In this document: piece by piece, positions 1 to 46,284 of the stretch
How positions within the stretch are numbered: position 1 is the first letter of the stretch
Layout of the letters: each line of letters starts with the position of its first letter
Source: a virus
IMG/VR virus record: IMGVR_UViG_3300018914_000005
Location: 1-46,284 of that record
Direction: 5' to 3' (one strand)
Length of the DNA: 46,284 nucleotides
The notes under the pieces: generated by a model
The model's database searches: none
What the model was told of the DNA's origin: nothing
The model's input: the letters and a program-made list of their open reading frames with translations, nothing else
Translations under genes and position numbers: made by a program

Positions 1-48
1 GCACGGCCTCTTCAGCGGTCACCGCACCGCTGAATTCGCTTCGGCGAC

Positions 49-125
<77 letters not shown>

Positions 126-191
126 ATCTTCCGCAGAAAAATCAACAACTTAGTCTAACATACGCGGGTTCGAATGTGGACCTGCGATTGC

Positions 192-211
192 CGTTTTACA
201 CTCGTTTTACA
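192..211 (+). repeat. Tandem CGTTTTACA repeats, candidate integrase arm sites
   Basis: CGTTTTACA occurs at 192-200 and again at 203-211, about 70-80 bp inside attL and overlapping the 3' end of int. The same 9-mer in the same orientation occurs at 45344-45352 near attR, with a one-mismatch copy at 45396-45404. Short repeats flanking the core on both sides are what arm-type integrase sites look like. Binding is inferred, not shown. Confidence 0.5.
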
Positions 212-1239
212 GATTTCGTTCGCCTTTCCTTCCGCTCGCGCTTGCGCATGGCTGCCTCCGCGAGCCTCACGTCCCGGCCCAGATAGTGAGCATCGAGGAT
301 CGTTTCGACGTCCTTCAGCGAATGGCCGGTGATGGATGCGATCTCCGGCACCGTGCAGCCCGCAAGCGCGAGGCGCGTGACAGCCGAGCCGCGAATGTCG
401 TGGAACGTCACATCATCGACATCGGCCCGTTCGCAGGCTTTTCGCCAGGACGCCCGGAAGCCGTCAGAGGTCCACGAGTTGCCGTCCGTATTGGTGAGAA
501 TGGTAATCGCCCGGCGCTTCGCCTGACTGAGATGGTCCCGCAGCGTGGGTCCAACCGGGATCACCACGCGCCGGCCTGTCTTGGATTGCTTCAGCTTGAT
601 CGTCTTACCGTCATAAGCCGACCAGGGCAGCCGGAGCAGGTCGCCTTGCCGCTGGCCCGTCCAGAGGGCCAGAACCAGGGCCAATTGCAGCTCCTCTGAG
701 GCCGCATCCATGAACCGGGAAATGTGATCCTCGGTCCAGAGGCGTTCGGCCCTTTCCGCCCGATACAGGCGCCCGCCGCGCTCGCATGGGTTGACCGCGA
801 TCCGCCCGCGATCCTTGGCGACGGAGAGCACCCGGGCCAGAACCGTCCAGGCGTAGTCCGCCTTGCGGGGCGTCTCCGCCATGCCGTCCCGCCAGCTCTT
901 GAAATCGCCCCTGACCTCCGGCTCGGCCAATGCCTCGATCGGCATGTCGCCAAACTCAGCTTCGATCAGGTTCAGGTAGGCTTGGTATGCCCGCTTTGAG
1001 CTTGCCGAGAGCCCCTTGTATTCGCTGCTCCCTCTGAACTCCGTCAGAAGCTCGTGCAGCGTGCCGTCTGAGGCGGCTTTCCGCCCCCGGTAGGCCTCAT
1101 GGTAGCTTTCGACAAACTCCGGGCTCCCTGGCTCGCCTTTGAGCCGTGGACCGCCTCTCCAGGCATAGTAGTAGATCGTCCATGTGCCGTCCGCGAGCTT
1201 GCGCGGCACCCGATGGATCCCCTTAAGCACGACGCGCAT
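196..1239 (-). CDS. int: Site-specific tyrosine integrase
   Basis: Phage integrase of about 347 aa that catalyses attP x attB recombination at the adjacent tRNA-Lys gene. The C-terminal catalytic domain shows the expected residues: R197 (TGQRQGD), K220 (SKTGRR), H280-x-x-R283 (HDIRG), H306 (GHS) and the nucleophile Y319 (HYLGRD). The N-terminal part resembles the arm-binding and core-binding domains. An upstream ATG at 1383 is in frame, but I chose 1239 because GGTGGAGGG lies just upstream and the extra 48 residues would overlap the xis-like gene. It sits next to the intact tRNA, as usual for this family, at the distal end of a leftward early operon. Confidence 0.95.
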   Translation of the reverse strand: MRVVLKGIHRVPRKLADGTWTIYYYAWRGGPRLKGEPGSPEFVESYHEAYRGRKAASDGTLHELLTEFRGSSEYKGLSASSKRAYQAYLNLIEAEFGDMPIEALAEPEVRGDFKSWRDGMAETPRKADYAWTVLARVLSVAKDRGRIAVNPCERGGRLYRAERAERLWTEDHISRFMDAASEELQLALVLALWTGQRQGDLLRLPWSAYDGKTIKLKQSKTGRRVVIPVGPTLRDHLSQAKRRAITILTNTDGNSWTSDGFRASWRKACERADVDDVTFHDIRGSAVTRLALAGCTVPEIASITGHSLKDVETILDAHYLGRDVRLAEAAMRKRERKERRTKSVKRV

Positions 1240-1471
1240 CCCTGTTGGCCCTCCACCTCTGATAGGCGCTTTGCGCGACCTCAGAGTCGGATAGGCCGGA
1301 TAATCTGTCCAGAGCCCGGTCGATGGCCCTCCGATCCCAGCGGCGCGTGCCGGGGATGGGCTGGGGGAGCCTGCCTTGGGCAACCCACCGGGAGAACCCG
1401 GACGGGCTCAGGCGGCAATGGCTGGCAGCCTCTTCGCGGGTCAGCAGCCGTGAGGTCTCTGCCTCTCTCAT
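1223..1471 (-). CDS. Excisionase-like / AlpA-type helix-turn-helix protein
   Basis: An 82-aa protein with an N-terminal winged-helix of the MerR/AlpA/Xis kind: a TREEAASHCRLSPSGFSRWV helix-turn-helix at about residues 10-30, then the wing PGTRRWDRRAIDRAL. It directly precedes int and overlaps it by 17 bp, the usual position of a directionality factor that biases Int toward excision. Its ATG overlaps the stop of the upstream gene (ATGA). An AlpA-like transcriptional regulator is the alternative. The fold is fairly clear; the excision role is inferred from position. Confidence 0.75.
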   Translation of the reverse strand: MREAETSRLLTREEAASHCRLSPSGFSRWVAQGRLPQPIPGTRRWDRRAIDRALDRLSGLSDSEVAQSAYQRWRANRDARRA

Positions 1472-1746
1472 TCGTTCCCCCGTGGAGAAGGAGGGGTGAC
1501 GCCGGCTCGCCGCATCATGCGCTCAAGCGGGCTCTCAATAAGGGGCTTGCCTTTCGGGATGTAGCCGTATCGGCACAGATACTCCCGCCGCCACCGGAGC
1601 CACGTCTTGTAGGGGCTGTAGGCTCGCATCCCGAACGGGTAGGCAGCATCGACAGCCTTAATCCTCTCTTCCAGCGTGGCACCCTCAGGGAGGCTGCGGT
1701 GAACCTCCTGAATGGTGCGCTTGGCTACGTCTGACCAGCTACCCAT
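1468..1746 (-). CDS. Small phage protein of unknown function
   Basis: A 92-aa protein beginning MGSWSDVAKRTIQEVHRSLP, basic and helical, with the distinctive segment AYSPYKTWLRWRREYL in the middle. I do not recognise a named domain, though such short tryptophan- and arginine-rich proteins recur next to xis/int in alphaproteobacterial phages. The start at 1746 is supported by GGAGGG nearby. It overlaps the upstream gene by 8 bp and the xis-like gene by ATGA, so it belongs to the leftward operon. Confidence 0.7.
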   Translation of the reverse strand: MGSWSDVAKRTIQEVHRSLPEGATLEERIKAVDAAYPFGMRAYSPYKTWLRWRREYLCRYGYIPKGKPLIESPLERMMRRAGVTPPSPRGNE

Positions 1747-2179
1747 TCTGCCCTCCGTTCTTCTGCGGGGTGGGATTTGAAAGGGGTGTTCCAGGGCGAG
1801 CCCGGTCGCTGTGGTGAGAAAAGAGAGGCAGCACCGGCTCGCCATCCGCTCCGATACGGACCCAAGCGCCGTTCTCAAAGGAGAGGTCACCGCCGGGAAG
1901 ATCGAGCCATTGGTGCGACCATCCCATTGCCCATCGCGACAAGCGGACGGTTGCGGGGAGACCATCCAGCATGACGAGGTGAGCCGTGATTGTTTGCCGG
2001 CGCCCCTTACCTTCCATGTGCGCGGTTCTGATTTCTGCGAAGGACGGAGGAACGTCAGGTCTCAGAACGTCACACAAGACCTGTCGGACCAAGGACATGG
2101 CGGCTTGGTGAGACGTGAAACCCTGCTTTCCCGAGGACGAACGCAGTGAGGACGGAGGGCACATATTCCCTTCACCCAT
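1739..2179 (-). CDS. Hypothetical phage protein
   Basis: A 146-aa protein with no domain I recognise. The middle (about residues 40-110) looks globular, with a TITAHLVMLDGLPATVRLSRW stretch suggesting beta structure; the ends are low-complexity. A strong GAGGAGAC ribosome site eight bases before ATG 2179 supports the start. It overlaps the MazG-like gene upstream and the 92-aa gene downstream by 8 bp each, showing translational coupling in the early operon. Confidence 0.65.
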   Translation of the reverse strand: MGEGNMCPPSSLRSSSGKQGFTSHQAAMSLVRQVLCDVLRPDVPPSFAEIRTAHMEGKGRRQTITAHLVMLDGLPATVRLSRWAMGWSHQWLDLPGGDLSFENGAWVRIGADGEPVLPLFSHHSDRARPGTPLSNPTPQKNGGQNG

Positions 2180-3098
2180 GGCTTGTCTCCTCGTTGGCAG
2201 GGGATGGGACGGAGGAGAGGGCGGCCTGAACAGCCTTCAGCGTCTTTGCAGCCTGGATGCCGGGATGACACTCGTCCTCAATGGTGTAGGGGTCTTCGAA
2301 CCGATCAGTATAGCCCGTGGGATCGGCATAGAGTTCGAGTGTCGTCACTACCTCGTCCACGAGAGCCCTCGGCACCCGCACATACTCTCCCCCGGTGTCG
2401 GGGGTGGGGGCGGCATAGACAGGAATGGTAAACACCGATTTGGCCCATTCCTCAGTCCGGTCTTTGGCGTAAATGAAGAACGGTTCGACCGCCCACTCTG
2501 CTTGAGGCTTCAGATAGCCAATAGGCTCCGGTTCTCCGCTTGCAGGGGCAGGGGTGGAGAGGGCAGAGGGTCCAGGCAGCGGCCCATGCTTCGGCTTCGC
2601 TGCCTGCTTGGCACGGATCTGCTCGACCTTCGTCCACACGCGAGCGAGTTCCGTTTCCCCGCATTGGTGCATATCAAGCCCTTGTGCGAGGCAGAGCGCC
2701 GCGAGCGTCACCATGACGCCGCCAACCTCTTGATAGTGAACGCCCACCGGTCGCCCATAGACATAATCCACAAGCTGATGAGCCTCGGATTGCGTGCAGC
2801 CGCACGCTTGGACCAGCTCAAGAGCTTCTTCCAGAAAGCGATGGTTGCGTTCGATCTTGTCTCCGCTGATCTCGTAACCGAAACACGCGAGCATCCAAGG
2901 TCGCACCCGATCTTGAAATGTCCCCTCTGCTGGTGGAGGGGCGGTGTCTGCCGAGAGAGGGGCAACGCGAGACACAAGCGCATCTACATGGGATGGTTGC
3001 AGCGCCATTTTTACAGACACCGGGGCATCCTCCCTGATCCACGCATGGACCGCCTCTCTCAGATCAGCCATTCCGGCCTGTTGCTGGTTATTCGGCAT
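2172..3098 (-). CDS. MazG-like phage protein (putative NTP pyrophosphohydrolase domain)
   Basis: About 308 aa. Residues ~75-175 carry the MazG-like all-alpha pattern, including NHRFLEEALELVQACG and GETELARVWTKVEQIRAKQA, with the acidic residues expected to hold Mg2+. MazG proteins hydrolyse (d)NTPs or alarmones to monophosphates; phage versions are thought to tune nucleotide pools or stress signalling. The C-terminal ~130 residues form a separate part I do not recognise, after a Pro/Ala linker. I prefer the ATG at 3098, preceded by GGAGG, over the ATG at 3110. Its 3' end overlaps the next gene by 8 bp. Confidence 0.75.
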   Translation of the reverse strand: MPNNQQQAGMADLREAVHAWIREDAPVSVKMALQPSHVDALVSRVAPLSADTAPPPAEGTFQDRVRPWMLACFGYEISGDKIERNHRFLEEALELVQACGCTQSEAHQLVDYVYGRPVGVHYQEVGGVMVTLAALCLAQGLDMHQCGETELARVWTKVEQIRAKQAAKPKHGPLPGPSALSTPAPASGEPEPIGYLKPQAEWAVEPFFIYAKDRTEEWAKSVFTIPVYAAPTPDTGGEYVRVPRALVDEVVTTLELYADPTGYTDRFEDPYTIEDECHPGIQAAKTLKAVQAALSSVPSPANEETSHG

Positions 3099-3306
3099 CC
3101 CGGCCTCCATCAGTGGTCAGAGCGGAGCGGGCGGCCCGGCGCTCTTTGCGGTAGGCCCAATCACCTGCGTAGGGCAGGAGGGCAAAGCTCAGCCAATGGA
3201 AGAGCGCATGAAGGTAGTAGGCCGGGAAGCCGCGCAGATCGCGGAGCCATTCAGGCGCGTCCCACGGCTCCCGCTTCTGTTCCAGCTTCGTCTTGAGGTC
3301 AGTCAT
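3088..3306 (-). CDS. Small hypothetical protein, possible membrane association
   Basis: A 72-aa protein starting MTDLKTKLEQKREPWDAPEW, with a hydrophobic aromatic stretch (AYYLHALFHWLSFALLPYAG) at about residues 30-50 followed by a basic tail. One membrane helix or an amphipathic helix is plausible. A GAAAGGA ribosome site lies upstream of ATG 3306. It overlaps the 48-aa gene before it and the MazG-like gene after it. No family recognised. Confidence 0.65.
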   Translation of the reverse strand: MTDLKTKLEQKREPWDAPEWLRDLRGFPAYYLHALFHWLSFALLPYAGDWAYRKERRAARSALTTDGGRDAE

Positions 3307-3445
3307 GGCGGCGTCCTTTCTGCTTCTCGAAATGCCGGGCAAAGAGCTTGGGAACCGCCAGGAGAACCTTCCGCAATTGCTCAGGCGTAAGGTGCTTGGT
3401 CCAATGATCGGGTTCCGGCACGTAGCGTTTGCCAACGTTTCTCAT
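3299..3445 (-). CDS. 48-aa micro-protein
   Basis: A short ORF, MRNVGKRYVPEPDHWTKHLT onward, ending in a basic tail (KQKGRRHD). It has an excellent AAGGAGGAG ribosome site, its ATG overlaps the stop of the upstream gene as ATGA, and its stop overlaps the start of the next gene. The coupling at both ends and the strong ribosome site make it very likely to be translated. Charged and helical; function unknown. Confidence 0.7.
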   Translation of the reverse strand: MRNVGKRYVPEPDHWTKHLTPEQLRKVLLAVPKLFARHFEKQKGRRHD

Positions 3446-4092
3446 CGGCTCTCCTCCTTGTTCAGGGCGAGGGAGGCGCGGGCGCGGGCGCCCCCATCCT
3501 CAGCCAGAGCATTGCGGCCTTTTTCGCCCTCGCTATGGATCAGACGGCACAAGCGGGCATTTTCGCCGTACCACTCCAGCGCCGTTCTCATCTGCTGGTT
3601 CTGGGCTTCGGCAAGATTTGCGCGAACTTCCTGCTCATCCATCCGGTCCATGAGGCCGATGATCGTCCTCGCCCTTGGGTCGTAATCGAGGGCCCTCCTC
3701 AGCCTCTCGTTCTCTGCGCGGAGGGTGGCGAGTTCGGTCTGGTCGCCGAAATAGATCTCGTTGAAGCCTTCGTTCTGTCGCTCGTAGTGTGCGACAGCCT
3801 CCTCCAGTTCCTTCACCCTGTGGGTGAGGTACTTGACCTTCGTCTCCTCATAGCAATTCGGGGCAAACTCAGGCGCCTCATCTTCGCGAATGGATGTTGT
3901 CTCGGTGAGATCGTGATCGGCCCGCGCTTTCGCCTCCTCGGCGGTATAGCGTCCCGCTTCGCTCTTCAGACCCGTGTAGCCGCAGGAGTTTGGCCGCCAA
4001 TACAAGCCGCGTTTTATCAGCAGGAACTTGGGCCCCACCAGCTCCGCATGGTCTGCCTCTGAGGGAGGGGATACTTCTGTCTGTAGGGTCAT
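3442..4092 (-). CDS. Hypothetical phage protein with coiled coil
   Basis: 216 aa. The N-terminal ~60 residues contain a small domain seen in many phage proteins (LLIKRGLYWRPNSCGYTG, then AGRYTAEEAKA). The middle, about residues 85-135, is a predicted coiled coil (YLTHRVKELEEAVAHYERQN, then LRAENERLRRAL). The remainder is charged and helical. A GGAAGGGAG ribosome site precedes ATG 4092. It is the first gene of the second half of the leftward operon; a gap of ~220 bp separates it from the next upstream gene. Function unknown. Confidence 0.75.
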   Translation of the reverse strand: MTLQTEVSPPSEADHAELVGPKFLLIKRGLYWRPNSCGYTGLKSEAGRYTAEEAKARADHDLTETTSIREDEAPEFAPNCYEETKVKYLTHRVKELEEAVAHYERQNEGFNEIYFGDQTELATLRAENERLRRALDYDPRARTIIGLMDRMDEQEVRANLAEAQNQQMRTALEWYGENARLCRLIHSEGEKGRNALAEDGGARARASLALNKEESR

Positions 4093-4276
4093 GAACGGGC
4101 TCCCTTCCGCGGGTAAGAAAATTTGGCGGAAGCATGGCAGGACGTCTGCATGTAGTGCATGCCAGCTTGGCTATTCGAAGGGTAACGAACCCGTTTTGGC
4201 GCACCCATCTCGAGGCGGACGCGACGTATCCTCCCGCTCGCGTCGTTCCCTCTGGAAGGACCTTGGTCCCACCTTT

Positions 4277-4307
4277 GGGCCGCTGATCGCAGCGGCCCTT
4301 TTCTTTG
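4277..4307 (+). terminator. Rho-independent terminator, plus-strand orientation
   Basis: A perfect 9-bp stem GGGCCGCTG/CAGCGGCCC with tetraloop ATCG is followed by TTTTCTTT on the plus strand. It lies in the 220-bp gap between two leftward genes, so its T-tract points against the operon. It would end rightward transcription, for example an antisense RNA or read-in. No T-tract follows the stem on the minus strand. The rest of the gap 4093-4312 holds nothing else I can support. Confidence 0.7.
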
Positions 4308-4312
4308 GCTGG

Positions 4313-4531
4313 TCATGCGCGAGCTTCCTTGAGAGCAGAACCGCCGTGCTCGACCGCGGGAACGCGGGACAGGTCAGCCGAAGCAGCCGGCACGGCGGAA
4401 GGGGTGGATTGGAAAGGCCTGCAGGCAGATCCACGCTCAGCCCAAATGCGGACAACGCGATCGTTGTGCTCGTTGATGAGCTCCTGCAGCGGCTTGCTGA
4501 TCGGCCGATACTGAACAACGATCGGCCTCAT
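4313..4531 (-). CDS. Small hypothetical protein
   Basis: A 72-aa protein. The first ~35 residues (MRPIVVQYRPISKPLQELIN onward) look ordered; the rest is Ser/Ala/Pro-rich. A GGAGG ribosome site precedes ATG 4531, and the ATG overlaps the stop of the upstream micro-ORF (ATGA). An upstream in-frame ATG at 4564 is less likely. No family recognised. Confidence 0.6.
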   Translation of the reverse strand: MRPIVVQYRPISKPLQELINEHNDRVVRIWAERGSACRPFQSTPSAVPAASADLSRVPAVEHGGSALKEARA

Positions 4532-4656
4532 AGAGCCTCCACGATCTTGAAGAGGGAGAAGCACCAGAGGCCGAAGACGACAGCTCCGATGAGCCTCCAG
4601 AGAGCGTTCTCAACCTTCTCGGAGAAGGCCTTGCAGCGGGGCGAGTTGAAGGACAT
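4528..4656 (-). CDS. 42-aa membrane micro-protein
   Basis: MSFNSPRCKAFSEKVENALW followed by a hydrophobic helix (RLIGAVVFGLWCFSLFKIVE) at about residues 21-40, which would be a single transmembrane segment. It starts in a TGATG junction with the upstream gene and ends in an ATGA junction with the next. Its position in an overlapping chain suggests real translation. Function unknown. Confidence 0.6.
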   Translation of the reverse strand: MSFNSPRCKAFSEKVENALWRLIGAVVFGLWCFSLFKIVEAL

Positions 4657-4901
4657 CAGGCAGCCCCCGGATAATCCGGCCCATCCAGATCGACGCGGTT
4701 CTCGTCATCGCCGCCGCAGGGGCAGCGAGAGACGCCGAAGCGGCTGCCGCTGACCTTGTGTAGGAACGATCCGCGCCCTTTGCAGGCGGGGCATTCCTCC
4801 AGCGTGTCGCGAAGGATCTGCTGGATTTCCTCAAGCTCCGCCCTGTGAACCAAGCGGCAGCGGAAAGAGGGGGCAAGCGGGAAGGGGATCACTTCGGCCA
4901 T
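4656..4901 (-). CDS. Small zinc-binding protein (CxxCxGxG type)
   Basis: An 81-aa protein, MAEVIPFPLAPSFRCRLVHR onward. It carries CPACKGRG at about residues 37-44 and a CPCGG motif about 20 residues later, a DnaJ-like zinc-knuckle arrangement. GGAGGG lies six bases before ATG 4901; an in-frame GTG at 4907 is the alternative. The stop overlaps the next start by one base. Probable metal-binding phage protein of unknown role. Confidence 0.65.
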   Translation of the reverse strand: MAEVIPFPLAPSFRCRLVHRAELEEIQQILRDTLEECPACKGRGSFLHKVSGSRFGVSRCPCGGDDENRVDLDGPDYPGAA

Positions 4902-4903
4902 GA

Positions 4904-5071
4904 TCACCCTCCGATCTTCGAGAAGTAGCGGCGGCGCTTGTTGGCGGCCTCGATGGCTTCCTTCGCCCGCTTGTCGAGGGCGGCCTTGCGCTGTTCGGGG
5001 GTGAGCTCGACGCGACGGGCGTTCTTCATGTCGCGGATGGCGGCGGAAAAGCCGATGGTGCGCTGGCGCAT
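4904..5071 (-). CDS. 55-aa basic micro-protein
   Basis: MRQRTIGFSAAIRDMKNARR followed by VELTPEQRKAALDKRAKEAI and a basic tail (NKRRRYFSKIGG). It is helical and strongly basic, so nucleic-acid contact is possible. Its ATG sits in a TAATG junction with the upstream gene, and GGAGG lies inside that gene's end. It nearly touches the next gene. No family recognised. Confidence 0.65.
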   Translation of the reverse strand: MRQRTIGFSAAIRDMKNARRVELTPEQRKAALDKRAKEAIEAANKRRRYFSKIGG

Positions 5072-5409
5072 TAGCGGCCCTCCGCTTTGCTGATCGCAGC
5101 GGAAGCGCGGGTGATCTCGTATCCAGAGCGAGTATCGCCGCCGGGATGATGCCGGAGGGCCGCGTGGGCCTCCTTCAGAGCGGCTAGCAAATCAGGAGCG
5201 GCAGCGATCAGTCGGGCATTGGCGACGAGTTCAGGGCTCTCCTGCGTGTCGTCCACCATGCGAACGACGACATGAGCTAAGCCCCAATGATTGCCTTCCG
5301 GCGCGTCGATGCTTGCGAGGCCCTCAGGAAGAGCAAATTCAGGCTCAAGACGCGCCTCAACAGAGAAGGGATGGTTGACGAACCAAGGGCCGGGAGTGTG
5401 CTGCGCCAT
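5071..5409 (-). CDS. Hypothetical phage protein (AAPDLLAAL type)
   Basis: 112 aa. It starts MAQHTPGPWFVNHPFSVEAR and contains ANARLIAAAPDLLAALKEAH near residues 63-82, a signature of a very widespread small phage/prophage protein of unknown function. GGGAGGGC precedes ATG 5409. It is the second gene of the leftward operon and may be made early. Confidence 0.8.
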   Translation of the reverse strand: MAQHTPGPWFVNHPFSVEARLEPEFALPEGLASIDAPEGNHWGLAHVVVRMVDDTQESPELVANARLIAAAPDLLAALKEAHAALRHHPGGDTRSGYEITRASAAISKAEGR

Positions 5410-5410
5410 C

Positions 5411-5524
5411 TCACAGCCCTCCCAGGATCAGGGACCAGGTACCGACAGCCACCGCAAAAATGCCGAGGCAGCACAGTTCAACGAGGTTCTGGAGGAAGGA
5501 GCGAAGGAGGCGCATGGGGCTCAT
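5411..5524 (-). CDS. 37-aa membrane micro-protein, first gene of the leftward operon
   Basis: MSPMRLLRSFLQNLVELCCL followed by GIFAVAVGTWSLILGGL gives a single hydrophobic helix from about residue 14 to 36. It lies just downstream of the operator cluster at 5549-5589 and is followed two bases later by the next gene. The size is below usual gene-calling limits. A second ATG four codons in is possible. Function unknown. Confidence 0.5.
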   Translation of the reverse strand: MSPMRLLRSFLQNLVELCCLGIFAVAVGTWSLILGGL

Positions 5525-5548
5525 CCGTGTGGAAGTGGATGAGCTATT

Positions 5549-5589
5549 GATACCATAACGGTATCGATTGACAATACCATAATGGAATT
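5549..5589. promoter_or_regulatory. Left operator region, CI-type operators ATACC-N5-GGTAT
   Basis: GATACC ATAAC GGTATC (5549-5565) is a perfect two-fold half-site pair. A second copy, ATACC ATAAT GGAAT (5575-5589), follows, with one mismatch in its right arm. A lone half-site GGTAT occurs at 5597-5601. The same pattern occurs beside cI and cro at 7617-7701, so one repressor should bind both places. The region separates the divergent genes at 5524 and 5703. TTGACA at 5568-5573 may be a -35 box for the rightward gene; I found no convincing -10 at the proper spacing. Confidence 0.65.
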
Positions 5590-5702
5590 CAACTCTGGTA
5601 TGCTTGGTGAGCCTCTGTGGAAACCTGTGGATAGGAATATCCGACTCGACTCCTGATTAACCTAACGCCAGTATGAGAACATAAGCAGAACACGGGGCTG
5701 CA

Positions 5703-5954
5703 ATGGACGCAAAACATTATGTTAGTGAATTACGGCAGGCGAGGGCGCTGGACATTGTGTGTGAGGACTGCGGGCGCACGAGACGCTTCCAGCGGCGAGA
5801 CCTGCTTGAGCTAGATCTAGAGGGCTTTAGGAGCTTCCATCAGCTCGGGAGCAAGCTCGTCTGCAAGCATTGCCGGTCAAAGCAAGGGGCGGGGCGGAAC
5901 ATCTCCCTCAAGCCGCGGTGGTTCTCGCATCTGCGAACAACAGGTCACCACTAA
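5703..5954 (+). CDS. Small zinc-ribbon protein
   Basis: 83 aa with two Cys pairs, CEDC (about residues 20-23) and CKHC (about 54-57), spaced as a zinc ribbon and set in a basic context (GRTRRFQRRDLLEL, then SLKPRWFSHLR). It is divergent from the leftward operon and lies directly beyond the operators, so it could be CI-controlled. A DNA- or RNA-binding role is plausible; no family recognised. A hairpin follows its stop. Confidence 0.65.
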   Translation: MDAKHYVSELRQARALDIVCEDCGRTRRFQRRDLLELDLEGFRSFHQLGSKLVCKHCRSKQGAGRNISLKPRWFSHLRTTGHH

Positions 5955-5961
5955 ACAGTAT

Positions 5962-6004
5962 GGCCTCCCCATCCGCCGTTGCCGAGCAGATGAGGAGGCC
6001 TTCT
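5962..6004 (+). terminator. Hairpin after the zinc-ribbon gene, possible terminator
   Basis: GGCCTCC (5962-5968) pairs with GGAGGCC (5994-6000), extended inward by CATC/GATG across one mismatch. It is followed by TTCTGG, only a weak T-tract. It probably ends the transcript of the gene at 5703-5954. The rest of 6005-6075 shows nothing further. Confidence 0.45.
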
Positions 6005-6076
6005 GGTCCTGAAGATCCTGGAGGAGTCTTCGAATGTCTAACCTGGTAGGGGCAGGTGCGTTTTAGCTTAGCCAAA

Positions 6077-6102
6077 CAAAAACCCCGGCTTATGGCCGGG
6101 GT
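6077..6102 (-). terminator. Terminator of the cI operon (leftward)
   Basis: The stem ACCCCGGC/GCCGGGGT (6082-6089 and 6095-6102) has the loop TTATG. On the minus strand the stem is followed by TTTTTGTTT. The stop codon of the 145-aa gene lies in the loop. This is a clear rho-independent terminator for the transcript that would run cI - 6524-6832 - 6090-6527. Confidence 0.85.
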
Positions 6103-6527
6103 GGTGTGGTCGGAGTTGGGGCTACCGGCTGCGGAGCCGTCGAAGAGGTCGCGATGGGGATCGGCACGACAATAATGTTTGGCTGCTGCTGTGCGGCTTG
6201 AGGAGTTTGAGCCTGTTTGGCCTGTTCTGCCTGCTGCGTCGTCTTGGAGGCATAATCGGCTATCGTGAATGTCATGGCGGCGAAGGCCAGGGCGATGCCA
6301 AGTACGCCCACAATGGTGCCAACAAGGAATTCTTTCGACGGTAGGCGAGCCAAGCTGTCGCCAATGCGATCAAGCTTCTCCTCAAGCTTCCCAAATCGCT
6401 TGTCGTGCTCTTCAAGCTTTGCCCATACGCGGTCCATGTCATAATATGTGCCCCCGCCACCGCTTGGTGGCAAGGGGGGATCCTCGCGCCTCTTCCACGT
6501 AGGAAAGTCAGGGGTGACTATCGTCAT
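6090..6527 (-). CDS. Single-pass membrane protein, last gene of the cI operon
   Basis: 145 aa: a charged, coiled-coil-like segment (RVWAKLEEHDKRFGKLEEKL) at about residues 33-52, one transmembrane helix (FLVGTIVGVLGIALAFAAM) at about 67-85, then a Gln/Ala- and Pro-rich tail. It is coupled to the upstream gene by ATGA and ends in the operon terminator. Because cI is transcribed in the lysogen, this gene should be too. Small membrane proteins in that position often act in superinfection exclusion; that role is inference. No family recognised. Confidence 0.7.
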   Translation of the reverse strand: MTIVTPDFPTWKRREDPPLPPSGGGGTYYDMDRVWAKLEEHDKRFGKLEEKLDRIGDSLARLPSKEFLVGTIVGVLGIALAFAAMTFTIADYASKTTQQAEQAKQAQTPQAAQQQPNIIVVPIPIATSSTAPQPVAPTPTTPPRP

Positions 6528-6832
6528 GACCTGGATTTGACCCCCTGCGAAATGAGTACTGCCGCTTCCACCAGAGCTGTCGAGCCTAATCTTAAATGCT
6601 GGACGGCTTTTTTCTGGCTCTTGTTGGCAGAGTCAAGATCGCCATTATGGGCGTCGATCGAAGAATGCATGAATTCCAGTAAGCAAACGTAGCAATTGTC
6701 TATAGCCTTCAAAAGGCTGGCTGCTGCATCCGGCGTTAGTTCAATACGCCCATCGGCATGCTCCAGCGCATCATACACGGCCTTCGGTATTGCTCGGCTT
6801 TCAATGGGAGGCGTTTCGGGTTCGTCGCTCAC
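6524..6832 (-). CDS. Hypothetical protein in the cI operon
   Basis: 102 aa, starting at a GTG (6832) with GAGGAGAAGG upstream. Mostly helical, with the central segment LLKAIDNCYVCLLEFMHSSI. It lies 60 bp after the cI stop and overlaps the membrane protein gene by 4 bp, so all three share a transcript. No domain recognised. Expression in the lysogen is likely from context, so an immunity, exclusion or host-modifying role is possible. Confidence 0.65.
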   Translation of the reverse strand: MSDEPETPPIESRAIPKAVYDALEHADGRIELTPDAAASLLKAIDNCYVCLLEFMHSSIDAHNGDLDSANKSQKKAVQHLRLGSTALVEAAVLISQGVKSRS

Positions 6833-6892
6833 CTATACCTTCTCCTCAGACGTCAGTCAGGCAGCGCCTGGTTATTGAACACGAACCGGACA

Positions 6893-7618
6893 TCAGACCC
6901 CCAGCAGTTCATCCGTGGGGATCACCCGCAGTACCCGTTTCACCTGGGTTGCCTCAAACTCCAGCTCCTTCGGCGGGTTGAACTGCGAGACCACTAGTCG
7001 GGTTGGGGTCTGCTTCACCAGGCGCTTGATATAGCCCTTGCCGGGTTCCCCTTCGGTCTCACCGTGCAACTCGACCACGACGTATTCGCCTTGGCGCGGC
7101 TTCCTATGAGGGTCCACGTAGAGCCGCTCCCCCGGCTCAAACTTCGGGAACATGCTGTCATTCTCAACATAGAGGCAGAACACGTCCTTTCGAGTAGCAA
7201 TGCCAGGCGGCCGGGGCGCCATGTCGATCTGTTCACCGTTAAACCTGAAGTCGCCGTCCTCGTCTCCACCACCCACAGCCGTGCCATAAACCGGGACATC
7301 CCTAGGGCCCCCGAACCGCTGACTGGCTGGTAAGGGCTCGGCTTTGGATAGATCGACGTTTGGATGTGGAGCGACTGGGATCCGAGGCTCTATTGGGGTG
7401 TCCGACGCCACCTTTGCCAGTATCCGGCCTTCCGAAGGGAAAAGGATCTCCTCCGGCCTCACTCCCAAGTGTGGGGCCAGTCGATCTGCCCATTCCTTCG
7501 TCAGTTTCCGCTCTCCACTTTCAAGGCGCTTGATTTGCGGCTGGCTCGTGCCGGCAAGAGCCGCAAGCTGAGCTTGCGACAAGTGCCTGAGTTCGCGGAG
7601 TTCTTTGAGCCGGGACAT
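6893..7618 (-). CDS. CI-type repressor with XRE helix-turn-helix and S24 LexA-like peptidase domain
   Basis: 241 aa. The N-terminal XRE helix-turn-helix (residues ~4-58; LSQAQLAALAGTSQPQIKRL) binds DNA. The C-terminal S24 domain shows the catalytic dyad: S155 in ENDSMFP and K198 in GYIKRL. RecA-stimulated self-cleavage is typical for the family, but the usual Ala-Gly site appears as TAVGG (113-117), so cleavage needs testing. ATG 7618 matches the family N-terminus but has no clear ribosome site. An in-frame ATG at 7681 would add 21 residues. One operator overlaps the start codon, suggesting autoregulation. Confidence 0.92.
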   Translation of the reverse strand: MSRLKELRELRHLSQAQLAALAGTSQPQIKRLESGERKLTKEWADRLAPHLGVRPEEILFPSEGRILAKVASDTPIEPRIPVAPHPNVDLSKAEPLPASQRFGGPRDVPVYGTAVGGGDEDGDFRFNGEQIDMAPRPPGIATRKDVFCLYVENDSMFPKFEPGERLYVDPHRKPRQGEYVVVELHGETEGEPGKGYIKRLVKQTPTRLVVSQFNPPKELEFEATQVKRVLRVIPTDELLGV

Positions 7619-7701
7619 ACCAAACTGGTAATCCACAGCCGGGAACTCGTCTAATTCCGAGTTGGTATATTGGTATTGCATGTCAGATACCGATTTGGTA
7701 T
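7617..7701. promoter_or_regulatory. Right operator cluster between cI and cro
   Basis: Three copies of ATACC-N5-GGTAT: 7617-7631 (ATACC AAACT GGTAA), 7654-7668 (ATTCC GAGTT GGTAT) and 7687-7701 (ATACC GATTT GGTAT, a perfect pair). An extra half-site GGTAT lies at 7672-7676. The first overlaps the cI start codon; the last overlaps the -10 of the proposed cro promoter. This is a classic three-operator immunity region. Confidence 0.75.
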
Positions 7702-7704
7702 TAG
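7676..7704 (+). promoter_or_regulatory. Predicted cro (rightward early) promoter
   Basis: TTGCAT (7676-7681), a 17-base spacer, then TATTAG (7699-7704). The perfect operator 7687-7701 covers the spacer and the start of the -10, so bound repressor would block it. Transcription would start at about 7711, within a base or so of the cro ATG, suggesting a leaderless or very short leader mRNA. Confidence 0.55.
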
Positions 7705-7711
7705 TGAGGGC

Positions 7712-7945
7712 ATGAAGCTTGCTGATTATCTTTCGAAACACGGCCTCACCCATGCGGATTTCGCGTCCAAGATCGGGGCGTCTCAGGCCGATATAAGCCG
7801 CTACATCAGCGGGGCTCGCACCCCTCGACCGGCTCGAATGGCGCTGATCACCTTGGCTACCAAAGGCAAGGTTACAGCAAACGACTTCATTCCGCTTCCT
7901 GCTCAAAAGGGGTGTGAGGCGTCTGCCCGAGGCGAGGCCGCCTGA
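7712..7945 (+). CDS. Cro-like XRE helix-turn-helix regulator
   Basis: 77 aa from ATG 7712 (MKLADYLSKHGLTHADFASK onward). The helix-turn-helix spans about residues 12-35 (THADFASKIGASQADISRYI). It is divergent from cI across the operators, the standard place for Cro, which would bind the same sites to shut off cI and early transcription. The upstream in-frame start at 7670 would put the operators inside the gene and is less likely. GAGGG sits only one base before the ATG. Confidence 0.85.
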   Translation: MKLADYLSKHGLTHADFASKIGASQADISRYISGARTPRPARMALITLATKGKVTANDFIPLPAQKGCEASARGEAA

Positions 7946-8220
7946 TGCCCTCCAATCCCCCTGTTCCCTCCATCAGCGTGTCCTCCCTGGCTGATGGCAC
8001 CTGCACGGGCTGGCCTGCCCCTCTGGCTTCGCCGGCTCGTGCTTTTCTTTGTCCTTCAATCGGCACCGCCTCCGAGACTGCCGATGTGAAGAGCGCGGGC
8101 GGCACACTCCCTTGCCCCGTTGCCGCCCGCGCTTTCGTTTCAGCCCCCGCTTCCACGGCTGCTGTTGTCGCATTCCGCCTGTCCACCGTCACTGCAAATA
8201 TTCCTGAGAACGTGGCATGA
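7945..8220 (+). CDS. Low-complexity hypothetical protein
   Basis: 91 aa, rich in Ser, Ala, Pro and Thr, without recognisable domains or strong predicted structure. The case for a real gene is its exact fit: it starts in a TGATG junction with cro and ends in an ATGA junction with the next gene. The composition is unlike its neighbours, so it could be a chance open frame over an intergenic stretch. I leave it as tentative. Confidence 0.4.
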   Translation: MPSNPPVPSISVSSLADGTCTGWPAPLASPARAFLCPSIGTASETADVKSAGGTLPCPVAARAFVSAPASTAAVVAFRLSTVTANIPENVA

Positions 8221-8720
8221 ACTCTCGCTATCTCGCCCGCATCGATTACGACCGCCTGAAGAAGGCTCAGGACGAGCTCATCAAGCATCCTGAGGTCGGA
8301 GGCCCGAAGGCCGCAGCCGAGGTCACCCGCGTGGATCCGGCGCGTCTCTCCCGCTACGGCAGCCCGCACGAGACTACCAACGCGCCTGTGGATGTGATCG
8401 CGGATCTGGAGGCGAAGGCGAATGCTCCAATCGTCACCCGCATTCTGGCGGACCTGCACGATTGCGACCTCGTTCCTCGGGATCGCTCGCTCAAGCAACA
8501 GGCGGACTACGACGAGCATGCCACCGACCTGACCCGCGCGGCCTGTGCGCTGATGGTAAAGCTGCAGGAAGCCCGCAGAGACGGCATCGATGCGGTTGAA
8601 CTGGTGCAGCTCGAGTCGCTCGCCGCGCAGCTGCAGATCGAGATCGCGGAGTTTCGGCGCGACGCCAAGCGCGATCTGAATGCTCCGGTGCCGATGCGCA
8701 GGACTGGCGGTGCGGCATGA
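8217..8720 (+). CDS. Probable phage regulatory protein (CII-like position)
   Basis: 167 aa. Residues ~8-55 look like a helix-turn-helix (LKKAQDELIKHPEVGGPKAA, then VTRVDPARLSRYG), and the following PVDVIADLEA-type segment is shared with regulators found after cro in many alphaproteobacterial prophages. The C-terminal half is helical (LEARRDG and VQLESLAAQLQIEIAEFRRD regions). Coupled by ATGA on both sides. A role like CII or another early regulator is inferred from place and fold. Confidence 0.6.
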   Translation: MNSRYLARIDYDRLKKAQDELIKHPEVGGPKAAAEVTRVDPARLSRYGSPHETTNAPVDVIADLEAKANAPIVTRILADLHDCDLVPRDRSLKQQADYDEHATDLTRAACALMVKLQEARRDGIDAVELVQLESLAAQLQIEIAEFRRDAKRDLNAPVPMRRTGGAA

Positions 8721-9127
8721 AGGGCCCCGTCACAATCCGCCTCGCCGGCGAGCCGAAGGGCAAAGGACGCCCCCGCTTCGGGCAGGGAAGAACCTTCACG
8801 CCAGCCGCGACCCGTGCCTACGAAGCCGCGCTCCGCTATGCCGCGCAGGAAGCCATGGGCTCACGCCCCCTGATGACCGGCCCGCTCGACGTTCTGGTCA
8901 TGGCTTCCTTCCCGATCCCCAAGAGCTTCTCGAAGGCAAAGCGATCCGACGCCCTCATTGGCGAGGTTCGCCCCTGCGTAAAGCCCGACGTCGACAACCT
9001 GCTGAAGGTCATCGACGCGCTGAACGGCGTCGTCTTCGAGGACGACAAGCAGATCGTCAGGGCGGAAGTCGAGAAGCGCTACGCCAGCAGCCCGTGCCTC
9101 GAGATCCAAGTCACCCCGCGCACCTAG
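8717..9127 (+). CDS. rusA: RusA-family Holliday junction resolvase
   Basis: 136 aa. The family core is clear: GKGRPRFGQGRTFTP near the N-terminus and KPDVDNLLKVIDALNG (about residues 89-104) with the catalytic aspartates, then VFEDDKQIV. RusA dimers cut four-way DNA junctions symmetrically during phage recombination. It overlaps the regulator by 4 bp and precedes the recombination genes. Confidence 0.93.
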   Translation: MKGPVTIRLAGEPKGKGRPRFGQGRTFTPAATRAYEAALRYAAQEAMGSRPLMTGPLDVLVMASFPIPKSFSKAKRSDALIGEVRPCVKPDVDNLLKVIDALNGVVFEDDKQIVRAEVEKRYASSPCLEIQVTPRT

Positions 9128-9151
9128 CACGTCGAAAGGAAGCAAGCTCCC

Positions 9152-9970
9152 ATGTCCCTCAAGATCATCACAGCCGATCAGCGCATGTCCGGCCCCCGCG
9201 GCGTCAAGGCTCTCATCGTGGGGCCGGCCGGCGTCGGCAAGACGTCGCTTCTGCGCACCCTCGATCCGAAAACCACGTTGTTCATCGATTTGGAGGCCGG
9301 CGACTTGTCCGTCCAGGACGTGCCCGCGGACACACTCCGGCCCAAAACCTGGGACGAGTGCCGCGACCTCGCCGCCTTTCTCGCCGGGCCGAACCCTTCG
9401 CTGCCTTCCGAGGCGGCTTACAGCCAGGCGCACTTCGACCGCGTGTGCGAGAGCATGGGCGACGCCTCCAGCCTCGCGAAGTACGAAACCTACTTCATCG
9501 ACTCGATCACGGTTGCCGGCCGGCTGTGCTTCCGGTGGGCGACACAGCAGCCGGAAGCCTTCTCCGACAAGACCGGCAAGCCGGACATCCGCGGCGCCTA
9601 TGGCCTGCATGCCCGTGAGATGATCGCCTGGCTTACCCAGCTTCAGCATGCCCGGGCTAAGAACGTCATCTTCGTTGGCATCCTTGAATACGTCACCGAC
9701 GAGTTCAATCGCGGCACTTGGCAGCCTCAGATCGAGGGCTCGAAGACCGGACGCGAGCTGCCGGGGATCGTCGATCAGGTCATCACGATGCAGCTCGTGC
9801 AGTTCGAGGACGGCACAGATCCCGTCCGCGCCATGATCTGCCAGCAGCCCAATCCTTTCCAGTACCCGGCCAAGGACCGCTCCGGTCGCCTGGACCTGTA
9901 CGAGAAGCCCCATCTCGGCGAGCTCATCGCCAAGATCACCGCGGCGCGTCAGAGCGCGGTCGCGGCCTAA
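9152..9970 (+). CDS. Sak4-like RecA-fold ATPase (phage single-strand annealing/recombination)
   Basis: 272 aa. Walker A GPAGVGKTS at about residues 24-32, an acidic Walker-B-like LFIDLEAGD, and later strands (VIFVGILEYV) of an AAA_24/RecA core. Phage proteins of this type, found beside a DUF669-like protein and a RecB-like nuclease as here, are the Sak4-like annealing proteins. An AAGGAAG ribosome site lies upstream. Confidence 0.85.
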   Translation: MSLKIITADQRMSGPRGVKALIVGPAGVGKTSLLRTLDPKTTLFIDLEAGDLSVQDVPADTLRPKTWDECRDLAAFLAGPNPSLPSEAAYSQAHFDRVCESMGDASSLAKYETYFIDSITVAGRLCFRWATQQPEAFSDKTGKPDIRGAYGLHAREMIAWLTQLQHARAKNVIFVGILEYVTDEFNRGTWQPQIEGSKTGRELPGIVDQVITMQLVQFEDGTDPVRAMICQQPNPFQYPAKDRSGRLDLYEKPHLGELIAKITAARQSAVAA

Positions 9971-9997
9971 GCCCCCACGAAGCAAAGGAACACAGCG

Positions 9998-10594
9998 ATG
10001 TACGATCTGAACCAAGCCGAAAAGCAGACCTCCGCAGACAGCCTGATCCCCGATGGCACCATCGTGCCGGTGCATGCGACCCTGCGCCCGGGTGGGGCAG
10101 GCGAGGGTGGGTGGCTCAAGCGCAACCGGGACGGCTCCTGCCTGATGATGGACTTCGAGTTCACCGTCATCGAGGGCCCCTATGCCCGCCGCAAGTTCTG
10201 GACCTTGCTCACGGTAGAGGGCGAGACGGAAGGCCAGCAGAAGGCGGCCGACATCAGCCGCTCGCGCCTTCGCGCCATGCTGGAGAGCGCCCGCGGGATC
10301 GATCCGAGCGATGAGAGCGAGAATGCGATCGCCGGCCGCCGCGTCGGCTCCCTTGGTGACTTCGACGGGCTGCGCTTCTGGGCTGTCGTCGGCTACGAGA
10401 AGGGCAAGGACGGCTACAAGGACAAGAACGTCCTCAAGGCCGTCGTGACGCCGGACCGCAAGGACTGGACTAGGCTCGATCAGACCGCGCGGCCGTCCGG
10501 CCCGAGCTCGGTCCCTGCCACTCCCTCCGGGGTTTCGGGCCAACCGGCTGCGGTGAAGACCTCCAGCGCGGGCCGTCCGTCATGGGCCGCGTAG
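9998..10594 (+). CDS. DUF669-like protein, probable ssDNA-binding partner of the Sak4-like ATPase
   Basis: 198 aa. The N-terminal ~150 residues match the DUF669-type pattern (GTIVPVHATLRPGGAGEGGW, then MMDFEFTVIEGPYARRKFW). The tail is Pro/Ser-rich and ends in SAGRPSWAA rather than an acidic tip. In phages this protein usually follows the Sak4-like gene and is thought to bind single-stranded DNA. The partner role is inferred from neighbours. Confidence 0.75.
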   Translation: MYDLNQAEKQTSADSLIPDGTIVPVHATLRPGGAGEGGWLKRNRDGSCLMMDFEFTVIEGPYARRKFWTLLTVEGETEGQQKAADISRSRLRAMLESARGIDPSDESENAIAGRRVGSLGDFDGLRFWAVVGYEKGKDGYKDKNVLKAVVTPDRKDWTRLDQTARPSGPSSVPATPSGVSGQPAAVKTSSAGRPSWAA

Positions 10595-11061
10595 AGCGCA
10601 TCTCAAACAGCGAGCGGGCGGCGGCCATTTCGGCCGCCAACCGTCACATGGACCTCGTAATCGGAGAGGGCACCGGCTTCGTGTCGCCGAATGCCCGCGT
10701 CGGTTCTCTCTCGGATTACGAGCGGTTCAAGCTCGTCGAGGCCATCGTGGGCGGCTGGATCGTCGAAAGATCACGTCAGCTCACGCAGGACCGGCTTACC
10801 GACGAGTCATTCTTTCTGGCCACCGGTGAGGTTCCGGAGCCCATGGAGCTCGGCGTCTGTGCCGTTGCGCTACCGGCGCTCGGTGATCTGGTCGAGAAGC
10901 TCGGGCTCACGGACAAGCCCATCGGGGCATGGTCGAAGAACGACATCCTCCTGTTCGTCTGGACGGCGGCGGAACTCGTCAACGAGGCCAGGACGGCCAA
11001 GGACGAGCGTCCCGGGCCCGTCGAACTGACCCCTGAACTGCAGCAATACATGGCGGGCTGA
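10582..11061 (+). CDS. Hypothetical phage protein (replication region)
   Basis: 159 aa, overlapping the preceding gene by 13 bp. The ordered C-terminal segment IGAWSKNDILLFVWTAAELV (about residues 113-132) recurs in my memory of alphaproteobacterial phage proteins, but I cannot assign a function. It sits between the recombination ATPase module and a RecB-like nuclease, so a DNA metabolism role is likely. Confidence 0.75.
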   Translation: MGRVERISNSERAAAISAANRHMDLVIGEGTGFVSPNARVGSLSDYERFKLVEAIVGGWIVERSRQLTQDRLTDESFFLATGEVPEPMELGVCAVALPALGDLVEKLGLTDKPIGAWSKNDILLFVWTAAELVNEARTAKDERPGPVELTPELQQYMAG

Positions 11062-11065
11062 TACC

Positions 11066-11788
11066 GTGCTGGACTTCAACCGGAGCGCAACCAAGGCGAA
11101 GGCCGCCAACGATCTCGTCAATGCGGTGATCGATGGCGCCCTTGAGATCGCGAGCGCGGCGGAGCCACGCCGGCAGTATCTCGGTGCGTCGTCGCTTGGG
11201 CATGATTGTCTCCGAAAGATCCATTGGGACTGGCGCTACCCGGTCGCCCCAGAGCCTCGTACCGCCCGCATCTTCGCCCGTGGTCATTGGGTGGAATCCT
11301 ACACCGTCAGCCTCATGCACGAGGCAGGCTTCCGGATTGTCCGTAACAGCGAAGCGATCGCCTTCAGCCAATTGGGTGGGAGGTTCCGTGGCCATGGCGA
11401 CGGCAAGATCATCGCCGGCCCCGCAATCGAGGGGCTCGGCTATCCGTGCTTGTGGGAGCACAAAGGGCTGGGATCGAAGGGCTGGACCAAGCTCGCCAAG
11501 GAAGGGCTGGCAAAAGCCTATCCTGGCTACGCCGATCAGGTTGCGCTCTACCAGGCGTATTTCGACCTGACAGACAACCCGGCGCTGTTCACCGCCTGCA
11601 ACATGGACACGATGGAACTGCTCCATCTCCTCGTGCCGTTCGACGCAGCCCGGGCCCAGGCAGCATCCGACCGGGCGGTCGCGGTCGTCAAGGCGGACGA
11701 GGCCAACGAGACGCTCCCGCGGGTGGCGGCGGATCCCGACGATTTCCGCTGCAGGATCTGCAGCCATCGAGAGAGGTGCTGGGCATGA
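11066..11788 (+). CDS. Cas4/RecB-like PD-(D/E)XK nuclease, probable Fe-S protein
   Basis: 240 aa from a GTG start. PD-(D/E)XK core elements are visible: GHGDGKI (about residues 110-116) and LWEHKGLG (about 129-136), with E-x-K. A single Cys (GHDCLRK) near residue 49 plus three Cys at the C-terminus (FRCRICSHRERCW) match the four-cysteine iron-sulphur arrangement of Cas4/AddB-type exonucleases. It would make single-stranded ends for the Sak4-like protein. Its stop overlaps the primase-helicase start (ATGA). Confidence 0.85.
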   Translation: MLDFNRSATKAKAANDLVNAVIDGALEIASAAEPRRQYLGASSLGHDCLRKIHWDWRYPVAPEPRTARIFARGHWVESYTVSLMHEAGFRIVRNSEAIAFSQLGGRFRGHGDGKIIAGPAIEGLGYPCLWEHKGLGSKGWTKLAKEGLAKAYPGYADQVALYQAYFDLTDNPALFTACNMDTMELLHLLVPFDAARAQAASDRAVAVVKADEANETLPRVAADPDDFRCRICSHRERCWA

Positions 11789-13797
11789 CCCTGCTCGATT
11801 TCAACAGCGCGAAGCCCCTCTCGCAAATCGAAGCCGAACACCGCGCGCGCACAACCGTCGATGCGGAGGACATCAAATCCCGCCTGAACGCCAATGCCCG
11901 CGGTTTCGTCGAGTGGCTGTTCTCCGGTCGCGCCTTCTGCACCAGCAAGGAAGCCCGAATCGGCGACGTTCACGGCACCCCGGGCGCCTCCCTGTCGATC
12001 GCTCTGAGCGGTCCGGACACGGGCCTCTGGCATGATCACGCCACAGGCGAGGGCGGCGACCTGATCTCCCTCTACATGGCCTATATGGGCTACCGGGACG
12101 GCAAGAACTTCCAGCTTGCCCTCAAGGAGATCGCCTCCGAGTATCTGGGGGACCCGGTAAAGGTCGAACGGGCCTCCTGGCAGCCCAGCGCTACCGACAG
12201 GATCACCGAGAAGAAGCAGAAGCTCGGGACCAAGCCCCGCGAGGACCTGACGGAGCTCGGTCTGCCGGTTGCCACCTGGAAGTACTACGACACCCGAGGC
12301 AACGTGGTGGCGTCCGTCGTCCGGTACGAGCCGGACGGCACGCCCGAGAGCAAGACCTACCGTCCGTACTGCTACAAGACCGTCGAGGGCCGTACGAAAT
12401 GGGCTATGGGCGCTCCCGACCTGCGCCCGCTGTTCCGCCTGCCCGAGATTGCCCTCGCGTCCACTGTCGTTCTCTGCGAAGGCGAGAAGGCCGCGGAAGC
12501 GCTGGCGGAGATCGGCATCGAGGCCACGACGGCCATGCAGGGGGCCAAGGCCCCCATCGAGAAGACCGACTGGTCGCCACTCCACGGCAAGACCGTCATC
12601 GTGTGGCCCGACAATGACGAGCCCGGCTTTGCCTACGGCCGCGCGGTGGCAGAGAGGCTCGCCGCCCTCGGCTGCACAGTCAAGCTGGTCGACATTCCGG
12701 ACGGCAAGCGTCATGCCTGGGATGCAGCCGATTGCGTGGCCGAGGGCAGTGACGTCCAGGCGATTTTGAATGCGGCCGTCCTGTACACGAAGCAGCCCGA
12801 AAAATCCCGCATCAGGCTTCTCAGCCTCGAAGAGATCGAGGAGCTACCCCCGCCGTCCTGGCTGATCGAGAATGTGATCACCGATGGCGGGCTCTCCGTC
12901 CTGTGGGGCAAGTCAGGCACCTACAAGAGCTTCGTTGCCCTCGACATGGGCATGACGGTCGCCACGGAAGGGGCTCTCTGGCACGGCAAGCCCGTCCGGC
13001 ACGGGACCGTTATCTATGTGGCGGCTGAGGGCGCCCACGGGCTCGGCAAGCGGGCCATTGGCTGGATGAAGACAAAGGGCAAAGGGTTGCCGGCTCCGAA
13101 GATCAAGCTCGTTCCCCACGGTCTAGTTCTCACGAGCGAAGACGCCGAGGAACTCATCAAGGCCATCATGGATCTCGAGCTGAGCTCGGTTCTCATCGTC
13201 ATCGACACCCTGGCCCGAACCTTCGGCGCCGGAGACGAGAACCGCACGGTAGACATGAACGCCTATGTGGCAGCGGCGGACCGGCTGCGGGAGCGGACCG
13301 GCGCTCATGTCATGATCATCCATCACAGCGGCAAGGACGAGGACAAGGGCGAGCGCGGCAACGTCGCGCTGCGAGGCGCCGCTGACACGATTATCGCTGT
13401 CCAGAGGGACGGCGACAGGCTGAAGCTGATCAACGAAGCACCCAAAGGAAAGCAGAAGGACGCACCTGAATTCCCCACTATCGCCCTGCGCACGGTCTCG
13501 GTCGAGTTCGAGCACAAGGGCGAGAGGCAAAGCACACTGACGCTCGTTCAAGATGACGACCCGCTGCCAGAGGGCAGCACAACCCACGACCAAGAACCCA
13601 AGTTCGGTAAAGTTGAAAAAAGCATCCTCAAGGCACTCAGCCAGGCACCGGCTCCGATGGGCCTGACCACTCTGACACTCGCATCCAAAGCCGAAAAGAA
13701 CTCCGTCCTCAAAGCCCTCAAGTCTCTCGTCAGCAAGCAAGCCATCGAAGAAGTCCAGCCGGAAGACGGCAGCGCGAAGTTGTGGAGGCTGATTTGA
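11785..13797 (+). CDS. TOPRIM primase - RepA-like helicase fusion
   Basis: 670 aa. The N-terminal primase-like part is followed by a TOPRIM domain (about 225-325: CEGEK at 231-235, WPDNDEPG at 274-281), then a RecA-fold helicase (about 345-595) with Walker A GKSGTYKS (375-382), Walker B VIDT (472-475) and HHSGK (513-517). A C-terminal winged helix (about 608-670) may bind DNA. It is the probable replication initiator and helicase of the phage. ATG 11785 overlaps the nuclease stop; much longer upstream open frame is a shadow of that gene. The GGGTGAA cluster lies directly downstream. Confidence 0.92.
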   Translation: MTLLDFNSAKPLSQIEAEHRARTTVDAEDIKSRLNANARGFVEWLFSGRAFCTSKEARIGDVHGTPGASLSIALSGPDTGLWHDHATGEGGDLISLYMAYMGYRDGKNFQLALKEIASEYLGDPVKVERASWQPSATDRITEKKQKLGTKPREDLTELGLPVATWKYYDTRGNVVASVVRYEPDGTPESKTYRPYCYKTVEGRTKWAMGAPDLRPLFRLPEIALASTVVLCEGEKAAEALAEIGIEATTAMQGAKAPIEKTDWSPLHGKTVIVWPDNDEPGFAYGRAVAERLAALGCTVKLVDIPDGKRHAWDAADCVAEGSDVQAILNAAVLYTKQPEKSRIRLLSLEEIEELPPPSWLIENVITDGGLSVLWGKSGTYKSFVALDMGMTVATEGALWHGKPVRHGTVIYVAAEGAHGLGKRAIGWMKTKGKGLPAPKIKLVPHGLVLTSEDAEELIKAIMDLELSSVLIVIDTLARTFGAGDENRTVDMNAYVAAADRLRERTGAHVMIIHHSGKDEDKGERGNVALRGAADTIIAVQRDGDRLKLINEAPKGKQKDAPEFPTIALRTVSVEFEHKGERQSTLTLVQDDDPLPEGSTTHDQEPKFGKVEKSILKALSQAPAPMGLTTLTLASKAEKNSVLKALKSLVSKQAIEEVQPEDGSAKLWRLI

Positions 13798-13813
13798 GCA
13801 CAACTATTGTGAA

Positions 13814-13927
13814 GGGTGAAAAGGATGAAATTCACCCTCAAATTCACCCGGCTACTTTGGGTGAAAACGAGGGTGAAAAGGGAGGGGCCCTATATAGGGA
13901 GGGCCCCTTTTCATCCCCGTTTCACCC
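13814..13927. repeat. Iteron-like cluster of GGGTGAA (six copies, both orientations)
   Basis: GGGTGAA or its complement TTCACCC occurs at 13814-13820, 13831-13837, 13843-13849, 13859-13865, 13871-13877 and 13921-13927. The cluster fills the gap between the primase-helicase gene and the next gene and is AT-richer at its left. This is a good candidate replication origin bound by the upstream initiator, or an operator array. A further TTCACCC lies at 15071-15077. Confidence 0.6.
13871..13917. terminator. Long hairpin with T-tract, probable bidirectional terminator
   Basis: GGGGCCCT and AGGGCCCC form an 8-bp stem around ATATAGGG, followed by TTTTCATCC. The outer flanks (GGTGAAAA / TTTTCATCC) can extend the pairing across a bulge. 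T-runs follow the stem on both strands. It would end the early replication transcript, or regulate read-through, inside the iteron cluster. Confidence 0.6.
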
Positions 13928-13987
13928 AGTAGCTCGCACCAATCGTCATCCAGTCGACGAACTGGCAGACGTTCGAGGGGATGTCGG

Positions 13988-14302
13988 ATGATCTGCAAGT
14001 GCGGAGGAGAGACCCGCGTCGTGGACAGCCGGCATCCCAAGCCCCACGTCGTGAAGCGCGTTCGCCTGTGCGAGGTGTGCGGGGAGCGCTTCCCGACGTT
14101 CGAGAGCCGCGAGGTTCCGACGACCATGAAACCGCGCCGCAAAGGTGCCAGCACCGAGGCTTGGCGCAAAAAGGTGGAGGCGGATCCCGAATGGTATCGG
14201 CAGAACCGCAAGCGCTCCAGCCTCCGCAGAAAGGCGCGCATGGCGGCACAGGCCCTGGGGAGGCCCGTCAGGGAAATCTATCAACAGTGGGGTGTCGCAT
14301 GA
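13988..14302 (+). CDS. NrdR-like zinc-ribbon phage protein
   Basis: 104 aa. The N-terminal ~45 residues form a zinc ribbon (CKCGG, then VVDSR, RVRLCEVCGERFPTFE) very like the start of NrdR, the ribonucleotide reductase repressor. The ATP-cone part of NrdR is missing; a basic helical tail replaces it. Probable small DNA-binding regulator. It follows the hairpin and iterons. Confidence 0.75.
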   Translation: MICKCGGETRVVDSRHPKPHVVKRVRLCEVCGERFPTFESREVPTTMKPRRKGASTEAWRKKVEADPEWYRQNRKRSSLRRKARMAAQALGRPVREIYQQWGVA

Positions 14303-14339
14303 CCGATCCCGTGACCCGCACCGAACGAAAGGCAGCAGC

Positions 14340-14993
14340 ATGACGAACCTCCCCCGCTTCGCTCTGTCTGCCGACCTCGGAAGCCCTCACTTCTTCCGCT
14401 CGCCTGTCATCGACCACACGCCCCCGGAGACCTTCGAAGGCTTCACCTGGTTCGTGGTCGTCTGCAATCCCAAGTGCGAGAGGAGGGCGCAGCTCGGCCT
14501 CCGTCGCGCCGGGTATCAGACCTACTTGCCCCAGACCAAGCGATGGGTGGTCCATGCCCGCAAGAAGGAGGTCAAGGAGAACCCACTCTTCCCGCGGTAC
14601 CTCTTCATCGGCCTGCGCCCCGGGCAGGACTTCTTCAAGATGCGAGGCGTGGATGGCGTCGAGGGGCTCGTCCGGGACGGCTACGGCTCCCCGGCCCGAA
14701 TTCCGGTTCCTGAGCCTCGGGAAGGGCAGGAAAGGCCTATCCATCCGCTGGCGAGGCTGCTTGAGCGGGAGATGGCAGGAGAGTTCGACTTCACCCGCCT
14801 GCCTGAGGTTGGCCCGCAGTATCGGCCCGGAGAGGTCGTGCGGCTGACAGTGGGTGCTTTCGCAGACCTTCAGGCGACGGTGACGGCCATGCTCTCAAGG
14901 GGCAGGGTGGAGGTATTGGTCGATATGCTCGGGCGCGGGGCCAAGGTGCGGCTCAAGGCGACGGAGCTACAGCGGATGGAAGCGGCAGAGTGA
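14340..14993 (+). CDS. NusG-like transcription factor, candidate late antiterminator
   Basis: 217 aa from ATG 14340 with GAAAGG upstream. Residues ~38-110 are a NusG N-terminal (NGN) domain: WFVVVCNPKCERRAQLGLRR, YQTYLPQTKRW, ENPLFPRYLFIGL. The C-terminal ~60 residues (YRPGEVVRLTVGAFADLQAT, then VLVDMLGRGAKVRL) are a KOW/SH3 domain. NusG paralogs such as RfaH bind RNA polymerase and suppress termination. The gene is the last of the early run and is followed by a promoter and terminator, the position of lambda Q. Confidence 0.88.
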   Translation: MTNLPRFALSADLGSPHFFRSPVIDHTPPETFEGFTWFVVVCNPKCERRAQLGLRRAGYQTYLPQTKRWVVHARKKEVKENPLFPRYLFIGLRPGQDFFKMRGVDGVEGLVRDGYGSPARIPVPEPREGQERPIHPLARLLEREMAGEFDFTRLPEVGPQYRPGEVVRLTVGAFADLQATVTAMLSRGRVEVLVDMLGRGAKVRLKATELQRMEAAE

Positions 14994-15014
14994 GTGGATA
15001 ACCTTTCTCGACTC

Positions 15015-15043
15015 TTGCCATGCTTGAACCATTGCGCTAGAAA
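15015..15043 (+). promoter_or_regulatory. Predicted promoter downstream of the NusG-like gene
   Basis: TTGCCA (15015-15020), 17-base spacer, TAGAAA (15038-15043). Transcription would begin near 15050 and meet a strong terminator at 15102-15132, giving an RNA of about 80 nt unless antiterminated. Prediction by eye only. Confidence 0.45.
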
Positions 15044-15101
15044 TAAGTTCTCAAAGCACTCTCGGTGAATTTCACCCGGAGTGCGTTAGCTTTTGGCGAG
15101 T

Positions 15102-15132
15102 GCCCCGGCGAGATGATCGCGCGGGGCTTTTT
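15102..15132 (+). terminator. Rho-independent terminator
   Basis: GCCCCG (15102-15107) pairs with CGGGGC (15122-15127); GCGA/TCGC extends the stem inside, and TTTTT follows (15128-15132). It ends rightward transcription from the replication genes or the 15015 promoter and abuts the stop of the convergent XRE gene. Confidence 0.85.
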
Positions 15133-15392
15133 CATGAGCCTTTAATCTGCCTCGCAAGCTCAAGGGCTTCTGCTCGAATTTCAACTAGAGCCAGCATAGG
15201 GTTTTGCCTTACCACAGCATTACTGAGCGTGACTCTTTCAGCTGCTAGAAGGTGAATGGCACGAACAGAGCTCTCGCCAGCTTCAAGGGCTTGGTAGGCA
15301 CGCAAACTTAGGCCGAGTTCAGCAGCCATTTCGGACTGAGTGAAATCGAGTTGCTTTCGTATGGCGACGAGCCTTTCGGCGTTACTGCTCAT
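15132..15392 (-). CDS. XRE-family regulator (second repressor-like gene)
   Basis: 86 aa. The helix-turn-helix covers about residues 7-58 (AIRKQLDFTQSEMAAELGLS, then RAYQALEAGESSVRA). GGAGG lies eight bases before ATG 15392. It is on the minus strand between replication and late genes, opposite to the flow of transcription, with its own promoter region full of hairpins. It may control the late switch or its own expression; targets unknown. Confidence 0.85.
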   Translation of the reverse strand: MSSNAERLVAIRKQLDFTQSEMAAELGLSLRAYQALEAGESSVRAIHLLAAERVTLSNAVVRQNPMLALVEIRAEALELARQIKGS

Positions 15393-15430
15393 TGAAACAG
15401 CCTCCGGTTTGGTCTATCTTCCTTAGGGAA

Positions 15431-15563
15431 CCGGGAGAGGTTTTACTCTCCCCCGGCCCCTTCGGTCTTACAGGGTAATGGAGAGGGTCAGTCTCCGTTT
15501 ACCCCACCGAAGCTCGATAGTGATTTTGATCATCACTGTCTTGCTCCGTGTTCGTCAGGCACA
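15431..15563. other. Array of inverted repeats upstream of the XRE gene
   Basis: Several hairpins lie in tandem: CCGGGAGAG/CTCTCCCCCGG (15431-15456), GGGTAA..GGAGA / TCTCC..TTTACCC (15473-15504), AGTGAT/ATCACT (about 15520-15538) and GTCAGG/CCTGAC (about 15554-15573). Together with the terminator at 15591-15628 they form a highly structured non-coding stretch. They may be operators of the XRE protein or part of a structured RNA. I see no convincing gene here; an open frame 15478-15699 runs through the hairpins and the terminator. Confidence 0.5.
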
Positions 15564-15590
15564 ATCACCTGACACGATGAATATACGCAG

Positions 15591-15628
15591 AAACCGCGTA
15601 AGGCGCAATAGGCTTTACGCGGTTTTTT
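15591..15628 (+). terminator. Strong rho-independent terminator
   Basis: AAACCGCGTAA (15591-15601) pairs perfectly with TTACGCGGTTT (15615-15625), and the T-run continues to 15628. It ends rightward transcripts entering from the hairpin array. Downstream, 15629-15771 contains only a 22-codon open frame (15697-15765) and an 8-bp stem CAGCCCCA/TGGGGCTG; I make no gene call there. Confidence 0.85.
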
Positions 15629-15771
15629 CGTATTTATTTGTAGAACCGGAATGCCTGCTCAGCACAAATCCTACATTCGAGACGACGGCTGTCTCATGAT
15701 AGAGATCAGCCCCAACCTCTACGTGGAAGAGAGCATTGCCGAGAGGCTGGGGCTGTTGAGGTAGGGCGATC

Positions 15772-16032
15772 TTAGCGCCGCCCTCGCCAAGGTCTCACCC
15801 AGCCGGTGCCAGAGCACGCCAGACAGCGTCCTTCTTCGTCCCGCCCCTCGCCATTACATTGGTCGCAAAGCGCTATACGATCGTCCACAACCGTGCTCTC
15901 GAAGACCCCTCGGCATCTCTCACGTCCTCTGCCTTGGGAGCATCTGCTGCCAATTGCTGAGTGGCCAGAAGTGGTGTGTCCGCATACGGAGCATATCGCT
16001 GCGGGGCGAGGGAGTGGCATTTGGGAATCCAT
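15772..16032 (-). CDS. Small cysteine-rich zinc-binding protein
   Basis: 86 aa from ATG 16032. It holds CSVCGH, an SRCSQGRGRERC stretch, then CDQCNGEG and CLACSGTG, the last pair being DnaJ-like zinc-finger repeats. The open frame extends further upstream, but that part lacks sense and overlaps a rightward small gene. No clear ribosome site. A nucleic-acid or chaperone-like role is possible; function unknown. Confidence 0.6.
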   Translation of the reverse strand: MDSQMPLPRPAAICSVCGHTTSGHSAIGSRCSQGRGRERCRGVFESTVVDDRIALCDQCNGEGRDEEGRCLACSGTGWVRPWRGRR

Positions 16033-16072
16033 TAGTAGGCACGAACTCGTAGCATAGCTTGGTCTGTCTTCT

Positions 16073-16216
16073 ATGCACACTCTCCTCCGTTTCCTCACCC
16101 TTTCCCTCAGGGAGAACCAGACCGAGTTGCACCGGTCCGAGAGGCAGAGGGACCAGATCCCGATCATCGTCCGGTATCTGAATGGCTGTAATAGCCACGC
16201 AGGTCGCCAGGCCTGA
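16073..16216 (+). CDS. 47-aa micro-protein, head of the late operon
   Basis: MHTLLRFLTLSLRENQTELH followed by a basic helical stretch and YLNGCNSHAGRQA. It ends in TGAATG, the start of the next gene, and the next gene ends in an identical TGAATG junction, which argues for coupled translation. No ribosome site is evident before its ATG. Function unknown. Confidence 0.45.
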   Translation: MHTLLRFLTLSLRENQTELHRSERQRDQIPIIVRYLNGCNSHAGRQA

Positions 16217-16513
16217 ATGCCCAAGCCGACCGTGTGTCGCCCCATGTCTGAGAAGCCACCAATGCCACAGCCTGAACTCCTGCTTGAAGGCACGAAGACC
16301 ATGGAGGCGATGCGTAACGGCCCCGTCGCCCAAGGATGGTTCGGCTGGCCAGTCAGCGACATCTCCCTCCGTTACCTGTTCGCCATTGGCTATGTCCGCA
16401 TTTTCTATGATTGGGATGCGCTCAAGACGAAGGCTGAACTGACGCCCGAAGGTAGGGCAAGGCTAGAGGCAGAGACGGCTAAGAGGCAGACAGCCCTCGC
16501 AGCCACCACCTGA
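16217..16513 (+). CDS. Hypothetical protein upstream of the packaging HNH gene
   Basis: 98 aa. The segment GPVAQGWFGWPVSDISLRYL, then FAIGYVRIFYDW, is aromatic and looks ordered; the C-terminal part is a charged helix. An internal ATG at 16244 is an alternative start. Both its start and stop are TGAATG junctions. No family recognised. Confidence 0.6.
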   Translation: MPKPTVCRPMSEKPPMPQPELLLEGTKTMEAMRNGPVAQGWFGWPVSDISLRYLFAIGYVRIFYDWDALKTKAELTPEGRARLEAETAKRQTALAATT

Positions 16514-16849
16514 ATGCCCAAGCCCCTGGACCACAGAGCAAGGCAGAGAGAGCACGACGCGAAGAGAAGGGCGGAGCAGCCGTGGAGGGCGTGGTACAAG
16601 ACGCCCGGTTGGTTCCGCATCCGCTCCAAGCGCTTGAGAGACGAGCCTCTATGCCGGATGTGTATGGCAGAGGGTAGGGTGACGCCCGGTCGGATTGTCG
16701 ACCACATTAAGCGCCACCAAGGGAACCGAGAGCTGTTCTTTGACTACGACAACACCCAGACCCTCTGCGAGACCCATCATAACCGGGACAAGCAGAGGGA
16801 GGAGCGGGGAAGGTTCCAGGCAGTGGGTGAGGATGGATGGCCGGTCTAG
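16514..16849 (+). CDS. HNH endonuclease, packaging-associated
   Basis: 111 aa. The HNH fold is plain: CRMCMAEGR (about residues 47-55), IVDHIKRH (61-68), YDNTQTLCETHHNRD (78-92), with the two Cys pairs holding zinc and the His/Asn active site. In HK97-type phages this nuclease sits just before the terminase genes and is needed with TerL for specific cos cutting. Here the order HNH-TerS-TerL is kept apart from a minus-strand moron between HNH and TerS. Confidence 0.92.
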   Translation: MPKPLDHRARQREHDAKRRAEQPWRAWYKTPGWFRIRSKRLRDEPLCRMCMAEGRVTPGRIVDHIKRHQGNRELFFDYDNTQTLCETHHNRDKQREERGRFQAVGEDGWPV

Positions 16850-16850
16850 T

Positions 16851-17177
16851 TCATCGGCACACTGGCACGGGCTCCGTTCCTGGGCCTCCGATGCGTTCGC
16901 ACATGCAGGTTCGATCTGCTGGGCAGCAAGCCCATGTCAGGCCGCCGCTAATACCTCGGCAATCGCAAAGTTTCGGCGTGTTGCCACTGCACGTTTGAGC
17001 AAGCCGTAAGAGGCTGGGACGCCCCGATGCATTTTGGCTCTGATTCTCACCACAGACCTTCTGCTGGACTGACAAGGGCAAGACATTGCTGAAGTTGCCG
17101 TTACACACAGAGCCAGCATAAACAGGTGCGACGTTGACGAACAATAACGCAAACGCGGCTAGCAGCAGGTTCCGCAT
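16851..17177 (-). CDS. Secreted cysteine-rich protein, moron
   Basis: 108 aa. A typical signal peptide (MRNLLLAAFALLFVNVAPVY, cleavage near AGS) is followed by a mature region with ten cysteines, including a CDC, a CC and a CMC. AAGGAG lies before ATG 17177. On the minus strand a TTGACT box (complement of 17223-17228) may begin its own promoter. It lies convergent to the HNH gene and divergent from TerS, breaking the packaging operon, so it is probably expressed from the prophage and exported. No family recognised. Confidence 0.7.
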   Translation of the reverse strand: MRNLLLAAFALLFVNVAPVYAGSVCNGNFSNVLPLSVQQKVCGENQSQNASGRPSLLRLAQTCSGNTPKLCDCRGISGGLTWACCPADRTCMCERIGGPGTEPVPVCR

Positions 17178-17345
17178 GTCACGTCTCCTTAGCTCATCGC
17201 GACCGTAGGCATTCTGGTCGATAGTCAAGGAAAGTGCACCAGTCCTGAAGGGGTAGGGGGCTGGTCAAAAGTCTAGGACCTTCCGCCTAAGGACCGGCGC
17301 CCCAAGTCAAACGCGAAATTCCGCAGGTTTTTGAAAAAAGTTCCA

Positions 17346-17876
17346 ATGGGTAAGCGAGGGCCGAAACCGAAGCTGGCAAGCCTCAAGCAGCTGGAGGGCA
17401 ATCCGGGCAAACGGGCCATCGATGTGATCGGGCTTGAGGCCACCGGAGAGGCCTTTGCTCCCGAGCATCTGCACGATGACGCTCAGGCCTGCCTTGAGAT
17501 GATCAAGCGGTCGATGCCGCCGAAGACCTATGCCACGGCTGACACCTTCGCCCTCTCGGCCTTCGCAACCGCCTGGGCCTGGCACAAGCGGGCGACGCAC
17601 GAGATGAACGCCCCCGACTTCGCTCCCATCGTGGACGGCAGCAAGGGGCAGAAGCAACCCAACCCATGGTTTCGAATCCTGAAGGCTATGTCGGAGGAAA
17701 TGCGGGCGTGGGGCGACCGGCTCGGTCTGGATCCAAAGGCAAGGGCGGCGCTCACACTCCCCGACGCCAAGCCTCGCTCCAAGTTCGACGGCCTGATCGG
17801 GCAGCCCGGGTCATCGCCTTCATCGAGTGCCTCATCGTCCCCAGCGGCGAAGGGCAGGGCGGGCCGTTTAAACTAA
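17346..17876 (+). CDS. terS: Terminase small subunit, P27 family
   Basis: About 176 aa from ATG 17346. The P27-type N-terminus MGKRGPKPKLASLKQLEGNP and the conserved C-terminal RSKFDGLIG are present. TerS recognises the packaging start and feeds TerL. After GLIG the frame runs on through ~33 Ser/Pro-rich residues that overlie the start of TerL, so the C-terminal tail is probably not conserved. An upstream TTG at 17331 is less likely. The ribosome site is weak. Confidence 0.9.
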   Translation: MGKRGPKPKLASLKQLEGNPGKRAIDVIGLEATGEAFAPEHLHDDAQACLEMIKRSMPPKTYATADTFALSAFATAWAWHKRATHEMNAPDFAPIVDGSKGQKQPNPWFRILKAMSEEMRAWGDRLGLDPKARAALTLPDAKPRSKFDGLIGQPGSSPSSSASSSPAAKGRAGRLN

Positions 17877-19363
17877 GAGAATGGCAGAAGCGGTTTATCC
17901 GCGACATCTACGAGCCGCACAACCGGGTGACGGAGCGCCGACTGGTGCGCCGGGCCATCCTCTCCATCGCCCGCAAGAACGGAAAGACGGCTCTGATCGC
18001 GGCCCTGGTCCTGGCTCATCTGGTCGGGCCTGAGGCCATCCAGAACGGAGAAATCTACTCAGCGGCGAACGACCGCGAGCAGGCAGCCCAGGTCTTCAAG
18101 ATGGCCCGGCAGATCGTCGAGGCGGATCCGGAGCTCCGGGCGCTCGTTCGTGTGATCCCGTCGACCAAGACCCTGGCCTGCTACAGCAATGGGTCGTTCT
18201 ACCGGGCGATCTCGGCAGAGGCGGGCACGAAGCACGGGTTCAACCCGTCCCTGGTGATCTTCGATGAGCTGGCTCAAGCGAAAGACCGCGAACTTTATGA
18301 CGTCCTTGATACTTCGATGGGTGCTCGCGCGGAGCCGCTCTTCGTAACGATCTCGACGCAGAGCAACGACCCGGAGCATATCCTGTCGAAGCTCATCGAT
18401 GACGGCCTGGGGGCGAAAGACCCGACCATCGTCTGCCATCTCTATGCTGTCCCGGAGGAGCAGGAAGACATCTTTGATCCGAAATGCTGGAAGCTGGCGA
18501 ACCCTGCTCTTGGCGATTTCCGGTCGTTCGAGGATCTGAAGGCCATCGCCGACAAGGCCAAGCGCATGCCGGCAGAGGAACCGAAATTCCGGAACCTCTA
18601 CCTCAACCAGCGCGTCGCGCCGGTATCCTCCCTGATCTCCCGGGCCGAATGGATGGCCTGCAAGGGTGAGGTTGAGTTCAAGGAGGGCGAAGAGGTCTAT
18701 CTGGCTCTCGATATGGCGACCGTGGTCGACCTTGCCTCGCTTACGATGGGCAGTGCGTCGGATCCGACTCGGATCAAGCCGTTCTTCTGGAAGCCTTCTG
18801 ACCTTCTGAGGGAGCACAGCGACAGGGATTTCGGCTCCGGTAATCACCGGTATGTGGAGTGGCACCAGGCCGGCTGGCTGGAGGCTTCCCCGGGGCGATC
18901 GATCGACCCCCAGGTGATTGCGCTGAAGATCGCGGAACTGTGCCAGTGCTACAGGGTCTTAGGCCTAGCCTATGACCGGTGGCGGATTAACGACCTCCTG
19001 CGGGAACTGGATCGGATCGGGCTGCAGGCCTACCAGGATGGGGAGAAGGGTGACGGGCTCCGGCTTATCCCATGGGGCCAAGGCTTCCGGGATATGGCAC
19101 CGGCCATCGATGCGCTCGAACTGGCCGTGATCGAGCGCAAGCTCGTCCACCCGAACAGTCCGGTCCTCAACTGGAACATGGCGAATGCGGTCGCAACGAT
19201 GGACCCGGCCGGCAATCGCAAGATCGACAAGAACAAGGCCCGGTTCCGGATCGACGGCGCGGTGACGCTGGCGATGCTCTGCGGGCTGAAGTCTCGCGAT
19301 CGCACGGAAGACGAGGTCGGAACATTGGACGACTACCTCGCAAGCCTGAAGGGTGCGGCGTGA
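17708..19363 (+). CDS. terL: Terminase large subunit
   Basis: About 551 aa. The ATPase domain shows a Walker-A-like RKNGKT (around residue 80), Walker B VIFDEL, and the nuclease domain shows acidic motifs ALDMATVVDLAS and the late RIDGAVTLAM. It powers DNA packaging and cuts concatemers. I chose the GTG at 17708 because GGAGGA lies nine bases upstream; the only ATG, at 17666, lies further inside terS. Either start gives an unusually long (at least 169 bp) out-of-frame overlap with terS. Confidence 0.9.
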   Translation: MGRPARSGSKGKGGAHTPRRQASLQVRRPDRAARVIAFIECLIVPSGEGQGGPFKLREWQKRFIRDIYEPHNRVTERRLVRRAILSIARKNGKTALIAALVLAHLVGPEAIQNGEIYSAANDREQAAQVFKMARQIVEADPELRALVRVIPSTKTLACYSNGSFYRAISAEAGTKHGFNPSLVIFDELAQAKDRELYDVLDTSMGARAEPLFVTISTQSNDPEHILSKLIDDGLGAKDPTIVCHLYAVPEEQEDIFDPKCWKLANPALGDFRSFEDLKAIADKAKRMPAEEPKFRNLYLNQRVAPVSSLISRAEWMACKGEVEFKEGEEVYLALDMATVVDLASLTMGSASDPTRIKPFFWKPSDLLREHSDRDFGSGNHRYVEWHQAGWLEASPGRSIDPQVIALKIAELCQCYRVLGLAYDRWRINDLLRELDRIGLQAYQDGEKGDGLRLIPWGQGFRDMAPAIDALELAVIERKLVHPNSPVLNWNMANAVATMDPAGNRKIDKNKARFRIDGAVTLAMLCGLKSRDRTEDEVGTLDDYLASLKGAA

Positions 19364-20598
19364 ACCTCCTGCGAAAAATGGCAGCTTTCGTGCGCAACCT
19401 GACCGTCAGGGAACCCGATGGGTGGTATCCGGCTGGCAGTGAGAGCTATGCCGGCGAGGGCGTGAACGCACAGAGCGTTCTCGGCCTGTCCGCGGCTTGG
19501 GCCTGTGTCAACTTGCTCGCAGGCACGATCGCATCCCTGCCCCTTATGGTCTACCGCACGAAGGATGGCGGTGCGCGGGACGTGGCAGCAGATCACCCGC
19601 TTTATCGATTGCTGCACGACAGCCCGAATTATGACCAGACGGCAGTGGATTACTGGGAGTTCAAAGCCGCTTCCATCGAGCTCTGGGGCAATGCCTATTC
19701 CCGCAAGATCCGGGAGGGTGGTCGCATCGTAGCGTTGGAACCGATCCAGCCGGATATCATGAGCGTCCGGCGTCTGCAGAACGGCTCTATTGAATACCGC
19801 TGGAGCCAAGACGGCAAATCCTACGCGCTTACGGACAAAGATGTCTTGCATATTCGGGGGTTCGGCGGCAATCCGCTCGGCGGTATGTCGACCCTCACCT
19901 TCGGGAGGCATGCATTCGGCTTGGCGACGGCCATCGACAAGGCGGCTGGCAACACATTCCGCAACGGATTGAGGCCATCTGGCATATTGGCCTTTGAGCA
20001 GTTCCTTAAGGCTGAGCAGCGCGAGGTCATCGAAAAAGGGCTGATCGAGAAGTTCACGGGCGCGATGAACGCAGGCCGGCCAATGGTGCTGGAAGGCGGC
20101 ACCAAGTGGCATCAGCTGACGATTAACCCCGAAGACGCTCAGATGCTGCAGTCACGCGGCTTCTCAGTGGAGGAAGTCTGCCGGTTCTTTGGCGTACCGC
20201 CCTTCATGGTCGGGCACACGGAGAAGACTACGAGTTGGGGCACGGGTCTTGAGCAACAGACCCTCGGCTTCCAGAAGTTCACCCTCCGCCGCCGCCTCAA
20301 AAGGATCGAACAGGCTTTGGAGAAGCAACTCCTAACTCCTGCGGATCGCGCAGCGGGCATCACCATCGAGTTCAACTTGGAAGGGCTCCTGCGTGGCGAC
20401 AGTCAAGGTCGGGCAACCTTCTACAAGGAAATGACCGGCATTGGCGCCATGACCATCAATGAGGTTCGTGCGCTGGAGAACCTGCCGCCTGTCGAGGGTG
20501 GCAATGTACCCCGAATGCAGATGCAGAACGTGCCGATTGCCCAAGCGGGCCAGACCGCCCTTCCTGCCCCAGCGAGGAACAGCAATGAAGACGTTTGA
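19360..20598 (+). CDS. HK97-family portal protein
   Basis: 412 aa from a GTG overlapping the TerL stop (GTGA). HK97-portal features: SAAWACVNLLAGTIASLPL near the N-terminus, LYRLLHDSPN, and GVPPFMVGHTEKTTSWGTGL in the C-terminal half. Twelve copies form the DNA gate at one capsid vertex and bind the terminase. A downstream ATG at 19378 is a minor alternative. Confidence 0.95.
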   Translation: MNLLRKMAAFVRNLTVREPDGWYPAGSESYAGEGVNAQSVLGLSAAWACVNLLAGTIASLPLMVYRTKDGGARDVAADHPLYRLLHDSPNYDQTAVDYWEFKAASIELWGNAYSRKIREGGRIVALEPIQPDIMSVRRLQNGSIEYRWSQDGKSYALTDKDVLHIRGFGGNPLGGMSTLTFGRHAFGLATAIDKAAGNTFRNGLRPSGILAFEQFLKAEQREVIEKGLIEKFTGAMNAGRPMVLEGGTKWHQLTINPEDAQMLQSRGFSVEEVCRFFGVPPFMVGHTEKTTSWGTGLEQQTLGFQKFTLRRRLKRIEQALEKQLLTPADRAAGITIEFNLEGLLRGDSQGRATFYKEMTGIGAMTINEVRALENLPPVEGGNVPRMQMQNVPIAQAGQTALPAPARNSNEDV

Positions 20599-21235
20599 TT
20601 TTGCCCTTGAGGCCAAAGCCATTGGAGAGGCTGGGGAATTCGAGGGCTATGCCTCGACATTCGGGAACGTCGACCAGGGCGGCGATGTGGTCGAACCCGG
20701 CGCCTTCATCGAGAGCGTCGTCAAGGCCAAAGAGGACCGGCGCATTATCCCGATGCTCTGGATGCACCAGCAGGATAAGCTCCTGGGACGCTGGATCGAC
20801 ATCGCTGAGGACGCCAAGGGCCTATACGTTAAGGGAAAACTGAACCTGTCTACCGCGGAAGGACGCGAGAAGTACGAGCACCTTAAGGAGAAGGAGATCG
20901 GTGGCCTGTCGATCGGGTACGCCCTGCCGTCCGGAGGCGTCGAGTTCGACGACAAGCGCCGGGTGCGCCGACTGAAGAAGATTGATCTCCGCGAAATCTC
21001 TCTCGTCACCATGCCCATGAACATCGAGGCCCGGGTGACAACGGTCAAATCCATTCTGGAAGGCGGCGGCATGCCGACCGTCCGTGAGTTCGAGGAGTTC
21101 CTGCGGGATGCAGGCGGCTTCTCAAAGAGCCTTGCTGCGGCCATTGCGAGCAAGGCAGCGCCGCATCTTCGGGGGGAGCCCGAGGCGAAGGCGAATGACG
21201 CAGTTGCGTTCCTGGAAGCCCTCCGGAACCGCTGA
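20585..21235 (+). CDS. HK97-family prohead protease
   Basis: 216 aa. Conserved blocks: EGYASTFGNVDQGGDVVEPG, MLWMHQQDKLLGRW (catalytic His in the MHQ segment), GLSIGYALPSGG and LREISLVTMPMN. This is the U35-type serine protease that matures the capsid. It overlaps the portal gene by 14 bp and precedes the capsid gene, as in HK97. Confidence 0.95.
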   Translation: MKTFDFALEAKAIGEAGEFEGYASTFGNVDQGGDVVEPGAFIESVVKAKEDRRIIPMLWMHQQDKLLGRWIDIAEDAKGLYVKGKLNLSTAEGREKYEHLKEKEIGGLSIGYALPSGGVEFDDKRRVRRLKKIDLREISLVTMPMNIEARVTTVKSILEGGGMPTVREFEEFLRDAGGFSKSLAAAIASKAAPHLRGEPEAKANDAVAFLEALRNR

Positions 21236-21269
21236 TCCATCCACCTCCATAGCCTCGAAAGGGCAACCC

Positions 21270-22478
21270 ATGACGACGGAAACCAAATCCGCCGAGGATC
21301 TCGCACGCGAGGTCAAGGCGCAGTTCGATGAGTCCCTCAATGCCGTGAAGGGTATTGCCGAAGAAGCCCTCGGCAAGGTCAAAAGCGGCGAAGCTCTGAC
21401 CAACTCCCTTAAGGAGAAGGCCGATGAAGCCCTCCTGAAGATGAATGGCCTGCAGGAACAGTTCAACGAGCTCGAGCAGAAGATGGCTCGTGGCGGCGGC
21501 AATCAGCCAGAGGCCCAGAAGTCCCTCGGCGAGCAGTTTGTCGAGAGCGAGGGTTTCAAGGCCTTCCAGGCGGCAGGCTTCTCCAAGGGCGCCCGCGGCG
21601 GCGACATGCAGGTCAAGGCGACGCTCACGTCGGCCACGACCGACGCTGCTGGCTCCGTAGGTGACGCCGTGCAGAATACCCGTCTGCCGGGCATTCTGGC
21701 TCTACCGCAGCGCCGGCTGACAGTGCGCGATCTTATCTCGCCTGGTCAGATGGACGGCAACACGCTCGAATACGTGGTGGAGACCGGGTTTACCAACAAC
21801 GCGGCCGGGGTCGCGGAAGCTGCGGTGAAGCCCGAGTCCGATATCAAGCTCGATCTGCGTTCGACCTCGGCCAAGGTCATTGCTCACTGGATGAAGGCTT
21901 CCCGCCAGATCCTGAGTGACGTGGCGCAGCTCCGCTCCACGATCGATCAGCGCCTGCTCTATGGCCTTGCCTACAAGGAAGAGCAGCAACTTCTGAACGG
22001 CGACGGCACCGGCCAGAACCTGCTTGGGATCGTCCCGCAGGCGACGGCCTACGCTGCTCCGATCACGGTCGGCGGCGAGACCAGCATCGACCGTATGCGT
22101 CTCGCCATGCTGCAGGCTGCTCTGGCGGAATACCCAGCAACGGGTCACGTCATGCACCCGAGCGACTGGGCCTTCATCGAGACCCTCAAGGACTCGGCGG
22201 GCCAGTACATCATCGGCAACCCGCAGGGCAGCATCGCTCCGACGCTCTGGGGGCTGCCGGTGGTAACCACGCAGGCGATTGCGGTCGATAAGTTCCTGAC
22301 CGGGGCATTCCGTCTCGGAGCTCAGGTCTTTGACCGCTGGGAGGGTCGTGTTGAGGCCGGCTACGTCAACGACGACTTCATCCGGAACCTCGTCACCATC
22401 CTGGCAGAAGAGCGGCTGGCCCTGGCAGTCTACCGCCCCGAAGCCTTCATCTACGGCGACTTCGGTCGCGTGGCTTAA
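21270..22478 (+). CDS. HK97-family major capsid protein
   Basis: 402 aa. The N-terminal ~110 residues are a helical, charged delta/scaffold domain (MTTETKSAEDLAREVKAQFD onward) expected to be removed by the protease. The rest is the HK97 fold, for example RRLTVRDLISPGQMDGNTLE, LLNGDGTGQNLLGI, HPSDWAFIETLKD and VVTTQAIAVDKFL. GAAAGGG lies before ATG 21270. Confidence 0.96.
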   Translation: MTTETKSAEDLAREVKAQFDESLNAVKGIAEEALGKVKSGEALTNSLKEKADEALLKMNGLQEQFNELEQKMARGGGNQPEAQKSLGEQFVESEGFKAFQAAGFSKGARGGDMQVKATLTSATTDAAGSVGDAVQNTRLPGILALPQRRLTVRDLISPGQMDGNTLEYVVETGFTNNAAGVAEAAVKPESDIKLDLRSTSAKVIAHWMKASRQILSDVAQLRSTIDQRLLYGLAYKEEQQLLNGDGTGQNLLGIVPQATAYAAPITVGGETSIDRMRLAMLQAALAEYPATGHVMHPSDWAFIETLKDSAGQYIIGNPQGSIAPTLWGLPVVTTQAIAVDKFLTGAFRLGAQVFDRWEGRVEAGYVNDDFIRNLVTILAEERLALAVYRPEAFIYGDFGRVA

Positions 22479-22543
22479 CCGTTCAGCTCATCAAGGAGGG
22501 CGGCGTAACGCTGCCCTCTCTATGAGCTGAGAGGAGAAGGACT

Positions 22544-22774
22544 ATGGCAGAGAAGTTCATCTACAAGGTTCTCCGTCAGATGGACGGCGACAGGCAGTAT
22601 CTCGAGGGCGACACCCGCGAATTGACCGAAGCGGAAGCCAAGCACCTCGTGGATCTCGGGGTGCTCAAGCGGGTGGGCAGCGCCAAGAGTGAGCCTGCGT
22701 CAGAGAATAAGGCCGAAGCCGCGCCTGCCAACAAGGCCGGAACCACGACCTCGCGCAAGTCCCGCAAGGGCTAA
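22544..22774 (+). CDS. Small head-region protein
   Basis: 76 aa. The first ~45 residues look ordered (FIYKVLRQMDGDRQYLEGDT, then LTEAEAKHLVDLGVLKRV); the rest is an Ala/Lys/Ser-rich, basic tail ending SRKSRKG. Such proteins follow the capsid gene in many HK97-like phages, but the role is unknown. AGGAGAAGG precedes the ATG. Confidence 0.75.
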   Translation: MAEKFIYKVLRQMDGDRQYLEGDTRELTEAEAKHLVDLGVLKRVGSAKSEPASENKAEAAPANKAGTTTSRKSRKG

Positions 22775-22777
22775 TTC

Positions 22778-23338
22778 ATGCTGATCCCGGTCACTCCATC
22801 CACTCCGGTCGTCTCTCTGGTAGATGCGAAGCGCCACCTTCGCGTCGAGCACACGGACGATGACGCCTATATCACGGCCCTGATCGGGGCTGCGACGACG
22901 GCTGTCTCGGAGCGGCTGGGGCGAACCCTTGGCGAGACGACCTGGGATTATAGCATCGGCTCGGACGACATCTGCTGGGGCTTCGACATCCGTTTGCCGA
23001 TGCCCCCGTTGATCGAGGTCCTGTCCGTCCAATACATCGACCCGGACGGGGCAGAGCAGACCTATGCGCCGGCCAATTACCGGGCGTTCGGGATCGGCGG
23101 GCAGGGCGGAATCCGGCTCACCGGTGGGGCGTCCTGGCCTTCCCTGCGCTATGGTCCGGAGGCGGTGACGATCCGCTATCGCGCCGGCTATGGGACAGTT
23201 CCGGAGCCGATCAAGCAGGCCATCCTCCTGATGGTCGGGCAACTGTATGCGAGCCGGGGCGAAATGGTGCCGGAGAACCAGACGGAAGATCCCGCCATCA
23301 CATACCTGCTCGCGCCGTACCGGGTGTTCGGGATCTGA
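22778..23338 (+). CDS. Head-tail connector protein (gp6-like)
   Basis: 186 aa. The N-terminus SLVDAKRHLRVEHTDDDAYI is the hallmark of the HK97 gp6/phiE125 gp8 connector family; the C-terminal PEPIKQAILLMVGQLYASRG also fits. It forms a ring under the portal. Position right after the capsid genes agrees. Confidence 0.9.
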   Translation: MLIPVTPSTPVVSLVDAKRHLRVEHTDDDAYITALIGAATTAVSERLGRTLGETTWDYSIGSDDICWGFDIRLPMPPLIEVLSVQYIDPDGAEQTYAPANYRAFGIGGQGGIRLTGGASWPSLRYGPEAVTIRYRAGYGTVPEPIKQAILLMVGQLYASRGEMVPENQTEDPAITYLLAPYRVFGI

Positions 23339-23340
23339 GC

Positions 23341-23703
23341 ATGCCTATCCGCTTGGGCACCGTCACCGTCACCACGCACGACGGCTACACCGTCACGCGC
23401 TTTGCGGACGGCAGGGAAGTTCACGCCCATCATGCCGAGCAGCCCGGGCAGGCAGAAACCGCCAAGGGCCTCGGATACCGGGACGCTACCGCGATGAACC
23501 GCGATCACGACCTGACCCATTCCCTCCTTGCCTACTGGCTGGGCCTGCCTTGCTCGCCAACACTTCGGGACGTGGCAAGCGGAGCCCCGGCAACAGAGAT
23601 CCACTACCTCGAGGAAGCGGCCGTGCTCGCGATCCAGCGGTTCGCCAATGCCACAGGCGTGTCGCTTCTCGAGGTCGCTCGCACCATCAGCAGAGGAGCC
23701 TGA
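23341..23703 (+). CDS. Hypothetical head-region protein
   Basis: 120 aa. An N-terminal beta part (GTVTVTTHDGYTVTRFADGR) is followed by a helical part with a His-rich tract and an EIHYLEEAAVLAIQRFANAT segment. Similar proteins sit in this place in alphaproteobacterial phages, to my memory, but no function is known. Only two bases separate it from the connector gene. Confidence 0.75.
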   Translation: MPIRLGTVTVTTHDGYTVTRFADGREVHAHHAEQPGQAETAKGLGYRDATAMNRDHDLTHSLLAYWLGLPCSPTLRDVASGAPATEIHYLEEAAVLAIQRFANATGVSLLEVARTISRGA

Positions 23704-23704
23704 C

Positions 23705-23893
23705 ATGGCACAAAAAGCAAAGTTCGCGAAGGATTACGACTACCGCATCGGTTTCGGCAGAGAGGTCGCCTACAAGAAGGGCTTTGAGGGACTGATCCCC
23801 GAAGCCCATTACGAGGCTGCGAAGGCTGCCGGCGTGCTTGAAGGTGAGGCTGCCCCGGCACAGGCCGAGGCCAAGGCGAAGGTCAAAGGCTGA
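23705..23893 (+). CDS. Small head-region protein
   Basis: 62 aa from ATG 23705. An ordered start (KFAKDYDYRIGFGREVAYKK) with a helical, Ala/Lys-rich end. The upstream part of the open frame is a shadow of the preceding gene. One base of its stop overlaps the next ATG. Probably structural or an assembly aid; unknown. Confidence 0.65.
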   Translation: MAQKAKFAKDYDYRIGFGREVAYKKGFEGLIPEAHYEAAKAAGVLEGEAAPAQAEAKAKVKG

Positions 23894-24231
23894 TGCCTGC
23901 AGGCGCCCTGCGCGATCGCATCCGCTTCGAGAAGCGGGCGGATGCCGATGATGGCTATGGCAACACCGTCTCGGATTGGACTGTCCAATTCGAGCGGGCT
24001 GCCGAGATCCGGCCTCTCAAGGGTTCGGAACAGGTCATCGCTTCCCGGCTGCAGGGTATCCAGCCTGCCTTGATCCTTGTCCGCTACGACTCCCAGACCG
24101 CGACGATCACGCCTGAATGGCGGGCCGTCGATGCGCGGAGCGGGACGATCTACAACATCGAGACAGCAGCCGATATGGAGCGCCGGCGCGAATACATCAC
24201 CATGATGTGCACGGCGGGAGGTCCCGCGTGA
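23893..24231 (+). CDS. Head-tail adaptor (SPP1 gp16 / HK97 gp9-like)
   Basis: 112 aa. AGALRDRIRFEKRADADDGY, then GSEQVIASRLQGIQPALILV and a C-terminal REYITMMC are the signature of the phage head-tail joining protein. It forms the stopper ring between connector and tail. The start overlaps the upstream stop by one base. Confidence 0.9.
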   Translation: MPAGALRDRIRFEKRADADDGYGNTVSDWTVQFERAAEIRPLKGSEQVIASRLQGIQPALILVRYDSQTATITPEWRAVDARSGTIYNIETAADMERRREYITMMCTAGGPA

Positions 24232-24737
24232 GCAAGATCAGCGGCCGGGAGCGGCTTCTCAAGAAGATGGCCGCCATTCCCCAGGCAATCCGCAAGGACA
24301 TTGCAACTGCCATCGAAGCCGGTGCGAACGACATCGTTTCCTTACAGAAGCAGCTCGCCCCCAAGCAGAGCGGCGATCTACGGAACTCCATTCGCGCGGT
24401 GAAGGGGAGCTACACGCCGGAGAACGCGAACGTCCGAGGGATGAGCGCGAGTGCGGCAGAGGGCAACGATCCTGATCTGACCGTTCACATCGTCGCCGGA
24501 GATGACAAGGCCTGGTATGCCCGCCTGGTCGAGTTCGGCACGGCCCCGCACGAGATCCGGCCCAAGCGCCCTGGTGGGCTCCTGAACGTCTATGGCCGCA
24601 TGATCGAGAGCGTCTCGCACCCCGGCGCCAAGCCGCGGCCGTTCTTCTATCCTGCCTATCGGGCCCTGCGCCGGCGCGTCAAGGGCCGGATTACTCGGGC
24701 TACGAAACGTGCCATCAAGAAGGTTGCCTCCGAATGA
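24228..24737 (+). CDS. HK97 gp10-like head-tail joining protein
   Basis: 169 aa from a GTG overlapping the upstream stop (GTGA). The gp10 pattern is visible: QKQLAPKQSGDLRNSIRAVK, WYARLVEFGTAPHEIRPK and PRPFFYPAYRALRRRVKGRI. It connects the stopper to the tail. Its 3' end overlaps the next gene by 4 bp. Confidence 0.9.
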   Translation: MSKISGRERLLKKMAAIPQAIRKDIATAIEAGANDIVSLQKQLAPKQSGDLRNSIRAVKGSYTPENANVRGMSASAAEGNDPDLTVHIVAGDDKAWYARLVEFGTAPHEIRPKRPGGLLNVYGRMIESVSHPGAKPRPFFYPAYRALRRRVKGRITRATKRAIKKVASE

Positions 24738-25138
24738 GCGCAGCTCTTGCCCTGCAGAAGGGCATCAACACCACGCTGCGCAATACCGCGCCTCTGCAGG
24801 CTCTCGTCGGAACCCGCGTCCTTGACCGGGTAAAGGCAGGCGAAACCCTGCCTTATGTCCACCTGCGGCAGTTCCAGGAGATCGACGACAGCACGTCCTG
24901 CGGGAACGCCTGGGAGGTCTATGGGGATGTCGATGTCTGGTCCGATGCTCCAGGCAAGGTTCAGGCCTCGCAGATCGCAAGCCTTGTCCGCGATGCGCTG
25001 CACGAGCAGGACATCCCCCTGGATGAGCCTTATGCGCTCGTCGAACTTCGCCATCGAGACACCGAGATCGGGGACGGTGGCGACGGGCTGCTGACCCGCG
25101 CTCGCATCAGCTTCCGGGCGCTCATCGAGCGCGTCTAA
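24734..25138 (+). CDS. DUF3168 tail completion/terminator protein
   Basis: 134 aa. The DUF3168 layout is clear: an N-terminal helix (LALQKGINTTLRNTAPLQAL), a strand with TLPYVHLRQFQEIDDS, then VYGDVDVWSDAPGKVQASQI. Homologs form the ring ending the tail tube. It lies between gp10 and the tube gene as expected. Confidence 0.9.
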   Translation: MSAALALQKGINTTLRNTAPLQALVGTRVLDRVKAGETLPYVHLRQFQEIDDSTSCGNAWEVYGDVDVWSDAPGKVQASQIASLVRDALHEQDIPLDEPYALVELRHRDTEIGDGGDGLLTRARISFRALIERV

Positions 25139-25159
25139 ACCCAGCCAGGAGAACCTACG

Positions 25160-25600
25160 ATGGCAAAGCCTACCACTGTGTCGGCAGCGAAGCTGCTCAT
25201 CCTGATCGGTGACGGTGCCGATCCCGAAGTGTTTGCCGCCCCCTGCGGTCTCACCTCCCGCGGCATCAACTTCTCGAAAGAGACCAACGATACCCAGGTT
25301 CCGGACTGCGCTGATCCCGACGCTCCGCAGTGGGTGGAGAGGGTGACGACAGCCCTGAGCGGCACCGTGTCTGGTTCCGGCGTGCTCGCCCGGGAGGCCC
25401 TCACGACCTGGCGTACCTTCTTCTTCTCAACCGAGTCCAAGAACTGCCGCATTCGCATTGATGGCGGCACCGGCTGGGGCCATTGGGAAGGTAAGTTTCA
25501 CTGCACGACGTTCAACGTGACTGGCGAGAACGGCGAGAAAGTTGGCGTCGAGATCGAGCTGCAGAACGATGGCGAGATCACCTGGGTGGCCGCTACATGA
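25160..25600 (+). CDS. Major tail tube protein
   Basis: 146 aa. A TP901-1/GTA-like tube protein: LLILIGDGADPEVFAAPCGL, RGINFSKETNDTQVPDCADP, and the beta-rich C-terminus (TFNVTGENGEKVGVEIELQN). It polymerises into the tail tube around the tape measure. Its stop overlaps the chaperone start by 4 bp. Confidence 0.9.
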   Translation: MAKPTTVSAAKLLILIGDGADPEVFAAPCGLTSRGINFSKETNDTQVPDCADPDAPQWVERVTTALSGTVSGSGVLAREALTTWRTFFFSTESKNCRIRIDGGTGWGHWEGKFHCTTFNVTGENGEKVGVEIELQNDGEITWVAAT

Positions 25601-26028
25601 GTTCTGACGCGTCGGTTTCGTTCGATTGGGCGGATGGCGAGTACACCTTCAGGCTTGCCATCGGTCAGCTTCGCGAACTGCAGGACAAGACCGGCGTCGG
25701 ACCCTATGCGCTCCTCGCCCGGCTCATCGATGGCACATGGCGGGTCGATGACCTGCGCGAGACGATCCGCTTGGGTCTTATTGGCGGCAAGGTCGAGCCA
25801 CTGAAGGCCCTGAGCCTTGTCCGGACCTATGTCGAGGGGCGTCCACTTGCGGAGAGCGTCAATCCTGCCAAGGCCATCCTCTCGGCCGCGATCTTCGGCA
25901 ATCCGGAAGATCCGGTGGGAAAACAGAAGCCGGAGGAGACCGCCCCAGCGACGGACGGCTCCGCTTCTCCGAGCTCTATGGATCCGGAGCCGTCCTTGGG
26001 TGGACAGCCCGAGCCGTCGACGAGTTGA
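25597..26028 (+). CDS. Tail assembly chaperone, short (gpG-like) form
   Basis: 143 aa, GTA-gp10/TAC-like: VSFDWADGEYTFRLAIGQLR, LRELQDKTGVGPYALLARLI and ETIRLGLIGGKVEPLKALSL. It holds tape measure and tube proteins for assembly and is not in the virion. Residues after ~109 (Pro/Ser/Glu-rich) are only made when no frameshift occurs. It carries a slippery heptamer at 25917-25923. Confidence 0.88.
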   Translation: MSSDASVSFDWADGEYTFRLAIGQLRELQDKTGVGPYALLARLIDGTWRVDDLRETIRLGLIGGKVEPLKALSLVRTYVEGRPLAESVNPAKAILSAAIFGNPEDPVGKQKPEETAPATDGSASPSSMDPEPSLGGQPEPSTS

Positions 26029-26177
26029 GCCTCTGGGAACTCGCCGCTGCGATCGACGGGCATAACCGCGCACATGCGGTTGAGGAAGAGCCTGTCGATC
26101 CTCTGACGGCGGAGGAGTTCGACGACATGCTCATTCGGCACGCTGATTGGATTGGGGCTGGTCTTGAAGCCGACTGA
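25597..26177 (+). CDS. Tail assembly chaperone, -1 frameshifted (gpG-T-like) form
   Basis: Slippage by -1 at G GGA AAA (25917-25923) joins 109 residues of the zero frame to 84 residues of the -1 frame, giving 193 aa. The -1 part holds a recognisable second domain: RLRFSELYGSGAVLGWTARA, VDELSLWELAAAIDGHNRAH and a MLIRHADWIGAGLEAD end, like the DUF2376-type chaperone domain of gene transfer agents. I found no start codon for it in that frame before this domain, so fusion by frameshifting is the best explanation. Confidence 0.8.
25917..25923 (+). promoter_or_regulatory. Programmed -1 ribosomal frameshift site GGGAAAA
   Basis: The heptamer fits X XXY YYZ in the chaperone frame (codons GGA at 25918 and AAA at 25921). 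After slipping, the P and A sites re-pair as GGG and AAA. Lambda uses the closely related GGGAAAG in gene G. The gene position, between tube and tape measure, is the one where siphoviruses keep this signal. Confidence 0.8.
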
Positions 26178-26622
26178 CTTCGTTTTGGAACTCCTCAAGG
26201 GTTCTCCAAGAACGACGTTGCCCATCTACTACAGCAGTCACGCCGCCTCCGAGATGCTGTGAATAGGGAACGCCTCTAAAGGAGCCTGTTGGTCTGAACA
26301 GTTCGGCGGCAGTGATTTTGGGCTGCTCCTGGGGCTCTGAAGGCTGGGTCGTGAACTCGTGACGACAATAGCGGCATACTCGTGCATCTGCCTGAACCAT
26401 CTCAGCGCAATCCGGACATTTCTTAAGCCGCTGCACCTGCTGAGGCCTGCCGATCGTTGTGCCCTCCGTCTGCCTCCTGCCGAGAGCGAGGACCAATAAT
26501 CCAGCTAGGACTGGCGAGATCAGCAGGGCGAGCAAGAACCAGCCTAGACCGCTCCGCCCCCTAGTATTGGCCGCCACCCCGACGATGACGGCCAACACAA
26601 CCCAAAAGAACATCCACTCCAC
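26131..26622 (-). CDS. Membrane protein with zinc-ribbon domain, moron
   Basis: 163 aa from a GTG at 26622; an ATG at 26613 (MFFWVVLAVIVGVAANTRGR) is as likely. Two hydrophobic helices (about residues 4-18 and 27-47) are followed by a zinc ribbon (CPDCAEMVQADARVCRYCRH) and a polar tail. It is antisense to the tail genes, lies between the chaperone and the tape measure, and overlaps the chaperone tail by 47 bp. Superfamily members occur in many bacteria as small membrane zinc-ribbon proteins; function unknown. Confidence 0.75.
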   Translation of the reverse strand: MEWMFFWVVLAVIVGVAANTRGRSGLGWFLLALLISPVLAGLLVLALGRRQTEGTTIGRPQQVQRLKKCPDCAEMVQADARVCRYCRHEFTTQPSEPQEQPKITAAELFRPTGSFRGVPYSQHLGGGVTAVVDGQRRSWRTLEEFQNEVSRLQDQPQSNQRAE

Positions 26623-26633
26623 TGGATCCCCCT

Positions 26634-28598
26634 ATGGCCCAAGAACTCGAAACTCTCGTCGTCCGTCTCGAAGCTCAAATGCGAAGCTACGAGCGCGAGA
26701 TGAACCGGGCCCGTACAATAACAGCCCGGAACATGAGAGCAATCGAGAAGGATACCGTTACGTCGGGACAAAAATTCACGGCCATAATGACCTCTGCAGG
26801 CCAGAGGGCAGCCAATGGCCTGATGACTGGCCTCGCGGTTCTAGGGGCAGGCGGCCTCGTAGCAGGAATTGGGTTTCAGGCTCTAGTGGATACGGCGCGA
26901 GCCGCGGCCGGCGAGCTCGCCAAGATTGGGGACGTGGCCGGCAAGATCGGTGTCACAGCGGAGCAGCTTCAGGCGCTTCAGTTCGCCAGCGAGCAGAACG
27001 CAGGTAGTGTCGAGGCGGTGAACTCGGGTCTGACCCGGTTCGCGGCTGGTCTCGCGGATGCCAGCGCAGGGGGAGGGGAACTCTACAAGATCCTACAGGC
27101 AAACAATGTCGCCTTCACGGATGCGAGCGGCAAGTTGCTCCCGACCACTACGCTGCTCGAGCGCTACGCCGATCTGGTGAAGAACGCTAGGACGCCGCAG
27201 GAACAGCTTGAGTTGGCTGTTCGTGCCTTCGGACGGGCTGCGGGACCGGAACTTCTGGGGCTCCTGAAGCAAGGCTCCTCCGGGCTGCAGGAGATGATGC
27301 AGCACGCCCGGGACTCCGGGGCTGTGCTCGATAACGAGCTCATCGCCAAGGCCCAAGAAATCGACGACAAGTTCGCTGCCATTTCCCGCACAGTAGGGCA
27401 GCAGGTGAAGGGCGCCATCGTCTCCGCGGCGAGCGCCCTGAGCGAGTTCTCCTCAATCCTGGATAAGGTCAGGAACTACCAGACCCAGCTAGGCAATCCG
27501 AACGCCCCCACCGGAGAGCAGTATCGGCAGGATGCCCGTATCAAGGAACTGCAGGGTCTGCTCGCTCGCCAGAACGGCCGGCGCACCAGCACGACTTCGG
27601 CTTTCGAGAGCGAACTGCGTGACCTGATCGAACTAAGGAAGCAGACGGCTCTCAAGAACCTGCCGGCGCCCCAAATTCAGGCCCAGCCGAAGCTGCCGTC
27701 TCTTGTCGGTACCGAGGCCCCACAGCCTGCTAAGCCGACCATCCTGCCGGCCTCAGGCGACGGCATGAGCAAGGCGCAGAAGGAAGCCGAGCGCCTGGCG
27801 GAGAGCTATCAGCAGATGGTGCTCGTCGCCAACCAGCGCATTGAGAACCTCCGCCTCGAGCAACAGACCCTCGGCCTGACGACCGCAGAAGCCGAGCGGC
27901 TTCGGTTCGAACAGGATCTTCTGAACGATGCTCAGCGGGACGGGATCACCCTGACCGATGCCCAGCGGGCGACGATCTCCCAGCTTGCCGCCACCTATGG
28001 CACCCTGTCGGCTGCGCTTGAGACGGCGGAAGAAGCCCACGCCAAGCAGCAACAGATGATGCAGGACTTCCAGGGCATCGCCACGGAGAGCCTGCAGGGT
28101 ATTGCCGCTGACATCATGGCCGGGGTGGATGCTGCGGAGGCCCTCGACAACGCCCTGAAGCGGGTTGCGGCCCGCCTCATCGACATGGCTCTGGATCAAG
28201 CCATCACGAGCCTTTTCAAGAACATGAACGGGGCTGGTGGCGGGAACATCCTCTCCAGCATCATCGGGGCCGTCACCGGACAGCGAGCGTCCGGTGGCTC
28301 CGTCCAATCGGGCGGAACCTACCTCGTGGGTGAGAACGGCCCTGAGCTTCTGCGCATGGGGCGCAACGGCATGATCAAGCCGAACTCCGTTGTGGGGCGT
28401 GGAGGCGGAGGGGGCGGCGTCGAGGTCCATGTGCACGAGGCTGAAGGAACCCGCTCGGGTGTCCGGACATCCAGGGGACCGAATGGCCCGCGCATCGACG
28501 TGCAGATCGAGCAGATGCTTGGTGGGATGATTGCCGAGGGCCGGTTCGACAAACAGCTCAAGGGCCGGTTCGGCATGAGTCCGGCGAGGGGACGCTGA
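26634..28598 (+). CDS. Tail tape measure protein
   Basis: 654 aa. An N-terminal coiled coil (LVVRLEAQMRSYEREMNRAR), a hydrophobic stretch (GLMTGLAVLGAGGLVAGIGF), then tape-measure core helices (GELAKIGDVAGKIGVTAEQL, QFASEQNAGSVEAVNSGLTR) and a long helical region to about residue 520. The C-terminal ~90 residues include the Gly-rich YLVGENGPELLRMGRNG motif common at tape-measure ends. It sets tail length; 654 residues implies a tail on the short side for a siphovirus. The ribosome site is poor because the divergent moron start lies only 11 bp away. Confidence 0.92.
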   Translation: MAQELETLVVRLEAQMRSYEREMNRARTITARNMRAIEKDTVTSGQKFTAIMTSAGQRAANGLMTGLAVLGAGGLVAGIGFQALVDTARAAAGELAKIGDVAGKIGVTAEQLQALQFASEQNAGSVEAVNSGLTRFAAGLADASAGGGELYKILQANNVAFTDASGKLLPTTTLLERYADLVKNARTPQEQLELAVRAFGRAAGPELLGLLKQGSSGLQEMMQHARDSGAVLDNELIAKAQEIDDKFAAISRTVGQQVKGAIVSAASALSEFSSILDKVRNYQTQLGNPNAPTGEQYRQDARIKELQGLLARQNGRRTSTTSAFESELRDLIELRKQTALKNLPAPQIQAQPKLPSLVGTEAPQPAKPTILPASGDGMSKAQKEAERLAESYQQMVLVANQRIENLRLEQQTLGLTTAEAERLRFEQDLLNDAQRDGITLTDAQRATISQLAATYGTLSAALETAEEAHAKQQQMMQDFQGIATESLQGIAADIMAGVDAAEALDNALKRVAARLIDMALDQAITSLFKNMNGAGGGNILSSIIGAVTGQRASGGSVQSGGTYLVGENGPELLRMGRNGMIKPNSVVGRGGGGGGVEVHVHEAEGTRSGVRTSRGPNGPRIDVQIEQMLGGMIAEGRFDKQLKGRFGMSPARGR

Positions 28599-28963
28599 TG
28601 CCACTTCCCGTCTGGCCTGCCTCTGTCCCGCACATGCCGCATGCGCATAACATCCCGGAACCCTTCCGGGGTGCTCTGGAAAGCGAGATGAACGCCGGCA
28701 ACACTCGATCCCGGCGCACGTCAACCGTGGTGATCGGCGTTGTGGACATGACCATCCGCATGACGACAGCGCAGTACCAGACCTTCAAGGCGTTCGTTCG
28801 CGACACGCTGAGCCATGGGACAGCGGATTTCCAGATGCCGGTCTGGGACTTGACGGGCTGCCCGGTGCGGCGAGTCAAGCTGCGCAACAAAGGGCATTAC
28901 ACGCCTATGCGCGTAGGTGCCCATATCGATGTCTCCTTCTCCCTCGACGTTTGGGACCTCTAA
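28598..28963 (+). CDS. Small minor tail protein
   Basis: 121 aa, overlapping the tape measure stop by one base. It has RRTSTVVIGVVDMTIRMTTA and a C-terminal beta part (HIDVSFSLDVWDL). Proteins of this size and place belong to the distal tail complex. I recognise no named family. Confidence 0.75.
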   Translation: MPLPVWPASVPHMPHAHNIPEPFRGALESEMNAGNTRSRRTSTVVIGVVDMTIRMTTAQYQTFKAFVRDTLSHGTADFQMPVWDLTGCPVRRVKLRNKGHYTPMRVGAHIDVSFSLDVWDL

Positions 28964-29500
28964 GTGCCGATTTCCGCAACACAAGCCTGGGCTGAAGCCG
29001 CCGCCTCAGCGCCCAAGGATGAGGTCATGCTCATCACCATTGAGCTGATCCATCCGACCTTCGTGGAGAATGGGGCTCCGGCTCCGATCCGCGCGGTGAG
29101 GAACACGGTCGATATGAACTTCCGCCTTGAGGCGGGGGCCCCGGTGGGCGGCGGGACCATTGTGCCCTTCAAGGCCATTCCCTTCGAGGTCGATTATCCT
29201 CGGATCGGAAACCTGGGCGCAGAGGCCACCATCCGGGTCGATAACGTCAACCGCGAGGTTGCTCGCTATCTAGAGGAGGCCGTGAAGGTGAATACACCGA
29301 TCACGGCCATCTTTCGCGGCTATCTTGCGTCTGATCCGAACACTGTGGGGCAGGGCCCTTACAAGCTGATCCTGCGCAATGTGAAGCGCACGGCCCGGCA
29401 GCTTGAGGGGCAGGTGACCATCGCCCGTCCTCAGAACATGCGGGTCATGCGCGAGGTCTACGACATGGTTCGGTTCCCCTCCTTGCTGCAGGCGTCGTGA
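28964..29500 (+). CDS. DUF1833 distal tail protein
   Basis: 178 aa from a GTG start directly after the preceding stop. The DUF1833 pattern is visible: DEVMLITIELIHPTF, NFRLEAGAPVGGGTIVPFKA and RVDNVNREVARYLEEAVKVN. It occurs between the tape measure and the NlpC protein in siphoviruses and is likely part of the tail tip. Confidence 0.85.
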   Translation: MPISATQAWAEAAASAPKDEVMLITIELIHPTFVENGAPAPIRAVRNTVDMNFRLEAGAPVGGGTIVPFKAIPFEVDYPRIGNLGAEATIRVDNVNREVARYLEEAVKVNTPITAIFRGYLASDPNTVGQGPYKLILRNVKRTARQLEGQVTIARPQNMRVMREVYDMVRFPSLLQAS

Positions 29501-29916
29501 TGGATCGTCTCGCCTTCTATGAGAGCCTGATCGGCAAGCCCTACAGGATCGGGGCGAACGGCGAAGATGGTTCTTTCGATTGTTATGGGCTGGCCCAATA
29601 TATCCAACGAGAGCTAGCGGGCGTTCAATTGCCAGATGTGGACGCGCGGCCAGCAACAACACGGCAGCAAGCAGAAGCCCTCCTTGATCATCCGGAGCGC
29701 AATAATTGGGTTCAGATAGAAGAGCCAGAAGACTTGTGCTTAGTATTAATGGGGAATGTAGCCAAGAGAGATTTTCATCTTGGGACATATGTAGTACCAT
29801 CAACAGTAGGTGGAGTGCTTCATATTAGCAAAGAAGCTGGCGTTGTATTTGATGACATGCCTGCGCTTAAGGCTTCTGGCTGGAACTATATGAAGTTTTA
29901 CAAGAGGGTCGCGTAG
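29500..29916 (+). CDS. NlpC/P60-type tail assembly protein
   Basis: 138 aa. The Cys of GSFDCYGLAQYI (about residue 28) and a His near HISKEA (about residue 108) match the NlpC/P60 peptidase catalytic pair. In lambda-like tails this protein (gpK-like) trims peptidoglycan and helps tip assembly. The part from about 29560 to 29910 is visibly AT-richer than its neighbours, suggesting later acquisition or exchange. Confidence 0.85.
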   Translation: MDRLAFYESLIGKPYRIGANGEDGSFDCYGLAQYIQRELAGVQLPDVDARPATTRQQAEALLDHPERNNWVQIEEPEDLCLVLMGNVAKRDFHLGTYVVPSTVGGVLHISKEAGVVFDDMPALKASGWNYMKFYKRVA

Positions 29917-30395
29917 TGTTGACTGCTGAGCGCTTGCGCTATCTATTCCGTTACAACCCCGAGACAGGCCAGTTCTGGCGCCGCCATCCGCATGCAGGCT
30001 ACAACATCAATCGCGAAGCCGGGCACGTGCGGAAGGGTATGCAGTATCGTGAGATCCGCGTGGACCAGAAACTATACCTCGCTCATCGCCTCGCTTGGCT
30101 CTACATGACTGGCGAGTGGCCGACCGACGAAATCGACCATATCGACATGGACCACGGCAACAACAGGTGGGCCAATCTTCGCGCGGCGAACCGGCAGCAG
30201 AATCAAGCTAATACTAGAGCGCGCTCTCCACTCGGACTAAAGGGGGTCAGCAAAAAGCGCGGGCGTTACCGCGCTCGTATCAGTGTCGGCAAGCAAGAGA
30301 TTTGGCTAGGCATGTTCGATACGCCAGAGGAAGCTCATGCTGCTTATCGGGCGGCTGCCGAGAAAATTCACGGCGAGTTTGCAAGAGCCGCTTAA
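29916..30395 (+). CDS. HNH homing endonuclease with AP2 domain
   Basis: 159 aa from a GTG in a TAGTG junction. The HNH_3 type core: HRLAWLYMTGEWPTDEIDHI, DMDHGNNRWANLRAANRQQN. An AP2 DNA-binding domain follows (GLKGVSKKRGRYRARISVGK, WLGMFDTPEEAHAAYRAAAE). This is a free-standing homing endonuclease between two tail genes, a selfish insert. Confidence 0.93.
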   Translation: MLTAERLRYLFRYNPETGQFWRRHPHAGYNINREAGHVRKGMQYREIRVDQKLYLAHRLAWLYMTGEWPTDEIDHIDMDHGNNRWANLRAANRQQNQANTRARSPLGLKGVSKKRGRYRARISVGKQEIWLGMFDTPEEAHAAYRAAAEKIHGEFARAA

Positions 30396-30398
30396 GCA

Positions 30399-33300
30399 AT
30401 GAAATTGGCTGTCAAGCATAACCTCCTGGTCTTCGACCCGGAGCGCGACGACGTTCGCGTGCCCGAGGCTGGGCTCGTGCTCCCCATTGCCGAGCACAAG
30501 ATCCGCAAGCGCAAGCCGACCATCGAGCAGGTTCTCGCGGAGACCGGCTGGCGTTTCGACCTGCCGACCGTCTGCAAGGTCAATGGCGTCTACTACAGCC
30601 GCACCGAATGGGCCACGCACCGCCTTGCCGCCAACGACAACGTTGAGTTCCTGTCCCGCCCGCTTGGCGGCTCCAGCAGCGGCGGCTCCTCGGCAAAATC
30701 CATCGGCGCGATCGTCGCCATGGTGGCGCTCACCGCGCTCGCTCCTTACGCCGCAGGCGCAATCTTCGGCGCCGGCACGCTGATGGCCTCCGTGGCTTCC
30801 GCCGCGATGATCGCAGGCGGGGCTATGGCGATCAGCCATTTCCTCAAGCCCAAAGCCGGAGGCCAGACTGCCGAGAAGGACGAACTCTATTCCTTCGGCT
30901 TCGGCGGCAACCAGGCCCGTCCGCTGCAGCCGATCCCGGTCGGCTATGGCCGCACCCTGTCCTTCCCCGACTTCGCTGCCCCTCGCTATTCCGAGTTCGA
31001 CGGCGACAACATGACGGAATATGCGCTCCTCTGCCTCGGCTGCGGCAAGTACGACATCGAGGAAGTGCGCATCGCCGATACCCGGATCTGGACCAAGATC
31101 GGCGGCTACAATTCGTCCTTCCCGGGCATCAAGATCGAGATCGTCAACCCCGGCGAGAAGGTCAACCTGTTCCCGGTCAACGTAGTCACGGCGTCCGAGG
31201 TCTCGGGCATCGATCTTTCCACGACCTTCTCGCCCGGGTTCACGGCCAATGCCGCCGGCACCGAGGCAAAGGAGCTGTTGCTCGACTTCGTGTTCCCGTC
31301 CGGGTGCTTCTTCTCATGGAAGGGCGAGACAAGAACATGGACGGTCGGCGTCGAAGTGCAGGCCCGGCCGGTCAATGCAGCCGGAGCCCCGACCGGCCCA
31401 TGGAATACGATCTGGACCAAGGATTACAGCTTCAACAAGCAGTCGCAGATCCGCATGACCGAGCGGATCGAAGTGGCGAACGGCCGCTACGAGATCAGGG
31501 TCCGGCGCACGAACCTGCCGATCAGCGAACTGGAGCAGGACTCCCGCCTCGGGGGCGCCGATCAGCTCGTCTGGTCCGCGCTGCGAGCCCACATCGATGG
31601 ACCCAACACCTTCCCGCGGGTGACCTGCATCGCCATCCGCGCCAAGGCCAACGAAGCCCTCCAGGGCATCATGAACGGGCAGGTAGGGGTCATCTCCACG
31701 CGCAAGATCCCGGTCTGGAACGGAACGGCCTTCGTCGAGCAGGCATCCCGCTCCATCGCCTGGGCTGCGCTCGACATATGGCGGAACTCAGACTACGGCG
31801 CTGGCCTCTCCCTCGATCAGGTCGATTTCCAGTCGTTCTATGCCTACGACCAGCTCTGGGCCTCCCTGGGTCATACCTTCGATCATGTCTTCAAGGAGCC
31901 GCAGACCCTCGACGATGCGCTCGAGACGATCCTGAAGGCGGGGAGGGCGATGCCGGCGCCGGTGGGCGACCGGTTGACCATCGTCCGGGACGAGCCCCGC
32001 GGCATCCCGCGCATGATGTTCACCGACTACGACATCGTGCGGGACAGCCTCACCATCGACTACACCCTGGCTGACGACGATATCGCCGATGGCATCGTCG
32101 GAGAGTACATCGACCAGACCACGTTCAAGCCGGCCGAGGTCTCCTCCGCCCCGGATGGCGTGACGCTTGCCAAGCCTGCACGAGTGCAGCTTCCTGGCGT
32201 CACCAAGCGGTCTCAGGCGGCAGGACTCGTGCGCTTCATGGCTGCTGAGAACCAGCACCGGCGGATCATGGTCTCTTGGACGGCCCGGGCTGAGGGGCGT
32301 CTGCTCAAGCGCGGCGATCTGGTCGTGCTCTCGTGCGAGGAGCCGGAGACCTGGGGCCAGTCTGCCGAGATCGTGGCCTACAACAATGCCACGCGGCAGA
32401 TCACCTTCGACCATGACCTCGATTGGGACGAGGATGCCCTCAACCATTACATCGAGGTCCGGCGACGGGACGGTCAGCCCTGGGGACCGGTGCGCGTCAC
32501 CCGTGGCACCTCCGACCGCATTGCCATCGTGAACGCTGCCGACATGGCGACGGAGGCGACCCGGCAAGGCATGACGCTCGCCGACGCCATTGCCCGTTCG
32601 GATCTGATGGACCGGCCGACTGCCGACTTCTCTCCTGGCGAGCCCCGAGCTTTCCGCGTGCTCATCACCGAAGGCACTCCCGACACGGACGGGGAACATA
32701 TCAACCTGACCGGCGTGGTGGACGATCCCACGGTCTACAATGTGGTCGAGACCGGCGTCACGCCCCTGCCGACCATCCCGGACGTGTTCTCCTCCTCCAT
32801 CCCGGTGGTGACGACGCTTGCCGCTCAGGTCTACCAGCGGGGCATGAGCCTCGTTCTGCAGGCGGGCTGGCAGCCCGCCAAGGGGGCGCTCACCTATATC
32901 GCGGATGTCTCCTACGACAACGGGCAGACCTGGGTCCGGGCCTATAGCGGCGACAAGACCACGTTCGAAGCGATTGTGGCGGGAGCACAGACCATCCGGC
33001 TGCGGGTAGCCGGTGTCACAGCCAGTAACGTGGTCGGGGCCTTCAGCATCGTCATCGTCACCCCGCCGCCGCTCGTGCTGGATAACCAGTTCTTCATCAT
33101 GAAGATCCAGCCCGACGATCTCGTGCCGGAACTCAGCCGGGACCTCGAGGCGCTCAGCATTCTTGATCAGATTGCGGACCTGGGAGGCGAGGCCCGGGTC
33201 GTGGCGGAGGAGGCGGACGAGAGGGCCAGGGCTGCTATTCTGCAGGTTGCCGATGTGAAGGTGACAGCAGACAAAGCCATTGCCATCTATGGCACCGATG

Positions 33301-33752
33301 TGGTGGCCGAGTGGGAGGAGACCGGCATCACGGTGGGGGAACGCTTCACCGCTGTTGCCGACGTGACGGGGCAGTTGATCGGCGCCTGGAAGGTCACTCT
33401 CGACGCCAACGGGTTTTTCGGCGGCCTGCAGCTCGTCGGCATGCAAGGACCGGGAGGCCCACCGCAATCCGAGTTCAAGATCGCCGTGGATAAGTTCCTG
33501 GTCGGCTCCCCGGCCGGCGGCTTCGGAGCCGAGGCCGTGTTCTCCATCGGCACCCGCAATGGGATCGGGCGTATGGTCCTGCGAGGCGACTTCATCGCGG
33601 ATGGCTCGATCAATGCCAACCAGATCAACGTCGTGAACCTCTCGGCGATTGCGGCGGATATCGGAACGGTGAGATCCAGCCAGAGCTACACGACGGGTGG
33701 CTTCCTCATTGACGGCCCGAACCAGCGGTTCGAGATCTGGGACAACACCTGA
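30399..33752 (+). CDS. Tail tip / host specificity protein (J-like)
   Basis: 1117 aa. The N-terminal ~150 residues look like a fused gpI-type domain: an ordered start (LVFDPERDDVRVPEAGLVLP) then two hydrophobic helices (SIGAIVAMVALTALAPYAAG, AIFGAGTLMASVASAAMIAG). The middle holds the J-like core (RPLQPIPVGYGRTL, IWTKIGGYN), then fibronectin-like and tail-fibre-like segments, ending in GGFLIDGPNQRFEIWDN. It contacts the host surface. It starts four bases after the homing endonuclease. Confidence 0.9.
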   Translation: MKLAVKHNLLVFDPERDDVRVPEAGLVLPIAEHKIRKRKPTIEQVLAETGWRFDLPTVCKVNGVYYSRTEWATHRLAANDNVEFLSRPLGGSSSGGSSAKSIGAIVAMVALTALAPYAAGAIFGAGTLMASVASAAMIAGGAMAISHFLKPKAGGQTAEKDELYSFGFGGNQARPLQPIPVGYGRTLSFPDFAAPRYSEFDGDNMTEYALLCLGCGKYDIEEVRIADTRIWTKIGGYNSSFPGIKIEIVNPGEKVNLFPVNVVTASEVSGIDLSTTFSPGFTANAAGTEAKELLLDFVFPSGCFFSWKGETRTWTVGVEVQARPVNAAGAPTGPWNTIWTKDYSFNKQSQIRMTERIEVANGRYEIRVRRTNLPISELEQDSRLGGADQLVWSALRAHIDGPNTFPRVTCIAIRAKANEALQGIMNGQVGVISTRKIPVWNGTAFVEQASRSIAWAALDIWRNSDYGAGLSLDQVDFQSFYAYDQLWASLGHTFDHVFKEPQTLDDALETILKAGRAMPAPVGDRLTIVRDEPRGIPRMMFTDYDIVRDSLTIDYTLADDDIADGIVGEYIDQTTFKPAEVSSAPDGVTLAKPARVQLPGVTKRSQAAGLVRFMAAENQHRRIMVSWTARAEGRLLKRGDLVVLSCEEPETWGQSAEIVAYNNATRQITFDHDLDWDEDALNHYIEVRRRDGQPWGPVRVTRGTSDRIAIVNAADMATEATRQGMTLADAIARSDLMDRPTADFSPGEPRAFRVLITEGTPDTDGEHINLTGVVDDPTVYNVVETGVTPLPTIPDVFSSSIPVVTTLAAQVYQRGMSLVLQAGWQPAKGALTYIADVSYDNGQTWVRAYSGDKTTFEAIVAGAQTIRLRVAGVTASNVVGAFSIVIVTPPPLVLDNQFFIMKIQPDDLVPELSRDLEALSILDQIADLGGEARVVAEEADERARAAILQVADVKVTADKAIAIYGTDVVAEWEETGITVGERFTAVADVTGQLIGAWKVTLDANGFFGGLQLVGMQGPGGPPQSEFKIAVDKFLVGSPAGGFGAEAVFSIGTRNGIGRMVLRGDFIADGSINANQINVVNLSAIAADIGTVRSSQSYTTGGFLIDGPNQRFEIWDNT

Positions 33753-34171
33753 TGGCGCGTCGTGTGGTTATGGGGCGGATGCCCGATGGGACGTTCGATC
33801 TGCGCATCTCGCGGCGCGGGTATGACGCCTACACAAGCAGCGTCAATGATTTCAAGCGGATCTCATTCTCCGCAGTCCGGCAAAGCCGCGCCAAAGTAGC
33901 CTCGACTGGCGTGGTGATGTCGCTGGGCTCATGGGTGAATTTCGGAAAGACGTTTGCTGCCCCCCCGCCTGTGCTCGGGGTCCTCAAGCGCGGCGGGCGC
34001 ATGTACTTCAATTACTACAACAACGTCGGCAATGGGGCCCCCGGCTTTTGGTACTACACGCCGTACTGTTTCGTCGTCCAGGAAAGCCGCCTTCGGATCG
34101 CGCGCACTCAGTTCCAATGGATCACTCTGCCTGCTGGCGACGGCATGGCATGGTACACCCTGGAGAATTGA
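33752..34171 (+). CDS. Tail tip accessory protein, MARR paralog 1
   Basis: 139 aa in a TGATG junction with the tail tip gene. It starts MARRVVMGRMPDGTFDLRIS and shares this opening with the next two genes; the aromatic C-terminal part (RMYFNYYNNVGNGAPGFWYY) differs. Probably a tail-tip or receptor-binding accessory. No named family. Confidence 0.75.
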   Translation: MARRVVMGRMPDGTFDLRISRRGYDAYTSSVNDFKRISFSAVRQSRAKVASTGVVMSLGSWVNFGKTFAAPPPVLGVLKRGGRMYFNYYNNVGNGAPGFWYYTPYCFVVQESRLRIARTQFQWITLPAGDGMAWYTLEN

Positions 34172-34174
34172 AAC

Positions 34175-34555
34175 GTGGCGCGGCGGATCATTCTGGGGCG
34201 GCGCGGCGCGGATCATGGCCTCTGGGTCTCAAAGCCCGGCATTGATGCGGAAACTGCCGGCGCCGCGGGGCTTGCGTTCGATATGACGCACCGGTTCGGC
34301 ATGGTTCTCGAGGAGGGAATTGCAGTCGTGCCAGGGGGCGGGAGTTCGATCACCATTAGCTTTGCCCGGGCGTATCCTTCTATTCCGATGGTGTTCTGTG
34401 GTCAGTTGACCCGGTTTCCAAGTGAAGCGACCGTCCGCACCCAAGCGTCAACGACGGGATTTGTGCTCAGCAGCATCCAAGACAGCTATACGGGTCAATG
34501 GTATGCCGCGGGAGATACGGTCCGGTGGTTCGCCGTCATGCAAAGCCAGGTGTAA
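34175..34555 (+). CDS. Tail tip accessory protein, MARR paralog 2
   Basis: 126 aa from a GTG three bases after the preceding stop. MARRIILGRRGADHGLWVSK at the start matches the paralogs; the C-terminal beta-rich part (SITISFARAYPSIPMVFCGQ) is its own. The C-terminal fold resembles a small beta-sandwich. Likely to decorate the tail tip. Confidence 0.75.
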   Translation: MARRIILGRRGADHGLWVSKPGIDAETAGAAGLAFDMTHRFGMVLEEGIAVVPGGGSSITISFARAYPSIPMVFCGQLTRFPSEATVRTQASTTGFVLSSIQDSYTGQWYAAGDTVRWFAVMQSQV

Positions 34556-34558
34556 GGC

Positions 34559-35074
34559 ATGGCCCGTCGTATTGTTTTGGGGAGGGTCGGGAGCAACTTC
34601 GTCTTCCGCGTCTCCCGTCCGGGGTTCGATGCCGCGACAGCCGATCTCGATCAACTGATCTTCGACGGAGACGGGGTGCACGCCCGCGTTGCGGCGTCCG
34701 GTCAGGCGGACGTTCCGGCTTCCTCCTATCCTCTGTCACCTGGAACGATAACAATTGCGCATGGCGTGACTGACCCGGGACTGATCATCGGTGTTGCAAA
34801 ATCCCTGTATGTCGATGACCCCTCGGGCAACACCGGGATGTGGGTGGGCCTCAACGTCGATCCGAACGTGAGCGGCGGCGCAGTGACCCTGCTCCCACTC
34901 GATTGGAACGATGACCTCAAGATCGGGTGGTGCACGCCTTGGATCTTTTCGGCTGATGACGGCAGCGCGAAGAGTGCGAACGGCTGGCGGATCCGCTGGA
35001 ACTCGACAAACCTCTTCATTGATAACTTCCAGAAATACGGCATCCGCGTTCGCTGGACAGCCTTGGAGTTCTAG
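34559..35074 (+). CDS. Tail tip accessory protein, MARR paralog 3
   Basis: 171 aa. MARRIVLGRVGSNFVFRVSR followed by PGFDAATADLDQLIFDG repeats the N-terminal module; the C-terminus (YGIRVRWTALEF) and the central part are distinct. It has four bases between it and paralog 2. The three genes look like copies of one module with exchanged C-terminal heads. Confidence 0.75.
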   Translation: MARRIVLGRVGSNFVFRVSRPGFDAATADLDQLIFDGDGVHARVAASGQADVPASSYPLSPGTITIAHGVTDPGLIIGVAKSLYVDDPSGNTGMWVGLNVDPNVSGGAVTLLPLDWNDDLKIGWCTPWIFSADDGSAKSANGWRIRWNSTNLFIDNFQKYGIRVRWTALEF

Positions 35075-35075
35075 A

Positions 35076-35495
35076 ATGCTTTTGTTCACTGATGATGATG
35101 GGCGCTATATCGCTCATACCGATGCCGAATACCCTGCGCCCACTGAGACGCTTGAAAGGGTCCGGAAGAACCAGCCAGAGGGGCATGTGTGGGATATACC
35201 GCCATTCGGCCCTGAGTTCTGGTATTTCCCGGAGGGCGTGCCAACCATCCGCCCCAGGCTCGATTACACTGTCACCGAAACCCGGGAAGGCGAGGACACT
35301 GTTGCGGTGATCGCGGGCATACCGGTTGGCGTCACCGTCAATGTGCACGGGCCTGAGGGCGGACAGTCCGTGGAGGCCGATGGAGAAGACCTGGAGCTCG
35401 TCCTGCGCCTTGCTGGCGAGTATGTCGTCACCTTTGACCCCTTCCCCTATCAGCCGGTCTCAATCCTGATCGAAGCCAAGCGGCGGGAGGGCTGA
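35076..35495 (+). CDS. Hypothetical tail-region protein
   Basis: 139 aa from ATG 35076 (MLLFTDDDGRYIAHTDAEYP onward). The first half (PEGHVWDIPPFGPEFWYFPE) is Pro/aromatic; the second half looks like an immunoglobulin-like beta domain (VIAGIPVGVTVNVHGPEGGQ, VLRLAGEYVVTFDPFPYQPV). Possibly a chaperone or tail accessory for the fibre. No family recognised. Confidence 0.75.
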   Translation: MLLFTDDDGRYIAHTDAEYPAPTETLERVRKNQPEGHVWDIPPFGPEFWYFPEGVPTIRPRLDYTVTETREGEDTVAVIAGIPVGVTVNVHGPEGGQSVEADGEDLELVLRLAGEYVVTFDPFPYQPVSILIEAKRREG

Positions 35496-35497
35496 CC

Positions 35498-35845
35498 ATG
35501 GCGCGTCTTGAGATCGGCCCTTCGCTTGAGCAACTGCGGGAGTTGGCAGAAGCCGCCATCGACCGGCATTTCGAGCCGGTACTCCAGCGCATGGCACTCT
35601 ACACCCGCAAGGTCATTCGCGCCGAACAGCACCTGGCCGGCAATCCATCCGCCATGCTCAACCGGGAAGCCCAGCGCCGGCACATCAAGGCGGATGACAT
35701 CGCCCGCCAAATCATCGCCCTGGCGGATGCCGACGAGGCGATGGAGGACCAGCGCATCGCCCTGAAGCTGAAGGTGCGCAAGGCCCTCACGGCGGAGAAG
35801 ATCCGCAAGCTGCTCTCCGAGAACGGCATCGCGCTCGGCCGCTAA
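35498..35845 (+). CDS. Hypothetical tail-region protein, helical
   Basis: 115 aa, almost fully helical and basic (EQLRELAEAAIDRHFEPVLQ, YTRKVIRAEQHLAGNPSAML). Probably an assembly factor between the accessory and fibre genes. Starts two bases after the preceding stop. No family recognised. Confidence 0.7.
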   Translation: MARLEIGPSLEQLRELAEAAIDRHFEPVLQRMALYTRKVIRAEQHLAGNPSAMLNREAQRRHIKADDIARQIIALADADEAMEDQRIALKLKVRKALTAEKIRKLLSENGIALGR

Positions 35846-35873
35846 GCCCTTTCACAATCCCCGTCTGAACCAT

Positions 35874-35893
35874 CGGCCAAGCCCTCTTGGCCG
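35874..35893. other. Perfect hairpin before the tail fibre gene
   Basis: CGGCCAAG/CTTGGCCG with loop CCCT ends where the ribosome site GGGAG of the fibre gene begins. No T-tract, so it is not a standard terminator. It could modulate fibre translation or mark RNA processing. Confidence 0.45.
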
Positions 35894-35904
35894 GGAGCTT
35901 TCTC

Positions 35905-37239
35905 ATGGCCCTCGACCCGAACCTGTTTTTCTACTCTGACGGCACGATCACCCTCACGAACGGCTCGGACCTTGCGACCGGCGATCTGGTCGCTTGGGAC
36001 CCCGCCGTGCTCCCGTTCGATTTCATCTTCCCGAACAACGGCGCTGACGGCATGTCGGTGGTCAAGGAAGTGCTCGCGGTCAATCAGATCCGGCTTGCCG
36101 CGCCATGGCCGGGCCCGACACTCACGAACGTGCCGTATTTCATGCTTCGGTGGGTGCGTCATACAGATCCCCGTCTCTATGCGCTGCGAGTGTCGGATTA
36201 CCTGACCCGGCTGAAGGCCATCCCTGAGAACCTTGAGGAGATCGCTGCCGACATCGACGAGGACGCGGCGGCTGTCGCGGCGGCGATGGTGACGTTGGCG
36301 CAGATCGAGGCGAACGTCGATGCCGATCGGCAGGCGGCCCAGACGGCGGCGGGTGCTGCACAAGGGTCGGCCACCGCGGCGGCTCAAAGCGCCGCGGTGG
36401 CGCAGCAATGGTCGGAGGCAGCCTCATCGGGGGTTCTGCCGGATAATGGCGTTACGAACGCCAAACTGGCTGATGTACCGGCCAACACGATCAAGGGGCG
36501 TGTGGCGGCGGGGACTGGAGATCCGTCCGATCTGACAGCAGCACAGGTCAAGACGTTGCTGGCTCTCAACAACGTCGATAACACGAGCGACGCCAACAAG
36601 CCGATTTCTACCGCACAGCAGGCGGCGCTCGACGGCAAAGCGGGCCTTGCTTCATCAAACACCTTCACGAACGCGAATGCTGTCAATGGCGCTTCCGCGT
36701 CTCTTGTGGTGGGACAGGCGTCACTGATCAGCGGAGGTGCTTCCGGAACCGCGCCATTCCAGGCATCTGGTGCATCCGGATCCCGACCCGCTGCGATGTT
36801 CATTACGAACGGAGCGAGCGCAGCATACCAGGTGTTTGCGCTGGCTGGGGTGGGCGTCGTCGGCTCGATTGCAGGCAACGGCGGATCCGGCATCGTCTAC
36901 AACACAACCTCTGACCATCGCTTGAAGGACATCGACGCGTCCAAGCCAGTCGATGCGCTCGCCCGTGTAAAGCAACTCAAGGTCTATCGTGGTCGCTGGA
37001 AGGCGGATGAGACGCGGACCGAGCGATCAATGATGCTGGCCCATGAGGTCGCGACCACCATGCCTGAAGTCGTGACAGGCGAAAAGGATGCCGTCTGGCA
37101 CGGCGAGGATGAGGCTGGCAATCCGATCTCCCAGCCGGTGTATCAGCAGGTCGATTACCAAGGAATGATCCCGGATCTTGTGGCTGCTCTGCAGGAAGCT
37201 GTCGCACGGATCGAAGAACTGGAGGCCAGGCTCTCGTAG
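35905..37239 (+). CDS. Tail fibre with C-terminal S74 intramolecular chaperone
   Basis: 444 aa from ATG 35905 with GGGAG upstream. A globular N-terminal part attaches to the tail; an Ala-rich helical stretch (about residues 115-170) and repeats of a short fibre shaft follow. The C-terminal ~108 residues are the S74 chaperone, with S336-D-H-R-L-K341 as the self-cleavage site. It would fold the trimer and then be released. A hairpin CCAGGCTC/GAGCCTGG (37226-37247) spans the stop, without a T-tract. Confidence 0.9.
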   Translation: MALDPNLFFYSDGTITLTNGSDLATGDLVAWDPAVLPFDFIFPNNGADGMSVVKEVLAVNQIRLAAPWPGPTLTNVPYFMLRWVRHTDPRLYALRVSDYLTRLKAIPENLEEIAADIDEDAAAVAAAMVTLAQIEANVDADRQAAQTAAGAAQGSATAAAQSAAVAQQWSEAASSGVLPDNGVTNAKLADVPANTIKGRVAAGTGDPSDLTAAQVKTLLALNNVDNTSDANKPISTAQQAALDGKAGLASSNTFTNANAVNGASASLVVGQASLISGGASGTAPFQASGASGSRPAAMFITNGASAAYQVFALAGVGVVGSIAGNGGSGIVYNTTSDHRLKDIDASKPVDALARVKQLKVYRGRWKADETRTERSMMLAHEVATTMPEVVTGEKDAVWHGEDEAGNPISQPVYQQVDYQGMIPDLVAALQEAVARIEELEARLS

Positions 37240-37346
37240 GAGCCTGGCGGGCTCCCGAAACTTTGCACGAGCAGGCGGCAGCGCTGCCGGCTTAGTGTCA
37301 AGATGTCGCTACGAAGCCACCATCACCACCTAGCCAATCGACTGCG

Positions 37347-37664
37347 CTAGATCAGCCGGTCTAATGCCTGGAGAAGTCCGGCGGGGACAAAGACCGAGAG
37401 CGCAATGATGGCCAGAGATGCCTCCGCGATTAGGAGGCTGCGGCGCACGAGCGCGAGGGTGAAGATCGCCACAGCCATCCAGAAATGATCGAAGATGAAA
37501 TGCTGCTGCAGGCTCAACAGAAGATAGGCGGCGATAGCGTAAGTAACTGCTCGACCGAACCTCAGCGCAAATAGACTGGCCCTGCTGTAGAACGCTTCGA
37601 TGATGCGATCCTCCGCTGCCACTTCCGCAGATCCAGGTAGGCGGCGCACGTCTACATGTTTCAT
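37347..37664 (-). CDS. Hypothetical membrane protein
   Basis: 105 aa on the minus strand. Three likely membrane helices: AVTYAIAAYLLLSLQQHFIF, FWMAVAIFTLALVRRSLLIA and ASLAIIALSVFVPAGLL. The ribosome site is weak. It lies between the tail fibre and the RTX gene, a moron position. No family recognised. 37240-37346 and 37665-37788 show no other gene. Confidence 0.55.
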   Translation of the reverse strand: MKHVDVRRLPGSAEVAAEDRIIEAFYSRASLFALRFGRAVTYAIAAYLLLSLQQHFIFDHFWMAVAIFTLALVRRSLLIAEASLAIIALSVFVPAGLLQALDRLI

Positions 37665-37788
37665 TGTGAGGTTCTTCAGTTGTCAGCCCGGTAACGGCTG
37701 TAAATCATCCTAGGACGCTAAGCAATAACTTAGCTTCCCTTGCGGCATTTTTCCCCACAGCATGATGCCTCTATGACACCGACACCTT

Positions 37789-37818
37789 CGGGCGGGCACC
37801 CCTTGGAGCGCCCGCCCG
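37789..37818 (-). terminator. GC-rich hairpin after the first RTX gene
   Basis: CGGGCGGGC (37789-37797) pairs with GCCCGCCCG (37810-37818), nine perfect pairs just beyond the stop of the leftward RTX gene. There is no T-run on that strand, so termination is possible but not certain. Confidence 0.45.
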
Positions 37819-37824
37819 GAGCAA

Positions 37825-38613
37825 TCACAGAATAAAGTAGCTCTTCGTGACTGAGCTTACGTTATTGAGCATGAGTTCAAAGTCGGCTTGAGCGTCGCCG
37901 TTGACATCAGCTTGGACATAGGGCTGGGCGTAGATGTCGCCGTACTCGTCTTCGTACTCACTGATCACGAAGCGGAGTTCACCTTTGCGACCGGAGAACT
38001 CGGCATTCCCGATAAAGGTGAAGGCTTGATTGCCAGCAACTCCTGCCTTTGCGTCAATCTTCGAAAGATCGATCTTGTCGCCCTGTGATGCGGAGAAGTC
38101 AGTGATCGTATCGATCTTTGACCAGCGTGACTCAGAGACCGACTTGAAGACGAAGCGGTCGGCTCCCTTGCCACCTGAGAGGATGTCGGCCCCACCACCG
38201 CCGGTGATGGTATCATTGCCGTTGAAGCCGCTGAGGTTATCGCCATAGCGCCCCCCTGTGATCACGTCCTTGCCCGCGAGTGCCGCCTTGAAAACCCTGA
38301 GATCGTCATCAGTGCTGTAGGTGGAGGCCGCGTTGACGAGGCTCAGAACGGAAATCTTGACATTGGTTAATGTTGAGACCTTCCGCCCGGCGTCTACTCC
38401 ACTGTAGCTCGTAACAACACCGCCGGTCGGGATACCATCAACAGTGTAGGTGAAACCGTATCCGTCGAACTTGTCCCATGACCGGCCCAACGTGCCGTAA
38501 ATGGCTCTGAACGTGGTCGGAGACCATTCATAGCGATCGGCCATTGTCAGGTTGCTGAGGTTAAAGTTTTCCAGCGAAAACCCATACGTTCCAGTCCATG
38601 TAAACGTAGCCAT
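37825..38613 (-). CDS. RTX protein 1 with serralysin-type C-terminus, moron
   Basis: 262 aa. The N-terminal ~110 residues are beta-rich and unknown. Residues ~119-152 hold RTX nonapeptide repeats (GGRYGDNLSGFNGNDTITGG) that bind Ca2+. The C-terminal ~110 residues resemble the M10 serralysin C-terminus, ending in a hydrophobic SYFIL tip typical of type I secretion signals. No protease HExxH motif. AGGGGG lies before ATG 38613; a hairpin GTCGGT/ACCGAC (38629-38646) sits in the leader. It is antisense to late genes. Confidence 0.85.
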   Translation of the reverse strand: MATFTWTGTYGFSLENFNLSNLTMADRYEWSPTTFRAIYGTLGRSWDKFDGYGFTYTVDGIPTGGVVTSYSGVDAGRKVSTLTNVKISVLSLVNAASTYSTDDDLRVFKAALAGKDVITGGRYGDNLSGFNGNDTITGGGGADILSGGKGADRFVFKSVSESRWSKIDTITDFSASQGDKIDLSKIDAKAGVAGNQAFTFIGNAEFSGRKGELRFVISEYEDEYGDIYAQPYVQADVNGDAQADFELMLNNVSSVTKSYFIL

Positions 38614-38762
38614 ATGACACCCCCTAGCGTCGGTTTAGGCACCGACTCCTAATTGGAAACAGCCAAGGCGACAACAGTCTCTTTCGTAACGTCACCTGTC
38701 GCTTGAGCTGCCCGCCGCTGCCCGGACGCGGCCGTTCTCCCCACCCAAAACACGAGGATCCC

Positions 38763-39443
38763 ATGGATAAGACCGTCCCCAGGCCGGCGGCGATGCTGCT
38801 CGACTTCATCGGATCGAAGGAAGCGCCCCGCGGCTACGACACCGTCTACGGCAACCGCATGGACCGGATGCCCAAGCCTCTCACCTCCATGACCATGAAA
38901 GAGGTGCTGGATCAGGGGAAGTGGCGCACCAAGACCTTCGGCTCCTCGGCCTGCGGCCGGTACCAGTTCATGGACGCCACGCTCCGGGATCTGGCGACCG
39001 AGCTGAACCTGAAGGCGAAAGACGTCTTCACGCCCGACTATCAGGACCGGCTAGGCCTGTATCTGCTCCGGCGCCGCGGCTACGAGCGGTGGATCTCCGG
39101 CCGCATGACCGATCATGAGTTCATGATCGAGCTCGCCAAGGAATGGGCCTCCTTCCCGGTGCCCTACCGCATGAAGGGCGCTCATCGGACGGTGGAGCGC
39201 GGGCAGAGCTACTATGCGGGCGACGGCCTGAACAAGTCGCTGATCAGTGCCGAGGCCGTAGAGGCCGCCCTGACGAAGGCCAAGGGCCTCGCCGGCACGG
39301 CGCCAGTGCCGCCCGCACGCCCGGCAGCCGAGAGCCCATCCCCCGCCGCCCTTGCTGCCATGGCCGCCCTCATCACCGCCCTCGTCGCCGTCGCTGCCCT
39401 TCTCGGCATCGATGCCTCGGCCCTCAAAGCCATGATCCCGTAG
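38763..39443 (+). CDS. Endolysin (lysozyme/transglycosylase type) with C-terminal membrane helix
   Basis: 226 aa from ATG 38763. The catalytic domain (residues ~8-165) looks like the lambda R/GH104-type fold: LLDFIGSKEAPRGYDTVYGN holds the probable catalytic Glu, then CGRYQFMDATLRDLATELNL and GLYLLRRRGYERWISG. After a Pro/Ala linker comes one membrane helix (ALAAMAALITALVAVAALLG, about residues 196-218). It would cleave peptidoglycan; the helix may hold it in the membrane until lysis. Confidence 0.85.
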   Translation: MDKTVPRPAAMLLDFIGSKEAPRGYDTVYGNRMDRMPKPLTSMTMKEVLDQGKWRTKTFGSSACGRYQFMDATLRDLATELNLKAKDVFTPDYQDRLGLYLLRRRGYERWISGRMTDHEFMIELAKEWASFPVPYRMKGAHRTVERGQSYYAGDGLNKSLISAEAVEAALTKAKGLAGTAPVPPARPAAESPSPAALAAMAALITALVAVAALLGIDASALKAMIP

Positions 39444-39453
39444 GAGAAGTACC

Positions 39454-39798
39454 ATGACCCCGCTTATCGTTCTCGACATCGCTGCCCGCATTGCCGACCG
39501 GCTGGTCAAATCGCCCTCCGTTCCGCTTGAGGCCCCAGAGAAGCCGGTCGTGAAGGTGGAGGTGGCCAAGGAGCTGCAACCGGTCCTGGAGCACCTGACG
39601 AACAACGAGCCATGGTTCCGCAGCCGCGTGACTCTCGGTGCCATCGCCACGATCCTAGCTGGCGCATCGTCCCTTACGATGGCTATCGCGAACGGTGAAA
39701 CCAACATGGAGATCTATATCACGGCTCTCGTGGGCATCGGCGGCGGCGTCACGACCCTGTATGGCCGCTGGAAGGCCCGGAAGCCGCTGGGGGCGTGA
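39454..39798 (+). CDS. Holin-like protein, two membrane helices
   Basis: 114 aa. Two hydrophobic segments: TLGAIATILAGASSLTMAIA and EIYITALVGIGGGVTTLYGR, after a charged N-terminal part. It follows the endolysin by 10 bp and fits the place of a holin that permeabilises the inner membrane. The family is not certain. Confidence 0.7.
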   Translation: MTPLIVLDIAARIADRLVKSPSVPLEAPEKPVVKVEVAKELQPVLEHLTNNEPWFRSRVTLGAIATILAGASSLTMAIANGETNMEIYITALVGIGGGVTTLYGRWKARKPLGA

Positions 39799-39801
39799 GC
39801 C

Positions 39802-40242
39802 ATGCCTGAGCATTCCCTCGAAACTCGCTTCCGAGCCAGCATGCAGGACAGAGGACTGGAATGGTTCTCGGCTCTGGTCATGGTGGCTTGGGGCTTCACC
39901 TTGGCGCTACCCGGAGACACCCTGGCAGGGCCGTCCTTCGCAGCCTTCCACCGCTACGACCTGACAGAGACCTTCTGGGCTTGGTTGTTCGGGGCTATCG
40001 GCGCCGCACGCCTTGTTGCTCTCTATATCAACGGTCGCTGGCCTACGACGCCGTTCATTCGCATGGTCGGCTCCCTCTTCGGCGCGATCTCATGGGGGCA
40101 GGTCTCATGGCTCATCGCTGAAGGCACGTACTATTCCAGCGGCGTGGCATCGACTGGCACAGCCATCTATGGCTTGCTTGCCCTAGCCGAGGTCTTTTCC
40201 ATCTTCAGGGCTGCCTTCGATGCTCGGTATTACGGTCGCTGA
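39802..40242 (+). CDS. Lysis-cassette membrane protein
   Basis: 146 aa with about four membrane helices (LEWFSALVMVAWGFTLALPG, FWAWLFGAIGAARLVALYIN, GSLFGAISWGQVSWLIAEGT, TAIYGLLALAEVFSIFRAAF). Three bases separate it from the holin-like gene. It may be a second holin or antiholin. No family recognised. Confidence 0.7.
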   Translation: MPEHSLETRFRASMQDRGLEWFSALVMVAWGFTLALPGDTLAGPSFAAFHRYDLTETFWAWLFGAIGAARLVALYINGRWPTTPFIRMVGSLFGAISWGQVSWLIAEGTYYSSGVASTGTAIYGLLALAEVFSIFRAAFDARYYGR

Positions 40243-40537
40243 CGCCGTAGCCATCGGGACGCTGATCATTGCGCTCCTGGCGGCTTGGAAGGGCACGAGG
40301 GCAGGAGATGCCGCAAAGCGGATCTCACCGCCTGAGACCACCGTTTCCGTAGGGGCAACAGTCTTCGCCGATACCGCGGCCATGACCCAACTGAATGCCT
40401 CGATCAACAGGCTGGCCGATGCCATTTGCAATGCCAGCGAGGCAAGGGAGCGTCAGCAGGCCAATCAGCTTGCCGAGGTTCTGAAGCGGCTGACTGACAG
40501 GCTGGACGAGCAGGATCGAGGGCGGCATCGTTCTTGA
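40220..40537 (+). CDS. Lysis-cassette protein with N-terminal membrane helix and coiled coil (spanin-like?)
   Basis: 105 aa. One N-terminal membrane helix (ITVADAVAIGTLIIALLAAW), then a periplasmic/cytoplasmic coiled coil (NRLADAICNASEARERQQAN, QLAEVLKRLTDRLDEQDRGR). This topology is that of an inner-membrane spanin, which disrupts the outer membrane; no lipoprotein partner was found nearby, so the call is tentative. It overlaps the upstream gene by 23 bp. Confidence 0.6.
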   Translation: MLGITVADAVAIGTLIIALLAAWKGTRAGDAAKRISPPETTVSVGATVFADTAAMTQLNASINRLADAICNASEARERQQANQLAEVLKRLTDRLDEQDRGRHRS

Positions 40538-40587
40538 CTCCCTACCAGCTCTCATGTTCCCAATATGTTCACGTTTGGGAGCATTGC

Positions 40588-40815
40588 ATGAGCCGACGCC
40601 GTACACAAACCCTGCCGATCGAGACTTTCCGGAAGGTGGAGGGGCCGGACCTGCTCAAGGCGATGGGAGAACTCCGGCACAAGCTGACCCGAACCCGATT
40701 CCCCCTCGGCTCGCCCGACTACATGGTTGCCCAGGCCATCATCGACCGCATCGACGACATGGCCGAGCTGCTCACAGGGAGCCGGACGCACTTTCATCTG
40801 AAGATGCATAGCTGA
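40588..40815 (+). CDS. Hypothetical protein at the end of the lysis operon
   Basis: 75 aa from ATG 40588 with GGGAG seven bases upstream; a TTG at 40534 is the alternative. Basic N-terminus (MSRRRTQTLPIETFRKVEGP) and a helical C-terminus. No family recognised. Confidence 0.6.
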   Translation: MSRRRTQTLPIETFRKVEGPDLLKAMGELRHKLTRTRFPLGSPDYMVAQAIIDRIDDMAELLTGSRTHFHLKMHS

Positions 40816-41006
40816 CGCAGCGATATTGGTGTTTCTTACAATAGCAACCACTGCGAGTCTTGTTACTATATTCCTGCACGGCAGCGTTGTGAAACGCCTG
40901 TCCAGTCAGAGGCGGGGTGGAGAGCCGGCATCGTCCTAGGCGAGTGCTGAGCGTAGAGCTGGATCAATTCAGCCCCGAGCCGGACAATCCGGCCCGTGTC
41001 GATCAT
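40816..41006. other. Intergenic stretch between convergent lysis and moron genes
   Basis: It holds a GCCGGA/TCCGGC hairpin (40979-40993) next to the stop of the nuclease gene, and a short AT-rich tract near 40828-40873. No T-run follows the hairpin on either strand. A long plus-strand open frame that starts here is a shadow of the minus-strand genes. Confidence 0.4.
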
Positions 41007-41543
41007 TCAGGGCAGACGAGCCCGCGGCCCGCACCAGGCCTGCAGCCGGTCCTCCTTGGCCTCGCTGCCTTCTTGCCAGGGGAGGGCAAGCCGCTCCCTC
41101 ACCAGGATCCGTCCCACATCGCCTTCCCTGACCCTGAGGGTCGCCAGTGTGCGGCGGTATCGATCCTGGCCCTCGCGGTCGATCTGGACCGGCCCGGACC
41201 GCAGGAGCTGGGCGAGACGCTCCTTGGTGCGCAGGGCCAGCTTCAGCTCTGCCTCGCATCTCGAGCGGAAGCTTTCAGGGGCGTCGATGTTGAGGATCCG
41301 GATGCGCTCGCCCCCGACATCGATGGTGTCGCCGTCGATGATGACGATGCGACGGCCGTCCACTGTCTCGGCCTTGGCCGCATACATCAGGGAGCTGAAG
41401 ACGAAGAGAGCCATGGCCAGCAGAGCCGATCCGGCGCCGATGCGAAGGTAGTCTGCCCGGTCCTGTCGGGCCCGCCGGGATCGATCGCGGAAGCGGAGTT
41501 GCTCAGGGGTAGGGCGGTGAGGCCCATGCGCACGGTCAGCCAT
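41007..41543 (-). CDS. Membrane-anchored staphylococcal-type (thermo)nuclease
   Basis: 178 aa from ATG 41543. A basic N-terminus, one membrane helix (GAGSALLAMALFVFSSLMYA, about residues 37-56), then the SNase domain: IIDGDTIDVGGERIRILNID with the active Arg, a CEAELKLALRTKERL helix with the Glu, and DRYRRTLATL with the second Arg. It would cut nucleic acids outside the cytoplasm. On the minus strand, convergent to the lysis genes. Similar genes occur in alphaproteobacterial prophages. Confidence 0.88.
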   Translation of the reverse strand: MADRAHGPHRPTPEQLRFRDRSRRARQDRADYLRIGAGSALLAMALFVFSSLMYAAKAETVDGRRIVIIDGDTIDVGGERIRILNIDAPESFRSRCEAELKLALRTKERLAQLLRSGPVQIDREGQDRYRRTLATLRVREGDVGRILVRERLALPWQEGSEAKEDRLQAWCGPRARLP

Positions 41544-41566
41544 GCGCAACAGGATAGCTCGGAGCC

Positions 41567-41836
41567 TCAGGCCTTCCTAGCCTCACGGACTTCCTGCAGC
41601 CGGCGCATCGTCTCCATGATGGCTTCGGCTGCCGCCTGGCCCCGGATGGCGATCAGGCCCCGGTCGATCACCTTCCCGTTCTCGTCTTTCCGGCCGTTGA
41701 AGAAGGCGTCCCGCTCCTGCTTGGACATCTTCAGGATGGCCCGGGCCTCACACTCGACCCGCCAGTCCTCAGACCAGGTGTTCACGGGCTGGCAGGTGAA
41801 CTCTGAGAGTGCGGTGGTCTCGCGGGAGTAGGGCAT
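41567..41836 (-). CDS. DUF7696-like small phage protein
   Basis: 89 aa: MPYSRETTALSEFTCQPVNT, then SEDWRVECEARAILKMSKQE, and a helical end (GQAAAEAIMETMRRLQEVRE). To my memory this is a common small protein in Rhizobiales phages (DUF7696-like); function unknown. A truncated copy of it lies at 42844-42960. It is 23 bp before the nuclease gene and 62 bp after the RTX 2 gene. Confidence 0.7.
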   Translation of the reverse strand: MPYSRETTALSEFTCQPVNTWSEDWRVECEARAILKMSKQERDAFFNGRKDENGKVIDRGLIAIRGQAAAEAIMETMRRLQEVREARKA

Positions 41837-41898
41837 GTGGAGGGGTGAAGAGAGTTGGGGAGGGGAGGCCCCCTCCTGCTGGTGCTTGCGTTCAGGTA

Positions 41899-42639
41899 TC
41901 AGAGGATGAAGTCATCCTGGTACATGGTCCGGATGCCTTCAATCCTGATCCGGAAGTCGGTCTGTGCGTCGCCATTCACGTCAGCAATGACCCAAGTGTC
42001 ATCATTGGAGTGATAGTAACGAAGTTCACCGGCTTTCCCGCTGAAGGCGCCTGTTCCGATGAAGTTGAGAGTCTGATTCCCCGATATTGTTGTGTTTGCA
42101 TCGATCCCGCTGAGGACGATCTTCTCCCCAAGGTACCCCTGGAATCCCGTTATGAGGTCGTAACCACTTGATCCAGGAGCGAGACGATCGGCGTCAGTGA
42201 AGACATACCGGTCACTCCCGGACCCTCCAGTGAGGCGGTCGTTGCCAGCCCCACCCTCGACGAAATCGTCGCCAGCTCCACCATCGAGAGTATCTGCGCC
42301 TCCTCCCCCTGCAAGATAATCAACGCCACCAAAGCCCTGCAGATAATTGGCGAGGCTATTTCCTGTCACTGTTTCGTTTTCGTCCGTACCTTTGAATGTG
42401 CTCGATTGTTCACCAGGGATCTCAAGCATTCGGCTGTCCATAATGCTTGTGTCGATAGATGAGGCCTTAACAAGCTGATCTACAGAAGTACCCCAACGCG
42501 TCGCCAAGGAACTGAGTGTCGAGCTAACTGTGACTCTGTAAATGCTGGTAACCGCGAATTCAGAGCCGGCGGGGGCTAAAAAATCCGTAGGATCTTCAAG
42601 GTGAGGAGTCGGAGAGTTGTGCTTGGTCTTCCTGGTCAT
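41899..42639 (-). CDS. RTX protein 2 with LysM-like domain, moron
   Basis: 246 aa from ATG 42639 with AAGGAGGG eight bases upstream. Residues ~33-75 resemble a LysM peptidoglycan-binding domain (YRVTVSSTLSSLATRWGTSV, DQLVKASSI). RTX repeats fill ~93-145 (GGGGADTLDGGAGDDFVEGG, AGNDRLTGG). The C-terminus (LNFIGTGAFSGKAGELRYYH, ADVNGDAQTDF) is paralogous to that of RTX 1 and ends in DDFIL, a type I secretion-like tip. It lies between the full and truncated copies of the DUF7696-like gene. Confidence 0.88.
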   Translation of the reverse strand: MTRKTKHNSPTPHLEDPTDFLAPAGSEFAVTSIYRVTVSSTLSSLATRWGTSVDQLVKASSIDTSIMDSRMLEIPGEQSSTFKGTDENETVTGNSLANYLQGFGGVDYLAGGGGADTLDGGAGDDFVEGGAGNDRLTGGSGSDRYVFTDADRLAPGSSGYDLITGFQGYLGEKIVLSGIDANTTISGNQTLNFIGTGAFSGKAGELRYYHSNDDTWVIADVNGDAQTDFRIRIEGIRTMYQDDFIL

Positions 42640-42670
42640 TTGGATGCCCTCCTTGCGAAACGAACCGACC

Positions 42671-42686
42671 ATACCTTATTAGGTAT
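42671..42686. promoter_or_regulatory. Palindrome ATACCT-N4-AGGTAT upstream of RTX 2
   Basis: The arms ATACCT/AGGTAT (42671-42676 and 42681-42686) sit about 32 bp before the RTX 2 start, near a possible TTGCGA-N17-TATGGT minus-strand promoter. The half-sites match the CI operators, but the spacing is N6 between ATACC and GGTAT instead of N5. It may be a variant operator or coincidence. Confidence 0.35.
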
Positions 42687-42843
42687 ATTTTCGCAATTTC
42701 ATGACAAATTGCCGCCTTCCGATCCTGTCTTCTCGCACTTCACTCGTCCCCGTGCAGAAGAGCGGAGAAAGCTTCCAAGCTCACGGGAGAGCGAACGCAC
42801 TTCCTCCTGAGGAGACACAGCAAGGTGTATTGCCTGGGAAGAG

Positions 42844-42960
42844 TTAGGGTGCTTGGAGGATGGCCCGGGCCTCGGTCTCGATCCGCCATTCCTCCGACCA
42901 AGTGTTCACGGGCTGGCCAGTGAGCTCGGAGATGGCGGTGGTGTCGCGGGAGAAGGTCAT
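42844..42960 (-). pseudogene. Truncated copy of the DUF7696-like gene
   Basis: 38 codons: MTFSRDTTAISELTGQPVNT, then SEEWRIETEARAILQAP and a stop. It matches the first ~36 residues of the gene at 41567-41836 closely, and the DNA similarity runs on into the upstream GGGGTGAAGAGAG stretch. The C-terminal half is missing. It is probably a leftover of a duplication or insertion of the RTX 2 gene between copies. It might still be translated. Confidence 0.7.
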
Positions 42961-43002
42961 GGGGAGGGTATAGCGGGGAGGGGTGAAGAGAGGGTTGAGG
43001 TA

Positions 43003-43662
43003 TCAGATCTCTTCTAGGTCGCCGAATATTGCGTCGTAATCGACCGGCGGCAGGATGCGTCGGGCCACGAACAGCCCGGTTATCTTCACCTTGGGGAAAC
43101 GTGCGGAAAGAATGGTATGCATCGCGCGATAGTGCGTGCCCGACGTAAGTACGTCATCCACTATGCCAATCCACCGAGGGGCAGGGGCGCAGAGGGTCTC
43201 ATCAATCTCGTAACACTCGATCAGATCGTCGACGGAGTGTCGATTGCCAGTTGTGTGCGCCGCGTCCATGGATCGCTTTTGTTTGACGATCTCGCGAACG
43301 TCCGCCTGACCTCCCCGCATCAAGCGACACACCTGTGTCATGCGATCATCATACTCAGGGTGATCTTTGGTCTTTGATGGCGGAACAGGCACTAGGGTTG
43401 CGCCATTTAGCCAAGCTTCGTTCAGTACTGAGTCGAACAAGCTTGCAACTTGGCGAATAGCTTGGCCCTTATACCGGTACTCGGGTCTATCCTTCCTTAG
43501 AGGGCTCTTCTTCAGATTGTGAATGAGTTGGTTAGTTTGGCTGAATGTGAAATCCCTATGAGAGGTGTACTCATAGAGAAAATAGCAATCGTCGTCCGGC
43601 TTCAGATGGAAGTGGCCCTGGTGAGTCTGGTCGAATTTCTGGATGCGCAGGTTATCGGCCAA
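43003..43662 (-). CDS. ComF-like phosphoribosyltransferase, partner of the DprA-like gene
   Basis: 219 aa from a TTG at 43662, next to the dprA stop; an ATG at 43761, deep inside dprA, is the alternative. The PRPP-binding loop is plain: IVDDVLTSGTH (167-177). The VPVPPSKTKDHPEYDDR segment (91-107) and QKRSMDAAHTTGNRHS (128-143) follow the ComF-type amidophosphoribosyltransferase layout. The N-terminal ~70 residues are family-specific. It would use PRPP to modify a base or nucleotide; the target is unknown. It is co-transcribed with dprA. Confidence 0.8.
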   Translation of the reverse strand: MADNLRIQKFDQTHQGHFHLKPDDDCYFLYEYTSHRDFTFSQTNQLIHNLKKSPLRKDRPEYRYKGQAIRQVASLFDSVLNEAWLNGATLVPVPPSKTKDHPEYDDRMTQVCRLMRGGQADVREIVKQKRSMDAAHTTGNRHSVDDLIECYEIDETLCAPAPRWIGIVDDVLTSGTHYRAMHTILSARFPKVKITGLFVARRILPPVDYDAIFGDLEEI

Positions 43663-44671
43663 GGGCGTCCCAAATGTCGCTCGGCTCGCGGACCCGGATC
43701 GCGCCCTGCTGCTCGAAACGAGCTGGCCAAGTAAGATCCGATCGCTGGAAGCACGAATCAAGAATGAATAGCTTTCTTCCTTGATGCAGCGCTGCTCTAG
43801 CTTGCGTCAAGGTTCCAGACGTCTCTCCTGCTTCAACAATAATAGTTGCTTCGGTAAGCGCGCTCATAGTGACATTGCGCTCTGGAAAGAAGAGGCGGTT
43901 CTGCTGAGGGCCTTGGCGCTCGTACCTGAGCACAGGAACCTGGGATATAACTAAGAAGCGGTCTGCAATTTTCTTTTGAAGAGCCTTGTTCTGCGCCGGA
44001 TATACCTTGCTGAGAGGTGTGCCGATTACGGCGATCGTTCTCCCCTTGGCTTCGAGCGCTGCGGTATGGGCAGCCGTATCGATGCCCGCGGCAAGGCCCG
44101 AAACGACCGTATAGCCCTTTGAGACGAGCTCCCGGCTGATCTTCGCTGCTCGGCGTAGGCCCTCGTCTGAGGGCTTTCGGCTCCCGACGACAGCAATACT
44201 TGGCGTTTCAGTGAGTTCCCAGATCCCGGAGAAGTATAAGAGCTCAACAGGATGGCGAGCGTCGCGTAGCTTCTCTGGGTAGTCGCCAGCATGGTTGATG
44301 CGGACGCCAAAACGGCTCACGCCCGCCTTACGAAAACGCTCAAGGACCTGCGAGGCGCAGTCTTCAGCCACGGCTGGAGAGACGAAATCTGATGGCAAAG
44401 CACCAGGGTCAGCAGCGAAGCGGTCTGCTATTGTTTTGAACGTGGCGCCCTGCTGCAGCCACAGCGCTTCATAGGCGCCGAGCTCACGGTGCGGGACAAT
44501 AGGGGCTTTGGCGGGACCATGCGATTCCATCAGTGACATAAGCATTGCTGACTCACTCAACCGAGGAACAGACACTTCGATCCTGCGCCCAACACGCGCA
44601 CCCGCTGGCACCTCTTCTGTTTTATGGCAGCGAAAGGTTAACGGAAGTAAGCACGTGGAGTCACGCAGCAT
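43652..44671 (-). CDS. DprA/Smf-like protein (SLOG/Rossmann fold)
   Basis: 339 aa. The N-terminal helical part (about 60-120) precedes a Rossmann core: IAVVGSRKPS (159-168), VVSGLAAGIDTAAHTAAL (189-206), FFPERNVTMSAL (261-272) and IIVEAGETSGTLTQA (277-291). Classic DprA loads RecA on incoming single-stranded DNA; this one is prophage-borne and paired with a PRTase, outside the usual competence context. An internal ATG at 44545 is possible. The DNA looks less GC-rich than the flanking phage genes. It shares an 11-bp end with the PRTase start. Confidence 0.85.
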   Translation of the reverse strand: MLRDSTCLLPLTFRCHKTEEVPAGARVGRRIEVSVPRLSESAMLMSLMESHGPAKAPIVPHRELGAYEALWLQQGATFKTIADRFAADPGALPSDFVSPAVAEDCASQVLERFRKAGVSRFGVRINHAGDYPEKLRDARHPVELLYFSGIWELTETPSIAVVGSRKPSDEGLRRAAKISRELVSKGYTVVSGLAAGIDTAAHTAALEAKGRTIAVIGTPLSKVYPAQNKALQKKIADRFLVISQVPVLRYERQGPQQNRLFFPERNVTMSALTEATIIVEAGETSGTLTQARAALHQGRKLFILDSCFQRSDLTWPARFEQQGAIRVREPSDIWDALGR

Positions 44672-44751
44672 GGCAGGGACCGATCTCGAATTGTGGATAA
44701 GATGTGTGAAACTCTAGCTCGTAAGTAGGAACAAATCAAGAACACAACTCT

Positions 44752-44765
44752 TGCCAAGCTTGGCA
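44752..44765. promoter_or_regulatory. Perfect palindrome TGCCAAGCTTGGCA upstream of dprA
   Basis: A 14-bp perfect two-fold palindrome in the 150-bp gap between the hypothetical gene at 44822 and dprA. No T-tract follows, so an operator is more likely than a terminator. Its regulator is unknown. Confidence 0.4.
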
Positions 44766-44821
44766 GGCTGGGTGCTTAGGGCATGTTGTCTTCATCTGGA
44801 AGAGAAGTAGCGCGAGGGGCA

Positions 44822-45298
44822 TCATGCGTGACCTCCCGGAGGCGGCAGGAGCGGGACCATGTGGCCCTGCTCGTAGGCGAGCTGGAGATCCCGCTTAACG
44901 AATTCGCCGATCGTGACGCTCGTGCCCGGCATGACGATATTGCCAAGGAACTCGGTCTCGAACTCGGTAATGCCCGAGGCCACCGCCTCCAGCTTCGCTT
45001 TCACCACGAGGGCCAGGGACCGCCACCGGGCGCGGCAAGCCTGTTCCCAGGCCGCCTGGGCCGCTTCCTTGGTCCTGAGCTTCCCTTGGCCGGGGGTATG
45101 GGTGAATGCCTTGGCCTTTGGATCGGGCATGTTGACCCGAAACATGACGCGCCGGTCGTGCATCGAGAACATGATGACGGCCTGGGTTTCTCCCTCGGCA
45201 TGCATGAACTCGGAGGCTCCGTAGCGGTGGACCGTGTTCCGGATCTCGGCTATGCTCTTATCGGTGGAGACAGAGGTGTCTTCTGCGTAGCGCCTCAT
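44822..45298 (-). CDS. Hypothetical phage protein near attR
   Basis: 158 aa from ATG 45298: MRRYAEDTSVSTDKSIAEIR, VIMFSMHDRRVMFRVNMPDP, then ARWRSLALVVKAKLEAVASG and TEFETEFLGNIVMPGTSV. This is a recognisable, widespread protein of alphaproteobacterial phages without known function, as I recall. It is the first minus-strand gene from the attR side and may head the transcript of the dprA pair, across the palindrome. Confidence 0.75.
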   Translation of the reverse strand: MRRYAEDTSVSTDKSIAEIRNTVHRYGASEFMHAEGETQAVIMFSMHDRRVMFRVNMPDPKAKAFTHTPGQGKLRTKEAAQAAWEQACRARWRSLALVVKAKLEAVASGITEFETEFLGNIVMPGTSVTIGEFVKRDLQLAYEQGHMVPLLPPPGGHA

Positions 45299-45343
45299 TC
45301 GCCCGCCCTCCCATCGCTGAGAGGGGTCGAGAGGGCCGATTTT

Positions 45344-45421
45344 CGTTTTACATTTCTGCTGTAAGTCATTGATCTTTGGTGCTCCGATTGAGTCTCGGTT
45401 TACATCCAAGTCATTGATCTT
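45344..45421 (+). repeat. Right-end repeats: CGTTTTACA and AAGTCATTGATCTT pairs
   Basis: CGTTTTACA (45344-45352) repeats the left-end 9-mer, with a one-mismatch copy CGGTTTACA at 45396-45404. AAGTCATTGATCTT occurs at 45363-45376 and 45408-45421, 45 bp apart, on the inner side of attR. These are likely integrase arm or excisionase sites. Promoter elements for the leftward gene at 45298 may also lie here. Confidence 0.5.
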
Positions 45422-45438
45422 ACTGCGATAAGAGGTGT

Positions 45439-45484
45439 CTCTTAATCAGCGGGTCCAAGGTTCGAATCCTTGCACACCCACCAA
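45439..45484 (+). repeat. attR core (46 bp)
   Basis: Exact copy of 80-125, the 3' half of tRNA-Lys through CCA. It has no 5' half of a tRNA, so it is a remnant of the original chromosomal target and marks the right prophage end. Confidence 0.95.
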
Positions 45485-46150
45485 TGTTTCCCAAGAGCTT
45501 GGTGAAGTTACGGCAGGTTTCGGTAGAGCCTAGCAACCTTATAGCTGCCACAAGCGCAATCTTGATTTCAATCCCAAGCAATGATGGCGTCTGGACAGTT
45601 TTTCCGGGCTTGCCCGGGGTTCATGCTGCTCAAGATGTGGAACTTCCTCAGAGCCTGGGTTGATGTTGGTGCAATGAAGGCGGCGCGTACGGCAAGTTCG
45701 ACTTCTCGTCCCCAATAGGGTCGCTTACCTGCAATTCATCGGCGTCGGGCCCCTGCTAGGAGAAGTATCGGACCTGGCAGGTCGAGCGTCTGCTTCCGGT
45801 TGGAGAGGCAGGGTATCGGGATCACATCCGCTGCCTGGAAGGCGGCTCGCAGCGCCTCGTCCGGGAGGCGCGGCTCAGACCGGTTAATACCTCGTCGGTT
45901 GGTCGGAGAGTAATCCTCGACCCACTTCATCTGAGAAGAACTGGTGCGTCCGTTGGGTCCCCAGTCTGGACATGCGGCAGGAGACAGAGTTCGAGAAACG
46001 CTCGCCTAACTATACGACGAGCCTCTCTGATGAACCTTCTCAGAGGAGCGAATGAAGAGCGTTCAGAACGCGTGCTCTTAGCGCCCTCACAGACGAATGG
46101 GCGCGGTATTGGAAACACCGCGCCGATATTTCTTGCCTTGTACCCTGCCG
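45485..46150. other. Host sequence right of the prophage, no supported gene
   Basis: About 670 bp with only weak open frames (a 64-codon one at 45736-45930 minus, an 85-codon one at 45927-46184 minus). Neither has recognisable content or a good ribosome site. It may be decayed mobile or phage DNA, as is common beside tRNA targets. No repeats or RNA genes seen. Confidence 0.5.
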
Positions 46151-46284
46151 TTAAAGCGCGGACATGCGGCTCATGAGGCGGCATAGGGCCTGCATGTCGG
46201 CATCGTAGCTTTCCGGCGCGGCAGACACCATGGCGCAGCTGCGCCGCAGCTTCAGGCGTTCATCCTCGGACATGTTGCGGATTT
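46151..46284 (-). CDS. Hypothetical host protein, C-terminal part
   Basis: The frame ends at TAA (complement 46151-46153) and runs off the window edge. Its last 40 codons read MSEDERLKLRRSCAMVSAAP, then ESYDADMQALCRLMSRMSAL. It could start at the ATG at 46273 or further upstream outside the window. The helical content and codon use look coding. No family recognised. Confidence 0.5.
   Translation of the reverse strand, partial: IRNMSEDERLKLRRSCAMVSAAPESYDADMQALCRLMSRMSAL

What the first reader, a model, noticed from the sequence alone, without database searches (positions are those of the whole stretch)
43003..44671. DprA-like plus phosphoribosyltransferase pair as a prophage accessory system
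Seen: a DprA/Smf-like protein (GSRKPS, SGLAAGID, EAGETSGTL motifs) is followed with an 11-bp overlap by a ComF-like PRTase with an intact PRPP loop. Both are on the minus strand near attR, where prophages often carry defence or fitness genes, and the DNA looks less GC-rich. Known: DprA binds single-stranded DNA and ComF-type PRTases share competence ancestry. I recall that DprA/PRTase pairs have been proposed computationally as conflict systems, which I cannot check here. Inference: DprA may sense foreign single-stranded DNA, and the PRTase may change a nucleotide or base in response, giving protection against other phages.
Basis: partly seen in the sequence, partly recalled or inferred. Interest (0 to 1): 0.75.

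Follow-up and report, generated by a model that had tools for sequence, protein, structure and literature searches.

The report
Prophage-borne ShosTA toxin–antitoxin defence pair
Near one end of an integrated bacterial virus sits a two-gene anti-virus module, a DprA-like antitoxin plus a phosphoribosyltransferase toxin, which belongs to the known ShosTA family but carries a shorter form of the toxin than the ones studied in the laboratory.

Summary
A DprA-like gene (43652-44671, minus) overlaps by 11 bp a PRTase gene (43003-43662, TTG start). They sit 0.8-2.4 kb inside the attR of a prophage in tRNA-Lys (46-bp identical att cores). PADLOC names both proteins: ShosA (E 9e-100) and ShosT (E 1e-46). 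The pair is therefore ShosTA, a published toxin–antitoxin phage-defence system, not a new kind. Pairing is real: 109 of 112 homologous loci with at least 1 kb of upstream sequence have ShosA directly upstream of ShosT. All 14 genomes tested also carry a separate housekeeping DprA. The pair is cargo: at the same tRNA-Lys site, one related prophage carries an unrelated gene between the same flanks and another nothing comparable. Refinement: the solved E. coli-type ShosT is a HAD–PRTase fusion of about 424 aa; this one (219 aa) has no HAD domain and a different N-terminal half. It is a short subtype, found in many phyla, for which I found no experiment. Likely action: ShosA restrains ShosT; infection releases it; ShosT uses PRPP, disturbs nucleotide pools and stops the cell. 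Interest is modest.

The parts
43652..44671 (-). ShosA: DprA/Smf-like antitoxin (N-terminal helical part + Rossmann/SLOG fold). Likely true start ATG 44545 (297 aa).
   Evidence: PADLOC ShosA PDLC03961 E 9.2e-100; Pfam DNA_processg_A 4e-57; TIGR00732 167.1 bits, below the 191.15 cut-off; AlphaFold pLDDT 93; Foldseek hits DprA 3uqz and ShosA 8zva
43003..43662 (-). ShosT, short form (219 aa): PRTase-fold toxin, TTG start, 11-bp overlap with shosA
   Evidence: PADLOC ShosT PDLC03962 E 1.2e-46; AlphaFold pLDDT 93; Foldseek hits ComF 7p0h and ShosT 8zvc/8zvd
43129..43164 (-). PRPP-binding loop IVDDVLTSGTHY of ShosT (residues 167-178)
   Evidence: D169, D170 and G175 invariant in 61 homologues, T173 in 59 of 61
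45439..45484 (.). attR core, 46 bp, identical to attL 80-125 in the 3' end of tRNA-Lys
   Evidence: the same core is in relatives L203 and L123
80..125 (.). attL core within tRNA-Lys (49-124)
196..1383 (-). tyrosine integrase beside attL
   Evidence: Pfam Phage_integrase 7e-16; PHROG integrase 2e-45
43001..44814 (.). cargo slot: in relative L203 replaced by about 630 bp with an unrelated 139-aa ORF between flanks 85-87% identical to the window
44822..45409 (-). conserved flank gene (phrog_17260, unknown function) between shosA and attR
   Evidence: 84% identical protein in L203

Best explanation
The pair is a ShosTA toxin-antitoxin defence module of the short-toxin subtype, carried as exchangeable cargo beside the attR of a temperate tailed phage. 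ShosA (DprA-like) and ShosT (PRTase) are probably co-translated and ShosA keeps ShosT harmless. When another phage infects and disturbs host replication, repair or transcription, the restraint fails. ShosT then uses PRPP and disturbs purine and nucleotide pools, which damages DNA and stops the cell before the invader can spread. Shown here: identity, pairing, intact PRPP site, predicted fold, prophage location, slot exchange. Inferred from published work on long-form ShosTA: toxicity, neutralisation, trigger, pool disturbance and protection.
For: PADLOC ShosA 9.2e-100 and ShosT 1.2e-46. ShosA directly upstream on the same strand in 109 of 112 assessable loci; two of the three exceptions carry lesions. 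PRPP and pyrophosphate loops conserved in 61 homologues. Foldseek matches solved ShosT with PRPP (8zvc) and solved ShosA (8zva). 14 of 14 genomes tested carry a housekeeping DprA over the family cut-off plus a second ShosA below it, and the tree separates the groups. Variable cargo at one tRNA-Lys site. Anti-phage activity of a P2-phage DprA-PRTase pair against T7 and lambda and the toxin/antitoxin roles are published.
Against: No experiment on this pair or, as far as I could find, on the short subtype. Its ShosT lacks the HAD domain of the characterised toxins, and a short-form profile matches a long ShosT only at the PRPP loop (12 bits). Foldseek similarity to solved ShosT is modest (TM 0.41, 11% identity), a little below ComF (0.51). 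The pyrophosphatase and pool effects reported for long ShosT may therefore not carry over. ShosA here is also only distantly related to the solved ShosA.
Confidence: 0.8

Rival explanations
1. Sensor-effector abortive infection, as the first reader and Rousset et al. proposed: ShosA senses foreign ssDNA and switches on ShosT, and is not an antitoxin.
For: ShosA keeps the DprA fold and the conserved GxR and SGLA/GID motifs; ShosTA is listed among systems activated by a phage ssDNA-binding protein.
Against: Published ShosA acts as an antitoxin. An orphan homologue L062 without ShosA has lost the PRPP-loop glycine (DDVLTTRKH), as expected if the toxin is harmful on its own; this is a single case.
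Confidence: 0.12
2. DNA-uptake or recombination helpers: DprA and ComF homologues that serve phage recombination or host competence rather than defence.
For: Foldseek top hits are DprA (3uqz) and H. pylori ComF (7p0h).
Against: ShosA scores 167 bits, below the DprA equivalog cut-off of 191, and groups with paralogues that coexist with a true DprA in 14 of 14 genomes. The ComF match is negligible (E 0.027).
Confidence: 0.04
3. Degenerate or inert cargo: a remnant no longer expressed.
For: No sigma-70-like promoter found by a simple scan; weak starts (TTG for ShosT, no clear ribosome-binding site by eye).
Against: Both reading frames are intact, active-site residues are conserved, and ShosT is 92% identical in a second phage contig. 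The promoter scan does not suit every bacterium.
Confidence: 0.04

Closest known systems
ShosTA, long form (E. coli APEC O1 ShosA 8zva and the ShosT structures 8zvb-8zvd; Escherichia virus P2_4C9; PADLOC PDLC02997 + PDLC03012)
   Same: DprA-like ShosA next to a PRTase ShosT with an intact PRPP loop; phage-borne; ShosA-then-ShosT order in P2_4C9
   Different: Long ShosT is about 415-424 aa with an N-terminal HAD-like domain; the window's ShosT is 219 aa, without HAD, and its N-terminal half shows no sequence similarity to it
Short-form DprA-PRTase pairs covered by PADLOC PDLC03961 + PDLC03962 (Burkholderia phage Mana, Pseudomonas phage Riah, E. coli plasmids, many genomes)
   Same: Same lengths, gene order, overlap and conserved motifs; ShosT 31-60% identical apart from one 92% relative
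   Different: Nothing essential; the window is a member of this subtype
PsyrTA / RqlHI
   Same: DprA-related antitoxin (PsyrA, RqlI) paired with a toxin; RqlH toxicity needs its PRTase domain (PMC4670107)
   Different: RqlH is a RecQ-like helicase with a PRTase domain; ShosA here matches PsyrA far less well than ShosA (93 against 332 bits)
Competence DprA and ComF
   Same: Fold family
   Different: Housekeeping genes; ShosA and ShosT fall outside both families by curated score, and ShosA also by tree

Membership tests
ShosTA (as PADLOC defines it) | ShosA profile match | tested here: met
   PDLC03961 331.8 bits, E 9.2e-100
ShosTA (as PADLOC defines it) | ShosT profile match | tested here: met
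   PDLC03962 157.5 bits, E 1.2e-46
ShosTA (as PADLOC defines it) | The two genes adjacent and co-directional, conserved across relatives | tested here: met
   11-bp overlap; 109 of 112 loci with at least 1 kb of upstream sequence
ShosTA (as PADLOC defines it) | Intact PRPP-binding site in ShosT | tested here: met
   IVDDVLTSGTHY; D169, D170, G175 invariant in 61 sequences
ShosTA, long form (biochemically studied) | ShosT with N-terminal HAD-like domain, about 420 aa | tested here: not met
   219 aa; no match to PDLC03012 at E <= 1; short-form profile hits a long ShosT only at the PRPP loop, 12 bits; HAD match present in the long form, weak by Pfam (E 2.5e-4, below its cut-off) and named so in PfAC02a
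ShosTA | Toxin neutralised by ShosA; anti-phage activity | not testable with these tools
   published for other members; needs an experiment here
DprA (competence/recombination mediator) | Equivalog score TIGR00732 >= 191.15 | tested here: not met
   167.1 bits; housekeeping copies 200-293, ShosA-type copies 145-173 in 14 genomes
ComF | TIGR00201 score >= 233.55 | tested here: not met
   14.4 bits, E 0.027; fold similar only, TM 0.51
PsyrTA / RqlHI | RecQ-like helicase toxin next to the DprA-like protein | tested here: not met
   No helicase; the neighbour is a 219-aa PRTase

The most novel reading that the evidence does not exclude
The HAD-less short ShosT is a distinct toxin that shares only the PRTase site with the characterised ShosT and poisons the cell by another PRPP-dependent reaction (possibly acting on another base, nucleotide or macromolecule). 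Short and long modules lie side by side in several genomes (five loci with a full-length long toxin, one of them a four-gene run in one direction) and may act as a two-tier system.
Probability: 0.3. Interest if true: 0.5.

Novelty: new member of a known kind. Interest (0 to 1): 0.3.

Why it matters
It places a known phage-defence system in an exchangeable slot of a tRNA-Lys prophage family. It also shows that the relatives gathered here carry a toxin architecture different from the one whose structure and biochemistry are published, so the published mechanism should not be copied onto them without a test.

Tried and rejected
Megablast of the window's right half against phage records: no match. 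Two genome-search runs failed on a wrong handle. Direct reading of Kimelman 2012, Sberro 2013, Millman 2022, Stokar-Avihail 2023 and Pu 2025: not held; the ShosTA mechanism is therefore cited second-hand from PMC12593503. Sequence search of the single ShosT against the PDB found no relative; a profile gave only weak PRTase matches at the PRPP loop, and the fold search settled it. Promoter/terminator and inverted-repeat scans around the pair gave nothing useful. Considered and rejected: housekeeping DprA or ComF. I first assumed that the P2-phage system of Rousset et al. was the same subtype; P2_4C9 carries the long form, so that assumption was dropped.

Full report
What is there. On the minus strand, a DprA-like ORF (43652-44671, 339 aa as read from ATG 44671) is followed by a PRTase ORF whose best start is TTG 43662, giving an 11-bp overlap. 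Homologues of the DprA-like protein begin near its residue 43, so ATG 44545 is the likelier start. The window is an IMG/VR virus record. tRNA-Lys lies at 49-124; its 3' end (80-125) is repeated without a mismatch, 46 bp, at 45439-45484. An integrase lies beside attL, and terminase, portal, capsid and tail-tip genes are present, so this is a tailed temperate phage. The pair lies about 0.8-2.4 kb inside attR. GC is 53% and 57% against 61% overall.

Identity. PADLOC assigns ShosA (PDLC03961, E 9.2e-100) and ShosT (PDLC03962, E 1.2e-46). Pfam sees DNA_processg_A in the first and nothing in the second. The DprA equivalog model scores 167.1 bits against a cut-off of 191.15. AlphaFold models from alignments of 46 and 61 relatives have pLDDT 93. 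In the PDB the ShosA model matches DprA (3uqz, E 3.5e-20) and E. coli ShosA (8zva, E 6.8e-18). The ShosT model matches ComF (7p0h) and then ShosT with PRPP or phosphate (8zvc, 8zvd), at modest TM-scores of 0.51 and 0.41.

Pairing. ShosT relatives were gathered from GTDB genomes (53 loci), IMG/VR and annotated phages and plasmids. Of 118 loci, 109 have ShosA immediately upstream on the same strand, usually overlapping or within tens of bases. Five of the other nine are cut by a contig end. One (L026) has a transposase-like ORF upstream and then the contig end. L011 is a fragment. L062 has no ShosA and a broken PRPP loop (DDVLTTRKH instead of DDVLTxGxH). L066 has ShosA in convergent orientation. 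So 109 of the 112 loci with at least 1 kb upstream are paired. Some loci are the same prophage seen in both collections, so they are not all independent.

Not the housekeeping DprA. In 14 genomes that carry the pair, each has one DprA over the family cut-off (200-293 bits) and a second, ShosA-type copy below it (145-173 bits). In a tree the short-system ShosAs form one group (support 100/100), apart from housekeeping DprA and from long-form ShosA; long branches make the deeper order unsure.

Cargo slot. Relative L203 shares the window's DNA on both sides: 42857-43000 at 87% and 44815-45500, attR included, at 85%. Between them it has about 630 bp with an unrelated 139-aa ORF instead of the 1.8 kb with ShosTA. 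L123 uses the same att core and the same host flank (90-94%), and its attR lies only about 230 bp from the stretch that matches the window's thermonuclease region, with nothing comparable to ShosTA between. L003 has ShosT (92% identical protein) in the same position next to the same two genes, but its contig ends at the ShosT start. Three contents at one position is what an exchangeable slot predicts.

Which ShosTA. The ShosT whose structures are solved has entries of up to 424 residues, and an annotated phage (PfAC02a) and a weak Pfam match show a HAD-like domain before the PRTase domain. The P2-like phage P2_4C9 carries this long form next to its replication gene, matching the PADLOC models PDLC03012 and PDLC02997 at 973 and 765 bits. 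Rousset et al. validated a DprA-PRTase pair from the P2 hotspot against T7 and lambda (PMC9122126), and the legend of that figure lists HAD among its domain abbreviations; that the tested system is the long form is my inference. The window's ShosT has 219 aa, no match to PDLC03012, and a short-form profile meets a long ShosT only at the PRPP loop. PDLC03961 and PDLC03962 match both forms, so they are broad models. The short form's own N-terminal half carries a conserved TNQLIxNLKK stretch with invariant N49 and K65. So the window holds ShosTA by PADLOC's broad models, but a short-toxin subtype. I found no experiment on that subtype; several key papers were not held.

Mechanism. Published, for other members: a review of Pu et al. 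2025 states that ShosT is a phosphoribosyltransferase and pyrophosphatase that disturbs purine metabolism, causing DNA duplications, filamentation and death, that ShosA binds DNA and counteracts it, and that T7 Gp0.7 is a trigger (PMC12593503). Another paper lists ShosTA among systems activated by a phage single-stranded-DNA-binding protein (PMC10732053). For RqlH, a PRTase-bearing toxin with a DprA-like partner, mutation of the PRPP pocket removes most of the toxicity (PMC4670107). By extension the window's ShosT is expected to be a PRPP-dependent toxin restrained by ShosA. The PRPP site is intact here; toxicity, trigger and product are inferred.

Verdict. Observation confirmed; interpretation right in outline but already known; member of ShosTA, short-toxin subtype; modest interest, mainly for the untested difference between short and long toxins and for the loci where both forms stand together.

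Noticed in passing
window 41733-41844 and 42857-42968: A 112-bp direct repeat (85%) is a truncated second copy of the start of a DUF7696 gene (intact copy 41567-41836). It brackets an RTX/serralysin-C-like gene (41899-42672), which looks like a later insertion into the same cargo region.
   Followed up: partly
window 37825-38613: A second gene with RTX calcium-binding repeats and a serralysin C-terminal-like domain, also on the minus strand among plus-strand phage genes.
   Followed up: no
L013:4130-7953 (Sphingobium fluviale): Four overlapping or abutting co-directional genes: short ShosA, short ShosT, long-type ShosA, long HAD-PRTase ShosT.
   Followed up: partly
L012, L014, L051, L056, and a partial copy in L010: Long-form ShosT near the short pair; with L013 this makes 6 of 118 loci, not tested against a background.
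   Followed up: partly
L066:4998-6526: ShosT and ShosA in convergent orientation, the only inverted arrangement seen; could be a real variant or an assembly error.
   Followed up: no
E. coli genomes: 685 of 5,426 complete genomes hold DNA of a short-form ShosTA locus but only 38 hold at least 80% of it; the listed partial hits are often a shosT 3' fragment beside an IS30 element, including an O157:H7 strain.
   Followed up: no
L121 and L122 (E. coli M19 chromosome, EC93 plasmid): Short ShosTA lies between cdiA/cdiB-type contact-inhibition genes and a TOTE-primase conflict gene.
   Followed up: no
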